From Branchiostoma floridae (taxonomy: Eukaryota > Chordata > Leptocardii > Amphioxiformes > Branchiostomatidae): a DNA stretch of 64,000 nucleotides. Below the pieces are notes generated by a model. It saw only the letters and a program-made list of their open reading frames with translations, ran no database searches and was not told the origin of the DNA. The position numbers were made by a program, and so were the translations under genes. The stretch spans positions 16,930,552-16,994,551 of the forward strand of contig NC_049994.1 of assembly GCF_000003815.2 (NCBI RefSeq), given 5' to 3'. Each line of letters begins with the position of its first letter. The stretch's first letter is position 1. Of this stretch, positions 1-64,000 are shown in pieces.

Positions 1-219
1 CTAGTATGTGTGCATGTATGTATCTAAGATATTTTGGACCTATCCCGTGTCACTGATAGTTTAATCATTATGACACTCGTAACGCGTTATAGTTTCTTTC
101 TCTTTCACCCAACAGCCCACCCTACAGGGCAGACAGATATCACCAACATCAACAGCTAGAGTAATGCTGAATCAAAGACGTCAAAACTTTCCTTCGGTTT
201 ACCATTAGCAATAACAGAC

Positions 220-301
220 CTTTTTCTCCCATAGGCCCTTGCGGCCCTGGAAGTCCCGGATGTCCCTTTGGTCCCGGGTTTCCCTGCTCTCCATTTTCAC
301 C
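220..301 (-). CDS. Collagen-repeat exon (partial gene)
   Basis: On the minus strand this segment reads as nine consecutive Gly-X-Y triplets (GENGEQGNPGPKG then HPGLPGPQGPMGEK). It follows a ctttcag acceptor at 304-302 and is followed by a gtctgt donor at 219. The exon opens on a whole Gly codon and ends one base into a codon. It belongs with the collagen exon at 1198-1302 on the same strand, but the phases do not join directly (that exon ends in phase 1, this one starts in phase 0). A missed small exon between them, or a different splice choice, is therefore required. The C-terminal part lies left of the window, so collagen, collectin, ficolin-type and membrane collagen cannot be told apart. 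Confidence 0.72.
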
Positions 302-411
302 CTGAAAGGTGGAGACATTCCATAAATTCCACACATTCGACACTAACATCTTCTTCATGTTTGCCAGTTTGGTGAATCAAGACATCTAAAGAAACGAAGA
401 AGTCAGACAAG

Positions 412-1180
412 GATGTTCATTAATTAGAAAGGACACGGAAGTTTCGTCTGAAAATTTTACCTCCGCTTAAATTAGATCCTGTGTATCTTCAAGATACTCA
501 TTAAGAGGAAATGACAGCGGCTTTAAGTTGGATTCTGTGTATCTTCGGAAGTTTTAGTCTCTAACATATGCATACTTCCACCTGGCCGATTAGTCATTTG
601 GCCAAGTTAGAAATAATAGCCTAGTAGGAGTTCATTGGCCTAGGAGTGAACTTGCCGGCCGACGGATAGCTGGATAGACGGTAAAAGACTGACTGAAATT
701 CCATGGAAACTTATTTGTTGGCCAAAATCTTCTCTTGTCTTTTTTTATCCGGCTGACGCGGATGCCTGGAGACTAGAGAGTTTAAAAAACTGTAACACAT
801 ACCATCGGACCGGGTCTCATTAAGAAGAAAGGGCACGGAAGTTTTGTCACCAAACTTTACAGCGGCGTTAAGTTGTATCCTGTGTATCTTCGGAAGTCTT
901 AGTCTCTACCAGACTGCCGAATGATACTTTGGCCAAGTTAGGAATAAAAGTCTAAGAGTTAATTGGCCTAGGAGTGAACTGTCCGGCCGGCGAACTATTT
1001 GTTCCTATTTGGCCAAAGCCTTCTCCTTTTTTCCATTCAGTTGACAAGTTAAGAAACTGTAACACGTACCATTTGACCGGGGCTCATTAAGAAGAAAGGA
1101 ACACGAAAGTTTTGTCTGAGAACTTAACAGTGGCGGTAATTTGGATCCTGTGTATCTATTATGGAAGTTTAAGGAACTGT
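412..1180. repeat. Degenerate tandem copies in the collagen intron
   Basis: At least three diverged copies, near 412-560, 815-905 and 1078-1172, share cattaagaagaaagg, then acggaagttttgtc, then cctgtgtatctt. Two also carry gaccggg(g)ctcatt, which resembles the end of the exon at 1198-1302 together with its donor. No coding potential is seen. Confidence 0.65.
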
Positions 1181-1197
1181 ACCCCGTACCATTAGAC

Positions 1198-1302
1198 CGG
1201 GGCTCCCTCTAGCTCCGGGCGGGCCTCTCGGGCCGGGTGGGCCGGCGGGTCCTGCTGGTCCCGGGGGGCACGGCGGGCGGGTAGGTTCCTCTTCCGACTC
1301 TT
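1198..1302 (-). CDS. Collagen-repeat exon with acidic/proline lead-in
   Basis: The minus-strand exon follows a tttgcag acceptor (1305-1303) and ends at a gtctaat donor. It starts with two bases of a split codon, then encodes an acidic stretch (ESEEEPTRPPCPPG) leading into uninterrupted Gly-X-Y triplets (GPAGPAGPPGPRG, then PPGARGSPG). The base composition is very GC-rich compared with its surroundings, as expected for Gly/Pro codons. The cysteine just before the first triplet (PPCPPG) is common where collagen helices begin and can support interchain disulfides. This is probably near the start of the triple helix of a secreted or type II membrane collagen-like protein; upstream exons were not identified. 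Confidence 0.75.
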
Positions 1303-2905
1303 CTGCAAAGCAACGTATAAGAAGCCGTCAACGATACATGGTCACAGTATCATAGTAGTCACACGCTATACTTGAACGTTTTTTCATCATTAAACGTAGG
1401 TTGTCCTTCAGTTCATCCTTTGAGAGATGACACCATCCTTAAACGAAAATCATCCTTATAAAAAAGTTATCCTTATGAGTGGGGTTCCATTCCAGTGTGT
1501 ACAAATGCTTGCGGTTACGCCCAAAGGCCGTTTATCGCTTTTTAAACAAAGCGGAATACACACAAAAGTGTGCTCCCATATAGGACAATGATACGGGTAG
1601 TTTTAGAGTCAATAGTCTATACACATTACAAACAGTATCATTAACTTTGCACGTATCTAAACAATAATATACCTTTCTACTATTTGTACACTTGGTCCAT
1701 GACCATCACTTAAAAGACGTTAAGAAACAAGAAATTTATTTACCCGAGGATCGTCTTCTACCTCTTCTTCTTGACACCCATCCCTTAGAAGTGGCTAGAA
1801 TAAGAAAGCAAAGTTAGTATAGTTACGTACAGATATATATTATTATATATCTTCCTTGTTACAACATGTGAAACACGCTGTAATGTACGATTTTTTCCTG
1901 GACGACAGAGAAAATAAGAATTAGAAGTCTTCGTGATAAAAAAGGGAAAATAATGTCGTCTTTGATGAAAGAAAACACCTTAAGACGAATCATTCTCACC
2001 TATAGACTCTGTGACAAGAAGAAACAGCACGACGGCGAGAACCACGGATTGTGTCGCTGCCATTTTTCTCTAAGATGTGTGTCTTCGAGAAACTTAAAAA
2101 CTTGACACTTTTGGTCAACGTTTTCGGTCTATATATACTTTCCGTAAACCTATGTGGGCGTGCTCCATTTGGGTGTTGGTCGAAGAAATCTTACGTCAGA
2201 TTATTAAAATGAGGAAGTTTGGGTTAAGGCGTTGGTTGGAGAATGCTTCCTTTCATTTCTGTCTTAGATAGCGATAGAGACGATGGCCTTATATGACCAG
2301 AGAGGCCATGATGTCATCGGTTAATTTTGGAAAATCAGTCATTGTCATGATACAGCAACTTACAATGACGTATTCACGATCTCCTCTGGAAAGTTAAGGA
2401 AAAACGTCTGTTGCATGATATCTACTTTTTTTAATTGTTTGGTAGTGTCTTTAAAGTTATTCAAAGCTTTGACATAAGGCTCAGAAAGAAAACCAGTGGG
2501 TGCTTTTGTAACACTACAAGGGGCTCATTAGAATCTTGACGTCACAACAAATGAATACTAGTTAAGCTTTCCTGAGACATTCAATACTTTTCCTTTGCTA
2601 ACTTCATTTCTAGCAAAATAGTTTGATCTTTCTTGTTAATTTTGTTTCGCATTTTGCTAGATGACAACATTACCGACATAATACCGAAATCTGCGCGAAA
2701 ACTGATTTTAAGACAATTTTGTTTAAAACATCCCAACCTACGCTGTAAGTACTCATTCTGTGTCATCCACCCACGTTTTGTACTTAAGTTTTCTCACACG
2801 TGGTCTTTTCACTATGGCAGGCGTCATATGTCAAGGGGTCACAACTGTAACGAGATAGTCAGGAGGAGCATCCGGCATGCCTCGGGGCATAAGATGACGG
2901 CTTGG
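1303..2905. other. Unassigned intergenic or intronic DNA
   Basis: AT-rich sequence with no ORF resembling a known family and no clear repeat structure by eye. It may hold the upstream intron of the collagen gene. Confidence 0.4.
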
Positions 2906-3005
2906 NNNNNNNNNNNNNNNNNNNNNNNNNNNNNNNNNNNNNNNNNNNNNNNNNNNNNNNNNNNNNNNNNNNNNNNNNNNNNNNNNNNNNNNNNNNNNNN
3001 NNNNN
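2906..3005. other. Assembly gap (100 N)
   Basis: Exactly 100 N. The right flank (3006-3050, tcgtaatttagagctcgcag and following) matches the CG-rich MITE copy at 31812-32018, so the gap lies inside a repeat and its length is probably a placeholder. Confidence 0.95.
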
Positions 3006-3109
3006 GCTCCTCGTAATTTAGAGCTCGCAGACTCGTCGTCCGATCGATTTTCGCTACATGTGAGGGGTGTATTACTATAGACCAATTTTCCAGATTCATG
3101 TCACTCGAA

Positions 3110-3435
3110 AGTCCTTTGTCAGCTGAAGTCAACCCCCCCACACTCCCCTATGCGCAACAATGTTCTGTAACGATGAACGTATCAAAGTTGTTCGTGTGGT
3201 TTATCATAATGGTACAAAGGCCCTTGGTGGTAAAGAAGTTAATATTTCAGAATAACCTACAACATGTCAGAGTCACAAGCCATTCCCTTGACCTCAGCCA
3301 TCCCGCCCCCATAATGACCACAAGGATGTTTGGGGGGTTTATGTTAATGCAGTTACCAGGGCGCTTACTGTGACTTTTTTCAATGACTACACAGCGGCCT
3401 ATTCAGCACTGTTACTACGTCATAGTCATCCCACG
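3110..3435 (+). repeat. Long direct duplication, copy 1
   Basis: About 330 bp that recurs at 3955-4290, about 845 bp downstream in the same orientation. Landmarks in order are gaagtcaa, ggtggtaaag, ccataatgaccacaag, gttaccaggg, acacagcggcc and gttactac. The copies are clearly diverged, so the duplication is not recent. Short ORFs across it are not conserved between copies. Confidence 0.75.
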
Positions 3436-3480
3436 ATTTCAAGTGGCATCCATCACTCTTCTTTGTACTCTGAGAAACTG
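3436..3480 (-). repeat. Penelope-type terminal motif fragment
   Basis: On the minus strand, gaagagtgatggatgcc followed by acttgaaatcg closely resembles the terminal arm of the Penelope-like element at 26252-26285. It is a solitary diverged fragment. Confidence 0.45.
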
Positions 3481-3954
3481 CACAAGTTACGGCATGGCAC
3501 TAACACTCTCATATGTTATTTGACGACGTGTGCATGTACGACATGTGACAAGATCCTTTGTGTGACATGTCGAAAGGCACAGCAAGTTACTAGACCCGTA
3601 ATTTGACAACTTGATGGCGAAAGGTACGACCAGGCACTGAATCCGTTGTTTATTTGTGACTTGTCCTGGTACATGGTACGGTGCGCTTATTTTGTGTCAA
3701 ATGCCGTGACTAGTGCTGTACCACCCCCGATCTCGAAGTCTCCTAATGGCCCAGAGTCCACAAGGCTTAACAAAGTGGTTACATGTATTTGCCAACTTTG
3801 GGGAAATTACTTAGAGTGGACATGATAGGGTGGATTGGACGAGATTTAATGTAACAGTATAAAAGATTTGTCCTTGTCCCTGGAGGTGAAGGGACTAGGT
3901 AGGTAGGTATGTAGTAGGTATAAAAGAAACACATTTTCCGTTACGTTTCTCCAG

Positions 3955-4290
3955 AGGCCTTAGTTCATCGAAGTCAATCCACCCCACCCCACCCCTGCGT
4001 AACAATCTTATGTTACGATGAGCTTATCAATGACGTCTGTTTGGACTATCTAAATCTAGATACCATATTGTTACAAGCGTAGGAAATGTCCTAGGTGGTA
4101 AAGAGGTAAATATTCAAGAATAATGTACATCTTGTCATAGTCACAAACTATTCCCTTTGACCTCAAACACCCCCGCCCTCATAATGACCACAAGTATGTT
4201 TGAGGGGTTTATCTTAATGTAGTTACCAGGGTGTTTACACAGCGGCCCACTGCTATTCAGTACTGTTACTACATCATCGTCATCCCACGA
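3955..4290 (+). repeat. Long direct duplication, copy 2
   Basis: Second copy of the 3110-3435 segment. After the shared block, copy 1 continues to gagaaactgcac at about 3473, while copy 2 reaches the matching gagaaactgcac only at about 4590. A GT/CT microsatellite occupies the extra length. Confidence 0.7.
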
Positions 4291-4373
4291 AACGAACGAA
4301 GATTTATTTTTAGATGATGATCACAAGGCAGAGTGGCACGGTGAAAAATCTGTGAACATATAGCTTCCAGTCC

Positions 4374-4504
4374 TTGCGTCTCTCTCTCTGTCTATCTGTG
4401 TGTGTGAATGTGCGTGTGTGTGTATTTGTGTATGTGTGTGTGTGTGTGTGTGTGTGTCTGCCTCCTCCTCTCTCTCTGTCTCTAGCTCTGTCTCTCTCTC
4501 TGTG

Positions 4505-4537
<33 letters not shown>

Positions 4538-4565
4538 CTCTCTCTCTCTCTCTCTATCTCCATCT
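4374..4565. repeat. GT/CT microsatellite
   Basis: Compound dinucleotide repeat: interrupted GT blocks, then CT blocks, another GT block, and CT again. It explains the low-complexity ORFs on both strands here. Confidence 0.95.
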
Positions 4566-5250
4566 CTTTATATTCCTTACCTTTCCGAGAAACTGCACGA
4601 ATTTTGCGGAATCAACCAAATGTAAGCCCACATAGTAAGCCCACATATGGACCCGTGCTCCGGACATCAGACGCCTGCACTGACATTGATGTGGAACAGC
4701 TTTCCCCAATGAGAATCAAGCCAAACGGCTAAAACTTTTTATGTCGTCATGAGTGGTTGAGTTGATTAGAATGTCGCGAATGTTCGTACACTGCCAAATC
4801 TGTTCTCTTTCAAATAGATGGTTAGACTGTGTTGGTCTGTACTGTTTAAACTTGATAGAAATAAATTGTTCTTTAACCACTGTAAAGAACAAAAGTTTAT
4901 CTTAAATCAGAAGAAAGACAATTTCTCTTCCAATCTGGGGATTGACGAGTTATATCGCCCGAATAAACATCCAGGTAATAAGATATGCCATAAAGAAGTA
5001 ACTCAAGCAACTTGATATGGTTTAAGAAACAACCGGCCAATGCCTTACGTCAGTTACACTGACAATATCAACTGGGGGCTCTTGAGTCAAGGCCGTGGCA
5101 TTTTTAGCTTAACTTTGACGGTCTTCGTCTAAATGTCTTAAAGTTTGCTCCAATCTCCTGAGAAAAGTGACACGTTCACACATCAGGACATTGATTTTTT
5201 CCTGGTTCAGGTAGCTCGGTCAGGGCTGTGTAATCGCAAAGCACACGGGG

Positions 5251-5486
5251 TTAGTACAGAGATACTCTCCAAGCAGAGGTTAGGCTTCGGCTGTTTTTTT
5301 GACGTTTTTTTAGTCGCTTTTATCGGGCTTTCTATTTTGTCATTTTTCTTGAAGTACGCCAGGCAAAGTTAGTTTTAGACACAGCAAGATAAAAAAGAAC
5401 AAAAATAGAAAGCCCGATAAAAACGACTAAAAAAACGTTAAAAACAGCCGAGCCTAACCTCTGCTTGGAGAGTAGTACAGAGAGAC
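5251..5486. mobile_element. Palindromic MITE
   Basis: Two arms of about 80 bp (5264-5347 and 5392-5472) are near-perfect reverse complements; both contain ctctccaagcagaggtt at the outer end and gggctttctattttt near the centre. The loop is about 45 bp, and outer bases continue the inverted match as gtacagag. No transposase is encoded. Confidence 0.85.
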
Positions 5487-5890
5487 CCCCTGTCAATTAG
5501 CAAATGCCTTCACTGACCGTAAGGCCCGCCCATCACTCCATATATGGTGAATTAAGAGAGAACGTCATTCTTTGAGAATGATAAATGTTGCAACAAAGGA
5601 GGATAAAACACCCAGCTGGAACTTAAACAGTTGGACTCCGAGCCTTAAGTGAGGCCTATTCCTTCTGAGGCTCTTTGTTTTGTTTGAAGAAGGCGACGCT
5701 TGCAGAGAACCACCCTTGATTAATCAGTTACATTCACGTTTTATTGTGAAGACTACGAGGCTCGTCCACTTCGTGAAGGCTTCGGTTGGCAGGGACCGAG
5801 GCTTTTGTTGAGGACTCGATCTAGGGCAATTTTGTTTTTGCGTCTTGGACCCTGCGCGTCATCTGCAGTTTTATTTCGTGGCTCGCAACG
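5487..5890 (+). promoter_or_regulatory. Upstream region and 5' leader of the STEAP gene
   Basis: About 400 bp between the MITE and the STEAP start codon. It is more GC-balanced than the surrounding repeats. No clear TATA box is seen at a fixed distance, and the transcription start is unknown. The start codon context is gcaacgATGG, with a favourable +4 G. Confidence 0.4.
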
Positions 5891-6118
5891 ATGGAGAAGG
5901 ATTCGAAGACGATCAGTGGAGACACTGAGGTGAAGACGAAGGATGGTTTTCTTTTGAGCGAGGTCCAGGAGGGCAGTTCGAAGTCCTCCCGGCCGACCCT
6001 CGCCATCTTGGGGAGCGGCGACTACAGCCGGTCCTTGGCCGAGCGGCTGGTGCGGTCAGGGTTTCCCGTGGTGGTGGGCAGCAGGGACCCCGACCGGAAT
6101 CGTCGACTCTTCCCGCAG
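5891..6118 (+). CDS. STEAP: STEAP exon 1: NADPH-binding Rossmann start
   Basis: Residues 1-76. The acidic N-terminal 30 residues are family-variable, followed by [19 protein letters not shown] and the beta-strand [10 protein letters not shown]. It ends CCGCAG|gtaagg in phase 0. There is no signal peptide, consistent with a cytosolic N-terminus. Confidence 0.94.
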
Positions 6119-9100
6119 GTAAGGAACGAAAACAAAGTCTCTTTGAGGGCGCCAAAGGGTAGTGTTTATACGACTCCTTGGGCTCCATGAAAAATAAGAA
6201 GTTTGCCCAAATAAATTATGCATGATATGCCAGAGGATAAGCCGGCGAAAGACGAGTTCAAACGCACATCGGCAACCCTGTCAGGTCAGTTGCTGACTCT
6301 TCTGGCAGGTAAAAATGCAAAGTCATTGTGAGAGCGCTAAACTAAAAGCGTAGACTGAGTAAGACTCCTTGAGCTACTTTGAAAGTAGAATAAGTTTGTC
6401 TAAAAAAGCTGCATTTTTGTAGAAGATTGGCCGACCAACGAGTAACACATTGACAACCCTGTTTGCTTGGATAGTTCCTCCTTCTATTTTTCACACGAGT
6501 CAAGAAATCTGGTAGAAATTAGTCAATGTCAACCAAGCTTATACAAGAGCAGACATGTGTATTCAATATGGGCAGATACGTGACCCACTGACAGTATTTT
6601 GGCCAAGTGGTGCCCTCGCAATGATTGACAGTTGGTAAACATTTACTGCCTTCGCTTTAACAAGAAATTGACGTGTCCTTAGTCCTCAGAAAGTGACTGG
6701 AGAGAAATATAGTTACAATAACTTTTGGCAAATTTTAAAGCGTCGACGGCACATGTATATACAGTTCCACAATTGCGACACAGCAACATCTTGTTGAGGC
6801 GTACTTAGAAAGTTACAATACTGCAAATGCATTTAAGTACGCGGGGATTTAAATTCGCGGTAGCGGAAACATGGAGCTTTCGTGGTGGTTTTAAGTTCGC
6901 GGTAGCGCCACAGACTGTAGCCACATAAATGTTCGCGGTGGTCTTAAGTTCACGGTGAAGTGGCTACCTCGAAAACCGCGAACATAAATCCACCGCGAAC
7001 ATTTCTGCATTTACAGTATCCATCGTTAGGTAACGGTCACTAACCTTTGTCCTTAGTGACCTATTTATGTAACATCCGAAACCCTTCTTGATAAACACAC
7101 GCTAGGCATTCAACCTCTTACATGTGTATCCTATAGATAACGCATGGTTTTGTATTTGCATTTTTCAATTCTATCATTTCCATGGGTTATGGAAAGTGAA
7201 GGTATTTGATTGGTGTTACGAACTTATGTATCTATCGTTGCGTAAAAAAAGCTCGTTTTAGCTTATAAAAGAGTTGCATCATCTAGTGGCCAAAGTTTAC
7301 TGGGCCATCATGCTACTGGAGGATCGCCAAGGTGGTGTTCAAAATAAGGTCTTTTTTGGTAACGCCTCAGGGACGTAGCCGATAACATCTTATTTCATGA
7401 TTATATTATATTATATTATATTATATTATATTATATTATATTATATTATATTATATTATATTATATTATATTATATTATATTATATTATATTATATTATA
7501 TTATATTATATTATATTATATTATATTATATTATATTATATTGAAGTTTATTTTGCAAGTTCGTGCCCGAGGGCTAATTGCAGTAATGGTATAAACATAG
7601 TGGATATACAAGTGACAGTGGACAGTTATGAACAATATTCTACTCTAATACTAGTGTTGGCTAATTCTAAACTGGTTGGCGTCGGGCGTGGCGTAACTGG
7701 TAGAGCGTTCGGCTCGGAATCTATGGGTCCTAAGTTCGATTCCCACCGTGCCCCCGACGTTGTGCCCTTGGGAAAGGCACTTTACACGACTTTCCTTCTG
7801 TCTGTACCGTGTATGTGGCATTGTTAATATAAGTTACAAAACTTGAGTGCAGTGCCACATCGTCCTCGTCTGTCCAAAAGCAAATAGAAAAAAAAATGCT
7901 TGGGTTTGACTTCCTTTTTGGAAGCAGAGGGAGACGAAAAGCCCCACCTTTTTTTAAAATTTGTGGCTTCTGCGATTTCAAGAACCAATATATACGCATA
8001 TGAGTGGCCCGACATACGTTTGACTCGACGATTAGTTTGGGCTGCTTAAAAGGTACTTAAAGATAACAACCGCTAAACATTAACAGCCCTTTGACCCTTA
8101 GATGATAACCCCTGACCCTTGACCCCCTCAGGGTGCAGAGGTGACGACCCGCCATGCCGCCGTGTCCCAGGCTGACCTGGTGTTCGTGGCCGTCCATCGG
8201 GAGAACTACCCCGACCTGCAGGCGGACCGGGAGGCGCTGGCCGACAAGATTCTCATCGACGTCAGCAACAGCACCAAGGTACGTCCTCAGAAATTAAAGT
8301 TATTGGCTAATGATTGATAATCAATCAATCGTTCGCATTCATTGTGAGTTGATGCGTGGTAGCTACCTCTTTTAAAATCTTTTATTAACATAAACATGAC
8401 ATAGCATTATGTGCTATAGAGCAGTTACCACTAATAGAAATCTGCATAGGCCATAATGTAAAAGTTAGCAAGTTCAGGGTGTCATAATCTCATCCGTGAA
8501 CATTCCAGGTCATAAGAACTCACCTCAAACAGCAGCCCGCTATCTCAAGTGTCCAAAAGTCTAATATCTAAACTTTCTGGCCAGTGGAAGGTCCCGAATT
8601 TTTCGTGTTTGCCGCCATCTTGGCATCACGTGACCTCAAGTTAGGGACTGACCACTTCAAATAAGGGGTCAGGTCAGGCTAAAAAAATCAACCAAAACCT
8701 TGTTTTTTTTGCCTAATCTGAACGTCTGCACCCTACACTGTCTCACCATATGAAATGTTTCTAACATTTTCCTGCTAAAAGTCGAAAATAGGCTAAAATA
8801 CTGTATGGACTCGTTTTGGGCCTTCTGCGCCTGCGTCAATTAGGGTCATTGCCCTATATATACAACACTACGTAAGTACTGTGGTTCCAAAATTGTAACA
8901 ATGCTATCTCCGATGTTCATTTTGTGTCTAAATTTGAAGTCGTTTTTACTCAGATCCGAAAGGGTGAGTCGAACGCCGAGTACCTCGCCAAGTTGTTTCC
9001 CGCCTCCACAGTGGTGAAAGCTTTCAACGTCGTGTCGGCATGGACGCTGAGCTCAGGGCTGTCCGGGGGGTCAAAGGAGGTCAGAAGATATTTTGATTTC

Positions 9101-10427
9101 ATTTTCTTGATACACATTCCATATGATGAGTCCATAAGGCGACTTAAGACATTGGACATAGGAGACTTTGTTAAAATCACGTATCTAAAGTGGTTTGCCG
9201 TGGTTAGCCGTAGAAGACGTAGTCTGGTATCCAAACCTCATTTGATTATAGCTGCCAAGTTACTTCGTCCTCTCACACAAGAGACTCGGCATCTAAATAT
9301 GTTTGAAAACCAGGCTATAGATGACGACCAGCACTTCCTGCACATTTTCTGAAGAAAACAAATAAAGAAAAAACAACGTGAACAGTATATAAGGACGATT
9401 AAACCTCTTGGGCACGGAACTCAACTTCCTTGAAATAATAGATATTTGCTTTTTTTGTCAGGTCTTTGTGAGCAGTGATGACCATGAGGCTCGCCAGACC
9501 GTCATGCAACTGGCCAAAGAGATGGGTTTCGCCCCGGTGGATTATGGGAGCTTGCTGGCCTCGCGCGAGATCGAGGCTATCCCTCTCCGCCTGCTTCCAT
9601 CCTGGCACTTGGCTCTCAAGATGTCGTTTGGAGCGTTCGTCTTTCTCCTGCTCTACACTCTGTACCGGGGAATTGTGTTTAAAGCAATCGATGGCCAGCC
9701 TGACATCCCCTTTCAGCATATCCCTGTGCACTACTGTAATCGTGCTCTAGCCGGGACGGCCATCACCATCCTGTCCTTTGTTTACTTCCCTGGCGTCCTC
9801 GCCTCTTTCGTCCAACTGTACAACGGCACGAAGTACAGGCGCTTCCCCGGCTGGCTGGACAAGTGGCTGTTGGCTCGCAAACAGCTCGGTCTGCTGTGCT
9901 TGTTTGTCGCCTCTATCCACGCCTGCCTCTCGCTGCTGGAGTTCAGCCCGGCCTACTACGGGCGACATTTCGACAAGACCACGGTGACTGCAGATGGGGG
10001 TGTCGTCTTCGGTCAGATGCGGTGGAGCGGAGAGACTTTCCTCCTCTTTGGTGCGCTCGCTTTCTTCCTGATGGTCGTTCTCGGTGTTTCCTCCATCCCC
10101 TCCGTTACCAACGCCATGAACTGGCGCGAGTTTACATTTGTTCAGGGCAAGCTCGGCTGGGTTGTCCTGCTTCTTGCCACCACCCACATGGTGATCTACG
10201 GCGTGGACATCTTCGTCTCACCGTTTCTATTTGTCTCTTACACCATAGCCGGATTCCAGATCACCCTGATCCTGCCCGCCATCTTGATTCTGTTGAAGGT
10301 CGTGACCTTGCTGCCCTGTGTCAGTTCTCGCGTGAACAGGATCCGGCGGGGGTGGGAGAGAAAAGTACCCGGTCGGGAAGAGACGCCTAACGATGGTTGC
10401 CAGGGTGATGAAATGACGTCATTGTAA
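5891..10427 (+). CDS. STEAP: STEAP-family metalloreductase (complete, four exons)
   Basis: Coding exons 5891-6118, 8132-8278, 8954-9079 and 9462-10427 join in phase 0 to 488 codons, the usual length of STEAP2/3. STEAP proteins move electrons from cytosolic NADPH through FAD and one heme to reduce Fe3+ or Cu2+ across the membrane. Residues 36-76 form the Rossmann start, with GSGDYS at 41-46 and the NADPH-contacting SR at 64-65. Exons 2-3 complete the oxidoreductase domain (RESN-type motif GESNAEYLA, then [13 protein letters not shown]). Exon 4 carries six membrane helices. The likely heme ligands are His320 (VASIHACL) and His409 (ATTHMVIYG), and [12 protein letters not shown] matches the conserved FAD-side loop. 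The orthology group (STEAP2, 3 or 4) is not resolved. The introns hold repeats only: microsatellite, MITE and SINE in intron 1; nothing recognised in 8279-8953 or 9080-9461. Confidence 0.94.
6819..7018. mobile_element. MITE with GCGG-rich inverted ends
   Basis: About 200 bp, starting tactgcaaatgcattt and ending with the inverse, ctgcatttacagta. Internally it is built of ttcgcggt / accgcgaa motifs in both orientations. The same family forms the composite at 29380-29798. Confidence 0.8.
7401..7542. repeat. TTATA pentanucleotide microsatellite
   Basis: About 28 uninterrupted copies of TTATA. It abuts the end of the retroposon fragment at 7543-7990, whose other copy (near 39045) ends in ataatataatg, so the array probably expanded from that element's A/T tail. 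Confidence 0.95.
7543..7990 (-). mobile_element. LINE-like 3' end fragment, split by a SINE
   Basis: The outer parts (7543-7679 and 7899-7990) align with the uninterrupted copy at 38585-38830 in reverse orientation. They share gggctaattgca, ggtataaaca, ggatatacaagtgaca and, after the SINE, gggtttgacttc and gacgaaaagccccacctt. No protein is encoded. I infer a LINE 3' untranslated end because copies share one end and a simple-repeat tail. Confidence 0.7.
7680..7898 (+). mobile_element. tRNA-derived SINE
   Basis: The head is tRNA-like with a pol III A box TGGCGTAACTGG (7690-7701) and B box agttcgattcc (7733-7743), followed by an unrelated body (gggaaaggcactttacac) and an A-rich end. It is inserted in the LINE-like fragment. 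The same head and body occur inverted at 39745-39860. Confidence 0.85.
8132..8278 (+). CDS. STEAP: STEAP exon 2: oxidoreductase core
   Basis: Residues 77-125, [19 protein letters not shown] through [12 protein letters not shown], following ccccctcag and ending ACCAAG|gtacgt. [11 protein letters not shown] and ILIDVSN are the strand motifs of the STEAP/F420-reductase-like fold. Confidence 0.93.
8954..9079 (+). CDS. STEAP: STEAP exon 3: oxidoreductase core
   Basis: Residues 126-167. It contains [12 protein letters not shown] and [13 protein letters not shown], strongly conserved in STEAP. It follows ttttactcag and ends AAGGAG|gtcaga, phase 0 at both ends. Confidence 0.93.
9462..10427 (+). CDS. 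STEAP: STEAP exon 4: ferric reductase membrane domain
   Basis: Residues 168-488 in a single exon. It completes the soluble domain ([26 protein letters not shown]) and then encodes six hydrophobic helices. His320 lies in helix 3 and His409 in helix 5. A polar C-terminal tail ([10 protein letters not shown] onward) ends at the stop at 10425-10427. Confidence 0.94.
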   Translation, partial: VFVSSDDHEARQTVMQLAKEMGFAPVDYGSLLASREIEAIPLRLLPSWHLALKMSFGAFVFLLLYTLYRGIVFKAIDGQPDIPFQHIPVHYCNRALAGTAITILSFVYFPGVLASFVQLYNGTKYRRFPGWLDKWLLARKQLGLLCLFVASIHACLSLLEFSPAYYGRHFDKTTVTADGGVVFGQMRWSGETFLLFGALAFFLMVVLGVSSIPSVTNAMNWREFTFVQGKLGWVVLLLATTHMVIYGVDIFVSPFLFVSYTIAGFQITLILPAILILLKVVTLLPCVSSRVNRIRRGWERKVPGREETPNDGCQGDEMTSL

Positions 10428-10790
10428 CTATGGTTACCCAAACGACGCCATTTCAACTTTTGATCAAACTGGATGTGTCCTCGGTAGTAATCAGTTTACT
10501 AGTATACAGTGTGTAAGTTCTATCGAATCGGATATTTCTGTAGCTTTTGTAACTTTAAAATCACTCTTCATGAGCCTAACATTATAGCAAGCAAGGTTGA
10601 AGGAAATAGAGAGAAACCATCCACAGTGCGAGCATGAAAAGAATACAGAATCATGTGAAATCTTTTGTAGTAGTGTTTAAAAACAAAAAGGAATGAATAC
10701 ATTCCATTCAGTGCCCTACTATAAACATATATACATGGTGATCATAACCAGATGTTGTTAATAAATACAATAGTCTATTAACAACAATCG
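10428..10790 (+). promoter_or_regulatory. STEAP 3' untranslated region with poly(A) signal
   Basis: A canonical AATAAA lies at 10760-10765, about 335 bp after the stop codon, followed by T-rich sequence near 10795-10805. The next element, the mariner derivative, starts at 10863. Use of this site is inferred. Confidence 0.6.
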
Positions 10791-10862
10791 CTCTGATTCT
10801 TTGTTTAATGAAATCAAATCTCTCTACATACTTTATACAGAACACGGTGACACGAGTACATA

Positions 10863-11442
10863 CGAGGGGCATTCAATAAGTAATGTCCCTGACCCACTTC
10901 CAGTTGTTTGATCTAGATGAAATTTTGCATGTGTAATGAGTCATATCTCTATGGGTTATGTTGCAAAAAAACAGCTCTGAACTAATTGTGGTTACTGATT
11001 TACTGGTGTTTGAACTGAGTCAGGTGTGAAATGGACCAGGTGTGAAATGGAGCAAGTTGAGTGTCGCGCAGTGATCCGGTTTTTGTATTTGAAAGGACGC
11101 ACACCAAAGGGGACTTTTGATGAAATGAAAAAAAACTTATGGTGATGATGCCCCATCATATGACCTTGTAAAACGCTGGCATCCTGAATTCAAACAAGGT
11201 CGGAAGTCTGTGGAAACAGCTCCCAGACCTGGTCGTCCCTCTTCTGCCATTGATGAGGCATCTGTCGGAGGACCAACCTGGGATGTCCTACAAGAACGGT
11301 GTCCAGAGCTACATCAAATGATGGGAGAAATGCAAAACTCTGGGTGGTTCCTATGAAGAGAAAGACTAATAACTGTGCCAAGTTTCATTAATCTCCTGCT
11401 ATGGGAAATGGGTCAGGGACATTACTTATTGAATGCCCCTCG
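10863..11442 (+). mobile_element. Mariner-type element keeping only the transposase HTH (copy 1)
   Basis: 580 bp flanked by TA on both sides. Terminal inverted repeats begin CGAGGGGCATTCAATAAG and extend about 30 bp. Inside, from 11047, is the transposase N-terminus ECRAVIRFLYLKGRTPK (mariner/SETMAR-type helix-turn-helix), frameshifted by an extra base in a poly-A run near 11125-11135. The catalytic D,D,D domain is absent. Confidence 0.85.
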
Positions 11443-11444
11443 TA

Positions 11445-12328
11445 CACAGGTGGTGCATTCTCCAATATTTGTATCCATCCCTTTATGTATCAATTGATGA
11501 AGTATTGTAACTGATCATGATGATGGTTATGATTGTGTTTTCTCTGCAAAATATGGCATTTAACATTATTGTTATACATTTCTCATAAGTCTTAAAAAGG
11601 TTCATAATAACGCAAACAATAGGCTTTTTCTTTTACATATTTTTAACACACCGTCTCATTCACATGTTACAACTATTGCATGATCTTTATTTTGTACATA
11701 CTTGCAATGAAGATAGACCTTTTCCATGCAAATTTAAACTATTACAACTTTTTACTTGACAGTTACAACAGCTCTTGTTTATTCTTTATTCATTTCGCAC
11801 CTAAAGAAGAAATAATAGATAAATGACAATGAACTATTTAGAGACAGTGCAAAAGAGCTTATACGAAAGCCTTCCTTTACTAACTTTTAACGATATACAT
11901 CAATTAAACAAAAGAAATAAGTATAGATGATAAATAAAGGAAACAATACAATGAAAACACATTACAATGAATGATTAGCCATAACTTAGATAATTATGTA
12001 TGGATACAAGTAAAAGTTGAAATTTTCTAGTACTAAACAAGGAAGTATAAGGCAAATTAGGAACATGTATAAATAAATGTAAATGTATACATAACGTTAC
12101 ATGTTTATATATAAAATCACCCTTAGTGTGAGTCTTGAGTGTACCAAAAAAGTGACTTGGCTTTAATGTCTTGTCAATTTGTAGTGATCTATGCATACTT
12201 AAAATGAAGGCAAACATTTTGCCTACAAATTTCCACCTGTTTCACAATCACAACAGTTTTTGTCAAATTGACTTTTTTCTCTGTTCTTTACTAATGATTT
12301 TACATGGGATAGTCTGGACGCTGCTGTC
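11445..12328. other. AT-rich intergenic DNA
   Basis: No gene or bounded repeat recognised. Short ORFs here lack family motifs. Confidence 0.4.
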
Positions 12329-12686
12329 CTTAAGCCGGGTTTACAATTCATGCGGACGCCGGCCGAATTTGTCGCTCGGTCAGAGCTCGCCGAATTTCAA
12401 CATCGCCCGAGCATCGGCTTTACTTTTTATCAAATAATCTGCACCGTCACAAATTGGACGGGGCTCGGTGTTTCCCTCCGGAAAGTTCAGTCATTGTCTT
12501 TCCTGCTTTTTTTGGTGCACAACTGACATCCCACGGAGGTTCAAACCCCAACGGACGAGCTGTTAAAAGTCGCCTGAAGCCCGCGTAATCGCCCAAACGC
12601 CGGTCATACTCCGGCCGAAAATGCCCAATTGAAGCTCGCTGACAAGTCGGCCGAGCTGAATTCTTGATTTGTAAAAGGGGCTTAAG
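12329..12686. mobile_element. CG-rich MITE with cttaag ends
   Basis: Inverted ends: cttaagccgggtttacaa on the left and ttgtaaaaggggcttaag on the right, with TTAA at both termini. The interior is CpG-rich (gctcggccga, agctcgctgaca). Related to 31812-32018 and to the flank of the gap at 3006. Confidence 0.75.
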
Positions 12687-13094
12687 GCTTTACAAATATA
12701 TCGCCATGTGCGTTACTGTTCTTGCTGGAGGCTGTTGTTAGTCTAAGTATTTGAATATCTTCGTTGAAATTCTGATAGCATAGTATGCATTGAGTTTTGT
12801 CAGCATTCCTTATATGATAATCCTATACGATTGGTATGAACATTCATTTTGGTTTTATTTATTCGTCATTAATAACGTGTATGTATACGGTAGTGATATA
12901 CTGTGACTGACGACAGTTTGGGTTATTTTTTATTGGGATTTCAAATAAACAAAAACAAAGAAAAGTTGGGGAACCATCAAGTAAAATGACAGCAGGAATA
13001 ATTTATAACGAAAATGATTTCAATATAACCATGATAATAATGGTTTAATAAATATGTTTGTAATGGTTTAATGAATATCTTTTTTTTTCTTTAA

Positions 13095-14058
13095 CCCTCA
13101 AACCACCGTAGCTTTTTTGTGACGTAGATTACCGTATGGGGTCAAAACTGACCCCAAAACGTTTTGTACAAATACAGTATTTTTGTGTGAATCTTTTTGT
13201 GATTTGTATATATGTATAGTTTCATTAATATATATGGGACACTCTGACATAATTAGGTGAGAATACTTTTAGCTCATTATCATAATTTATGCAAAAGATC
13301 ATGAGGACCACATTTTGCACAAACGCTATTCAGACCGGGAAGGAGGTTTTTGATGCCTGTACCAGCTTCAATGCCATATAGCGCCTGAATGGCTCATGCT
13401 AGGGCCACCAAACTTGGTAACTTTTTAGAAAATGTTGATAGCAAACATTTTCAGTGAACAAAGTCCGTTCATCATTTTTCATGTTGCCATGGCAACGGAA
13501 TTCTGACAGACATATTTATTACGAAATTTTCCAATTTTGTATTAAACATTTAAGTTTTAAGGTTTTCTTGGCAAATAATAGTTGTTTATCTCATCTTATG
13601 AAATTCAATGTAAATTTCAGGACTCAATATTCATTATTTATGCTAATTTGATGACGTCATCAGTCAAAGTCCAAGATGGCGGCCGATATTACCTAGATGG
13701 CGTCATAATGTCGTCATATAACATGTTAATGGCACAAAAGTTGTTACAATAATTTTGGCTTACATGTACATCATTCTCTGAAAATTTTGTGATCCTACGA
13801 TAAGTAGTTTAGGTGTGGGTCGCAAACGTTTGTTTAAAAAAATGCTGGGGTCAGTTTTGACCCCACTGGACCATGCATAAACTTTCGAGGATAACTTAAT
13901 TAACAATTAGCCAATCTCGGTAAAAACGTATAAGAAGTTATAGGACAGATGTACAAACAAACTCCTGGAAGGAAATTTGTTTTAGACCAGAAACGACATA
14001 ATGGCACACATTGATATGCGCCTGGGGTCAGTTTTGACCCCATACGGTGGTTTGAGGG
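13095..14058. mobile_element. piggyBac-like non-autonomous element (TTAA target)
   Basis: 964 bp bounded on both sides by TTAA (13091-13094, 14059-14062). The inverted ends are CCCTCAAACCACCGTA, with a subterminal inverted motif ggggtcaaaactgacccc that also recurs internally near 13850. No transposase ORF is seen. TTAA plus CCC termini are the hallmark of the piggyBac superfamily. Confidence 0.8.
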
Positions 14059-14229
14059 TTAAGATTGCTAGAAAGCAGTTGCTAGGTTTAATTTTCCTAA
14101 TTATAAAATGTCTAACATAGTGACATTCTTGACAAACGTTAACAATCTAATTTTACGTAACCTTTTGATTTTACATAACATCTCTACTTACTACCATTTA
14201 CATTTCATCACAATGTTGTCCGCCTATTT

Positions 14230-14843
14230 TTTCTTTCATTTTCTTTCCCTTTCTTTCCTTTCCTTCCCTTTCCTTTCATTTCCTTTTCTTACCCTTTCTT
14301 TCCTTCCTTTTCCTTCCCTTTCCTTAAGTTTCTTTCCTTTCATTCCCTTTCCTTTCCTTTTCTTTCCCTTTCATTTCTTTTCTCTCCTTTTCTTTTCTTT
14401 CCTTTCCTTCCCTTTCCTTCCCTTCCATTTCCCTTTCTTTCCTTTTCTTTCCTTTTCTTTCCTTTTCTTTCCTTTCCTTTTCTTTCGCTTCCTTTCCTCT
14501 CCTTTTCTTTCCCTTTCCTTCCCTCCCCTTTCCCTTTCTTTCCTTCCCTTCCCTTTCTTTCATTTTCTTTCCTTTTCTTTCCTTTTCTTTCCTTTCCTTT
14601 TCTTCCCCTTCCTTTCCTCTCCTTTTCCTTCCTTTCCTTCCCTTTCATTTCTTTCCTTTTATTTCCTTTGCTTTGCTTTCCTTCCCTTTCTTTTCCTTTC
14701 CGTTCCTTTCTGTTCCTTTCCTATCCGTTCCTTTCCTTTCCATTCCTTTCCTTTTCTTTCCTTTCCTTTCCTTTCCTTTTCCTTCCCCTTTCTTTCCTTT
14801 TCTGTTGTTTCCTTCCTTTTGTTTTCCTTTCCTTTCGATGACA
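14230..14843. repeat. Polypyrimidine minisatellite (TTTCC-type)
   Basis: About 600 bp of almost pure C/T on the plus strand, in variants of CCTTTCCTTT. It ends about 65 bp from the stop codon of the fibrinogen-domain gene and would form a purine-only 3' untranslated transcript of that gene. A minus-strand AATAAA lies within it (14663-14658). Confidence 0.95.
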
Positions 14844-14908
14844 GGATAGATGACGGAAAGATACTCATGACTACCATTCTGTTTAAAAAGCCAAGGCTCG
14901 TCATTCGG

Positions 14909-15578
14909 CTACTTGCAGTAGTTATCATAATTCTGCTTACTGAAGGCTGTGTTGTTAGACTCAGATATCCTCATCTCAATAAATTTGGTTCCACCAAGCC
15001 CGGTCATTTTATTGCGAGACTGTTTTGGGCAGTCACTAGCTTTCTTCCAATAGAAACCATTTGGGTTCAGGACATCACATCTACCCATCCAAAACCCTCC
15101 CGTCCTGTATGTAACAGGAGGACCGAGGACTTTTCCTGGCACATCTATTCATTGTGAATTCGCTACCTCTTTGATACCACAGATATGCGTGTGAAGTTCC
15201 ACTATGTGGACCCAGGTGTAACTTATACCTTGCTAGTTCGTTTTCCACGTGGAAACAAGCATACTCTGAGTAGACCGAAGTCCCGTCAAGCCTGTCAAAG
15301 GCAATGTACAATTTGTACCTGCCCTGGCTGGTGAGTAGATGGATGTTGTCGTTCCCGAGCCAGAACTCTCCCGTCAGGTTGCCGAACCCCCGGCTGTAGT
15401 CCTCCCATGTCCGGTTGTAGAAGTCCACAGACCCGTCCTGTCGCCGCTGGATGACGGTCCAGGCTCGGCCGGCCTGTACGCGGCAGAACACACAAGGGGG
15501 CGTTGTGTCCGCGCGGGTAGATGGTGTACAGTCCAGAACCAATAGGGCCTGTGGGGCTTCGATTAATTTGTTCACAAT
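14909..15578 (-). CDS. Fibrinogen-like domain exon with two frame shifts
   Basis: The exon starts after tgttttcag with a split GAT codon, giving DCEQINRSPTGPIGSGLYT. At the G5 run 15496-15500 (C5 on the coding strand) the homologous frame changes; one fewer C would restore it. From there CRVQAGRAWTVIQRRQDGS runs to GSEFTMNRC. Between about 15150 and 15115 the frame changes again, after which VTYRTGGFWMGRCDVLNPNG and MTGLGGTKFIEMRIS complete the domain to a stop at 14911-14909. The usual calcium motif before the second cysteine pair is not visible. Confidence 0.85.
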
Positions 15579-18249
15579 CTGAAAACAGAGGGATGTACAG
15601 TAAGTCACCTTTATAACAAACTTGACTTCTTTTTTTGTCTTTCTATTCGGTAAGAAAAGCATACTCGTAATCCCAACCCTTTTATGCATTAAGTACAATT
15701 TAAGTACACATATAGATGAAGAAACGAACCTGTATATTTTGCTGGCTTGGGTTTGTCTTGTAGGGTTCTTAGGATCTCGTGACCGCCAAGGCCAGTTCGG
15801 CTTTCAGTCGTAGAAGTGGTGTTGGCTGGTGAAACTAGAAAAATAGAAATCAGACCCAAAACAGCTTCAAGTATTCCTGGGGTGGCTGGTTGGCAAAGGT
15901 ATTTGTAGGTTTTGATAGTTCCTATACTAGATCTACAGTTACTACATATGTCTTGATACGTATTCACACGTTTTACTATGTTGTTTTTATTTAGTTTTAT
16001 TTATATTCGTAACCCCATGATTATACATAGTTATGTATTATCGAACATACCTGTAGTTTCTCCAGGCTTGCGTGTGTCTTGAGGCATCACGTGTCCGCCA
16101 AGGCCACTTTGGCTTTCATTTGTTGTGCCAATGGCTGGTGTTATGGGAACCGCTGGTGATACGGGAAAAACAGAAATCTTATTTAAAATAGATTTCACGC
16201 CATTTCAGGGATGGATGTTTGATAGTTATCATGAATGGCGGATATGCCGTTTACTGCACAAAGTAACTGCAATTTTTAACGACTGATGAGTTTTGAATTT
16301 CCTGAACGTTAGTCGTAATGTTGTGTTCATATCCTACCTTATAAGAGAGTTTTAAGCAAATTTACCTGAAACTTTCTTCTCATTTAGACGCTGATCTAAG
16401 CAGGCGGTCAGATTTCGCTCCTTGTCCTCCAGGTTCCGTTTCAAGACATCCACATTCAAAGACAGTCGTGATTTTTCCTTCAGAAGAATGGAAAAAGGAC
16501 AATGAGGCTAACAGATACAAATAAGCTCGATATTATCACTTGTACTTTCTTCTGAGTGTTAGGCAATCAACCAGATGTTTGCAGATAAAGGTGCACTCTC
16601 ACTGCACTTGCGTCAAGCATGCGTCACTGCAGGGTTCGAAAGATGCTCAATGAATATCAGAGATGAAGAACGAATTTTCTTACTTTTACACAAAGTTTAA
16701 AGATATTCGTTTCTTTTCTATACAATTCGTTGAGCGATATGTCAAGTTTTTGGTCGCAGAGAGGGCGCATCGCCGTGGAGCGAAATGGCCAGCCACTGAT
16801 GTTTGTAGGGTATACTAGAACCTAGCAAATGAATAAAACAACAAGAGCGTCACTTAAAAGCACGCTCGTGCCTCCCAGCTAATATTGAATCTTCAAATTA
16901 GTCTGCAACTTGCAGAAAACAGCATGCCATTTGGCATACCTCATACGCTACTCTTCTTACACATAAGAGCACAAGTAATGATTTTTCTTCATACAGGTAA
17001 TGGTATTAATGTATATGTACCATATCAATGTATCTGATATATAATACTGCTTTTCATCATTGAGGATCAATCCAGAGTTAGTACAGTAACAACCCATAGA
17101 AGAGTCGCAAAAGGAAGGCGCCACATAACTCGAAATCTAGGAGTCAATATCTGGTATCGTTCAGCGAAATATCACCAGCTGATGTCTGGCCGCGTGCCTG
17201 CGAAGCTGGAGTATCGCCCAAGGCCGGTTTTACCAGCTACATAAATAAAGAAATAAATAAAGATATATTTGTACAGATACATACAAGGTTATTGAAATAA
17301 CATACTCTAGTACCTCTGTATGCTTGTGGTGCTGTGCATTTATAAGCACCATCAGGACGAGCCCGACAGTGACCACTGTCACCAGACTCACCACCACAGT
17401 CATGGTGGCGGCCAGGCAGCAGAGGTGGGCGCGGATGACGTCATAAACAACATGGCGACCGGTGACGGTAGTGTCTTAAAAAGATATATAGTACGATTTG
17501 CTTCATTTCAAACTTGACTTTTTTTTCAACGATGTTCACCTACCCATCTGCACTAGGATGGTGTGTGAACATATTGAGTGGATTCCAATGGGCCAGTTGT
17601 AGGAATGTCCCTTGTATTTGTAAGGCTGTTTTGTATACTACATGTAACTTTACTACCGGGCTGCCACACTAGCGCAACTTTTTGAGCTTCTTGAATATCC
17701 AGGTTTTTTGCGTGAGTTCTTGTTACAGCATTTATAGTTTCTATTCTAAAAAATTGACTTCTTGTTTTTTTTTTTACCAAAGTCAAACAAGAAGACGTGA
17801 AAGAACAAAAATGGAAAAAATTGCTGATCGGTATGCCATACTCATGCACATTCATTTGTTAAACCTTCCTGAACTTAGATTTTCATACAGCTTTTTTGGT
17901 CAAACTTTTTTTATTTGCACGTTCGTATTAGTTTGGGGGATCCAGAGATGCTATATAATCAAATCAACGTGGTTTTACCTTCAGACGATGAGTCGACCTC
18001 CGGGGAGGCCTTTCCCCCAGGAGCAGCTTGCTGCCGCCGGTTGGGCTGTAATGACGGCGATAGGCTTTCAAGTTTCAACGCCTCGTACACGTTTGAAGAC
18101 GCTTCTTCTCCTTCTTGTGACTCAGAGGCGTTATCCTCGTGGTGGGCACTCCCCTTTTCCGCGCTCCGAGGAGATGAGGGAGGCCCGCGGGTTTGACGGT
18201 TGCGGGACCCCAGACGAAGGGACCGCACATTGCGTGTTTCCCCGTCCAT
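14909..18249 (-). CDS. Type II membrane fibrinogen-domain protein (six exons, last one frameshifted)
   Basis: Minus-strand exons 18249-17979, 17474-17314, 16477-16366, 16152-16051, 15834-15730 and 15578-14909 join with consistent phases (1, 0, 1, 1, 1) to about 474 residues. The order is a 100-residue cytoplasmic tail rich in Ser/Glu with a NVYEAL tyrosine motif; a TM helix at about 112-135; a heptad-like coiled coil at 145-181; two duplicated Thr/Pro linkers at 182-250; then a fibrinogen C-terminal domain with the WTVIQRRQDGSVDFY signature. This is the architecture of FIBCD1-type and related amphioxus lectins, which bind acetylated sugars outside the cell. Two frame changes in the last exon (at 15496-15500 and within 15115-15150) mean a pseudogene, a null allele or assembly errors. 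Confidence 0.87.
15730..15834 (-). CDS. Linker exon B (duplicated)
   Basis: Thirty-five codons, phase 1 at both ends (tttctag acceptor, ACAG|gttcg donor). Encodes SPANTTSTTESRTGLGGHEI and a Lys/Pro-rich end. It shares T-T-x-E-S-x-[ST]-G-L-G-G-H with linker exon A at 16051-16152. Likely an extended, O-glycosylated stalk. Confidence 0.82.
16051..16152 (-). CDS. Linker exon A (duplicated)
   Basis: Thirty-four codons, phase 1 at both ends (atcaccag acceptor, CTACAG|gtatg donor). Encodes TPAIGTTNESQSGLGGHVMP and a Lys/Pro-rich end, the paralogue of exon B. Symmetric phase lets such exons be duplicated or skipped without changing frame. Confidence 0.82.
16366..16477 (-). CDS. Coiled-coil exon
   Basis: Thirty-seven codons plus one base: EKSRLSLNVDVLKRNLEDKE then RNLTACLDQRLNEKKVS. 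Leu/Val recur at heptad spacing among charged residues, and one Cys could link chains. Acceptor ttctgaag, donor TTTCAG|gtaaat. It probably trimerises the ectodomain. Confidence 0.8.
16588..16800. repeat. Fragments of dispersed MITE families
   Basis: ggtgcactctcactgcact (16589-16607) is the end of the MITE family at 45509 and 59696. The adjacent piece with ttgagcgatatgtcaa and ctctgcgac-like sequence resembles 57345-57480. Confidence 0.55.
17314..17474 (-). CDS. Transmembrane exon
   Basis: Residues 91-144: a short juxtamembrane stretch (TTVTGRHVVYDVIRAH), a CC pair, then a hydrophobic helix ATMTVVVSLVTVVTVGLVLM ending INAQHHKHTE. Acceptor ctttttaag in phase 1, donor ACAGAG|gtacta in phase 0. 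With no signal peptide upstream, type II orientation is expected. Confidence 0.82.
17979..18249 (-). CDS. N-terminal cytoplasmic exon
   Basis: Ninety codons plus one base, from ATG at 18249 (context acaaATGG). It is polar and probably disordered, with basic and Ser-rich parts, then DNASESQEGEEASSNVYEAL. NVYEAL offers a Yxx-phi endocytic or phosphotyrosine motif. It ends CTGAAG|gtaaaa. Upstream in-frame Met codons exist but the context of this one is better; another 5' exon is possible. Confidence 0.75.
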
Positions 18250-21014
18250 TTGTACCGAAGATACTGTACTACCAAACAATCGGTGTCCAGTCTCAAACAA
18301 CCAAAGTTGAATATGCAGTGATATCGTAATAAGTCTCGTAAGGCATAAATACCTTTTGCACTTATACGGAGAAACCATAGTGGTAGATCTAAGATCTATC
18401 AGACGTTTCGAGAATGGTATTTTGTTTTTCTGCATGGGCAGACTAATTTCTTAGAAAGTTAGACTTAGATGTAAGGCGGCGGGCCCACACTTAAACTTTC
18501 ACAAAGCTATAAAGAAAATGAGAATATCTACAGGTATCAATGGAAATTAAAATGACTAGTAAACTGGTTGACGTACCGACTGATGAGTATCTAAGACCAG
18601 CTCAGAGTATCAGTTGCCAAATCAGGATTGATGTGTTCAAAAATTCGTATTTTTCAAAACATTCATACCACCATAGAGTGGAATATATCATCACCTAGAA
18701 CAGCAGGGGCGTTTTTGCTTGACAGTTTTAAAGATCACTTGCAGCTAGATGAGCCAACGTTAGGTGCCAAGCAGGAAGAAGTAGGGGGCGGGGGGCAAGC
18801 CGAGACATGGAAGAGAACTGTGGAGCGTGACCTTGATGAGATAGGATGCACCTGGGAGAGGGTGCATTTGAGTGGGACAGCATCTGATAAGATACTGTAT
18901 GTGGAGAACAAATGTCAATGACGGCTCGTCTCGGTAAACATTGACTTCTTCTTCTTCTTCGTGTCATCACTACACTTTCCTTGTCCAGACACATTGACTG
19001 ATATGCGGCGATGATGATAATGATGATGAATGCATTTGCCTCGTTCGTGTGTAAGAGCAAACATCATTTAAGTGAGAAAAAAAATCTAGTAGCAAACAAT
19101 TGAGATTTTTATCCTGATGTTTGCAGCTGTGATTTCTTAACATTGCAAAACACGATGAAACACTACGTGGATTTTCTATGAAGTAGAATCCCCCAAATGT
19201 ATTGTACGAATTGATCAAATTGTTTAGCATTAAGAGCTTTGGGCATTCAGTCGTATTAAGTCTTTTGTTTTTGCTTGATGACTCGACTTTGCAAATCAAT
19301 CAGTGCAGCGCATGCAAAAATGCAGACGTGTACTTCTCACAGAAAATACTCTTTGGAGACCATAATGATCATTCCATACCGCATGGCTCACGCAATTTAT
19401 GCTCACCGACACATTTTCTCATGGGTACATATTAGTACTTTCATAGACCGAGGCAGGCCCAAGCCAGCCAGGTAAAACGGAATTGACGGATGGACTCGTT
19501 ATAATTGGGAAAAATGAGCTAAGATGGCCCTGAGCTTTTTGATAAACAATGCACAAAGGACATTTAAAACATAAGGGCAGAAAAGTCAGGATTGCTACGT
19601 ATACCGCTTGTTTGAACCTACATCAGACGAATATTCGTCGAAGCCATTGGAACCAAGAAGGACATGGCCTAGGACCCTGTGCTAGGAACTGTACTTGGGG
19701 TTACCTTTGGTTGTCATATGATCTCACAACCAAGTGCTTATCGTTACTGTGGTTCCCTGTGTCGCACTATACTGTTGACGTTACCCAGTAGATAAATTCC
19801 GACGTGTTTAAAAGTAGATCTTAGAACTTTATCTATTGCACGGCAACTGTAAAGGATACAATGTGTGACAACTTGTACATGCAATACATACAAAACAGTT
19901 TAACTACATGAGTTGCTAATATCTAAAAATCTAAGAAACTAATCTAATTTACGAATGGTAATAGTATAAACAATCAGGCTAGCGTTATATGCTGCTTCAG
20001 GACAGTATATCATTGTCCCGTTTTCGACATCACCGACACCATACTGATAGGTTCCGGGGAGACACATGTATCAACGACAGAAAAGATCCTATCTGTAATC
20101 ACCCCAGGGTAAACTTCACTCCTGACGACGGCCCCTCTATTGTCTGTCCCCGAGTCACAAATTTGTCACGAGCTAATGTTTGTCATATGTGTCTTTTGTG
20201 TTTAAGATAATTGTAAATCCATAAATGTTTGCACTACTGAGACAAGATTGTGCACCAGGGAATGCGATTTTTACCCCTTGTGACGTATGCCCGTTCTTAA
20301 TGTTTTGATAGATTTCAAACGTAAAACCTCAAAAGAATTGTGTCGCAAACTTGGCGCCATTCAATTGTGGAGCTTCTGGTGATAATCGATTCGTCTGAAC
20401 CCGTACTGTTTGGAAACGAACTTTTTAAAGTTGAAGGACTACTTACTTAGTGGAAATAAAATGCTATTTGTCGAGCAATCAAAAGTTACTTGTCTGACGC
20501 TTTTGGGGCGTTTAATTTCCTAGTTAGCGCCCACAACTTTTAAAGAGTGTTTATGACACCGCAATTCTGGTACAGATAATAAGGAAATGTTGCATTTTGT
20601 CACCAAAAGGACGGTTTGTTCACATTTTGTGTGTTTTTGTTGTCTTTAAACCGCACTTTCTCACATGCATCGATCATATTCCAAATGTGTCCTCAAGCAA
20701 GGGTCGACCGGTCGCACAAATTCAATTGGTCCCTAGCTCTATGGCCTCTGACTGATCGCCGTGTATTTGAATGGGGCCCTTATGAGCACCCCCTCCCGTG
20801 GTCAGAGCGTTCTCCGGGGCACCCTCCAGTCCCACCGTCGCCACAACTTGGCATAAAATCGATTACACCATAAATGTCAGCCGGAAAACGGCTCTTATCC
20901 AGCGTGATTTGTCAGCAATAGAAATGATGGAATTTCATTTCAACCCTCAAACTTCAGCCTTCCACTTTATAGTGTCTGTTTCATTTTGATGGGTTCGAAA
21001 TGTGGGCCGTAAAC
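18250..21014. other. Intergenic DNA, no gene recognised
   Basis: Contains scattered short ORFs without family motifs and a CTT-rich stretch near 18946-18960. Part of it should contain the promoter of the fibrinogen-domain gene, upstream of 18249 on the minus strand. Confidence 0.4.
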
Positions 21015-22425
21015 GCAGTAACGACCAGTCGAACCGCAGAGCTCTATGCGCATCCGTTCTGCGCAGCCTTCTCTGGACAGGTCATAGGCCAGAACGCAGT
21101 TTGTCCTGGTTTGACCCCGCTGCATGCGTATAAACAACTGCCTGTTGTGCAACAAAAAGACCTCAGACCTACATAATGTTTATACTTTTTCACATCTACA
21201 GGATTTGCCCAGCACAGCCATGTGGATATTTATTGCATTGCAAAAGTTCAGCCAACGTTGTGGCCCCCGAAACAAAGCAATTTTCGGTCTGTGTATTTGT
21301 GATTATCTTTTCTCCAGTTGGCCGGGACACAATCAGTTTTGTCCACAGTCGGACAGTCCAGTTCCTCACCTTTACATTGATACCAAACTTGAAGGGTAAA
21401 TTTTAGGAGAAACGGTTTTGCCTCCAAAAAAACTACAGCCATGTCAAATTCCCCGGCGTCTTTTTTCGAATGAGAAACCACACACACTGATCTTTCACTA
21501 TGCTTTACAAAACTCAGGCATGATGTTTTGACATCAATACGCTTGCACATGAATCCTACTTATTCTGGCTTCTGGATAATGTTAGTTTTATTTTGGTGGG
21601 CTTCCCGAAATCTATTTGCGACGGCAAGACTTGAGCCGTTAGTTATATCAACTTTTCCAAATGCTGGTTGAACTTGCAACATTAGGCCTGCCCCCCGCGG
21701 CACGAACATGGAACGTACCGGCTGGGTTCCACCGTTCGAACCCAGGTTCGGACCAGGAGTTCGAAACAGATTGACTCAAAATATGATGAATGATCTTAAA
21801 AACTCTTACTTTGTACTAAAACTCTGTGTCTATGTGCGTTTGATTATCATCATGCCACTTATTATATTGCATGTGACAGCCGCACCCATTCAGATTCTTG
21901 TACCAAGAAATGAGGTCTGTGACACAATGCGAAATGTTTAAAAATTGGGTCCGTCCGCAGGGTAGTGTGCTTTGGTAGCTACAACCAGACTGAAACTTCA
22001 CCACTGTGATTTGCGCATGTTCGCAGTTAATTTGGGGGTAAAACCGTTTCTCCTAAAATGTACCCTTCAAGTTTGGTATCAATGTAAAGGTGAGGAACTG
22101 GACTGTCCGACTGTGGACAAAACTGATTGTGTCCCGGCCAACTGGAGGAAAGATAATCACAAATACACAGACCGAAAATTGCTTTTATTTGAGGGGCCAC
22201 AACGTTGGCTGATCTTTTGCAATGCAATAAATATCCACTTGGCTGTGCTGGGCAAATCATGTAGATACGAAAAAGTATAAACATTATGTATATCTAAGGT
22301 GTCTTTGTTGCAAAATAAGCTGTAGTTTACACCCATGCAGCGGGGTCAGTCAGTGACCCGGCCTAAGCCGTATCTCAGAGAATAACGCGTTCTAGGGTGA
22401 CCTGCGGTTCGACTGCGACCAAGAC
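21015..22425. repeat. Large inverted repeat (arms about 400 bp)
   Basis: Left arm about 21015-21425, right arm about 22035-22425, spacer about 610 bp. The inner 255 bp of each arm are nearly identical in inverse orientation (acccttcaagtttggtatc, cggccaactggag); the outer parts are more diverged (agtcgaaccgcag, gaccccgctgcatg). Reading inward from each arm, a 40-residue frame (QVWYQCKGEELDCPTVDKTD, then CVPANWRKDNHKYTDRKL) is open in both arms. Confidence 0.85.
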
Positions 22426-22489
22426 CCCCATGGCTCATAACCCCTGCTGTAAATAGCCAATAAGGTAACGGCAAGCAAAGATGATAAGG

Positions 22490-22620
22490 TGGCCTCTCAC
22501 AGCACTTGCGTCAAGCTTGCATCACTGCGGGTTTCATTCACTGCCGCTGTTTCGTTATTTTCTCTGATTTGTTACGATTTAGATACTACGTAATACGTAA
22601 AAGTACGACATTCACATCTT
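22490..22620 (+). mobile_element. Partial MITE (gcactctcac family)
   Basis: cctctcacagcacttgcgtc, gttattttctctg and tactacgtaatacgta match the left half of the copy at 45509-45755. The right end is missing. Confidence 0.65.
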
Positions 22621-22910
22621 TTTGCGGCCGCTAGGCGTAAGCCAACGATTTGACTTTCTTACAAAATTGTTCTTTTTCAAAGAGCCATCCCTACATCTTC
22701 AATAACAGGCTTAAGCTTTAAGCGGATCGAGTTTCCTAGAAATGACCCGAGATGAACCCTCTAGCTCTGATGGGGGATGATTTACAGCATTTTACCATTC
22801 CCTATCTCAATGTCATTGTTAAATGGGGAACCGTGTCAACTTGTTGTCTAAGATAAAGTAGCCGTGTCATCCAATGCCCGTTCCGGATGCATGCTTCACG
22901 TCACAATGTT

Positions 22911-24560
22911 GAGAGGGAGTCGTTTTTCTTGTCACTGACTCCGTGTGATTGATTGGCCTTTTCAAGGTTTGTCAGTAAAGACTCAATGTAGTATGTAACT
23001 TTTTTTTAGACCGACCCACTGAAATTCTCCTTTGTGTTTGAGTTTGAGTATTCTCCGTTGTGCATGTTGAATACCACAACTTGTGTATCGAATCGGAATT
23101 GCCTTTTCAAGCTTTGCGAGTAAAGACCTATATCTAATATGCAGCTTTTCATGAGACCAACTAAGTGAAACTGCCTTGTGCATTTAGGGAGTCGTTTATC
23201 TTGTCACTGACTCTGTGTGATGAATTGGTGGCGTCGTAGATAAAGAGAGCTCGTCACTGCTTAAGCTAGCTGGACCGAAGTTATGGATGGGACTTTAGGC
23301 CAATTATTGTAAATGATAACCTGATACATACACATAACCACAAGTCGCCCCCTTAAATCCCCACGTCATATGTGTAGCGTCGCTAAGGCGTGTCGTCGAC
23401 TCTGAAATGCCTTTTCAAGGTTTGTTAGTAAAGACTCAATGTAGTATGTAACTTTTTTTAGACTTACCCAGTGAAATTCTCCATTGTGTACGTTGAATAA
23501 CGTTAAGGCGTATTGCACCTGACTTTAGGCCAATTATTGTGAATAATTACCTAATTACACATAACCAAACCTCTGTCCCTTAAATCCCTCCGTGTGATGA
23601 GTAGCATTTTCAAAGTTTGTTAATAAGGACTTTAATAAGTAGTCTGTAACTTTTTTTAGACCGACCCAGTAAAATTCTTCTCTGTGCATGTTGAATAACA
23701 CAACTTGTTAAGGTGTATGAAATCTGAATCACATTTCAAAGCTTTGCGAGTAAAGACCTATATGTAGTATGCAGCTTTTCATGAGACCAACTCAGTGAAA
23801 CTGCCTTGTGCATCTAGGGAGTCGTTTATCTTGTCACTGACTCTGTGTGATGAATTGGTGGCGTCGTAGATAATGAGAGCTCGTCACTGCTGAAGGCTAA
23901 ACGAACCAAAGCTATGGATGGGACTTTAGGCCAATTATGATGAATGATTACCTAATGCATACACATTCTTTTCACACATAGCTGGTGTGTTACGCCGAAC
24001 GGCGGTTATACCGGCTATATAGATACAGATACAGATACAGATACATAACTAACGTCCAGCCCCTTAATCCCTTCGAGCGATGAGCAGCGTCGCCAGGGCT
24101 ATCGTTGACATTGACCTGCCTTTTCAATGTTTGTTAGTAAAGACCTCTATGTAGTATGTAACCTTTTTTTAACCGACCCAGTGAAATTCTCCTTTGTGCA
24201 TGTTGAATAACACAACTTGTTAAGGCGTATCGAATCGGAATTGCCTTTTAAAGCTTTGCGAGTAAAGACATGTATGTAGTATGCAACTTTTCATGAGACC
24301 AATTGCAACCCAGTGAAACTGCCCTGTGCATTGAGGGAGTCGTTTATCTTGTCACTGACTCTGTGATGAATTGGTGGCGTCGTAGATAATGAGAGCTCGT
24401 CACTGCTGAAGGCTAAACGAACCAAAGCTATGGATGGGACTTTAGGCCAATTATGGTGAATGATTACCTAATGCATACACATAACTAACGTCCAGCTCCT
24501 TAATCCCTTCGAGCGATGAGTAGCGTTGACTTTGTAAAGACCTCTATGTAGTATTAGCAA
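22911..24560 (+). repeat. Composite tandem satellite
   Basis: Four to five copies of a 400-500 bp unit with ordered blocks: A (ccttttcaaggtttgttagt), B (ccttttcaagctttgcgagt, itself a diverged A), C (ttgtcactgactctgtg ... ggtggcgtcgtagat) and D (gactttaggccaattat). Copy starts by block A are 22957, 23408, 23607, 24117 and a partial near 24530. Some copies lack B or C. Confidence 0.85.
23967..24043 (+). mobile_element. Small retroposon-like insertion with GATACA tail
   Basis: About 77 bp present in one satellite unit but absent from the corresponding site at about 24479, where acacataactaacg is intact. The core tagctggt ... accggcta can form a stem around gccgaacggc, followed by (gataca)n. 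A likely acat target duplication flanks it. An inverted relative lies at 47066-47150. Confidence 0.7.
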
Positions 24561-24592
24561 GAAAGTTCATCTGTGTTGGTAAATGACGACAT

Positions 24593-24676
24593 GGATAAAT
24601 TAAACTTTATCTAAACAACACTACAAATAAGTCCCAACTTATTTGTAGTGTTGGTTTGTTGAAGTTTAGTTTATCC
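24593..24676. repeat. Short perfect hairpin
   Basis: Arms of about 40 bp (24593-24633 and 24637-24676) pair almost fully; the innermost acactacaaataagt is perfect around a three-base loop. It is probably a very small MITE inserted in the satellite edge. Confidence 0.85.
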
Positions 24677-24699
24677 GTATATATGGTATGTAGCTTTTT

Positions 24700-25248
24700 T
24701 TGTGAACGAACGAGTGAATTACTTATCATGGAATAACACAACTTGTTGTTGGGTTATTGGGCTGACCAACTACTCTCTTTAGACTTTACAGCCAGGGTGG
24801 GCTCGTGTGGGGCTCTAATGTGCCATAGATGTAATTCTTTAAACACAAATCACAATTTCCTGTATTGCTTCTATCATAACGCATATATTTGACATATCAT
24901 GAGCTGTTCACTTGCAACCACGATAGAATAACTCTATACACAACTCATGTAAACTGTTTCAATATGAATGGAAACTCTGGCAAATATATTGGCAGCTTTC
25001 TGGTTAAAATATGTACTTTACATATACGTATATACAACCTTATATATTACTTTGTCGAGATATGCAGACATTTGAATATTACAATTGGCGCCATTCTTTA
25101 CGACAATGCTCGCTTTCTAACACAGTCTTACATTCTATCCATATTCATCATTCTTCATTAACGCTAAACATAAGGCTTTTTTTTTAGTTTACTGAATATG
25201 TATTGATACGCAGTACCAGGTTTATAAACCTGTGACAAAATATCTCTA
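24700..25248. other. AT-rich spacer
   Basis: No supported gene or repeat. Confidence 0.4.
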
Positions 25249-25303
25249 TTTATTCAAATACAATTCAATCTCTACAACTGGATGAAAAACGGATATTTAC
25301 TTC

Positions 25304-25339
25304 CGGACGTTTCAAGTGACATCCATCACTCTTCTTCAG
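25304..25339 (-). ncRNA. Hammerhead-ribozyme-like motif, left arm (degenerate)
   Basis: Inverse copy of the motif at 26252-26285, with one change that turns a stem base pair into a G-T wobble. Confidence 0.4.
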
Positions 25340-25497
25340 CAAAAGCAGAATGAACTAGTCAGAACAATTCAATACCAGTACAGCTAACTAGAAAAACTGG
25401 TTTAACCACTAAATCGTTGGGATCATATGCAAAAGGTTACACAAATGTAAATCATGTTAGGATAGTTCCTATGGTCAGACAATACCATAGGAAAAAA

Positions 25498-25640
25498 CTA
25501 TTGTCTTTTGTGGTGCAAGGCGGGGTCCCATGTACTGGAAAGTTCTACGCGCAGTCCTCCCTTCCGGTTTAAGGTCGGGTTGTAGATCCGCTCGAAGATG
25601 GCCTCCTTAACACCCCGTTCGTACCACCGTGGTTCGAGGT
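25498..25640 (-). pseudogene. Penelope-like protein, C-terminal end
   Basis: Reads EPRWYERGVKEAIFERIYNP, then TLNRKGGLRVELSSTWDPAL, and stops at 25500-25498. The R-G-V-K-E-A-I and N-P-T-L-N-R-x-G-G-L-R blocks are typical of the region after the GIY-YIG domain. Confidence 0.85.
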
Positions 25641-26006
25641 GTGAATGGCTTTATTGAGAGACAAACTCAGAGTCTAACACTAGCAGCCCAGGGGCTGAAT
25701 TGTTGTTAGACTTTACATACACGATGTTAAACTTGGCATACATATACAAATCAGCCAACGATCTGGTATACAAAATAATCTGGCATGCAATAGAATAAAA
25801 TATCATAATCGAATTGGTAAAAGACAAGCTAGATAAAAACTGCTCTAATTCGAGAGGACTGGTTTGAGAAAGACGTTCACACAATTAACCATTAATTATA
25901 AAGTGGTAACAGTAGGCTTTGGTACAGTCATGAATCGTTCAACAATCGGGTCATGTGGGGAATAGCACTGTTTCTGTAGCGCTCAGTTCTGCAACGTTGC
26001 AAAAAA
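25641..26006 (-). mobile_element. Retroposon inserted in the Penelope coding region
   Basis: A 366 bp insertion. On the minus strand it ends tctctcaataaagccattca, resembling a LINE 3' end with an AATAAA tail. A GGT target duplication is visible (25638-25640 and 26007-26009). Removing it leaves the Penelope reading frame continuous across the junction. Confidence 0.75.
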
Positions 26007-26230
26007 GGTCAAGAATGTCTGTAGTATCCAGTCTGAAGGAATGTCCTTGGTGTAGCTGAGTGTGGTGGTAGATGGCAGAAGAGTATCCACTTGCTGTAGC
26101 CCTGCAGTGTTGTTTGTACCTTGCCTTCAGTGGTTGACTGGTTTCTCCAATGTAGGTGTCGTTGCACTGTGGACCTTCACACTTAAGTCTGTAGATGACG
26201 TCAGACTTGGTGCCTTTCTGTACACGTTCT
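26007..26230 (-). pseudogene. Penelope-like GIY-YIG endonuclease domain
   Basis: Open frame with KSDVIYRLKCEGPQCNDTYI, GETSQPLKARYKQHC and YHHTQLHQGHSF. The IYRLKC / TYIGET pair is the GIY-YIG core, with the downstream Arg (KAR) and His expected for the endonuclease of Penelope-like elements. Confidence 0.85.
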
Positions 26231-26251
26231 GACTAGGTCATTCTGCTTTTG

Positions 26252-26285
26252 CTGAAGAAGAGTGATGGATGTCACTCGAAACGTC
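26252..26285 (+). ncRNA. Hammerhead-ribozyme-like motif, right arm (degenerate)
   Basis: CTGAAGA (26252-26258; consensus CTGATGA), a six-pair stem GAGTGA/TCACTC (26260-26265 with 26272-26277), then GAAAC and GTC (26278-26285). The layout matches minimal type I hammerheads reported in Penelope terminal repeats, but one core base differs, so activity is doubtful. Confidence 0.5.
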
Positions 26286-26340
26286 CGGAAGTAAATATCC
26301 GTTTTTTATCCAGTTGTAGAGATTGAAGTGTATTTGAATA

Positions 26341-26892
26341 TTGCTTACCTGGATGTCTAACCTTCATAAACGTATCTCTATTTATTATGATAAACATGCA
26401 TACTTACCTCGTATTGGATATATCTATATACAAAGAGATGGGAGAGGAAGAGAGATGTATATACATTCCGTGTATGCACAGTTACTATTATGATATTCTC
26501 TTTTAAGCCTTAGGATGGATGTGTCGACATTTTGATCTTGTGAACTTTACAATCCTACATTATGCATCATGTGTGGGACAGCAAGTGATGCTATGATTTA
26601 CATCTTGTTAATGCTTAGCTTCATAACAAGTAACGAGCTACGGAACTTAACCTTGTAATAGTATGCCATCTGTATACTAGCTCATAGACAAGGTCAATAC
26701 ATGTGTTGTTGCCCATGCGTCTGTAACAGATGTTTAGGGGTGGTGCCCAGCTCCATTTCATCCCTTGTGCCAGACATTTGTGAATGACACTACAGCAGGC
26801 GGCTGTTAGTAGCGATGTGTGTATAACTCCCCTACTCTTCCTCATCTTCCATTTCTGTCAGTAAAGGAAGCAACATGTACATATATACCATC
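26341..26892. other. Intergenic DNA before the gap
   Basis: No recognised gene. Starts with the Penelope-associated motif cctggatgtctaaccttcat (26348-26367), which recurs at about 42098. Confidence 0.4.
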
Positions 26893-27249
26893 NNNNNNNN
26901 NNNNNNNNNNNNNNNNNNNNNNNNNNNNNNNNNNNNNNNNNNNNNNNNNNNNNNNNNNNNNNNNNNNNNNNNNNNNNNNNNNNNNNNNNNNNNNNNNNNN
27001 NNNNNNNNNNNNNNNNNNNNNNNNNNNNNNNNNNNNNNNNNNNNNNNNNNNNNNNNNNNNNNNNNNNNNNNNNNNNNNNNNNNNNNNNNNNNNNNNNNNN
27101 NNNNNNNNNNNNNNNNNNNNNNNNNNNNNNNNNNNNNNNNNNNNNNNNNNNNNNNNNNNNNNNNNNNNNNNNNNNNNNNNNNNNNNNNNNNNNNNNNNNN
27201 NNNNNNNNNNNNNNNNNNNNNNNNNNNNNNNNNNNNNNNNNNNNNNNNN
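26893..27249. other. Assembly gap (357 N)
   Basis: Interrupts the last coding exon of the prokineticin-receptor-like gene, so its C-terminus and stop codon are missing. Confidence 0.95.
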
Positions 27250-27509
27250 CCACTCTATCTTCTATACAGAAGACTTCTTTCACGTCGCGGGTTCTGTAGT
27301 TGGAGAAGTTAGACGGAGGGAAGGTGTTATCGGACCGGGTCGAGGAGCGTCTGTCTGCGGGCCGCCTGCCTCCGGTGACCGAGCGACTGGCTGGTTGGAC
27401 CCGGCGGTTCTTCCACTGCATGTAGGCCGTGTAGCAGTCGTGCGGCAGCTTCTTCATGAACTTCCTCACGTTGCCGTTCATGGCGATGTAGACCACCGTG
27501 TCAATGGAA
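27250..27509 (-). CDS. PROKR: PROKR-like exon 6: TM7 and tail
   Basis: Acceptor tttctcag in phase 2. Encodes SIDTVVYIAMNGNVRKFMKK (end of TM7 and helix 8) and a Ser/Arg-rich tail that is open until the gap. The true end is unknown. Confidence 0.88.
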
Positions 27510-30500
27510 CTGAGAAAGACCACATGTTAGAAGCTCGAAACGAAATTATTGCTTTCAAACTTTTCCCTCGTGTCCGTATGGTAGTGATAGATCTTGCATT
27601 TCCTAACTTAAATGCCCAGTAGTATGAAAATTTCAAATTACTGTCAGGCAAGGACGATCCTGCAACACAGATGGGACTTTGCGAATTTGTCTTTATATTA
27701 TGGACGCGTTCCTGAATTTTTGTCTAATGTTCAGTAATCTACAGAATCGGCATCCGATCACGGTACTTTTACATCTTTGCTTTTTTTCAACAGAGTTATA
27801 AAGTTTTCTGTACAGGTTCACGCCCACATACATACCTATTTCCCATAGCTACAGCTTCCACGATGTAGTGCAGGGTGATGTTGAGTCGTGATTTGGCCAG
27901 AAGACGGGGGAAGAAGTCTCTCACCACAGCATAGCCGTAATACGGTCCCCAACATAGCACAAACATCACCTGGATGTAGAGATTTCAAATGTTATTTCCA
28001 TATACATACAAAAACATCTTGATCAGGTCATTTTTCCTTGTAATGTTATAATGATCCGAAGCCTTTGTCACGTGATCGGAAGTGTGACGTCATGACAGTC
28101 AATATCCATCGTGAAACAACACAACTTGTTCTTGGATTACAATGTGCTTTATTGCATACAGCCTCTTCCACTCCCCTTAGAAAGTGCTCATGCTCAGCGT
28201 TCAATATTTCAACTTTTTCTTCAGTCATGGAACGTTCTAAGGATTGAACATGAATATGCTGGAAGAATTCACTGCATTAGAAGCATCAAAAACTTTACCT
28301 TGTGTGGGGACATCTCTACAATGTTAATTACCGTCACAAATCTACTTCCATTTAATCACCTGTAGTTGGTATTGAAGCACTCTTTTAGTCATAAGATGAA
28401 GCATTTGTTTGTGCCACACGTAAACTCCTGACAGCTATAGTAGACGAATAATATCCCTAATCTTCAACTTGAAAGTTGAACTTGGGTTCTGCATTTTTAG
28501 GTATGCTTTTGAGATTGCTCTTAATTACTCCAATCGATATAATTTCAAAGGATGAAACATGACAGACTCATGATGTTGGTAATGCATTTGAGGATTTACA
28601 ATACAAGACGAAAGCCAAAGTGCTCATCAAATTAAGACTTAAGCTTCCCCCATCATCCTACTCCTACTATATCATCAGTAAGGTCTCTAGGTTAAGGGTT
28701 TGAGCTTATCCTTAGAAAGTCCTGAATCCTCTTAGTCCTTACCAGAATGACAATGAGAAGTCGGACGTTCCGTTTCTTGGACTTGAGCATGGCGGCCTGC
28801 TGAGACTCGGTCTGCTGCCCGGGGACGGTGCGGTACCTTACAGGACGGAAAGGCCATGTACCTTACATGATTTTAACAATTAAATCCGATTAGGGCTGAA
28901 TACGTCACATTTTCAAGCCGCGGCCCGACCGGCCCGATTTCAGGAACGAAACAATGATATAGCAGACACCCGACTAATAAGACGTACAGAGAATAGTCGC
29001 GGGTATTTATTTTTCTATACTTATACTTATACTTAAACGTATACATTTCTATTTTTCGTTTACCTTACAAGACGATAAGGTCATGTTATTTTGATTATAT
29101 TGATGACATCCACATGCACATCAATTTTCGGCCGTAAAAATGTTTTGACCATACTTTAAAGCGTACAAAGCAGCTGCAAAATAAGCGAATGTATGCCGAA
29201 ACATGCACAAAAATGTCGAAAAACGGCTACTAGTGTTGAAGAATGACAAAGTCGGTCCAAAGATTAAAGAAGAAGATGTGGAGGACGAAAAATAAAGAAA
29301 CTATTATTCTGTGTTCCCACCATTTGTTTGTCCTTCCCGACCAATTAGCTATCATCATGAAGACATTTTTGTTTCCAATTACTGTAAATGCAGAAACTTT
29401 CCCGGTGGATTAATGTTCGCGGTTTTCGCGGCGGCCGCTTCACCGTGAATTTAATACCACCGCGAACATTTTTCCATGGCATTAAGAGACTACAGTGCGT
29501 GGTGTTACCGGAAAATCAAAACCACCGCGAAAAGTCCATTTTCCCACTACAGCGAAATTAAATCTCCGCGAACTAAGAAATGCAGAAATGTTCGCGGTGG
29601 ATTAATTTTCGCGGTTTTCGCGGCAACCACTTTACCGCGAAATTAAATCCACCGCGAACATTTTTCTATTAAACGGTATTAAACTGCAGTAGATGGTGTT
29701 ACCGCGAAATTAAATCCACCTCGAAAAGTCATTTTTCCCGCTTCCGCGAAATCAAATCATCGCGAACTTAAATGCATTTACACAGTACATTTACAGTATT
29801 ATTTGCACGCTCGCATCAGTGTTGGGGTACCCAGAGGTTGTCATCCATATAATCAAATCAACATGGCCTAATGGTGAAATCTGTTTAATGAAGTTTGCTA
29901 AACTCTGAGTGAAAGACCTTGAGCTAATGGCAACGAACCCATCCTGTGGGAGACAACACAAGGGGAATGGAGCCCAGTCAGACGACTGACGATGCTCAAT
30001 GGCACCCCAAGGACATCAATGGACTCAGTGTTACAGTTTAGTTGCGATCGCTGATTTATATGATAAGGTTGAGTGGTCCCAAGTGATCCAAACTTCCCGG
30101 GTATGCATCTAAAGAAGTTCTCAACGCCGATGATTGAAGATCATGATTTTCAGGCACGGCATTCAGAAATACAACCAAATACTTGCAGCATGATTGAAAT
30201 ATCCAACTAGTCAAACTACGAAGGAATATTTTCAAATACACGATAGGTAGAACAAGTACTGTACACAACAAAAAGTCCTCCCTCTTAAGCTGTAGTCTGC
30301 AGCTGCCCTCACTCACCATATACGCCGTGCTATCCGGATGTAACAGAACGACATAATCAGGACCGGGATGATGAACTCCAACAGGAGAACAGCCACGTAG
30401 TAAGCTTTGTATCTGCACACAAAAACAAAGGATCAGATATCTCAATGTCCAATATCCTAACCTGCCAAGTTCAGGGAGAAGGTCACTGAACACATGAGAA

Positions 30501-33500
30501 GCCAGCAATAACTGCACAGGACCAGTTCCTGGGCTTTTTAACCCAACAAGAGGGGTGTTTCCCAGTATTTCGCCACATCCAGATCCTGTAGACATCTCTT
30601 TCCATAATATTCTGGTGAACCAATGTCTCTAAATGTGTCGCGAAGACTTGGTCTTCTCAGATAACGTTCACCTAAGATTATCTTTCCAGGCACCAAAGGG
30701 ATAGGTATTTCAGGCTTTCTAGATCACAGCATTGGCAGGTGAAAAACACTGGACGTGTTCATAGTTCACCATTCATTTACTAGCTATAGATGAGTCAATC
30801 GTCTCCTGTTCCTTGGTTCAGGTACAGTGTGAGGGGGAGAAGATTTGCTTTTACCTTGACCCACCGTTGTGGAACTGGATATCAACCCCCCAAAACGACT
30901 TCTTCGGGTGCAAACTTAAATTAAGCTGAAAATTGTCAAAACGAACCTTATAAGTACTTGAGTAAAGTGTTAACGCGCATTTAGACATCGTTAGTTGAAA
31001 GTTCGCTAACCTGACTTGATGTCCGATAGGCCAGACGAGCCCACAGAAGGTGCCGTGGAAGTCCACATAGTACAGCGCACGTGAGTACACAGCTGTGGGG
31101 ATGGCCACCAGCATGGAGCACACCCACACCGCCAGCACCACACACGTGGCCACGGCGCGACTCATCCGCGGGATGTGCGGCATCATGATCACCACGTACC
31201 TGGTAAGGCACAAACGATTCAGCTTTATTGTTTACAAGAAGAAAGAAACTGCATGTATTTTCTGTACAGACGCAGTATTTACTAGTGACATTTCGCCACA
31301 GAATTGCCATCTTGATAGAGCAATTTCATTGCTCTAGGAGCAAAGAGGAATTGTGTATCAAGTTAGCCATCATGATTATCACGTATCTGGTAACATAAAG
31401 ACACATTCTATATCAGGGTCATGATCACCACGTATCTGGGGTGACATGGACACATTCTATATCAGGGTTATGATCACCACATATCTGGTAATAACATAAA
31501 TAACGTTGAGTATCACGTTAACCATCATGATCACCACATATCTGGTAAGACATAGACACACTCTATATCAGGGTCATGATCACCGCGTATCTGGTCAAGT
31601 CAAAGTCATGATCAATATGTATCTGGTAAGATATAAAAGTTGTGTAACAAGTTCATGATCAACACGTTTTGGTAAAACACGAAAAACTTGTGTACCAACG
31701 ATCAGCCACCATGACCTGGTAAGGCTAATGACACATTTCCAAACCTGAGCCGGGTCATTTGTGTTTACGTTCAAGGAATCTGCCTGGCCGAGCCCCGGTT
31801 AAGCCTCCTTAAAGCCCCCTTTATACCCCCTTCACATTAGGCGCGATTCGATCGGACGATGAGTCTGCGAGCTCTAAATTACGAGGAGGTATGACCCTAA
31901 TGCCGACGAAGAAACTCTGCCATTTGTTCGTAGGTATCAGGGTCATACCTCCGCGTAATTTATAGCTCGCTGACAACTCGGCCGAGCTAAATTCTTGATT
32001 TGTAAAGGGGGCTTTAGGACTACTTCTATAGGTTTAAGATATATAGAGAGACATTCTGTTAAAGGAAGCCTTATAAATGATACTAAGATATTAATCCCGC
32101 ACGCACCGTTTGATACATGAGGCAGTGAGGTTGTTACAAAGGGCTTGATCGGCCATTATCTTTACATCCTTTCAGCTCATATTGACTGCTTGGAGTTCCA
32201 TCTCAATCGTCTGCATCATGTCTTTATCATTTTGCCAAAGAAGAGTATTTTTTATTCCTGGTGGTAAAAAGTACCATTATGGTCACAGTTGTTTTGTTTA
32301 GTCGACGTTGCCTGTGGGCCAATGTGAATTGCACAAAAGGAATGTACCTTGCCTTTGCAAGTAGGGAAAGAGATCTACGTCGTACATGCACACAGACACA
32401 TGGTACTTTACCCTTCCAACACTCTGCCTGTTGGACTGGGCTACTTGATGCATCTATAACTAGGACAAAATGGAGCGTCCCCTCATATCAGATTCTGGCG
32501 AATTCCAATGAAAATGTTTATGTCTTTAGCGACAGACACTTTTTACAGGGGCTTTGTTGTTACTGGGACTTTATCGCATACATTAAGGACATTTAGATTA
32601 TTTTATATGGCATACAGACTTTCATCAAAGGTCTTTACGATTACATCATTGGACTTTTCTTCAAGCCAGGATGCAGAATGCAAGTGCTGTTCAGAATACT
32701 GAGAAGATGTTTTCATTAAGTCGATCATAAACCTTAGATGCCTTGAACTCCAAGATACTTCTTTTCATGAGCATATAAATCAGCGCTCTATCATCTAGCT
32801 TCACAGTTACCTGCAGCTCACTAGAACTTACATCTTTTATAAGAAGTGTCTTTAATTCTGCCGACCAAGCAGACCGTGCCTGCCGTACCCGATAAGCCCA
32901 AGGCCATCAGTGTTGGCGGAAAGGCCCATCAATGTAATCCTTACACGAGGGTATCATCTAAAAGTTCCATCAGATAACCCATTCACTGCACATGGAGTGC
33001 CTAAAGGAGCAATTTTCATGTAATTTGGATTATGGAGCATATACCTGAATAAATTGTTATGATATTTTCTCTTCGGTGATTCGTGACTAATACCATGGCG
33101 GTATAACCGGTTTCTGAGAAGAGTCCATTCAAAGTTAGACTGTGTCATACAAATGGGTGTGCCCTATGACCTTTTGAGGTTCACACTAGGTAACCATGAC
33201 CAGGGGCCGCCATCGTACGCTTGTCTGTATGAGATAAGATATATAAATCACAGTTAACGCAATAATAACGGTGAATAAATTGTTGAGATATTTTCTCTTG
33301 GGTGATTCCTGACTAAGATCATGGCGGTATATCTGACTACTATGAAGAGTCAAATGGGTGCCCCTTATGACCTTGTGAGGTTCACACAAGGTGACTATGA
33401 CCAGGGGCCACCATCGTATGCTCGATCCCATGATATAAGATATATAAATCACAGTAAACGCGATGATAGTCACTCCCTTAGAATATACATTGCCCTTTAG

Positions 33501-34644
33501 GTCAAAGTCGAACGCTGATCACCATCAAAGTTTACTTCGGTGTCATTACGGTTTGGGATGGTGGCCATCGTAATCTCACTGACTTTAAATCCTTTAACTC
33601 CACACAGGCACTCCATCAAAAGATCAGTATCAAGTCCAGGAGTACGACCTTTTGGATGGAAACTCCTCTACTGCGACATGTAATGCAGGAATCAATCTGA
33701 AAGTTTGGACTTTATCAGAAAGGCTTCCAGTTGACATTGACGTATTACATACTAGGTACGTTGACCATTCTCCTATCACAATATTTTTGCATGTCCATGG
33801 TATTATTGGGGTTGTGTGGCGTTACAGCAGGGTATTGGCTCAGACCAAGAGGTTCTGGGTTCAATTCCTGCCATGCTATAAATCTTATGCAATAAGGAAA
33901 TACACTTTACACTACTCACTCCGTTCGGGTGTAAAATTGGTACCTGACTTCGGTTGGGGATACAAAATGAGCTGAGGAGCTGAGCTGGGCTCCACTTCCC
34001 AATATAGTGCGCTAGACATGGATGGGAACCCACAGCATCAGGAAGGCTATGGGACTACCTACCATTTCACCTATAGAGTCATCAATTCAAATTGAAATTG
34101 ATAAGGTACTACAAACATAATATCTCTTACAAAAATCTGATTCAGAACGTAATGTCGACTTCTTAGAATGTGTAAAGATCCGAAAATTATCAATAAAAGT
34201 AAAAAATATAACTAGTGCTGACCTGTCGACGGCAATGACCAGCAGTGCGTTGGTGGAGACATAGAGAGACGACATCCTGGCGTAGTTGACGACAGCGCAG
34301 GTGACGTCGCCGTACGTCCACGGCCGGTTAGGCCTGACGATGTGGTAGTCTAGTATAAACGGCACGCAGAACACAGCCACCAAGAAGTCTGACAGCGCCA
34401 GGTTGGCCACCAGAGCGTTGGTGATGGTCCGCATCTCCTTGTACTTGGCGATGACGACCATGAGCAGGAGATTCCCGACTCCACAGGTCAGCATGGTGAT
34501 GGAGTACACCGTGCACAGGAAGATCTTTGCCCAGAGGACTTCGCCATCAGAGTCTTGATAGAAGAAGTCGGTCATGTTGGGAGCGAAGTCTTCGTACAGC
34601 TCGTCTGCAGTCATGGGCGGGGACATGTTGCTGATGTTCTCCAT
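27250..34644 (-). CDS. PROKR: Prokineticin receptor-like GPCR (six exons, 3' end in gap)
   Basis: Minus-strand exons 34644-34223, 31199-31011, 30412-30317, 28836-28743, 27969-27836 and 27509-27250 join in consistent phase (2, 2, 2, 0, 2) to at least 398 residues with seven helices. Class A landmarks: N58 (TM1), LALSD86 (TM2), Cys116-Cys193 disulfide pair, D140-R141-Y142 split by intron 1, CWGP at 273-276 (TM6), and D315-T-V-V-Y319 in place of NPxxY (TM7). Prokineticin-receptor features include SLYVSTNALL, VPGQQTE in loop 3, VVRDFFP after TM6 and VEAVAMGNSSID in TM7. Two N-glycosylation sites (N3, N23) precede TM1. In vertebrates these receptors couple mainly to Gq and bind AVIT-fold peptides; the ligand here is unknown. 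Related allatotropin or orexin receptors fit less well. Confidence 0.9.
27836..27969 (-). CDS. PROKR: PROKR-like exon 5: TM6 to TM7
   Basis: Starts VMFVLCWGPYYGYAVVRDFF and continues to HYIVEAVAMGN. Acceptor catccag in phase 0, donor AAATAG|gtatgt in phase 2. Confidence 0.9.
28743..28836 (-). CDS. PROKR: PROKR-like exon 4: intracellular loop 3
   Basis: Encodes YRTVPGQQTESQQAAMLKSK then KRNVRLLIVIL. The basic KSKKRNVR end of loop 3 is the expected G-protein contact. Acceptor cctgtaag is weak; donor ATTCTG|gtaagg. Confidence 0.87.
28850..29378. other. PROKR-like intron 3, unassigned part
   Basis: Intronic DNA without recognised repeats, apart from short A/T-rich runs. Confidence 0.4.
29380..29798. 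mobile_element. Double MITE with GCGG motifs
   Basis: Two head-to-tail units (about 29380-29577 and 29578-29798) of the family at 6819-7018, starting actgtaaatgcagaaa and ending catttacagta. Inside, ttcgcggttttcgcgg and accgcgaaattaaat alternate in both orientations. Confidence 0.8.
30317..30412 (-). CDS. PROKR: PROKR-like exon 3: TM5
   Basis: Encodes YKAYYVAVLLLEFIIPVLIM and SFCYIRIARRI, with the TM5 proline. Acceptor gtgtgcag and donor ATATG|gtgagt, both in phase 2. Confidence 0.9.
31011..31199 (-). CDS. PROKR: PROKR-like exon 2: DRY tyrosine to extracellular loop 2
   Basis: Starts with the last base of the DRY arginine codon, then YVVIMMPHIPRMSRAVATCV, TM4 (VLAVWVCSMLVAIPTAVY) and loop 2 with Cys193. 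Acceptor gccttaccag, donor GTCAG|gttagc. Its acceptor boundary has been copied many times in the adjoining intron. Confidence 0.9.
31368..31730 (-). repeat. Minisatellite of exon 2 acceptor copies
   Basis: Seven to eight irregular units (30-70 bp) at about 31368, 31411, 31468, 31524, 31573, 31605, 31651 and 31707. Each contains a version of catgatcaccacgtatctgg, the plus-strand image of the acceptor and first codons of exon 2 (31180-31206). Between units, acacattctatatcaggg repeats. Confidence 0.88.
31812..32018. mobile_element. CG-rich MITE
   Basis: Ends ttaaagccccctttata and gtaaagggggctttagg are inverse, with an internal inverse pair aattacgaggaggtatgacc and gggtcatacctccgcgtaat. Related to 12329-12686. 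Confidence 0.75.
32019..33047. other. PROKR-like intron 1, unassigned part
   Basis: No bounded repeat or coding exon recognised. Confidence 0.4.
33048..33470 (+). repeat. Two-copy tandem duplication (about 210 bp)
   Basis: Copies 33048-33270 and 33271-33470 share tgaataaattgtt, gatattttctcttgggtgat, atggcggtat, gaccaggggcc and taagatatataaatcacagt. Intronic. Confidence 0.85.
33806..34030 (+). mobile_element. tRNA-derived SINE (second type)
   Basis: Head with an A-box-like tggcgttacagcagg and B-box-like ggttcaattcc (33851-33861), then a body with ggaaatacactttacac and gggtgtaaaattggtacc. Intronic, same strand as the SINE at 7680. Confidence 0.7.
34223..34644 (-). CDS. PROKR: PROKR-like exon 1: N-terminus to TM3
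   Basis: From ATG at 34644 (context catcATGG): MENISNMSPPMTADELYEDF, an acidic N-terminus, TM1-TM3 and D140 plus two bases of R141. Donor GACAG|gtcagc in phase 2. A GTG codon lies in frame upstream, but no upstream ATG before an ag dinucleotide at about 34682, so a 5' non-coding exon is possible. Confidence 0.9.
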
Positions 34645-34985
34645 GATGCAGACCCGACAGGAAGATTCCACGAGACGATCTGTATATCAGAAAAAAAAAA
34701 CGATACATACAGATAACCGAAAATGTTGAGATGACCTATCTCATGAGCAGGAATGTGGCTTTTAATAGCAACTTATGGTGTCCATGATGCAGTCCTGACA
34801 ATTCTACGAGACGATATGTATATTATCAGAAGAACGATACATACAGAACACAAGAAAAAAAATGTGCGGATGATCTCATTAACTGCTTGCATGAACTTGC
34901 ATGAACATGAATTTGGCTTATGTTCTCTATGATACAGACCGGACACGTCGAGCCTGCGCAACTATCTGTATATCAGAAGAAAAAC
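34620..34985 (-). repeat. Three-copy array including the GPCR start codon region
   Basis: Three diverged units near 34620-34690, 34775-34820 and 34915-34980 share tccatgatgcagac (or variants), gagacgat and ctgtatatcag. The first unit contains the start codon of the receptor; the other two lie upstream of it. Confidence 0.75.
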
Positions 34986-34989
34986 AAAC

Positions 34990-37900
34990 ATAGAGAGTAC
35001 TATGAAAAATATTCAGATGAAGTATCTTGATACCTGATTGTATGATCATGAATTTGGATTTCACCGACTTATCAAATAAAAATCAAGATCACTAAATTAG
35101 GTGTAATTCTTTCTTGTCAGTTTTGGAAGAACCCCACCTGGCAGAGGCAGAGACTCGCAGCTATAAACTCTTCAATAAATCCTTGACAGACTCCCTTTCG
35201 AAGAGGGACTTATTTCTCTTGACACCTTTCTTGGCACGTCAGATCATTCCTTCGTGAAAGATCATATCTAATGTAATTGCCATAGCTTACTACCAGCTGT
35301 TAACAATATTACATGTCTGATTAGTTATTAAAAACGGCTCTCACTAGCGGAAAATTTTTGCACCCCACAGAAAACTTAATCGACCGTCCAAATCTCAAAG
35401 TAAGCTCATCCATCCAAGATTACAGTTGCAAACTGTGCATACATACGGTTACGTAAGTGGCTTCCCTTTGTTCCAATCACATCTGAATTTAGACATCCAA
35501 AGCTCTGAGGATTGTCCTACTGAGTAAGGCTATGACTTGAATGGATACGTTGCCGCATCCCTTGTAGACTAGTGAAGGGCGAAGCAGGAAAGGCGTTAAA
35601 GAATAAACCATGCATAATTCATTTGATCGGCCCTCCTTGGGAGTAACCATCAGTATCTACATGCCACCTCCCTACACCAGCATTTACCCGGGCTTTACAC
35701 GTTGATTCCACTATTACGACAGGCAATATATATTCATACGTACAATAGACATCACTTGCCCCTCGGAAATGACAAAATCCTCCAGAGATATAAGAGCTTG
35801 ACGTTGCCTGGACATACGCCAGAAGTGAGTTGATACCGGGTGACATCAGGACATTGCACAGCACGACTTACATAACTGCTGATGGCATGACATTCAATCG
35901 TTCATATTTGTCCCTGTTGCATTGAACGTGGGAGGGACAAGGTGACAGTGAAGAATTGTTTCAAAGTTATTACCTCGATCTTGTCTGTTACAATTATACC
36001 CTCACAGTATAGACGTATCAGTTTCCTTGGATGAACCCAGAACAGGCCAGAGTACAAACACAAGAGTCGTCAAACTAGTATAGAAATACTTTGTCCCCCT
36101 TAAAAATATCGTAGAGTGAAATTCATTATCAAAACATAATTTAAACTGTCCTCACTGCTTTAAACAACAGTTGGAGTTGAGTATGAAAAACTAATGCTCG
36201 ATGTAACAGGTTTATTAGATATAATATATAGTCTAACTGCAAAGCCGGCATGTTACACTGATTGATCGATGATAAGATCAAGTTATAAAAAACAGACATC
36301 TTTTCATAGTCCCACTCTAGTTTGTAGTAGTTGTACTGCATTCCTCTCCAAAATCAGTCCTAAATATGCAGCGATCATCAAGGGTAGCAAGAGTCTATGT
36401 GTCCGCAAAAATGGAAGGTCAAGACTTTCAATTTACTTTGGTGCCGAAAAAGCTGTGATGTAGAATCCCCTGGCTTAGGTTGTGATTTGATTCCTGTACA
36501 CAAGTTAATGACAATAATTTTGTAAAGGTCACCGCAGCCTGAAAGCATTTTGTTTGCAGATTTGTAGACTGTAGAGAGTTTGATACCGGAAGGATCACTG
36601 GTTCTTTTCGAGCTTTAGGATTTGGCTCTACAGGCAGTGCTTTGTGGACGAAAAGTTCGCAGATCTTTCAGACAAGATAAGCTCTCAAAGTCACAGTTTG
36701 ATATGCGTGGGTGAGTAAGGAAGTGGCTTTGATACTTTTTAGGTTAAGATTTACGAGTGTGTGCTGACTCGCGGGGGCCGTGGAACTGCAGCTGAGCTGC
36801 AAGGACTGTCGAAAACTTATCCTGGGAAATAAGCCTGGTGCCTTGCGTTACTGTTACAGGAGATCTGTGGCCTTGGTCCATGACGTTTGCAGCCTGTGTT
36901 ATGCTTAGGTCACAATTGGAAGAGGGGGTCCTGCCGGGTGGTTTATGTTTATTCTGCGCATTCGGGTTCGGGCCTGACCCCTACATAAGACATCATGTGT
37001 CTACCGGATTAAATTTCGGCACGACCTGGGCCCAGTCTTGATTTTAAGTCGGCGTTAAAATTAGTCCCGTTATCACACCGAGAGGTACCTCCGCGGTGTC
37101 CGGTAGTCTACCGGGAAGAATCCGTGGCCAAGTTAGGGCTACAGCCATAGCAGGGCTGTGACCATAGCATGATGCAATCTCTTTCTTCGGGGGTTTATTG
37201 GATTTTCCTATTACTATGAAAACCAATCCTTTTAGCAAACTCAGTATGCTCAGAGTACGTCTCAGTGTTAGGAAACGAACACACAGGCTCCTCTGTCACC
37301 ACGGGAACCAGTTACCACACCCTCCGACATCATGTTAACAGACGATCCATTTTGGCACACAACATGACACATGATTGGTCATAAAGCTTCCAGGGGCCTG
37401 ACCGTCGCTAGCGGCGTGATTTATTCAGGCTAGTGACGCAAGGAACGTCGGGTTTATCCAAAGATTAACACCGTAAATCTACCTGTACATCGGAAGGATT
37501 GCAAGGGAATTAGACTCTTGGAATGCTGAGACACTGGTGGGGCAGTGTTCGTTTGCTGCATACTGAGCTTGCTAAAAGCATACTAAGCTTCTTAAAAGCT
37601 ATGTTTTGATACTCGAGCCAAGGTGGTTATGTTTTCGGTCCCATTTGTGGATGGGTTTGTCGAGTTGTTCGTGAACATCATAACTAAAAATAAAGTTAGA
37701 TTATGGGTATTCTTGTGGCTCTTTAGTGCCGAGCCTCTGTTTTTTGGTATTTCAGGTTTTGAGTGGAAGTTCTTTTCACTAATGCTACATTTACTACATA
37801 CTATTGAACTTTATCTAGCAGGTATCATCGCGGCTCGCTTTCCAATCAATACATTCCATTGCCACAAAGCTCCTAATATCATTATAAGTGGGCAAAGAGC
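34990..37900. other. Intergenic DNA, no gene recognised
   Basis: No family motif found in any frame. 36840-37260 has the look of an old repeat (mixed GC-rich blocks such as gtccggtagtctaccggg), but no termini were found. Confidence 0.4.
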
Positions 37901-37904
37901 AGGC

Positions 37905-38085
37905 GTACATTAGGAGGATGAATCGGTGAACCGTTGGCTGCCCCTCAAATACCAGGAAAATGTTGTGAGAATAATTCCATAATTCCATAAAGTGTACATT
38001 GGGGAGATGGATCGTTATACCGTAAACCGCCCTTCACACCAGCAGCACAATGGGTAAGAATAATTCAATAATGGTACTGTGAAGC
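37905..38085 (+). repeat. Two-copy tandem duplication (about 90 bp)
   Basis: gtacattaggaggatg and gtacattggggagatgg start units that end gagaataattccataat and aagaataattcaataat. Confidence 0.65.
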
Positions 38086-38584
38086 GCGCGGTGAATTAGA
38101 GGCACCGAACTTCGCAAAATGTGGGCTTTGCAAACAGACAGCGATCCATCAACTAGACAGCCTTTTCATTCAGGCAGAGCCTTCTCTTTTCACGAGTGGA
38201 TAAACGGGCTGATCAACTGTGACCTTCAGCGTGTTGGAAATGAGCGTGTGGAAAGTGCGAGGAGACAAGAGATGATGGATAAGATACTTGTTTGTTTGCT
38301 TTTGGTTGGTTTAAATAGGATCTCCCTTAGTGAATCATTATTCTTCCTGGAGTCTGGGTGAGTAATGTAAATGTCCGTATGGCTGATACGAGACGGAGGT
38401 TCACCAAGCCCTCATGATCTGTGAAGCAAATCACCAGACAGAACTCCAGACAGAATGATTTGCACCATCTCACACTGAAGCATGCCCCTATTATTTTTCG
38501 AAAGGTGGCGTAGGTTCTCTAGCCAAACCGAAAGAATTGCTCTGTTTATAGAAGCTACAAAGACATACTGCAACTTCCCCACAT

Positions 38585-38830
38585 TGACAGATGAACAGAA
38601 CGCCACTTTTCTCTTGAAATCGCAGAACCCACAAATTGTAGAAAAGGTGGGGCTTTTCGTTTCCCCCTGCTTCCAAAAAAGAAGTCAAACCCAACCTGTT
38701 TAGAAATAATCAACACTTGTATTAGAGTAAGATATTGTTTATAACTGTTCATTGTCACTTGTATATCCCTCATGTTTATACCATGCACTTGCAATTAGCC
38801 TTCGGGCATGAACTTGCAAATAAGCTTCTT
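38585..38830 (+). mobile_element. LINE-like 3' end fragment, intact site
   Basis: Uninterrupted counterpart of the fragment at 7543-7990, in the opposite orientation. It has gtggggcttttcgtttcccc and aagtcaaacccaacc where the other copy carries a SINE. Confidence 0.75.
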
Positions 38831-38839
38831 CTATACTAC

Positions 38840-39055
38840 TCTCCTTTTAACATCGCAAAACCCACACATTACAGAAAAAGTGGTATCTTTCGTTTTCCAC
38901 TGTCTTAGAAAAAGAAGTTAAACCCAATAAGTTACAGCTTTAACTAGTTTAAGTTAGGCTAGAGTAGTCGTTTGCTATACTGCTTACCATTATTTGTATG
39001 TCATTTTTGTCACTTGCAATTAGCCCTTGAGCAAGGATTTGTAATAAAACTTATA
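38840..39055 (+). mobile_element. LINE-like 3' end fragment, second tandem copy
   Basis: Diverged copy directly after the first: aaaaagtggtatctttcgtt, aagaagttaaacccaa, cacttgcaattagccc, then ataaaacttataatataatg at the end. Confidence 0.7.
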
Positions 39056-39104
39056 ATATAATGTACATGTGTGTGGCTCATCCCGAACACAGGATCTCCT
39101 TATA

Positions 39105-39682
39105 CGAGGGGCGTGCAATAAGTAATGGTCCTGACCCACTTCCAGTTGTCTGATCTATATGAAATTTTGTATGTGTAATAATTCATATCTCTATGGGTTA
39201 TGTTGCAAAAGACAGCTCTGAACTAATTGTGGTTTCTGATTTACTGGTGTTTGAACTTAGTCAGGTGCGAAATGGACCAGGTGTGAAATGGAACCAGTTG
39301 AGTGTCGCGCAGTGATCCGGTTTTTGTATTTGAAAGGACGCACACCAAAGAAGACTTTTGATGAAATAAATGAAACTTATGGTGATGATGCCCCATCATA
39401 TGACCTTGTAAAACGCTGGCATCCTGAATTCAAACGTGGCTGGAAGTCTGTGGAAACAGCTCCCAGACCTGGTCGTCCCTCTTGTGCCATTGATGAGGCA
39501 TCAGTTGGAGGACCAACCAGGGGTGTCCTACAAAATCGGTGTCCAGAGCTGCATCAAACGATGGGAGAAATGCATAACTCTGGGTGGTTCCTATGAAGAG
39601 AAAGACTAATAACTGTGCCAAGTTTAATTAATCTCCTGCTATGGGAAATTAGTCAGGACCATTACTAATTGCACGCCCCTCG
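39105..39682 (+). mobile_element. Mariner-type element keeping only the transposase HTH (copy 2)
   Basis: 578 bp flanked by TA. Inverted ends begin CGAGGGGCGTGCAATAAG. The frame from ATG at 39288 is open for 102 codons: ECRAVIRFLYLKGRTPKKTF, PSYDLVKRWHPEFKRGWKS, then APRPGRPS, the two-helix mariner N-terminus and GRPS linker. It stops after VQNRCPELH-type sequence without catalytic residues. Confidence 0.87.
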
Positions 39683-39744
39683 TATAACGTCCTTTCCTAT
39701 GCACGTCCCTAGCCTAAAACAATGTCTCATTTTCTCCTGAGTGA

Positions 39745-39860
39745 GTCGTGTTAAGTACCTTTCCCAAGGTCGTTCACAAGATCGATGACAGGATTCGAAC
39801 TAGGGACCTGTAGGCCCTGAGCCGAACACGCTGTCGTTACGCCAGGCGCTCCCACGGATT
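39745..39860 (-). mobile_element. tRNA-derived SINE, inverted copy
   Basis: On the minus strand: A box tggcgtaacgacagcg, then gttcggctcagg, B box agttcgaatcc and a body gaccttgggaaaggtactta. Same family as 7680-7898. Confidence 0.8.
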
Positions 39861-40186
39861 GTTGCTTTCCATCTCAATGCACGTATGATAAATCATACAG
39901 CTATTTACATTTTAGCTGACGAAAAAAAGGTGTGCTTCCATTGCAAAACTAGGTTCAATCCGTTTCTGCAAGTTCTCAATCAAAGGATTACGCAGCTAGA
40001 ATATTCTTCACAAATCTCTACATGATCCATAAACTTACAACAGGTCAATTCAATTTTGATTGCCGTTTGGTTTGTAGGATGATTAAATTCCATGTTTCAT
40101 AGATTTCTAAAATGCACAGCTCAGGATTAATTGTCATTTGGTTTGTATGTATGTATGCGTGTTCGTTGTCTCGCTCTCATTGTCAG

Positions 40187-40189
<3 letters not shown>

Positions 40190-40226
<37 letters not shown>

Positions 40227-40250
40227 TGTGTGTGTGTCCGTGCGCGTGTG
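40190..40250. repeat. GT microsatellite
   Basis: About 25 GT units with a few interruptions. Confidence 0.95.
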
Positions 40251-40259
40251 TGATTTTCA

Positions 40260-41495
40260 CACCATAATGTTACATTCTTTAATTTGGCCCATGACACAAG
40301 CATATGCCTGATTTTTTTTGCTCGTTTTACACAAGACGTTTAACATTCCTTTGCAGTCCTTCCCAACGGGTCCGTAAAGAGTAATAACTTTGATCCCGCC
40401 TCAGAGTCAACAAAAATTACGATCTTTGCTCCAGCAACGTTCCACCGAGATGGTTCTCATGAAAGCACCTGACCCTAGACACCACCAGCGATCAATACTT
40501 ACAGGGCATTAGGTACAGGATTTATCTGTGAGCTGGGAGATGTTTCTGACCTTTCTGCTACACAAAACATTAATAGAATAGATACCAACGGCGTAGGGGC
40601 TGATAGAAGTAAAAGTATGTTCAAGTTAAAGTATTAGTCAACCATAAATTGAACTCCAGACATGGAAAGCTCATGATAGTGTTCACGCAACTTCACGGTT
40701 TGACTTCTATCTTTGCATTCACATCCAGCAAGGAGACAATTTTTCACAGTCTCTGCTAGGCTCAACATGCAATCCACTGGGAAAAAGTGGAAATTGGCTA
40801 ATTAGACAGATAACACACCAGAGTTAGGCGGCCAAATAGTACAGTTGTCGACACGCACCAATTGTACTTTTTGCTCCTCTGACATATTATCTAACTATTT
40901 GGCACATTTTTAGTATTTTTCAGCGACATGGGGAGCCTGGTAAAGGCGAATTTTTCACTAGCTTTCTTTTTTAGCCTTTTTGTCTGATAATGTTGAGATG
41001 ATCGGAGAGCACAAAACGATGCAGACAAATTTTAGGTGAAAGATGAAGATCTGTAGTTGTATTTTTGACAATGATATGTTTTTAAGATGTGGTGAATTTC
41101 GTTATATAATTTTTCTCGTCTTCGACTATAAATTTTGGTGAGGGTCTATATTTTCCAATATAAAATTAGAATCTAGGCACTCATTTTCACTTGAGTGGAG
41201 TGGAGTGAAGGTATAAATTGTAAAATGCCTTTTGAAAATTCAGGACATTCAAGATCAAAGTCATCAACAGTATCCAAAAGACTACACGATCTTTCCGATA
41301 TCAAACTGTGAGGAGACTTTCACCGTGCCCTTAACGTCCTTGGAGATGTGGTTCATATTGAAGATATTGATTTATGACCTACAAGGTCAAGTTGTTCAAG
41401 TAGTTCTTGGATTTGAAGGATGATACTTTTGTCGTTGTGAAGGTTAGCTCTTCTTCAAATCCCTTCAGGAGCTTAGTTCATCCTCAGCGCACCAA
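40260..41495. other. Intergenic DNA, no gene recognised
   Basis: AT-rich with no supported features. Confidence 0.4.
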
Positions 41496-41499
41496 TTAA

Positions 41500-42330
41500 A
41501 GCACACCTTTGGCTCTAAAGCAGGAGCATTACTCCTTCTTTGGGGCAGTGAACTGAAGTGGAGTATTAAGAGGTCATCAATCTGGCTTCTCAAATGTATC
41601 AAAGGGCTTTTAAATGGGATGTCTGCTGTATGGAGGAGCAATGGGTCAAGCCTATACGGTACAACGGACCTGCAGGAAGCCTTCTCCTGTAGATTCCCGT
41701 GGCTAAAAGAAGATTCCGACGTATCTCTGAAGAAGCTTTTAAAAATCTGAAACATACTGAAAATATGAACTACAGGTCCAAAGTTGATCCTCGTTTTCCC
41801 GACCCCTACCCATCCACCAAATATCATATGAATCCGCTCACAGATTTTGGAGTTCTTTCAGGGACTTAGCTTCGAGTATCTTTGACATAACGCAGGAGCA
41901 TTGCTCCTAGATCGGTCTTTAATGGAAGTGAAATGCAGGATGTTGTTAAGAGGGCTTCACAGAAATGTCCAGCGAGGTAGAATGGGATTTGTTATATATG
42001 CTACAGGTCACGCCTCAACGAACCCGTCGGAATGTCTCTCCTCTTGATTCTTGATATCATCCAGAAGAAGAGTTTGAACCATCTATTTATCATTTCCTGG
42101 ATGTCTAACCTTCATAAAAGTCTCTCCTCTTGATTTTTGATGCCTGTTTGACGTCCTACGTATCCCCAAAGAAACGTACAGAATCTAAAGTAAACTTGCC
42201 AAGTTATTCGGGAATTATCTGACTGAAATTATGAATTAGGAGGCTCAATATCGAACTTGACTATATTTTCCCGACCTCAACCCACCTTGCAAGCATCAGA
42301 AAAATCCATCCACAGCTTCTCGAGTTGGTT
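41500..42330 (+). repeat. Diverged two-copy duplication (about 400 bp)
   Basis: caggagcattactcc / caggagcattgctcc, ttaagaggtcatc / ttaagagggcttc and cgttttcccgaccc / tattttcccgacctc occur in the same order about 390-480 bp apart. Confidence 0.55.
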
Positions 42331-42639
42331 GACGATTCTCCACACGTAAGCAGTAGTACTTCACATCGTCGACATTAAAGCTACAGCACAGACTTTGCTG
42401 TGCAAGGAGTATCATACACATCGTTAAGTAAGCTTAAGTCGCAAAAGTATCACAGATTTTGAATAAGGCCTTATTGACGCATCATAGCAAAGTGTTTGTC
42501 GTGACACAGACTTTGTGAGTTAATGTAATATAGCTGCAGATTTATAGCACAGAATCTTCATGGTCATCTAGTCATCGTTAGCATATTCATGGTTCTGCTC
42601 CATACAATTTTATACATTTTTTACGTTTTGGGCAGATAA

Positions 42640-42990
42640 TGGAGCTATTCATATGGCCTTGTTATTGATCATTTGCAACTATCTAAGTGGTGGACGTCAG
42701 AACATTATCGTTTTTATGTGTGAGAGCTTGCAGACAGTTTATGAATGACATCATAGCAAGAGATATGCTGTGACGAGACCGTTTTTGGACATATAGTGGA
42801 TCTATTCATATGACCTTGTTATTGATCATTTGCACCTATCTAAGTGGTGTTTCAGACATATGTAATCTTAATGTGTTCTGATGGACGTCAGAGTATATAA
42901 TGCATTATCGTTTTTATGTGTGAGAGCTTGCAGACAATTTATGACTGACATCATAGCAAGAGATATGCTGTGACGAGACCGTTTTTCATA
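42640..42990 (+). repeat. Two-copy tandem duplication (about 150-200 bp)
   Basis: Both units contain ctattcatatg, ccttgttattgatcatttgc, ctatctaagtggtg, ttatcgtttttatgtgtgag and atatgctgtgacgagaccg. The second has about 40 extra bases. Confidence 0.9.
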
Positions 42991-42999
42991 AACTCATCT

Positions 43000-44200
43000 A
43001 AAAGTTCTCACGGTATATATAAATATGTACCAAGCTTACAAGAATCCAATATTCAGCATGCCCCACCACCATCGCTTGTGCAGTGCGGTGTGAAGATGGT
43101 GAAAGTTTCATCACCTTCTGTAAGGTGCGACACGTACGACCTCACGACACGGTTATAGATCCTGGAGATTGTGACCGTACCTAAGACTCATAAAGGTACG
43201 AGAGTCAACCGTCTCAGGTCATATCAAATCCGTCTTGCTATGGTGGATTAAATGAAAATCTTCAGGCATGTCATGTAACTCTGTTGACTAAGTTGAACAC
43301 TTTTTTACGAGTGTAAAATCGTAAAGCCCTTATAATTATGGGCACAAGTGGAGAAATTGTATCATATCAATTATGGCACTTCTTTATTATTAGACTTACA
43401 TTACGTCATGGCACGGAGGTACGGTTGCTATGCTTTTGTCCGCGTTGTCAGGGTAATTTGCCCCGCCCAAGGCACCGCGGGGTGCCGTCGGCGGCCCTGT
43501 ATTCATGTCTACAGACTGATACACATTGCTAAATATTTCTCAAAATAACGCATGGATGGTCATGTAAAAAAAACAGCAAATAGCACTTACAGAGAGGATA
43601 CGTTATAACGGATAGTTTATAAACTCTTGTCAAATTTCAGTATATGAACTTGATAATGATTGGAAAACGTACCATATCAAAATGTAGATACGACAAATAT
43701 TTTATACGTCACTTTTCTTCACTCTCTGTAATTTCTCTGTAACATCTCTGTAACATACGATATTGTAAATCTAAACATAAAGTCCATGGCTATAGACCAT
43801 GGGAAGATCTTTAAAAAACTATCTTCTGGCTCCAGGCAATGCCATCTGCCCCGGATAGAGTATTGCCAAGCCACGATAGACGTGATACCAGGTTAAGCAT
43901 CACAACAGAACATACTGCTGTAAACATGTAGACATAGTAATGGATTATTAGGCTATTCCCAGTTTTCGACGTCAGATCAAAATATTATTGAACAGGTAAA
44001 TGACTGTGACTTAGTTGGCGAAATGAATTGAGCCTTGTTGCAAAACGACTTGTTTATGGCGAAAGAACTATGACGAACTGACATTGTGGCGAAACAACCT
44101 GTAACCGTTTTATTGAACAAGCGACACGACTGAGACCAAGATAACAGCCACATGCAGCGATCGTACCCTTTTGTATTGCTTTGGATAACACCTCAAGTAA
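43000..44200. other. Intergenic DNA, no gene recognised
   Basis: 43400-43520 is GC-rich and looks like an old repeat; short ORFs there have no family motifs. Confidence 0.4.
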
Positions 44201-44214
44201 AGCAAACCTTGGGG

Positions 44215-44540
44215 CAAACACTAGGGCAGACCAAAGGAAGCCTACTGTATCTAACGTTTACTACTCTCAGAAAAAGAAATGGAAGCCTTGAAGCACCCAC
44301 ATCTAGCTTTTTAGGGTTCTGATGTTCCGTATGGCTTTTTTTAAAAGCCAACATGAAAATTCCACATTTTAATTTCAAGTCAAGCCAATATAAGGGCAAT
44401 AACTAAGACAGACTAAAGGAAGTCTGAAGATCTAACGTATCTAATTTTCAGAACCAGAAATGGAAGCAGCGCTAGCAACATCATATATTTTTCCTAACAT
44501 TTTATGGTTCTAGTTCTCCGTATGGCTTTGAACACTCAAA
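44215..44540 (+). repeat. Two-copy tandem duplication (about 185 bp)
   Basis: Both units share cagaccaaaggaagcct (or cagactaaaggaagtct), gtatctaac, agaaatggaagc and ccgtatggctt. Confidence 0.75.
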
Positions 44541-44811
44541 CCGACAAGAGAATGATAGATTAATCTTTTATCCAGTCTGTACTAGTTTCTTACCAAGGAC
44601 ACTCTTCTTTATCAATAAGATTCGTTTGAATCTATGACTCAAAGGTTGCTCCATCCTTGACTTCATTGAAATCTTACATCTGTTATGCTAGCAACAAAAA
44701 TAGAAAGTATCGATCCAAACTTTAGCAATGATTTCTCTCGAGACGATATCTATGTAGAAAGTGAGATGTAGAGGAAAAAGCTTTCTAGAACTCCATGTTT
44801 GGTACAGTGCC

Positions 44812-45038
44812 ATCTGTCATCACGCTAGATCATTGTTATAAATTATGTATACCTCTCTGCCCTGCACAAAGTGTCCCAGACTCTTCCATACTGCTCTGGG
44901 ACTGAGCAGCCACTTAAGACATTGCCAACAACAATCAGCAAATGAGGCTAGATTGACATTAACTAATGCTCGGCCACGAGCGGACGCCGATGATGATGAT
45001 CTGTCATCACGCTAGATCATTGTTATGAATTATGTATA
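44812..45038 (+). mobile_element. Retroposon with 40 bp flanking duplication
   Basis: The 40 bp at 44812-44851 recurs at 44999-45038 with one mismatch. Between them, 147 bp ends cggacgccgatgatgatgat, a GAT-repeat tail typical of RTE-type LINE ends. No protein is encoded. Confidence 0.75.
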
Positions 45039-45508
45039 TCTATCATCTTATCATTAACATGCATGTCACGTCTAACAGAATACTAAACTGCAATAATTGA
45101 CAATTAAGTATACCGACTTTTACAAGCGATGAAAACGAAACCAATTTCAAAGAACAGAGTATATTAACTTAATCGACTAGAAAATGAATGCCACAAGGTT
45201 CATCATAAATCAATACATAAACGGAAGAAATAATGCATATAGACGACACGTGCATTCCCTATGGTCTTAAAGAAACATTGTACCCCCCATGAGTTTAATG
45301 TATTACTCCATATATCTTTCCGAAATGATTGATAGTTTATTCTTAATTGCATGTTTTAGAGATGATGTTTTCTTAACGGTAAGGTGATCTCTGCCATGCT
45401 CCAATAACAATGTTTTGGACATCTTCCAAGACATGTAATAGGAAAGATGGACACTGATGATAGAGTGCATAGTCACGGGATAAGTTACACTTCCTGTGGG
45501 CTAAGACT

Positions 45509-45755
45509 TAAGGTGCACTCTCACCGGACGTGGGGCACGTTTGCGGCATTGCTGCGTTCGTTCACTGCGTCACTGTTTTGTTATTTTCTCCGTTGTATCA
45601 TTCAGATATTGCGTAATACGTAACAGTATGGCATAGAAGACGACAAATGACACAACAAGTAAAAAAATTCGTTCATTATCACTGAAATTCGTTGAGTATC
45701 TTTCAAACCCCGCAATGCCGCAAGCGTGCCCCACGTCCGGTGAGAGTGCACCTTC
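45509..45755. mobile_element. MITE, gcactctcac family, copy 1
   Basis: 247 bp with inverted ends aaggtgcactctcaccgg and about 40 bp of matched arm. It carries tgcgtaatacgtaacag inside. No coding capacity. Confidence 0.85.
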
Positions 45756-47060
45756 AGGAAGCTGGAATCCCGGCTGTTGTAGCTCACCCTTTTCTTCTTA
45801 TACATGTATGATGCAAAACAGGACAGTACACAGGAGTACGTACAATTTGGGCGCTTCAAACCCGAGGATGGCATATCTTGTGCAATAATTGAGCAATGCA
45901 GTTGCTATGAGAAATTTTGTTGGGTGGATGTTGAAACGAAACTTGTTTTCTGACATTCAATTCAACAGAAACCTAACAGGGGTCAAAGATTGACTATTGC
46001 AAAAATCTTCCATCTGAGTGTTGGATGCATCATCATTCTTTTCTGAAGCCCCTGTCACCCATTCAGTACCTTCAATGCCAATTATTTTTTTCCCATTCAC
46101 TCTCCTGGAATTAATCCTATTTCAGCTTTAGTTTGCTTTCTCTGATCGAATCCAAACAGAATATGACTGCCAATTTTGATTTTTCTTAATTCTTAGTTTG
46201 ATGGCTCAAACGACTTTCAAAGACCAGCGGGCAACCTCTCTGAGCAACTCCCGATCACAGATGACATTGTCGACTCCCAACGTACAATCGTCTTCAAAGG
46301 TTCGGGAGACCATTGTCGGCTATGTGTGACAGAGGCTTTAGGTTGGACAATCAGACGGTATGCTTATATGTCTTTCCTGCTACATTTACTTGCGGACTAA
46401 TCTCTTCAGTCCACAAATAACCGGCGTTTTGATTTCTGCCTTCAACATTCTCTTCTTCGTCATTTTATTCTTAAGGCACTTCGTTTCCCTTTACCTTTAC
46501 CGACGTATTATAGCAACGTAAAGTTCCAGGCTGGTGACTCTAAGATGTCAAAGCCAACTGAAAATGTCCTACAATACAACAACACTACAACGCTACAAAC
46601 TACAGTATGGCTGGCCTACATTTGCCAACATCTTACAAACGTAGACGTAAAGGATTCACTCACCAAAACATGGTCGTGATGCCAGGGCCTTTTATGTGAA
46701 CGACAGTTTCTTCATTGCATCTTTGGCTTGTCATTCCCTCAGCTTGTATCGATGTTCATGGTTGACTTCTATATGGTATTTACGACTCAGTATACTAGTA
46801 GCATCCGGTATCTTATACACAGCGGGCGATTCAGACGATTTCTCCTTTGGCAAAGCTATATGGAACCCACAAACTGGTTTCCATCCTTATATACGCGACC
46901 ACGACATTATATGCATATTACTAATAAGTTCCGGTGACGTGCAAGACCTGGACCAGTTCATTATGTCGAGGGGGTGTTAACTGGTAGTCTTGCAGACATC
47001 CATTCGCCCTTCAGTTCCATACTATTAGGTAATAGGTACGTGCAGTATGGCTGCAAAGGT
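45756..47060. other. Intergenic DNA, no gene recognised
   Basis: Two overlapping ORFs at 46696-46980 have no family motif, and neither has an obvious splice context. Confidence 0.4.
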
Positions 47061-47065
47061 GTCCA

Positions 47066-47150
47066 TCTGTATCTGTATCTGTATCTGTAACTAGCATATA
47101 GCCGGTATAACCTCCCTTCGGCTTAACACTTCGGCGTCACAGGCAGCAGT
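47066..47150 (-). mobile_element. Small retroposon with GATACA tail, inverted copy
   Basis: Plus strand tgtatctgtatctgtatct, then tagccggtataacc and ttcggcttaacac: the reverse of the insertion at 23967-24043. Confidence 0.65.
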
Positions 47151-47884
47151 TGGTTATGTATCACTGAACGATCTATCACAACTAACCTTTGCACATCTGA
47201 CTACAAGTGTGTTTGAAGCTAACTAGTGATGATGCACCTACTGTACTTGATGGTGACGAATAACACATGAAGGCACGACTATTTCTTACACACATCTCAT
47301 GTGTAGTTAAAAGGATGTCTCGCACATTGGGAAAAGATGGGACATGAGATGGTGAGAACTACGCACTACCTTAATGGTATAGGCTCTTATCGAGTAAGAG
47401 AGATAAATATGATGGCGTCGATGGATTCGGTTACTCAAAATGTATACAGACAGTCTTTTCACAGCTAAGTACATGACTGATGAAAAGGCGCATATATTTT
47501 GAAATAATTCCGCGCCAGGTACTATTCAAGAAGAAGAGTTGGAGCTGTCACGTACTTTTGGTGCATGTATGAATTTGGAACAGACTATCTTTCTACAATC
47601 ATATTGAACGTGGGACGAAATGCTCAGGTCTATTCTGTGATTTAAAAGCACGACGTTGTTGAGAGACTATACTGTACCTTTGTCTACACATGTTTCAAGA
47701 AGAGGGGGGGGGGCATTGTGGATATGAACTAGTGTAGATATGGAACATTTCTTTACCCTCTTACTCTGTTATCTCACCGAATGCATGCAGTCTATATTTG
47801 TTATGAAGACGTATCATTGTTATTGTCTAACAGTACATTAAACCTGTATTACAACGCTTCTACTTTATTTGAATAAATGTGTGA

Positions 47885-48195
47885 AGGTGCTAATATATCT
47901 TTACATGTCAAAATGATAGGGCCAGTGAAAATGTTACAAATGACGTACAATGGAAAAGAAAATACGGCAATTTGTACGCAAGTTGTGTACATTTAATTTC
48001 ATTTTATTGCGAGATAAGCCTACAAGAATACTACATATTATTGGAACAGAAATGTTAAGCTGCTAATATATCTGTAGCCGTTACTTGTCAAAATGATAGG
48101 GCCAGTGAAAATGTTACAAATCACGTGCAATGGAAAGACAACATGGTAATTTGTACGTAAGCTGTCTGCATGAGATAAGCCTACAACAGTACTAA
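47885..48195 (+). repeat. Two-copy tandem duplication (about 175 bp)
   Basis: Both units have gtgctaatatatct or gctgctaatatatct, tgtcaaaatgatagggccag, aatgttacaaat, aatttgtacg and gagataagcctacaa. Confidence 0.9.
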
Positions 48196-48199
48196 ACGC

Positions 48200-48900
48200 A
48201 CAAACCAACATTCAAGGAGCAAAAATTCGATACCACAGTGGCGCGAGGATGCCATGAAGTCTGATTAGGGAATCCTAGCGCAGCTTGTTTCTGCCCCGTT
48301 TTTAACCGCTCAAAGTATGAAATGCTGAGGTAAATGTTGGAATATAGTGCAGTAGATTTCATACAGATTGCCTTATCCATAATATTTCTTCTTTTAACGC
48401 TCTAATATTGCTTAGGTTGCCTTTATGCCTTAGCGTGAGCGATAACCAGATGGGCTGGATGAGTTGGTTATTGCTTGGCGTTATCGTGTTTTACGTGCCG
48501 CTGATTTATATTTGATTTGTCGCTTGATTTGTCAGCAGCCGGATTCAGAAGGATTTACACACACACATACTTCAATTGTAATTGGTTTATTTCACAGAAC
48601 CACACATGTCAAGATACTCGATACCAGAAGTAGATTCAACTATCAACTATCTTTAAATCCAACAGCTCTCATTATGCTAGCCTGGTATTCAGACGTATTA
48701 TGGCTCCGAGTCTCTTCTAGCCTCTCCGCAAATTATGCTAAGATGGACAATAAAATGAAAGACTTCTTTCTAATTAGAAAAGAAAATGGCGGTCACGTTT
48801 AATCCCGACTGATTGTATAAAGATTTACTCTGTGTCCCTATTTTGTAGTTTATAGTTGACCATACGAAAGTCACTGCACTTTTTGTCGTGTCAATAAAGC
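48200..48900. other. Intergenic DNA, no gene recognised
   Basis: No supported feature. Confidence 0.4.
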
Positions 48901-48904
48901 TGGC

Positions 48905-49140
48905 CATATCGTATCCGCGTGGTGCAGTGGTTTACGAAATAACTCTGCCTCTCTCCACGTCTGGTTCAACTTCCGTGGAGTGAGCGGCCCGAGTTCGCGC
49001 CCGGACCCGGAGACCACAGGTGAAGAGTCGCATCGAAGCAATAAAAGAACCCAACACACTTATCGAAAGGAGTAGGGGTGGCCTGGTGTGCTTGGCAAGA
49101 CGTAGACAAGCCGCTTTCCGTGTAGATCCCAATTTCCCAT
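48905..49140 (+). mobile_element. SINE-like element
   Basis: tggtgcagtggtttacg resembles an A box and cgagttcgcgcccgg a B box about 60 bp later, followed by a body that ends near 49140 (gatcccaatttcccat). The tRNA-like head is weaker than at 7680. Confidence 0.55.
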
Positions 49141-49339
49141 GATACTGGGTACAGGTTAAGCCATGCTTATAGCAATGATGATACTAACGCGTAAGAACAC
49201 ACTTCGAATACTCATTTCTATAATCACTACACAGAAATGCAAGCAGTGAATCCGAGATAGAAAAATTTGACAATTTTCTGACAATTAACACGAAGAAAAT
49301 TTTTTATGTATTTTGAATTGTGCAAGTTTAAAATGTTCC

Positions 49340-49610
49340 ATTGTACCTAATAATGTTAGTCAGTCTATGCAGACTACGACTCTACCCAAAGGAACTAAAC
49401 GACAATGACGACTTCAGTACTTATAAATGTAATTTACCACCAAAACGACAGTAAGGTGGTGTTATTTCTGAGTGATGATGATAAACATTGTCAACTGATT
49501 TTTTATGGGTTATTCGATGAGTGTGAGGTTTACCTTAAATGTGATGCACACCGAATAATAAAAAGTTGCAAGGAATGGAAATACCAAGATCCTATCAAAC
49601 ACCTCGCTGT
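49340..49610 (+). repeat. Dispersed repeat shared with 59070 and 61000
   Basis: gtcagtctatgcagac and aaacgacaatgacga match 59070-59120. The following tattcgatgagtgtg and aataaggtg-like sequence match the tandem units at 60995-61690. Confidence 0.6.
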
Positions 49611-49862
49611 TTGCTGATGACGATCACATTTTCCGCACGGAAATGTGATCAGTCAACCAGAGGTATGCATTACGCGGAAAAGATACAATCAAATTAAACA
49701 TCCATAAGTTAGAATCTGATTTCTGTTGACATCTGTATGTATTAGACGAAATATAATCAGTCACCCAGGCTAAAGGCGTCGCTGATGAAAGGATGGATAC
49801 CTAACTTCATTTTAGAATTGCGTAAAGAGATTGAAGATATCTAAGCTCAATGCGTTGTTTGG

Positions 49863-52365
49863 CTTAGCCTGGGAACCATCCGGGTACACTACAAAAAATC
49901 TTTTTTCTTATTTTTCTTGTTTTCTTGTTTTTTCTTATGGAGAGAAAGAGTTTCTTGTATAAAGAAAGGTTGAGAAAAATCAAGAAACCTCCCATAAAAC
50001 CTTTGTATGTTGATTCCTACACGAAGATTTTCATTCTTGTTTTTCCTTAACTGAAGAAAATATTTCCAGTATAATGCTCACTGACAAGAATGTTCAAGAA
50101 ATTAAAGTAGAACTTTCTTTTCCAGTCTTTGCACAAGATTTGCTTCTTGTTTGATCAAATGGAAGATATGGCAGAATCTGTCCTGCAGATTATTATTCTT
50201 AAAGATTTGTTTTCATTAGAATAAAATTCTTGAACTTTCTTGTTGTCTTAATGTAGAATATCTGAGAAACATAATTCTTGCTTTTCTTGCTATTATAAGA
50301 AAAGCAAGCAGTTGCAAAACAAGTTATAACTAGCATTAAGTTCCCAAATGTTCTTGTTTTCCTTACCCATTAAGTTACAACAAATTTTCATCAATCAATG
50401 ACTGTTTTTGACTTACCCATTAACTTTTGAGAAAGATGTTTCTTGTTTTCCTTGGCAATGTTTAAGAAGATACAATAATTTTCTGAACATAATATTACTT
50501 TTCATACTAATACGAAAACAAGAAGTTCAGAAACAAACTTTAAAAATATTCTTCAATGTTCTCATGTTCCTTATCAAGAAAGTTTAAGAAATATGATTCT
50601 TGTTTTTCTTTATAATACTTATATTAATAATAAAAACAATTAATCATTTTATCCTTGTATTCTTAGCAAAAACTCAGAGCATCAATATATGAAAAACAAA
50701 AATTGACCCTGCATGATTTTCTTTTATTTTCACAATATGAGAGTTTAAGAAAGATAATTCTGTTTTTTCTGGAAATAAGAAAGTTAGCTGTGCTAAGGAT
50801 CATGGGAAATTACTCCCATCATCCTTTGCTGTTTCATTTGAATGTTACCGGTAGTCTGAGTGGGTCTGAGTGGAAGGTGCTGCTCTCTAGCTGTAATTTT
50901 TGCCTTAAGGCCATTAGATCTTCCAATAACAGGGAACAAATATGGTGTGTTTAGTGATGACAATGTTCTGCATCATTTGGGACATTGTGAACAATGTGGC
51001 TAGCTTTTTTAAAGTTCGAAAATGCTACCGAAGCCAAGGCCAGAAGCTGGACGCCCCCCTCCCCCATGCAGGTATGTTAGCCATCTTTGTTTGGAATATG
51101 ATTTCTAAAGCTACTACATGTATTTCTGTAGATGTATAATGATATGGCCGAACAGTAATTACAGAATATGAAAGTAAAGTGCATGATTTTCTGCATAATA
51201 CTAAGAATTGACTATAATATTTGCAAGGAAGGAATGTATTGAGATTTTGATCTTTACAGGGGGAGGGGGGCGATATATAAGGAATTGGCGGTCATCCATG
51301 GTCTTTGTGTGTTGTTCTAGGCTCAGAAACCTGTTGGAACAAAGAGGATGTTCCCAGCTCAACTTTGGAAAAGCTTTCAACAAGGACAAGTTGCAAGTCA
51401 TCAATCATAATTGCAACAAATTATGGCAACATCTTAACTTTTAATTAATGGTTTTAGAAGGATAATTAGTAGTGTGCAGTACTGTATCATGTGTATGAGT
51501 AAAAGGACAAGTAAGTAAAGTGTAGTTACGAAATGGTTCATTTTTTCAATCTTTGGTAAGGAATGGGTAATAGAGGAAAACACAACAAAACTTGTATGGA
51601 ACATATTGATGATAATAAATATGATTGGCGTGTATTTACATAACTGTTAACATTTGATTTGTTTGTATTCTTTATATTAGAATGACAATCTTAGTTTAAG
51701 AAACTAGTTTCTAGGTTTGTGGTTGCAAGAAGTTTAGTCTTGGAGGGAGAATGGTATTTCTGGTACAAAAACCTTAACCTTATTGCAAGAAAGCCATTCT
51801 CAGTGTAAGAATTTAATCTTGGAGACAGAAAGTAATTTCCGGTAAAAGAATCTCAATCTTCATGCAAGAAAGCCCTTCTTGGTGTAAGAAATTCTGTCTC
51901 TGAGATAGAAAGGTATTTCTGGTGCAAGAAACTCAATCTTGGCACAAGAATCTTATTCTAGGGGTAAGAAAGTCATTCATCAGCATGCAAGTGTTAGAAA
52001 TAGATTCTTACCACAAGAATACTTTTCTAGAAGATTTCGTCCATCAGTGATAAGAAAAAAGTTCTTACTAGAATCTTGACACAAGAAAAATATTGGTTTC
52101 TTGAATTTTCTCAAAACAGGGATTCTTGTATACAGAAGAATATTCTTGCTGAAAGATCAGTTTTCTTTGTTCAAGAAAAAATAAGAAAAATAAGAAAATG
52201 CATTTTTTGTAGTGTAATGGTTAGCTCATATGATCGCTTCTGGAATAGCAGAGAAGCGACTGTATATAGTGTATAAGAAATGTCAGAGTGACAAGAGACT
52301 GTACATTTATATGGTGTATGATAAACGCCGGAGCGAACTACTATCCGGATGGTACCCAGGCTAAG
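49863..52365. mobile_element. Outer MITE (cttagcctggg), interrupted
   Basis: Inverted ends cttagcctgggaaccatcc (49863) and its inverse at 52345-52365. Without the inner element at 49887-52214 it would be about 175 bp long. Confidence 0.75.
49887..52214. mobile_element. Inner TIR element rich in TTTCTTG motifs
   Basis: 2328 bp flanked by TA, ends CACTACAAAAAATC and its inverse. Both subterminal regions consist of many short inverted motifs tttcttg / caagaaa, spaced irregularly over several hundred bases. No transposase recognised; the central part (about 50790-51130) has ordinary composition. Confidence 0.75.
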
Positions 52366-52400
52366 TTTGACTGGCTTCCAACAGGGATATCTGTGTAGTT

Positions 52401-53449
52401 ACCTCCATGAAATGTCATGGAGGTTATATTTTACCCCGTGTTTGTCTGTATGTCTGTGTGTCTGTCTGTGTGTAAACAAAATAACTCAAGAACGGCTTGG
52501 TGGATTGGTTTCATCCTTTGTGTGTTAATAGGGTGTGATGAAAGCTGGAAATGATTAGATTTTAGTCCCCCTAGCGGCTTTCCTTGGTACTGCAGCGCAA
52601 CTTCCGGGTTTGCTATCTCGTGTTCTGAGCAAGCTATGGTCACGATTTTGACGTTTTAGATAGCTCTTGTGCTCAGAAATAAGTGACGTAAGTTTGGGCC
52701 CCCTAGCGTCTAGTTTTGGGAAAGCAGGGGCATTTTTGTCAAAAACTTCTGAAGACGATAACTCAAGAAGGGAATAACGGATTTTCATCATTTTTGGTAT
52801 GTAGGTACCTTACACAATGTTTTACAAGATAAGATACTAATTATGCAAAATAGGAGTACATTTGCATAATTAATGAGAATATTCTATCATAGCATTTTTT
52901 TTCAATTTATCTCTTGTTCAAGACATGCTATGGTCTTGATAATTTGGTGGTAGATAGCTTTTGGTGTCATGAAAAAGTGGGGCAAGTTTTAGCTCCCTAA
53001 CATTTAATTGTGGAACTGCATGGGTGTTTTTGTCAAGACACTCCAAAGAGGATAACTGCAGAAAGAAACGATGGATTGCCTGCATTTTAGGCATGCGGGT
53101 AGCTTAGGCAAAGATGTTCATAATGATATACATGTTATGCAAATGAGGACTTAATTTGCATAATTAATGACGAAATTGTATAGTTCCATTGTTTTCAATA
53201 ACTGGACCTCAATACATGTAACACATGTTAATTACGATAGGTGGAATATAAGCAGATACCAAATATGGTAATGAGGAACTTATTTGCATAATCTATGTAA
53301 AAATTGCGAAACCGCTTTATGATTAATAATGGAAATTTTATAACTGTGACATGTGTACGTTAGTCAATGATGAACAACACCATGCATAAATTATGTTAAT
53401 GTGTTAGTCAATTGCATGAGTTACGAAAGCTCTAAATTTTCATGGAGGT
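52401..53449. mobile_element. Non-autonomous element with catggaggt ends
   Basis: Starts acctccatgaaatgtcatgg and ends catggaggta. Inside, ttgcataattaatga and taactcaagaacgg / taactcaagaaggg recur every 250-300 bp, so it is itself internally repeated. No ORF with a known domain. Confidence 0.6.
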
Positions 53450-53469
53450 ATGAGGTCGCCGAACTCTAT

Positions 53470-54010
53470 TTATAGATACATGTAGAATTCGGCAAAAAAT
53501 GTGGTCATAATTGGAGATGGCAGTGAGTCAGTGGGAAGGGAATCGTTTCTCCCCTTTGGAAATTCCTAATGTGGCCAAACTCGATCCAACCATTTTTCAT
53601 ATAACCAGCGTAGGTAATCTGAAAGAGACTAGTTTCGCATTATCATTGAGATCTAGCTACTAGATTTCCTGCAGATCTTCAAGATTGTCTTGAGGAAAGG
53701 TATTGTGACTGTATAAATAGTCTCAAAACGCAAACTCCAAGGATATGCACATATACACATCTACAGTTATTGTGATGATTGTCTAAATTCACAGCAATAT
53801 CATAGCCTCCGCAAGGCCTTCCTACGGGGGTACGGTGATCGTAGAATTCGGCAAAAAAAAATCTGGAAATTGGCCAGGATAGTCGGTCTAAGCTAAGGTA
53901 AATATTTCCCCTGTGCGGGCGTCCAACTCTTAAGTAGCAAAACTCCCCCGCCAAATTATTCTCCATTTAACAGCCAGTGTAGTCCGTCTGGTAGAGACTA
54001 GCAATACCAT
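53470..54010 (+). repeat. Two-copy duplication (about 360 bp apart)
   Basis: gtagaattcggcaaaaaa, gtcagtgggaa/tcggtctaagc, a counterpart of ccaaactcg, cattttt-type sequence, ccagcgtag/ccagtgtag and agagactag follow in order at 53490 and 53850. Confidence 0.6.
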
Positions 54011-54019
54011 GTGAAAATT

Positions 54020-54735
54020 TATTAACCAATTTAAAAAGGTCTAGGTAAGTTTTTGGTGATAAACGTGTTTTGTTAACACACTTGAATGTGATGTCCCTTG
54101 GTGATAAATCTATGTCCGACTGGAGATTACTATTCCACAGACTCGACATGCATCTTCCAAACTTCCCGGACTTCAGCAGACGTAATGGCCCAATTTGGGA
54201 TTGCTATCCGTCAGGGATGGAGTGGTCTTTAACCGTAACTGATGTCAGCGTCGAAGTTGAGCTCTTTGTTCCAGTTAGTCTGCTGCAATCGCCCGAGCAT
54301 CGCTTATAATAATAACTTTATTGCACAACAATTGTACAAGGTACAAAATATGGCTTATATGTGACAGGGACGGTTTTCAGGTGAAAAATACGCGCAACCC
54401 TCTGTCGATTTTAAATATGGCCGATCTTCCATCGATACGCCCGAAGATCGCGGATAATGTGACAGGGGTACAACTGGGAAACCCTAGCGACTTCACTGCG
54501 ACCTAAAACTTCACCAAGCGGTGAAAGAAATCCATAACAATAATCTTTTCTAAACTTTGTGTGATTTGCTGTCTTTTCAGACATACTACAACATTTCGCA
54601 TAATATTTTAATTACGAAGGCATGGGTTACACCGATCACAATTTAGCTCGCAGTGAGTTCGCAGCGCGGTTTCCCTCTAGTGGATTTTTTGGAACACTTT
54701 TTCTCCAAGGTATAAACCAAACAGTGACGCACGTC
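54020..54735. other. Intergenic DNA, no gene recognised
   Basis: 54307-54345 (aataactttattgcacaaca) looks like the poly(A)-signal end of a retroposon on the minus strand. Confidence 0.35.
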
Positions 54736-54835
54736 NNNNNNNNNNNNNNNNNNNNNNNNNNNNNNNNNNNNNNNNNNNNNNNNNNNNNNNNNNNNNNNNN
54801 NNNNNNNNNNNNNNNNNNNNNNNNNNNNNNNNNNN
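54736..54835. other. Assembly gap (100 N)
   Basis: Exactly 100 N, probably a placeholder length. Confidence 0.95.
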
Positions 54836-54839
54836 TCAG

Positions 54840-55160
54840 CGACTTGCAGCCAATGCCCATAGGCTGTTCCTGCACACAGACACTCTTAAACCGGCAGATA
54901 AAATCGTCTGCTTCCTCATACTGTCTTGTCTCAAACACAGAGACCAAACCTGCGACGCGAGCCCATGTAACAAGCACCATAATCTGCTATACCTTGTCTA
55001 TATCAGGCACTCTTAAACCGTTTGTCTCCCAATTTTGTCTTCTCCCAGACGGCAAAGACTGCGAAGTAAGCCCGTGCAGTAAGCACTATAGTGCGTGGCA
55101 CTCTACTAATATCAGAAGCTGTAGATCTAAAATTAGCATGTGAAAACTTTCAGTCCTGAT
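54840..55160 (+). repeat. Short tandem units beside the LTR element
   Basis: cactcttaaaccg occurs twice (54888, 55009), each followed by cgaagtaagcccgtg / cgacgcgagcccatg and gtaacaagcac / gtaagcac. A further relative continues after the LTR element at about 57200-57330. Confidence 0.6.
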
Positions 55161-55165
55161 ACTAG

Positions 55166-55367
55166 TGTAAGAGGCCAAAATGGTACACACTCCCCCTACG
55201 GCAGTAGTATAGCCCGGTGACCCCCGAGGTAACGGGATTCGGATTCGTTCACTTCAGTTCTGGACATGTTGAATATAGACTGCGCTGTTGAACAGTCCGT
55301 GTCCGTGTGAGTCCTTCCTTGTATTAACCTTGGGGTGAGGGACAGGGCGGAACATTCTAGTCTTACA
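55166..55367 (+). repeat. 5' LTR
   Basis: 202 bp, TG...CA ends. Contains ccccctacggcagtagtat, cacttcagttctggac and ggtgagggacagg. Confidence 0.9.
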
Positions 55368-56178
55368 CTGGTGGCAGCGGTGGGATCCGACCTACGCTCC
55401 TGTTAGCCTGTCCCTCACCCCGGCCCCGTTGGCGAGAATGGAGGAAGACTCTCCCAGACCACGCCGTGCCGCGTGCCGCCATGATGAATCTTCCACGTGA
55501 TGGGGATGACGGACTGACTTTTCATTTTTGCGCCGCGCCGGGACTCCCAATGGAAATGCGGTGACAGAAAGATCTTTTAGTTTGATCGAGAGACACTGCA
55601 AAAATCCACTCAACAACAGGGGACGCACTTTTAGCGGACCGCCGAAGGACTACGGCCAGGCTTCGCTGGAGGATTCACGGCGGCCCCTTTGTACCCATGC
55701 GGTACCATCGGCCCCTCAAGCCGAAGTCGGACTTCCCGACACCCGGGCCCCGTCATCTCAACCAGCCAGGCAGTCGGACCCTTCGGTGCCACTAAACACA
55801 ACATGTGTCAGGAAGAAGGTGCGTCCCGGCCAAACAACGCCATTCTGCAGAAGTCTCAGTCAGTGGGAAGCAGCCAGCAGAATCACTCTAGAGATCGACT
55901 TAACGGACTGCCGCATGCGCATGCCGCCGACCTGACTGGCAGACGACCGGAGCATGGAGGACACTCCTTTTGCGTTGTTCGCAAATTTCGTAGTACCCGG
56001 CCCACGGGTCCCCAGCATCAGTACTGGAGCAGGTTCTGCGAATCCCCCTTGTCTCCTCGGTACCCATGCGGTGCCATCGCTGGCTTGCTACCGCCGAGTC
56101 GGATGATACCCGACACCCCGTCACCCAGAAAGTGAGGTGGACCGTCAGACTCTGCTGTCAGACTGCTAGAACACTGAC

Positions 56179-56500
56179 NNNNNNNNNNNNNNNNNNNNNN
56201 NNNNNNNNNNNNNNNNNNNNNNNNNNNNNNNNNNNNNNNNNNNNNNNNNNNNNNNNNNNNNNNNNNNNNNNNNNNNNNNNNNNNNNNNNNNNNNNNNNNN
56301 NNNNNNNNNNNNNNNNNNNNNNNNNNNNNNNNNNNNNNNNNNNNNNNNNNNNNNNNNNNNNNNNNNNNNNNNNNNNNNNNNNNNNNNNNNNNNNNNNNNN
56401 NNNNNNNNNNNNNNNNNNNNNNNNNNNNNNNNNNNNNNNNNNNNNNNNNNNNNNNNNNNNNNNNNNNNNNNNNNNNNNNNNNNNNNNNNNNNNNNNNNNN
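56179..56500. other. Assembly gap (322 N)
   Basis: Lies inside the LTR element, next to its minisatellite. Confidence 0.95.
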
Positions 56501-56815
56501 TGATATGTGATAGAGTAAGTTTGATATTGTATTGATATGTGATGTTAGAGTAAGTTTGATATTGTATTGATATGTGATAGAGTAAGATTGATATTGTATT
56601 GATATGTGATGTTAGAGTAAGTTTGATATCGTATTGATATGTGGTACTGAATTACACCTGTGTTTGGAGGAAACACTATATTATACCTGTGGTTGGAGGA
56701 AACACTATTATACCTGTGTTTGGAGGAAACACTATATTATACCTGTGTTTGGAGGAAACACTATATTATACCTGTGGTTGGAGGAAACACTATATTATAC
56801 CCATGTTTGATATAA
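56501..56815 (+). repeat. Two minisatellites inside the LTR element
   Basis: First tgatatgtgatagagtaag-type units (about 30-36 bp, four copies), then cctgtgtttggaggaaacac-type units (about 25-30 bp, six copies). They explain the repetitive ORF at 56641. Confidence 0.9.
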
Positions 56816-56996
56816 CTTGTTAAAACTGTTGTATGCTTAGAATTTAGTCTGCAAAAATGTTACAGGTAAATCATTATAATGTTTCACAATTTGTTACACA
56901 GTTGCACATTTGTTACCTTACAAAGTTGTTTAACCACCATTACTTATTTAGTTTGTAAACTTCAGGAGAAGTTTAGTTTGCCGTAGGGGGGAAGAA

Positions 56997-57198
56997 TGTA
57001 AGAGGCCAAAATGGCACACACTCCCCCTACGGCAGTAGTATAGCCCGGTGACCCCCGAGGTCACGGGATTCGGATTCGTTCACTTCAGTTCTGGACATGT
57101 TGAATATAGACTGCGCTGTTGAATAGTCCGTGTCCGTGTGAGTCCTTCCTTGTATTAACCTTGGGGTGAGGGACAGGGCGGAACATTCTAGTCTTACA
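56997..57198 (+). repeat. 3' LTR
   Basis: 202 bp copy of the LTR, preceded by the purine tract and followed by CTAG. Confidence 0.9.
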
Positions 57199-57344
57199 CT
57201 AGCATATGAAAACTTTCATTCCTGATACTGTTTTCTTCTAGGCGTAGAGATAAAAACTACGACGAAATTCTAAACCTGCGTGGTTAGCCCCTTGATATGA
57301 AATAACCTACTAATATTAGACGCATCAGAAAAGCATGTAATACC

Positions 57345-57480
57345 CCCTTTCCACTAGGATGGCGCTCTCGTCGCGCTCTCTCTGCGACCTAAAATTTGAC
57401 AGATCGCTCAATGAATTGTACAGAAAAGAAACAAATCTCTTTACACTTTGTGCGTTTTTACATTACATACTGCTGATCTG
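57345..57480. repeat. Dispersed MITE fragment
   Basis: ctctctctgcgacctaaaa, gatcgctcaatgaattgtac and agaaacaaatctcttt have an inverse or diverged counterpart near 16660-16790. Confidence 0.5.
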
Positions 57481-57594
57481 TATCACGACAAATAAACATA
57501 TAGCTTGCCATGTGAGATGACATACATTTGCAAAAGACTGTGTCTGCACTTTCGGAAAGTGGAATTGAAAATATTGATGTACTGCAGATAATGT

Positions 57595-58890
57595 ATTACT
57601 GCAATGAATCACAGACAAAATGAACTGCAGAGGAAATAGCCGTATACTTCACCTGCAGAAAAGTCGATGGGAAGCCGACAACAAGGCATTCATATTGGTA
57701 TTGGTTTACAGCAAATCAAAGTTTCCAAATGTAAACCTTGTAAGCACTCTGGGAAAAATACAGCTTTGGTTATTGACCCTGAAAGGCGACAGTAGTCGTT
57801 GAAAATTTGATTCGTGTATGCCTTTATTTTGAAAGTAAGTTTAGCATTGTACTCGCTGTGATGATGTTAATCAAGCGTTGATGAAATGGGAGCTTTTTTG
57901 ATTTGTCAACGTTGTCTGGCTATTAATAATATCCTAAAATGACGTAAATATTCTCTAAATATGGGGTCAAGTATAAAGCGTGACGACTGGAACTCAAATG
58001 GACCGATCCTGTCGAACGCCATATCGAACAAATAGAACCCCCTATTCTATTTCGACCACGTCCGTCAAAAACTGCCCCCTTGGGACAGAAATGGCTGTTT
58101 TTGACGGAGGTGTTCGAAATAGAGCCATGATCGAACAGGGGGCGGGGTTTGGGGATCGGTGCATTACCAAGAAGATGACGTTCGGGAAAGAAATCAGTCT
58201 GGGACTGAAGAATTTTACGACGTTATTCTACGACATAATTATAAGCACAGGCATCACCAAGCCTAATATGCAATATCCTATCTGTTTAGGACTCTGTGGA
58301 GCCGAAAGCACATAAGCCGATCATTTTGCTGGGAAAAAAATCAACCATAACTTAACAATGCAAGCTAAATTGGAAAATGGTAGTAAATTGAAGCGTTGAT
58401 TTTCCACGACCTAGTAGTGCAGTTTGTCATTCAACATGAGATACGTTGGTAAAATAAGTTGTGTGCACGTTTTGAAACTGAAATTCGAACCCATGATATA
58501 CGACAGGAAGGAATCATCCGAATAAATCCCAGACAAACAAAAAAAAAAAACTGCACCGGAAATAGCCATATGCTTCACTAATAGGAATGGAAATCAATGA
58601 TAAGCCGACAAGAAGTTTGCCAAACTCCTATTTGTGTCATATCAGAGTCAATCAGACGCTATAGACTTGAAAGCGAAAAAGCGGATAACGTTGCAAAGAA
58701 ATCGTGAGTTACCGTAAGAATACAATAGAAATCAGACAACGGCTGTGAAATGCTGATCTGCCACGAATCCTTGTAGTATAGCTTGTGCTAAAATCTCCCG
58801 AATGAATCTCAGACAGAATGAACTGCACCGGAAATAGCCTGGCTCTTCACAGGTAGAAAATCGATGGAGACCCGACAACTGGTTTTGCAG
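57595..58890 (+). repeat. Diverged tandem units
   Basis: Copies at about 57600, 58525 and 58800 share cagacaaaatgaactgc-type starts, ccggaaatagcc, a cttcac block and gccgacaac/cccgacaac. The last two are about 280 bp apart. Confidence 0.6.
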
Positions 58891-59695
58891 ACTTCTCCTG
58901 GTCGTTTATCAGACGCTTTAATCCCGATAGCAAAATGATGATGACGATTAAATTTGCAGCTTCTGAAGTGAGATGAATCGAACCTGTGCATACTATCATA
59001 CATTAGACTTTGCAGTTGCATTTAGTACGATAACACATTCTAACTGCACTAGTACTAGTCTCCTTCAGTCAGTCTATACAGACCATGAATCTGCGCAAAG
59101 CAACTAAACGGCAATGAAGACTACAGTACGAATGTAAAAATGTACTATTACTTGTACTTATATCATGTAGAACTACTTGTTTTTATTCTGACCTGTGCTC
59201 AGCATGTGAGAGCAGAAACATACAAGAAAGGTTTCCATCCATTCTTCATTCATTAAGTCAATAATGATTGAGACAAAACTGACCCATAACAATACAAAAG
59301 AAATTATGCTAGTATGTACGTCATCTCACACATACTAGCAGCTGACGTCATGCCAATCTACATAAGAATGCAACGAAAGAGATGCTGATATATATAGCTA
59401 CAGACGTGCGCGTATGACCCACTACAATACTCCCTCAGGAAGTCACCCTCCTTCCCCGACGTGACAAATTCAACTTTGATTTCCAAACTCGTCATGCATG
59501 TAAACCGAAACGAGAAACTACAGCTGTACGGAGATTATAAATGTAATGAATACGTACTCTGCCTGTACTCTTTGAAAATGATAGGCCATGAAAAGTATAC
59601 ACGAAGAAAACATGCCAATGTATGCCCAAATTTCACTGGGATGTAAACCGGCCAGCCTGTCAATCAAAACGGCAGCTTTCGAAGTTTCATCAGTT

Positions 59696-59943
59696 AAGGT
59701 GCACTCTCACTGCACTTGCGTCGTGCTTGCGTCACTGTGGGGTTCAAAAGATACTCAACGAATCTCAGAGGTAAAGAGCGAATTTTCTTACTTTTTGTGT
59801 ATTTTGTCGTATTCGAAGTCATACTTCTACATATTACGCAATATCCAAATTATCGAAATTTGGAGAAAACAACAAAACAGTGACGCAGTAAACGAACCCC
59901 ACAGTGACGCAAGCTTGACGCAAGTGCGATGAGAGTGCACCTT
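59696..59943. mobile_element. MITE, gcactctcac family, copy 2
   Basis: 248 bp with inverted ends aaggtgcactctcactgc and arms continuing acttgcgtc. Same family as 45509-45755. Confidence 0.85.
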
Positions 59944-60000
59944 TCAGTAGAACATAGTATATTGAAGTTTTCTTTTTGCACCACCAGTACTATCTCTTAA

Positions 60001-60077
60001 CTGCTAACGTTTCAATGTTATCACTCCTGTCAGAAGCTTTGAGGAAGATTTCTAACAGACATCAAAACGTCGTCAGC
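60001..60077. repeat. Inverted pair of hammerhead-like motifs
   Basis: Minus strand 60036-60001: cttctgacaggagtgataac, then attgaaacgttagcag. Plus strand 60037-60077: tttgaggaagatttctaaca, then gacatcaaaacgtcgtcagc. Both resemble the CTGANGA-stem-GAAAC-GT pattern of Penelope terminal repeats, but core bases are changed. Confidence 0.4.
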
Positions 60078-60079
60078 AG

Positions 60080-60990
60080 TTGGGGGACAATTCTGGTTGT
60101 GTGAAACAAATTCCAATTGCAGTTGTGTAGAAACGATGAAAGCAGTGACAACGTACACTATCAGCTGTGCTTTGGTATCAAATCTTGCACCAATAAGCTA
60201 ATTGAAGCATCTAAATCAACATGTCAATATTTAGTACATGCATCAAGCTGCAGTTTTGACTGAAAGTGTGCCCGGTTTATATACATCCAAGTGAAATTTG
60301 GAAAACTTGTATAGGAGCAAAGACGTGTATCCTTTGAAATATGGACAGTGACGGGCAATAAAATCTAAACACTCTGCATTTAGTTGCTTTCTTCATGGCA
60401 TGCTATGCTTTTCAACTCCTATCTTTGTCAAGTTGCACTTCAAAGAGCACAGGGAGAGTACGTATTTATTGTTTTTATCGTCACTATGCAGCTGTAGTTT
60501 CGCATTTGGACATGTCACATGTCCGCTTAATTGAGAGATAAGCATGTTGTAAAACATTACTTTAATGGTGTAAACTACTAGCATTATGTAAATATTGCCA
60601 ATGAGTGCAGAAGGTAATGTTTGGAACTGGAATTATGACGGATGTGGACAAAAAGAATAACAAGCATCCTGGGACCAATCTGCCGTGAACATCCCTGAAA
60701 CTCCTCGGCGCTGGGAACGCTGCTTAACCGACAACGTCAAATAGCGTACTCGGGGGATTTTTACGCTTAGACTCCGCTATAAACAGAGCGATAGGTAGCT
60801 TGTATTCTAGACCGTTTCCAGGGCCTACATTATTGAGGACAGATATTATTGAGATGTTACTGAGAACGGGTCGGTGTCTCAGAAAACGCCAGTTTAATAA
60901 AGCCGGATGTCACACAAAGGAGCTTATATACCACCAAAACTATTGTGTGCTGTTTTTCTGACTTACGCTAGAAAACTTCCGAACTTCTTT
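60080..60990. other. Intergenic DNA, no gene recognised
   Basis: Nothing supported apart from the inverted segment at 60395-60510. Confidence 0.4.
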
Positions 60991-60994
60991 TCGA

Positions 60995-61690
60995 TTGGGT
61001 ATTCAATGAGTGTGCAGTTTGCCGTAAACACACTGAGTGAAGTGTGCAAGTTTCCAAGTACGTCACAGACACCCGTTAAACAATAGGGTGTTGCTAAGTG
61101 TTGAAAGAAATGGTAGAAATGTTGTTGATTTCTGTTTCAAATTAAGGTATTCAATGAGTGAAGGTTGTCGTAGATTTACAAGTTTCGATGTGCAAAACAT
61201 CCATTAAACAATAGGGTACTGTTAATTTGAAAAGATGATAGAAATGTTGTTGACTTTTGCTTCAAATTGATGTATTCAATCAGTGCGGTAAATAATGTCT
61301 TTCACGTGGAGTTAAACAATTTGCAAGATTTCGTGTATGCTTCAAAACACCCATTAAACAATAAGGTGCTGTTATTAGTTCTAAATGATGATGGGAAACT
61401 TACTATTTATGTTCAAAAATGGCACGTAGAGGTTGCAGTAATGTCATTCACGCCAAGTCTGCCCAGATTTGCACTAGAAAAAAATTCTGGACGTAAGACA
61501 GAATCATTCGTTTTTTTTCTCGTTGTAAATCAGACGACAGCAATTTTCATAATCCGTCGTCATTATCAAGGGGAACGTACGACCGCCCGGCAGATAGTCT
61601 GAGACACCCCAGCTTCTTGTAAACTGGTCGTATTGTACAAATTTGCAAGATTCCATGCACACCACAAATCACCCATCAAACACTTAAAGA
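60995..61690 (+). repeat. Degenerate tandem array (about 125-150 bp units)
   Basis: Units begin attcaatgagtg at 61001, 61149 and 61274 and contain cattaaacaatagggtgctg; a fourth, more diverged copy is near 61625-61690. An ORF across the third unit is not shared by the others. Confidence 0.8.
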
Positions 61691-61699
61691 GTTCTACAT

Positions 61700-63290
61700 A
61701 ACAATATTGTTCTAGCTAAGGACATGGCTCGTCAACCCCCACATTTCTAAGTTGTCGTCCACTGTTGGTGGATACATCAACATCCAAGTACCTAAATAGA
61801 CGGAACTGGTGCGCTTCACACAGAGAATAACTGGGATAATTAAAAATAATTGAGTTAATGAAGTTAGATAAGAAAGTTCCAACTGAACTTGACAGAACTG
61901 CATTTTTAACACAACATAATTGGCGTCTAAAATTGTTTGTGAATTCCTAGAAATGGGGTCCAAGTGACCAAAATAAAAGAAAGATGAAGGAAAGATGGAT
62001 GGATGATTTAGAAACCGTACGGTATGTCGTCATTTTGTCTAGTTAAAGATAGCGAAAATGGCACAAGACCAAACAGAAAACGATACTTGTAAGATAACAC
62101 CGGAAGCGGAAACAGCTATAGTTTTGACTGATCATGCAGAAGACAGCGTTTCCACCAATGATTTGCATTCTCAACACTGGTGACAAACCTTAATTATCTT
62201 TAACAATTTGTAAAACCTATAGCTACAAGTGTGAATAAGAATTAACTTGCTTGGGTTATTCATTTCTGCCCTACTAGTAAAAGTCGCTTCTTGAGATCAT
62301 ATTCCTCTTTGATATGTGCCGACTGACTTCTCTTACTGGTTGTCTAACTTGCACCGAAATATGTCTGTGAAAGCGCAGATAGATTGAAACTCTAATTTCG
62401 CTTGAAAGGTTTAATAGACTTTAATGAGCTTGCCCTTATACATGCGAGAACCCTTTTGAAAACTGAAAGGCCTATTCTCTGATTGGCTGACAGCTTGTTT
62501 GGGGGGGGGGGGGGGCATCCACAGGAGCTATGAGTGACGGTTGAAAAAGCAGGGTACACCCAAACAGACGGTTTCCCCGTTGGATGACCCTGCGTAGGAG
62601 GATGCTGAGCTCACATCGACCAAAAAATTAGCCTGTCATGATGTGTAATCGATGTAACCCAGTCTTTCTTATGACGCAAATATGCGAAAAACTGCGTTCA
62701 GGACGAATGATGTACAACGTCAACGTGAAAAGAGCACCGGAAACACCATGTAAGCTTGGCTGTATTGAGACTTAAAGCTGCCCTTTTCTACTGCCATAAA
62801 CCTGCTTCTCCTACAATTTCGTTGTAAAGTAATTCGTATTTGATACTTTCCACAATTTTTAAAGATAATCAAACTAGAATGGTATGATATTCATTTAAAA
62901 CAATGCATTCCAAGGGACCATAGTGTAATCTCCTGAAAATTCACTTTGAATGCAGTATGTAGGACTAACTGTAAAATATTGTATATTCAAAATGGTGTAA
63001 ATCATGTGAAATGGTCTCTTCCAGACGTTAACTGGGTTACCATGGTAATCTCAGCTGTTAAAGCAATAAATTTCACATCCTACTCTGACGTCTACGTTTG
63101 CCAGTTTCGGGTCTTAACGTTATTGTGTGAAAATCAATCCGAACGGACGATCGTATCACGGGAAATTGGTTCTCATGATTTGCCTTGAGCAGATTTACCA
63201 TCTTTATGAGGAATGTCAAGAAATCTATCACGATAAAGTCTAAATCTCATCAGGCATTCTTCGCCAGATCCCGTCTAGAAAGTACGAGAA
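61700..63290. other. Intergenic DNA, no gene recognised
   Basis: Contains a G15 run at 62501-62515. No gene supported. Confidence 0.4.
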
Positions 63291-63304
63291 TTATCCTTAA
63301 CCTT

Positions 63305-63410
63305 AACATGTAAGTTCATCTAAGTTGGTAAAATGAGAGAAACAAGTTTCCTTAACACAGAAGTTCATCTAAGTTGGTGAAATAAAAAAAAAGACTTTTC
63401 TTCAACTCAA
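63305..63410 (+). repeat. Two-copy tandem duplication (about 55 bp)
   Basis: agttcatctaagttggt occurs twice (about 63313 and 63363), each followed by aaaat/gaaat and a fully A-rich stretch. Confidence 0.8.
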
Positions 63411-63857
63411 GAGGTTTCACTCAGCGGACGTTCTTCTTCGGCGATCTAACCTGAGTGCTGAGGACACGTGATGTATTCGCACGTGTATCGCCAACGGTCG
63501 TCGGAGGTCGATACCTGCCCCCCCCCCACCCCTCCACAAAAATAACCTGCATTGGTTCTGTGTACGATGATTTGGTTTTATGCAACGTATGAACCTATGA
63601 TAACATTGAACCGAAAATGTAAGTCGAGTGCTACTGAAAGTACTTGTAACAGCTTGTGCAGAAATGATGTATCCTGGTATCCAAACCTACAATAGTTAAC
63701 AATTCTCAGCGTCCTCTCACTCAAAAAGCAAATTGCGTAAGAAGGCGAAGTGACTCGGCAGCTATCTATATAATAGGTTTGAATACTAGGCTAGACAGTG
63801 TGAGCAGTTCGCTCGAACAGTGAACAGCGCTTAATATAACAACTTAATAAGCTTAAT

Positions 63858-63990
63858 AAGGTAGTCCTGCACAACCGTCACATGTAGTTAATCTTTCTTG
63901 TGTTACCAGAGAGGTTTGTCCGGGAACTCGTCTATTCCAGGAACAGGTAGTCGTGCACAACTGTCACATGTAGTTAAATTTTCTTGTTTT
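63858..63990 (+). repeat. Direct repeat at the right edge (period about 86 bp)
   Basis: ggtagtcctgcacaaccgtc and ggtagtcgtgcacaactgtc start copies that continue acatgtagttaa and tttcttgt. It may continue beyond the window. Confidence 0.8.
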
Positions 63991-64000
63991 TTCTCCAAAA

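Follow-up and report, generated by a model that had tools for sequence, protein, structure and literature searches.

A diverged mirage array derived from the intron 1–exon 2 boundary of an amphioxus receptor gene

Intron 1 of a rhodopsin-class receptor gene of Branchiostoma floridae holds an array of short, irregular tandem copies of its own boundary with exon 2 (Table 1; the window analysed is a stretch of 64,000 nucleotides, and all positions count from its first letter). Seven copies and a worn eighth lie upstream of exon 2 on the minus strand, six of them matching the boundary far above the level of shuffled sequence, which bears out the seven to eight irregular units noted in a first-pass annotation. 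The array is a further example of the already described amphioxus “mirage” kind, to which it adds a diverged member at one of the most conserved receptor motifs (DRY). We consider it quite probable that this mirage arose by tandem duplication of the boundary segment and is near-neutral, the authentic last copy still being the one used.

The array and its host gene

The host gene occupies the minus strand and has six exons, all of which read through in one frame; among solved receptors in the best 60 of 529 sequences, that for prolactin-releasing peptide comes closest (E 2.9e-41), followed by a tachykinin and an NPY receptor. Intron 1 divides the DRY motif between R and Y (DR/Y, slashes marking the splice junction), and the first base of exon 2 is read on the minus strand in the context ...gtgccttaccag/GTACGTGGTGATCATGATG. 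Against PF00001, exon 2 scores 29.8 bits, slightly below the 30.5 cut-off. A run of N at 26893–27249 falls within, or just past, the coding part of exon 6.

Table 1. Exons of the host gene and units of the boundary array, with matches scored over 36 positions around the true acceptor.
Feature	Positions	Strand	Exon-side first base (acceptor before it)	Match	Remarks
Exon 1, coding part	34223..34644	-			ends VDR; donor CAG/GTCAGC; PF00001 67.3 bits
Mirage array	31368..31725	-			seven copies of the boundary, plus a worn outer one
Worn outer unit	31697..31725	-	31715	19/36 ungapped	chance level
Unit	31651..31683	-	31669	20/36	AG lost (CCAAAACG)
Unit	31605..31636	-	31622	25/36	
Unit	31572..31604	-	31590	25/36	
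Unit	31523..31555	-	31541	29/36	best unit
Unit	31466..31498	-	31484	24/36	
Unit	31417..31449	-	31435	25/36	30/31 against the sister gene boundary
Unit	31368..31400	-	31386	27/36	CAG/ATACGTGATAATCATGATG
CTCCTAG acceptor, pyrimidine-rich	31334..31360	-	31333		in array register; without exon-side copy
Exon 2	31011..31199	-	31199		begins with Tyr of DRY; source of copies; 97% identity in sister gene
Exon 3	30317..30412	-			
Exon 4	28743..28836	-			
Exon 5	27836..27969	-			
Exon 6	from 27509 into run of N	-			

Each unit joins about 14 nt of intron end to 17–19 nt of exon 2 start, and the copies stand in the same register, with spacings of 49, 49, 57, 49, 32, and 47 nt between the seven (TRF reports a period of 49 and 4.4 copies). 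Scored over the 36 positions from −15 to +21 around the true exon 2 acceptor, six units match at 24–29 positions and the seventh (31669) at 20. Six placements in the intron reach at least 22/36, where 500 dinucleotide shuffles of the intron average 0.01 with a largest count of 1; the antisense strand of the intron gives none at this threshold. The 16-mer TACGTGGTGATCATGA occurs nine times in the window with up to three mismatches (0.60 expected; largest count in 100 shuffles, 4), eight of these being the true boundary and the seven units and the other lying at 10732 on the opposite strand. The outer unit at 31715 has the 12-mer GCCTTACCAGGT in common with the true acceptor; since its ungapped score equals the mean best shuffle score, its assignment rests on position and on this 12-mer. 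The claim that every unit carries the acceptor together with the tyrosine codon holds for six of the seven, in which a YAG is followed by Tyr, and fails for the unit at 31669, where the AG is gone and the Tyr codon has become AAC.

A two-unit block of the array is repeated with 78/89 identity, so that growth proceeded partly in multi-unit steps. Copying is demonstrable for no more than about 35 nt at the boundary, because the tests beyond this segment remain at shuffle level: the linkers flanking the units resemble the true intron end no more than shuffles do, comparison of the array with the intron directly preceding the true boundary gave scores that 543 and 458 of 1000 shuffles reached, and 693 of 1000 shuffles reached the score of exon 2 from +22 to +70. 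The intron end of a sister gene (described below) scored similarly against the array (786/1000 shuffles). The unit closest to the true boundary lies 187 nt upstream of it, with about 170 nt of intron free of detected copies between array and boundary; the CTCCTAG acceptor at 31333 follows the last array unit after 53 nt.

Origin of the units

Searching the 513-Mb genome with the array at E ≤ 10 (very common words skipped) returned two matches only, to the array itself and to the true boundary; the array is thus unique to the window gene. Two contrary signs had been named in the first-pass annotation, a better match to a dispersed repeat and copies at places unlinked to the gene; neither was found genome-wide at this threshold, and the proposed derivation of the units from the local exon 2 boundary stands. 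The exact 16-mer core is present at three places in the genome: at the true boundary, in one array unit, and in exon 2 of a sister gene, the homologous exon. This sister lies on the same contig, 5 Mb off, and has the same six exons at 87–97% identity (dS 0.25 and dN 0.015 relative to the window gene, exons 1–5 only). Outside the exons, BLAST against the sister (E ≤ 0.001) yielded only matches of two array units to the sister boundary and, at another place, a single opposite-strand match of 71 bp. No copies were detected upstream of the sister acceptor, whose score was reached by 281/300 and 124/400 shuffles. The 19-nt exon core of the sister is that of the window gene save for the first base, where the sister has A, as the seven units do; because this arrayless gene has the same exon start, the exon is the source of the copies. 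The junction reads AG/A in the seven units and the sister, and AG/G in the local exon 2 and the outer unit; among relatives having the intron, the first exon base is A in eight and G in seven. The array may preserve an older AG/A form of the local boundary.

It is scarcely credible that the units are part of a dispersed repeat, or that the array supplied the end of the exon. A MITE-like element (31810–32016) does precede the array by about 85 nt, in favour of the former, but an origin from such a repeat was rejected on the genome search, in which the array matched nothing beyond itself and the true boundary and nothing at unlinked loci. Derivation of the exon from the array was rejected on the exon core that the arrayless sister shares, and the intron occupies the same codon position (DR/Y) in 15 of 17 relatives, which again speaks against it.

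The element at 31810–32016 is a hairpin, with outer inverted repeats of 14 nt (perfect) and inner ones of 68 nt, and has at least 80 genome matches (40 of 1746 first-look candidates were scored); judged by these features, it belongs to an abundant MITE-like family distinct from the array.

Mirages elsewhere and the noncoding background

Mirages are described as tandem copies of an intron–exon boundary within the adjacent intron, many of which keep splice signals (PMC3087553), with reported units of 10–72 bp in Adh3 (Canestro et al, 2002, as cited in PMC3087553) and of 150–160 bp in globins (BflGb6, 150–160 bp; BflGb9, 157 bp; PMC3087553). The features by which they are recognised recur here: a tandem repeat in a cephalochordate genome, a unit that spans an intron–exon boundary of the host gene, and copies that lie beside the authentic boundary with splice signals. 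As in the globin and Adh3 mirages so described, boundary copies occupy the neighbouring intron, splice signals are often kept, and unit sizes are irregular; the present units differ in being more diverged, in an exonic part of only 17–19 nt, and in the ~170 nt of copy-free intron before the true boundary. Length instability between haplotypes or cells is a further feature expected of mirages. Lancelet PGBD5 and troponin C are described as having imperfect tandem repeats over splice sites (PMC3902484; troponin C as cited there), and in this they resemble the array; the reported PGBD5 units, however, measure 60 and 108 bp and lie partly in presumed coding sequence, whereas the array units measure 32–57 bp and are intronic only. 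The Rogers model, in which introns are gained via tandem duplication of AG/GT proto-splice sites (as cited in PMC3087553), takes the same raw material, tandem copies of a splice boundary, but the array has made no new intron: the DR/Y intron is shared by 15 of 17 relatives, and the copies lie inside it.

Globin loci of the same genome served as a positive control. A 158-bp unit is repeated 4.2 times in one globin exon, and a second locus has a 74-nt edge copy at +157; by unit size rather than by sequence, we infer that these 158- and 157-bp repeats correspond to BflGb6 and BflGb9. Among the nine globin loci tested, in which repeats were scored without mapped exon edges, same-strand copies were found in three (L046, L049, L050) and opposite-strand matches in one (L045). 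A further globin exon, at L049 and additional to the two size-matching loci, shows a copy on its 3′ side (73 nt, 79%) that lies 116 nt downstream.

The DR/Y acceptor was tested in 15 of the 17 relatives (the two left out have Ns at the site, L015, or lack an intron at DRY, L016), and copies upstream of it were found in two of these 15, the window gene and the gene at C16:8377569 (L028, copy at −180). A wider survey took 10-kb stretches of 16 genes (the window gene, its sister, and 14 relatives, that of L016 included and that of L015 not) and counted 61 boundaries, at each of which a protein match came to two residues or fewer from the end of the reference exon and an AG or GT lay nearby; same-strand copies spanning the boundary were found at four of the 61, and inverted copies at none. 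The exon 3 acceptor of L025 bears a mirage with three copies, at −51, −104, and −161, and the exon 1 donor of L023 one with two copies, at +133 and +265. We regard the mirages of the three relatives (L023, L025, L028) as independent of the window-gene array; these three, together with the small test against noncoding background given below, are additions to what has been described. The boundary survey also returned one antisense match (L026).

Within the window gene, the exon 4 acceptor has weak same-strand copies (28836–29085), one before 29063 (22/32) and one before 28861 (shared TGTAAGGTAC); the score was reached by 1/300 shuffles, with 20 edges tested, and these copies were not positive in the boundary-spanning tests. 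A second, weak mirage in the same gene is possible.

Counting direct copies only, 4/61 boundaries (6.6%) were positive against 242/3388 noncoding points (7.1%; Fisher p = 1), where the points form a grid in the same loci and are not independent (the positives fall into 36 clusters), some grid positives are mirages themselves, and the sample represents one receptor subfamily. An earlier and looser form of the test gave 120/2003 direct and 73/2003 inverted matches at intron points, 63/914 and 30/914 at other noncoding points, and 4/61 and 0/61 at boundaries; in another run, coding points were positive on the same strand at 4/232, and noncoding points at 165/1600 on the same strand and 66/1600 antisense. 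Subtracting the inverted matches (73/2003 intron points, 0/61 boundaries) leaves room for a modest boundary enrichment, and the comparison therefore shows a lack of clear enrichment, not equality. A splice-directed mechanism, such as transcript-guided repair or copying, would duplicate preferentially at intron–exon boundaries; the recurrence of mirages at both acceptors and donors of genes unrelated to one another and the absence of inverted matches at boundaries point that way, but with no clear excess of direct copies at boundaries over noncoding points such a mechanism is not needed, and we hold it to be very unlikely. The explanation we favour for mirages is instead general tandem duplication that happens to cross a splice boundary, the authentic last copy surviving. 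On whether mirages need a special mechanism, the survey gives a small-sample answer, the boundary rate being that of noncoding points. Should this rate hold genome-wide, mirages would be the part of a pervasive tandem duplication that shows itself, and lancelets would supply numerous natural experiments on how near-perfect decoys beside a true site are skipped by the spliceosome.

Splicing potential of the copies

With the pyrimidine stretch and the yUnAy branch-point motif taken in their general definitions, several copies present a context close to that of the true site, as the first-pass annotation had it: at −20 to −4, five YAG units have at least the pyrimidine content of the true acceptor and the sixth has less, and a branch-point-like yUnAy lies in reach of all seven units, whereas the true site has none. 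The CTCCTAG at 31333 has the top pyrimidine content among the 88 YAG sites examined. Given six kept AGs, the branch-point-like motifs, and this pyrimidine-rich site, decoy use is plausible on sequence. In 8/8 cases, with exon 1 spliced to one of the seven units or else to 31333 (the sites that the test covers), the frame meets a stop before exon 2. The short, closed pseudo-exon that had been predicted was rejected: the 41 GT sites between array and exon 2 reach at best 6/9 of the donor consensus, against 7–8 for the gene's own donors, so that a used decoy would yield a 5′-extended exon 2 running into a stop. That RNA structure hides the decoys was rejected too: although folding of the region surpasses that of shuffles (z = −3.98, 0/100), the predicted fold leaves the true AG less accessible than most decoy AGs.

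If functional, the copies would be alternative 3′ splice sites, each adding a stop soon after DRY, with array length and splicing factors tuning the output of full receptor. The kept YAGs, the pyrimidine and branch-point contexts, and an early stop from every decoy tested, as a poison isoform would have, are all consistent with such a role, yet the sister gene encodes nearly the same protein without an array, one unit in seven has lost its AG, predicted structure does not favour the true site, boundaries are not enriched in copies, and regular splicing is reported by RT-PCR to be undisturbed at published mirages (PMC3087553, PMC3902484). We consider this role rather unlikely, and the tuning suggested by the first-pass annotation is unsupported on the same published splicing and boundary counts. 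Less likely again is that the copies are used at a low, array-length-dependent level, so that a gain or loss of units, whether between alleles or in somatic cells, alters the proportion of receptor transcripts ending at DRY; if that were true, lancelet mirages would be a naturally occurring, unstable series by which the choice of 3′ splice site is tuned.

We prefer an origin by duplication with little effect on the gene. The founding step would have been a tandem duplication of a short segment that ran from the last bases of intron 1 into the first bases of exon 2; the resulting minisatellite would then have grown and diverged via slippage or unequal exchange, multi-unit blocks included, with the authentic last copy remaining in use throughout. 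Under exon definition, an exon is recognised as a unit together with its own donor, and this is the likely reason that decoys are skipped: exon 2 would be recognised with its donor, the decoys would mostly be passed over, and occasional use of one would produce an early-stop transcript of little consequence. Because of this expected harmlessness, and because published mirages are reported to leave splicing undisturbed, we take the array to be most likely a near-neutral by-product, with decoys that splicing probably ignores for the most part.

Elsewhere in the window, other minisatellites lie at 51727–51940 and 56501–56809 (79 bp × 2.7; 35/67-bp and 29/56-bp higher-order arrays), and the open frame at 39261–39596 resembles a fragment of a mariner-type transposase.
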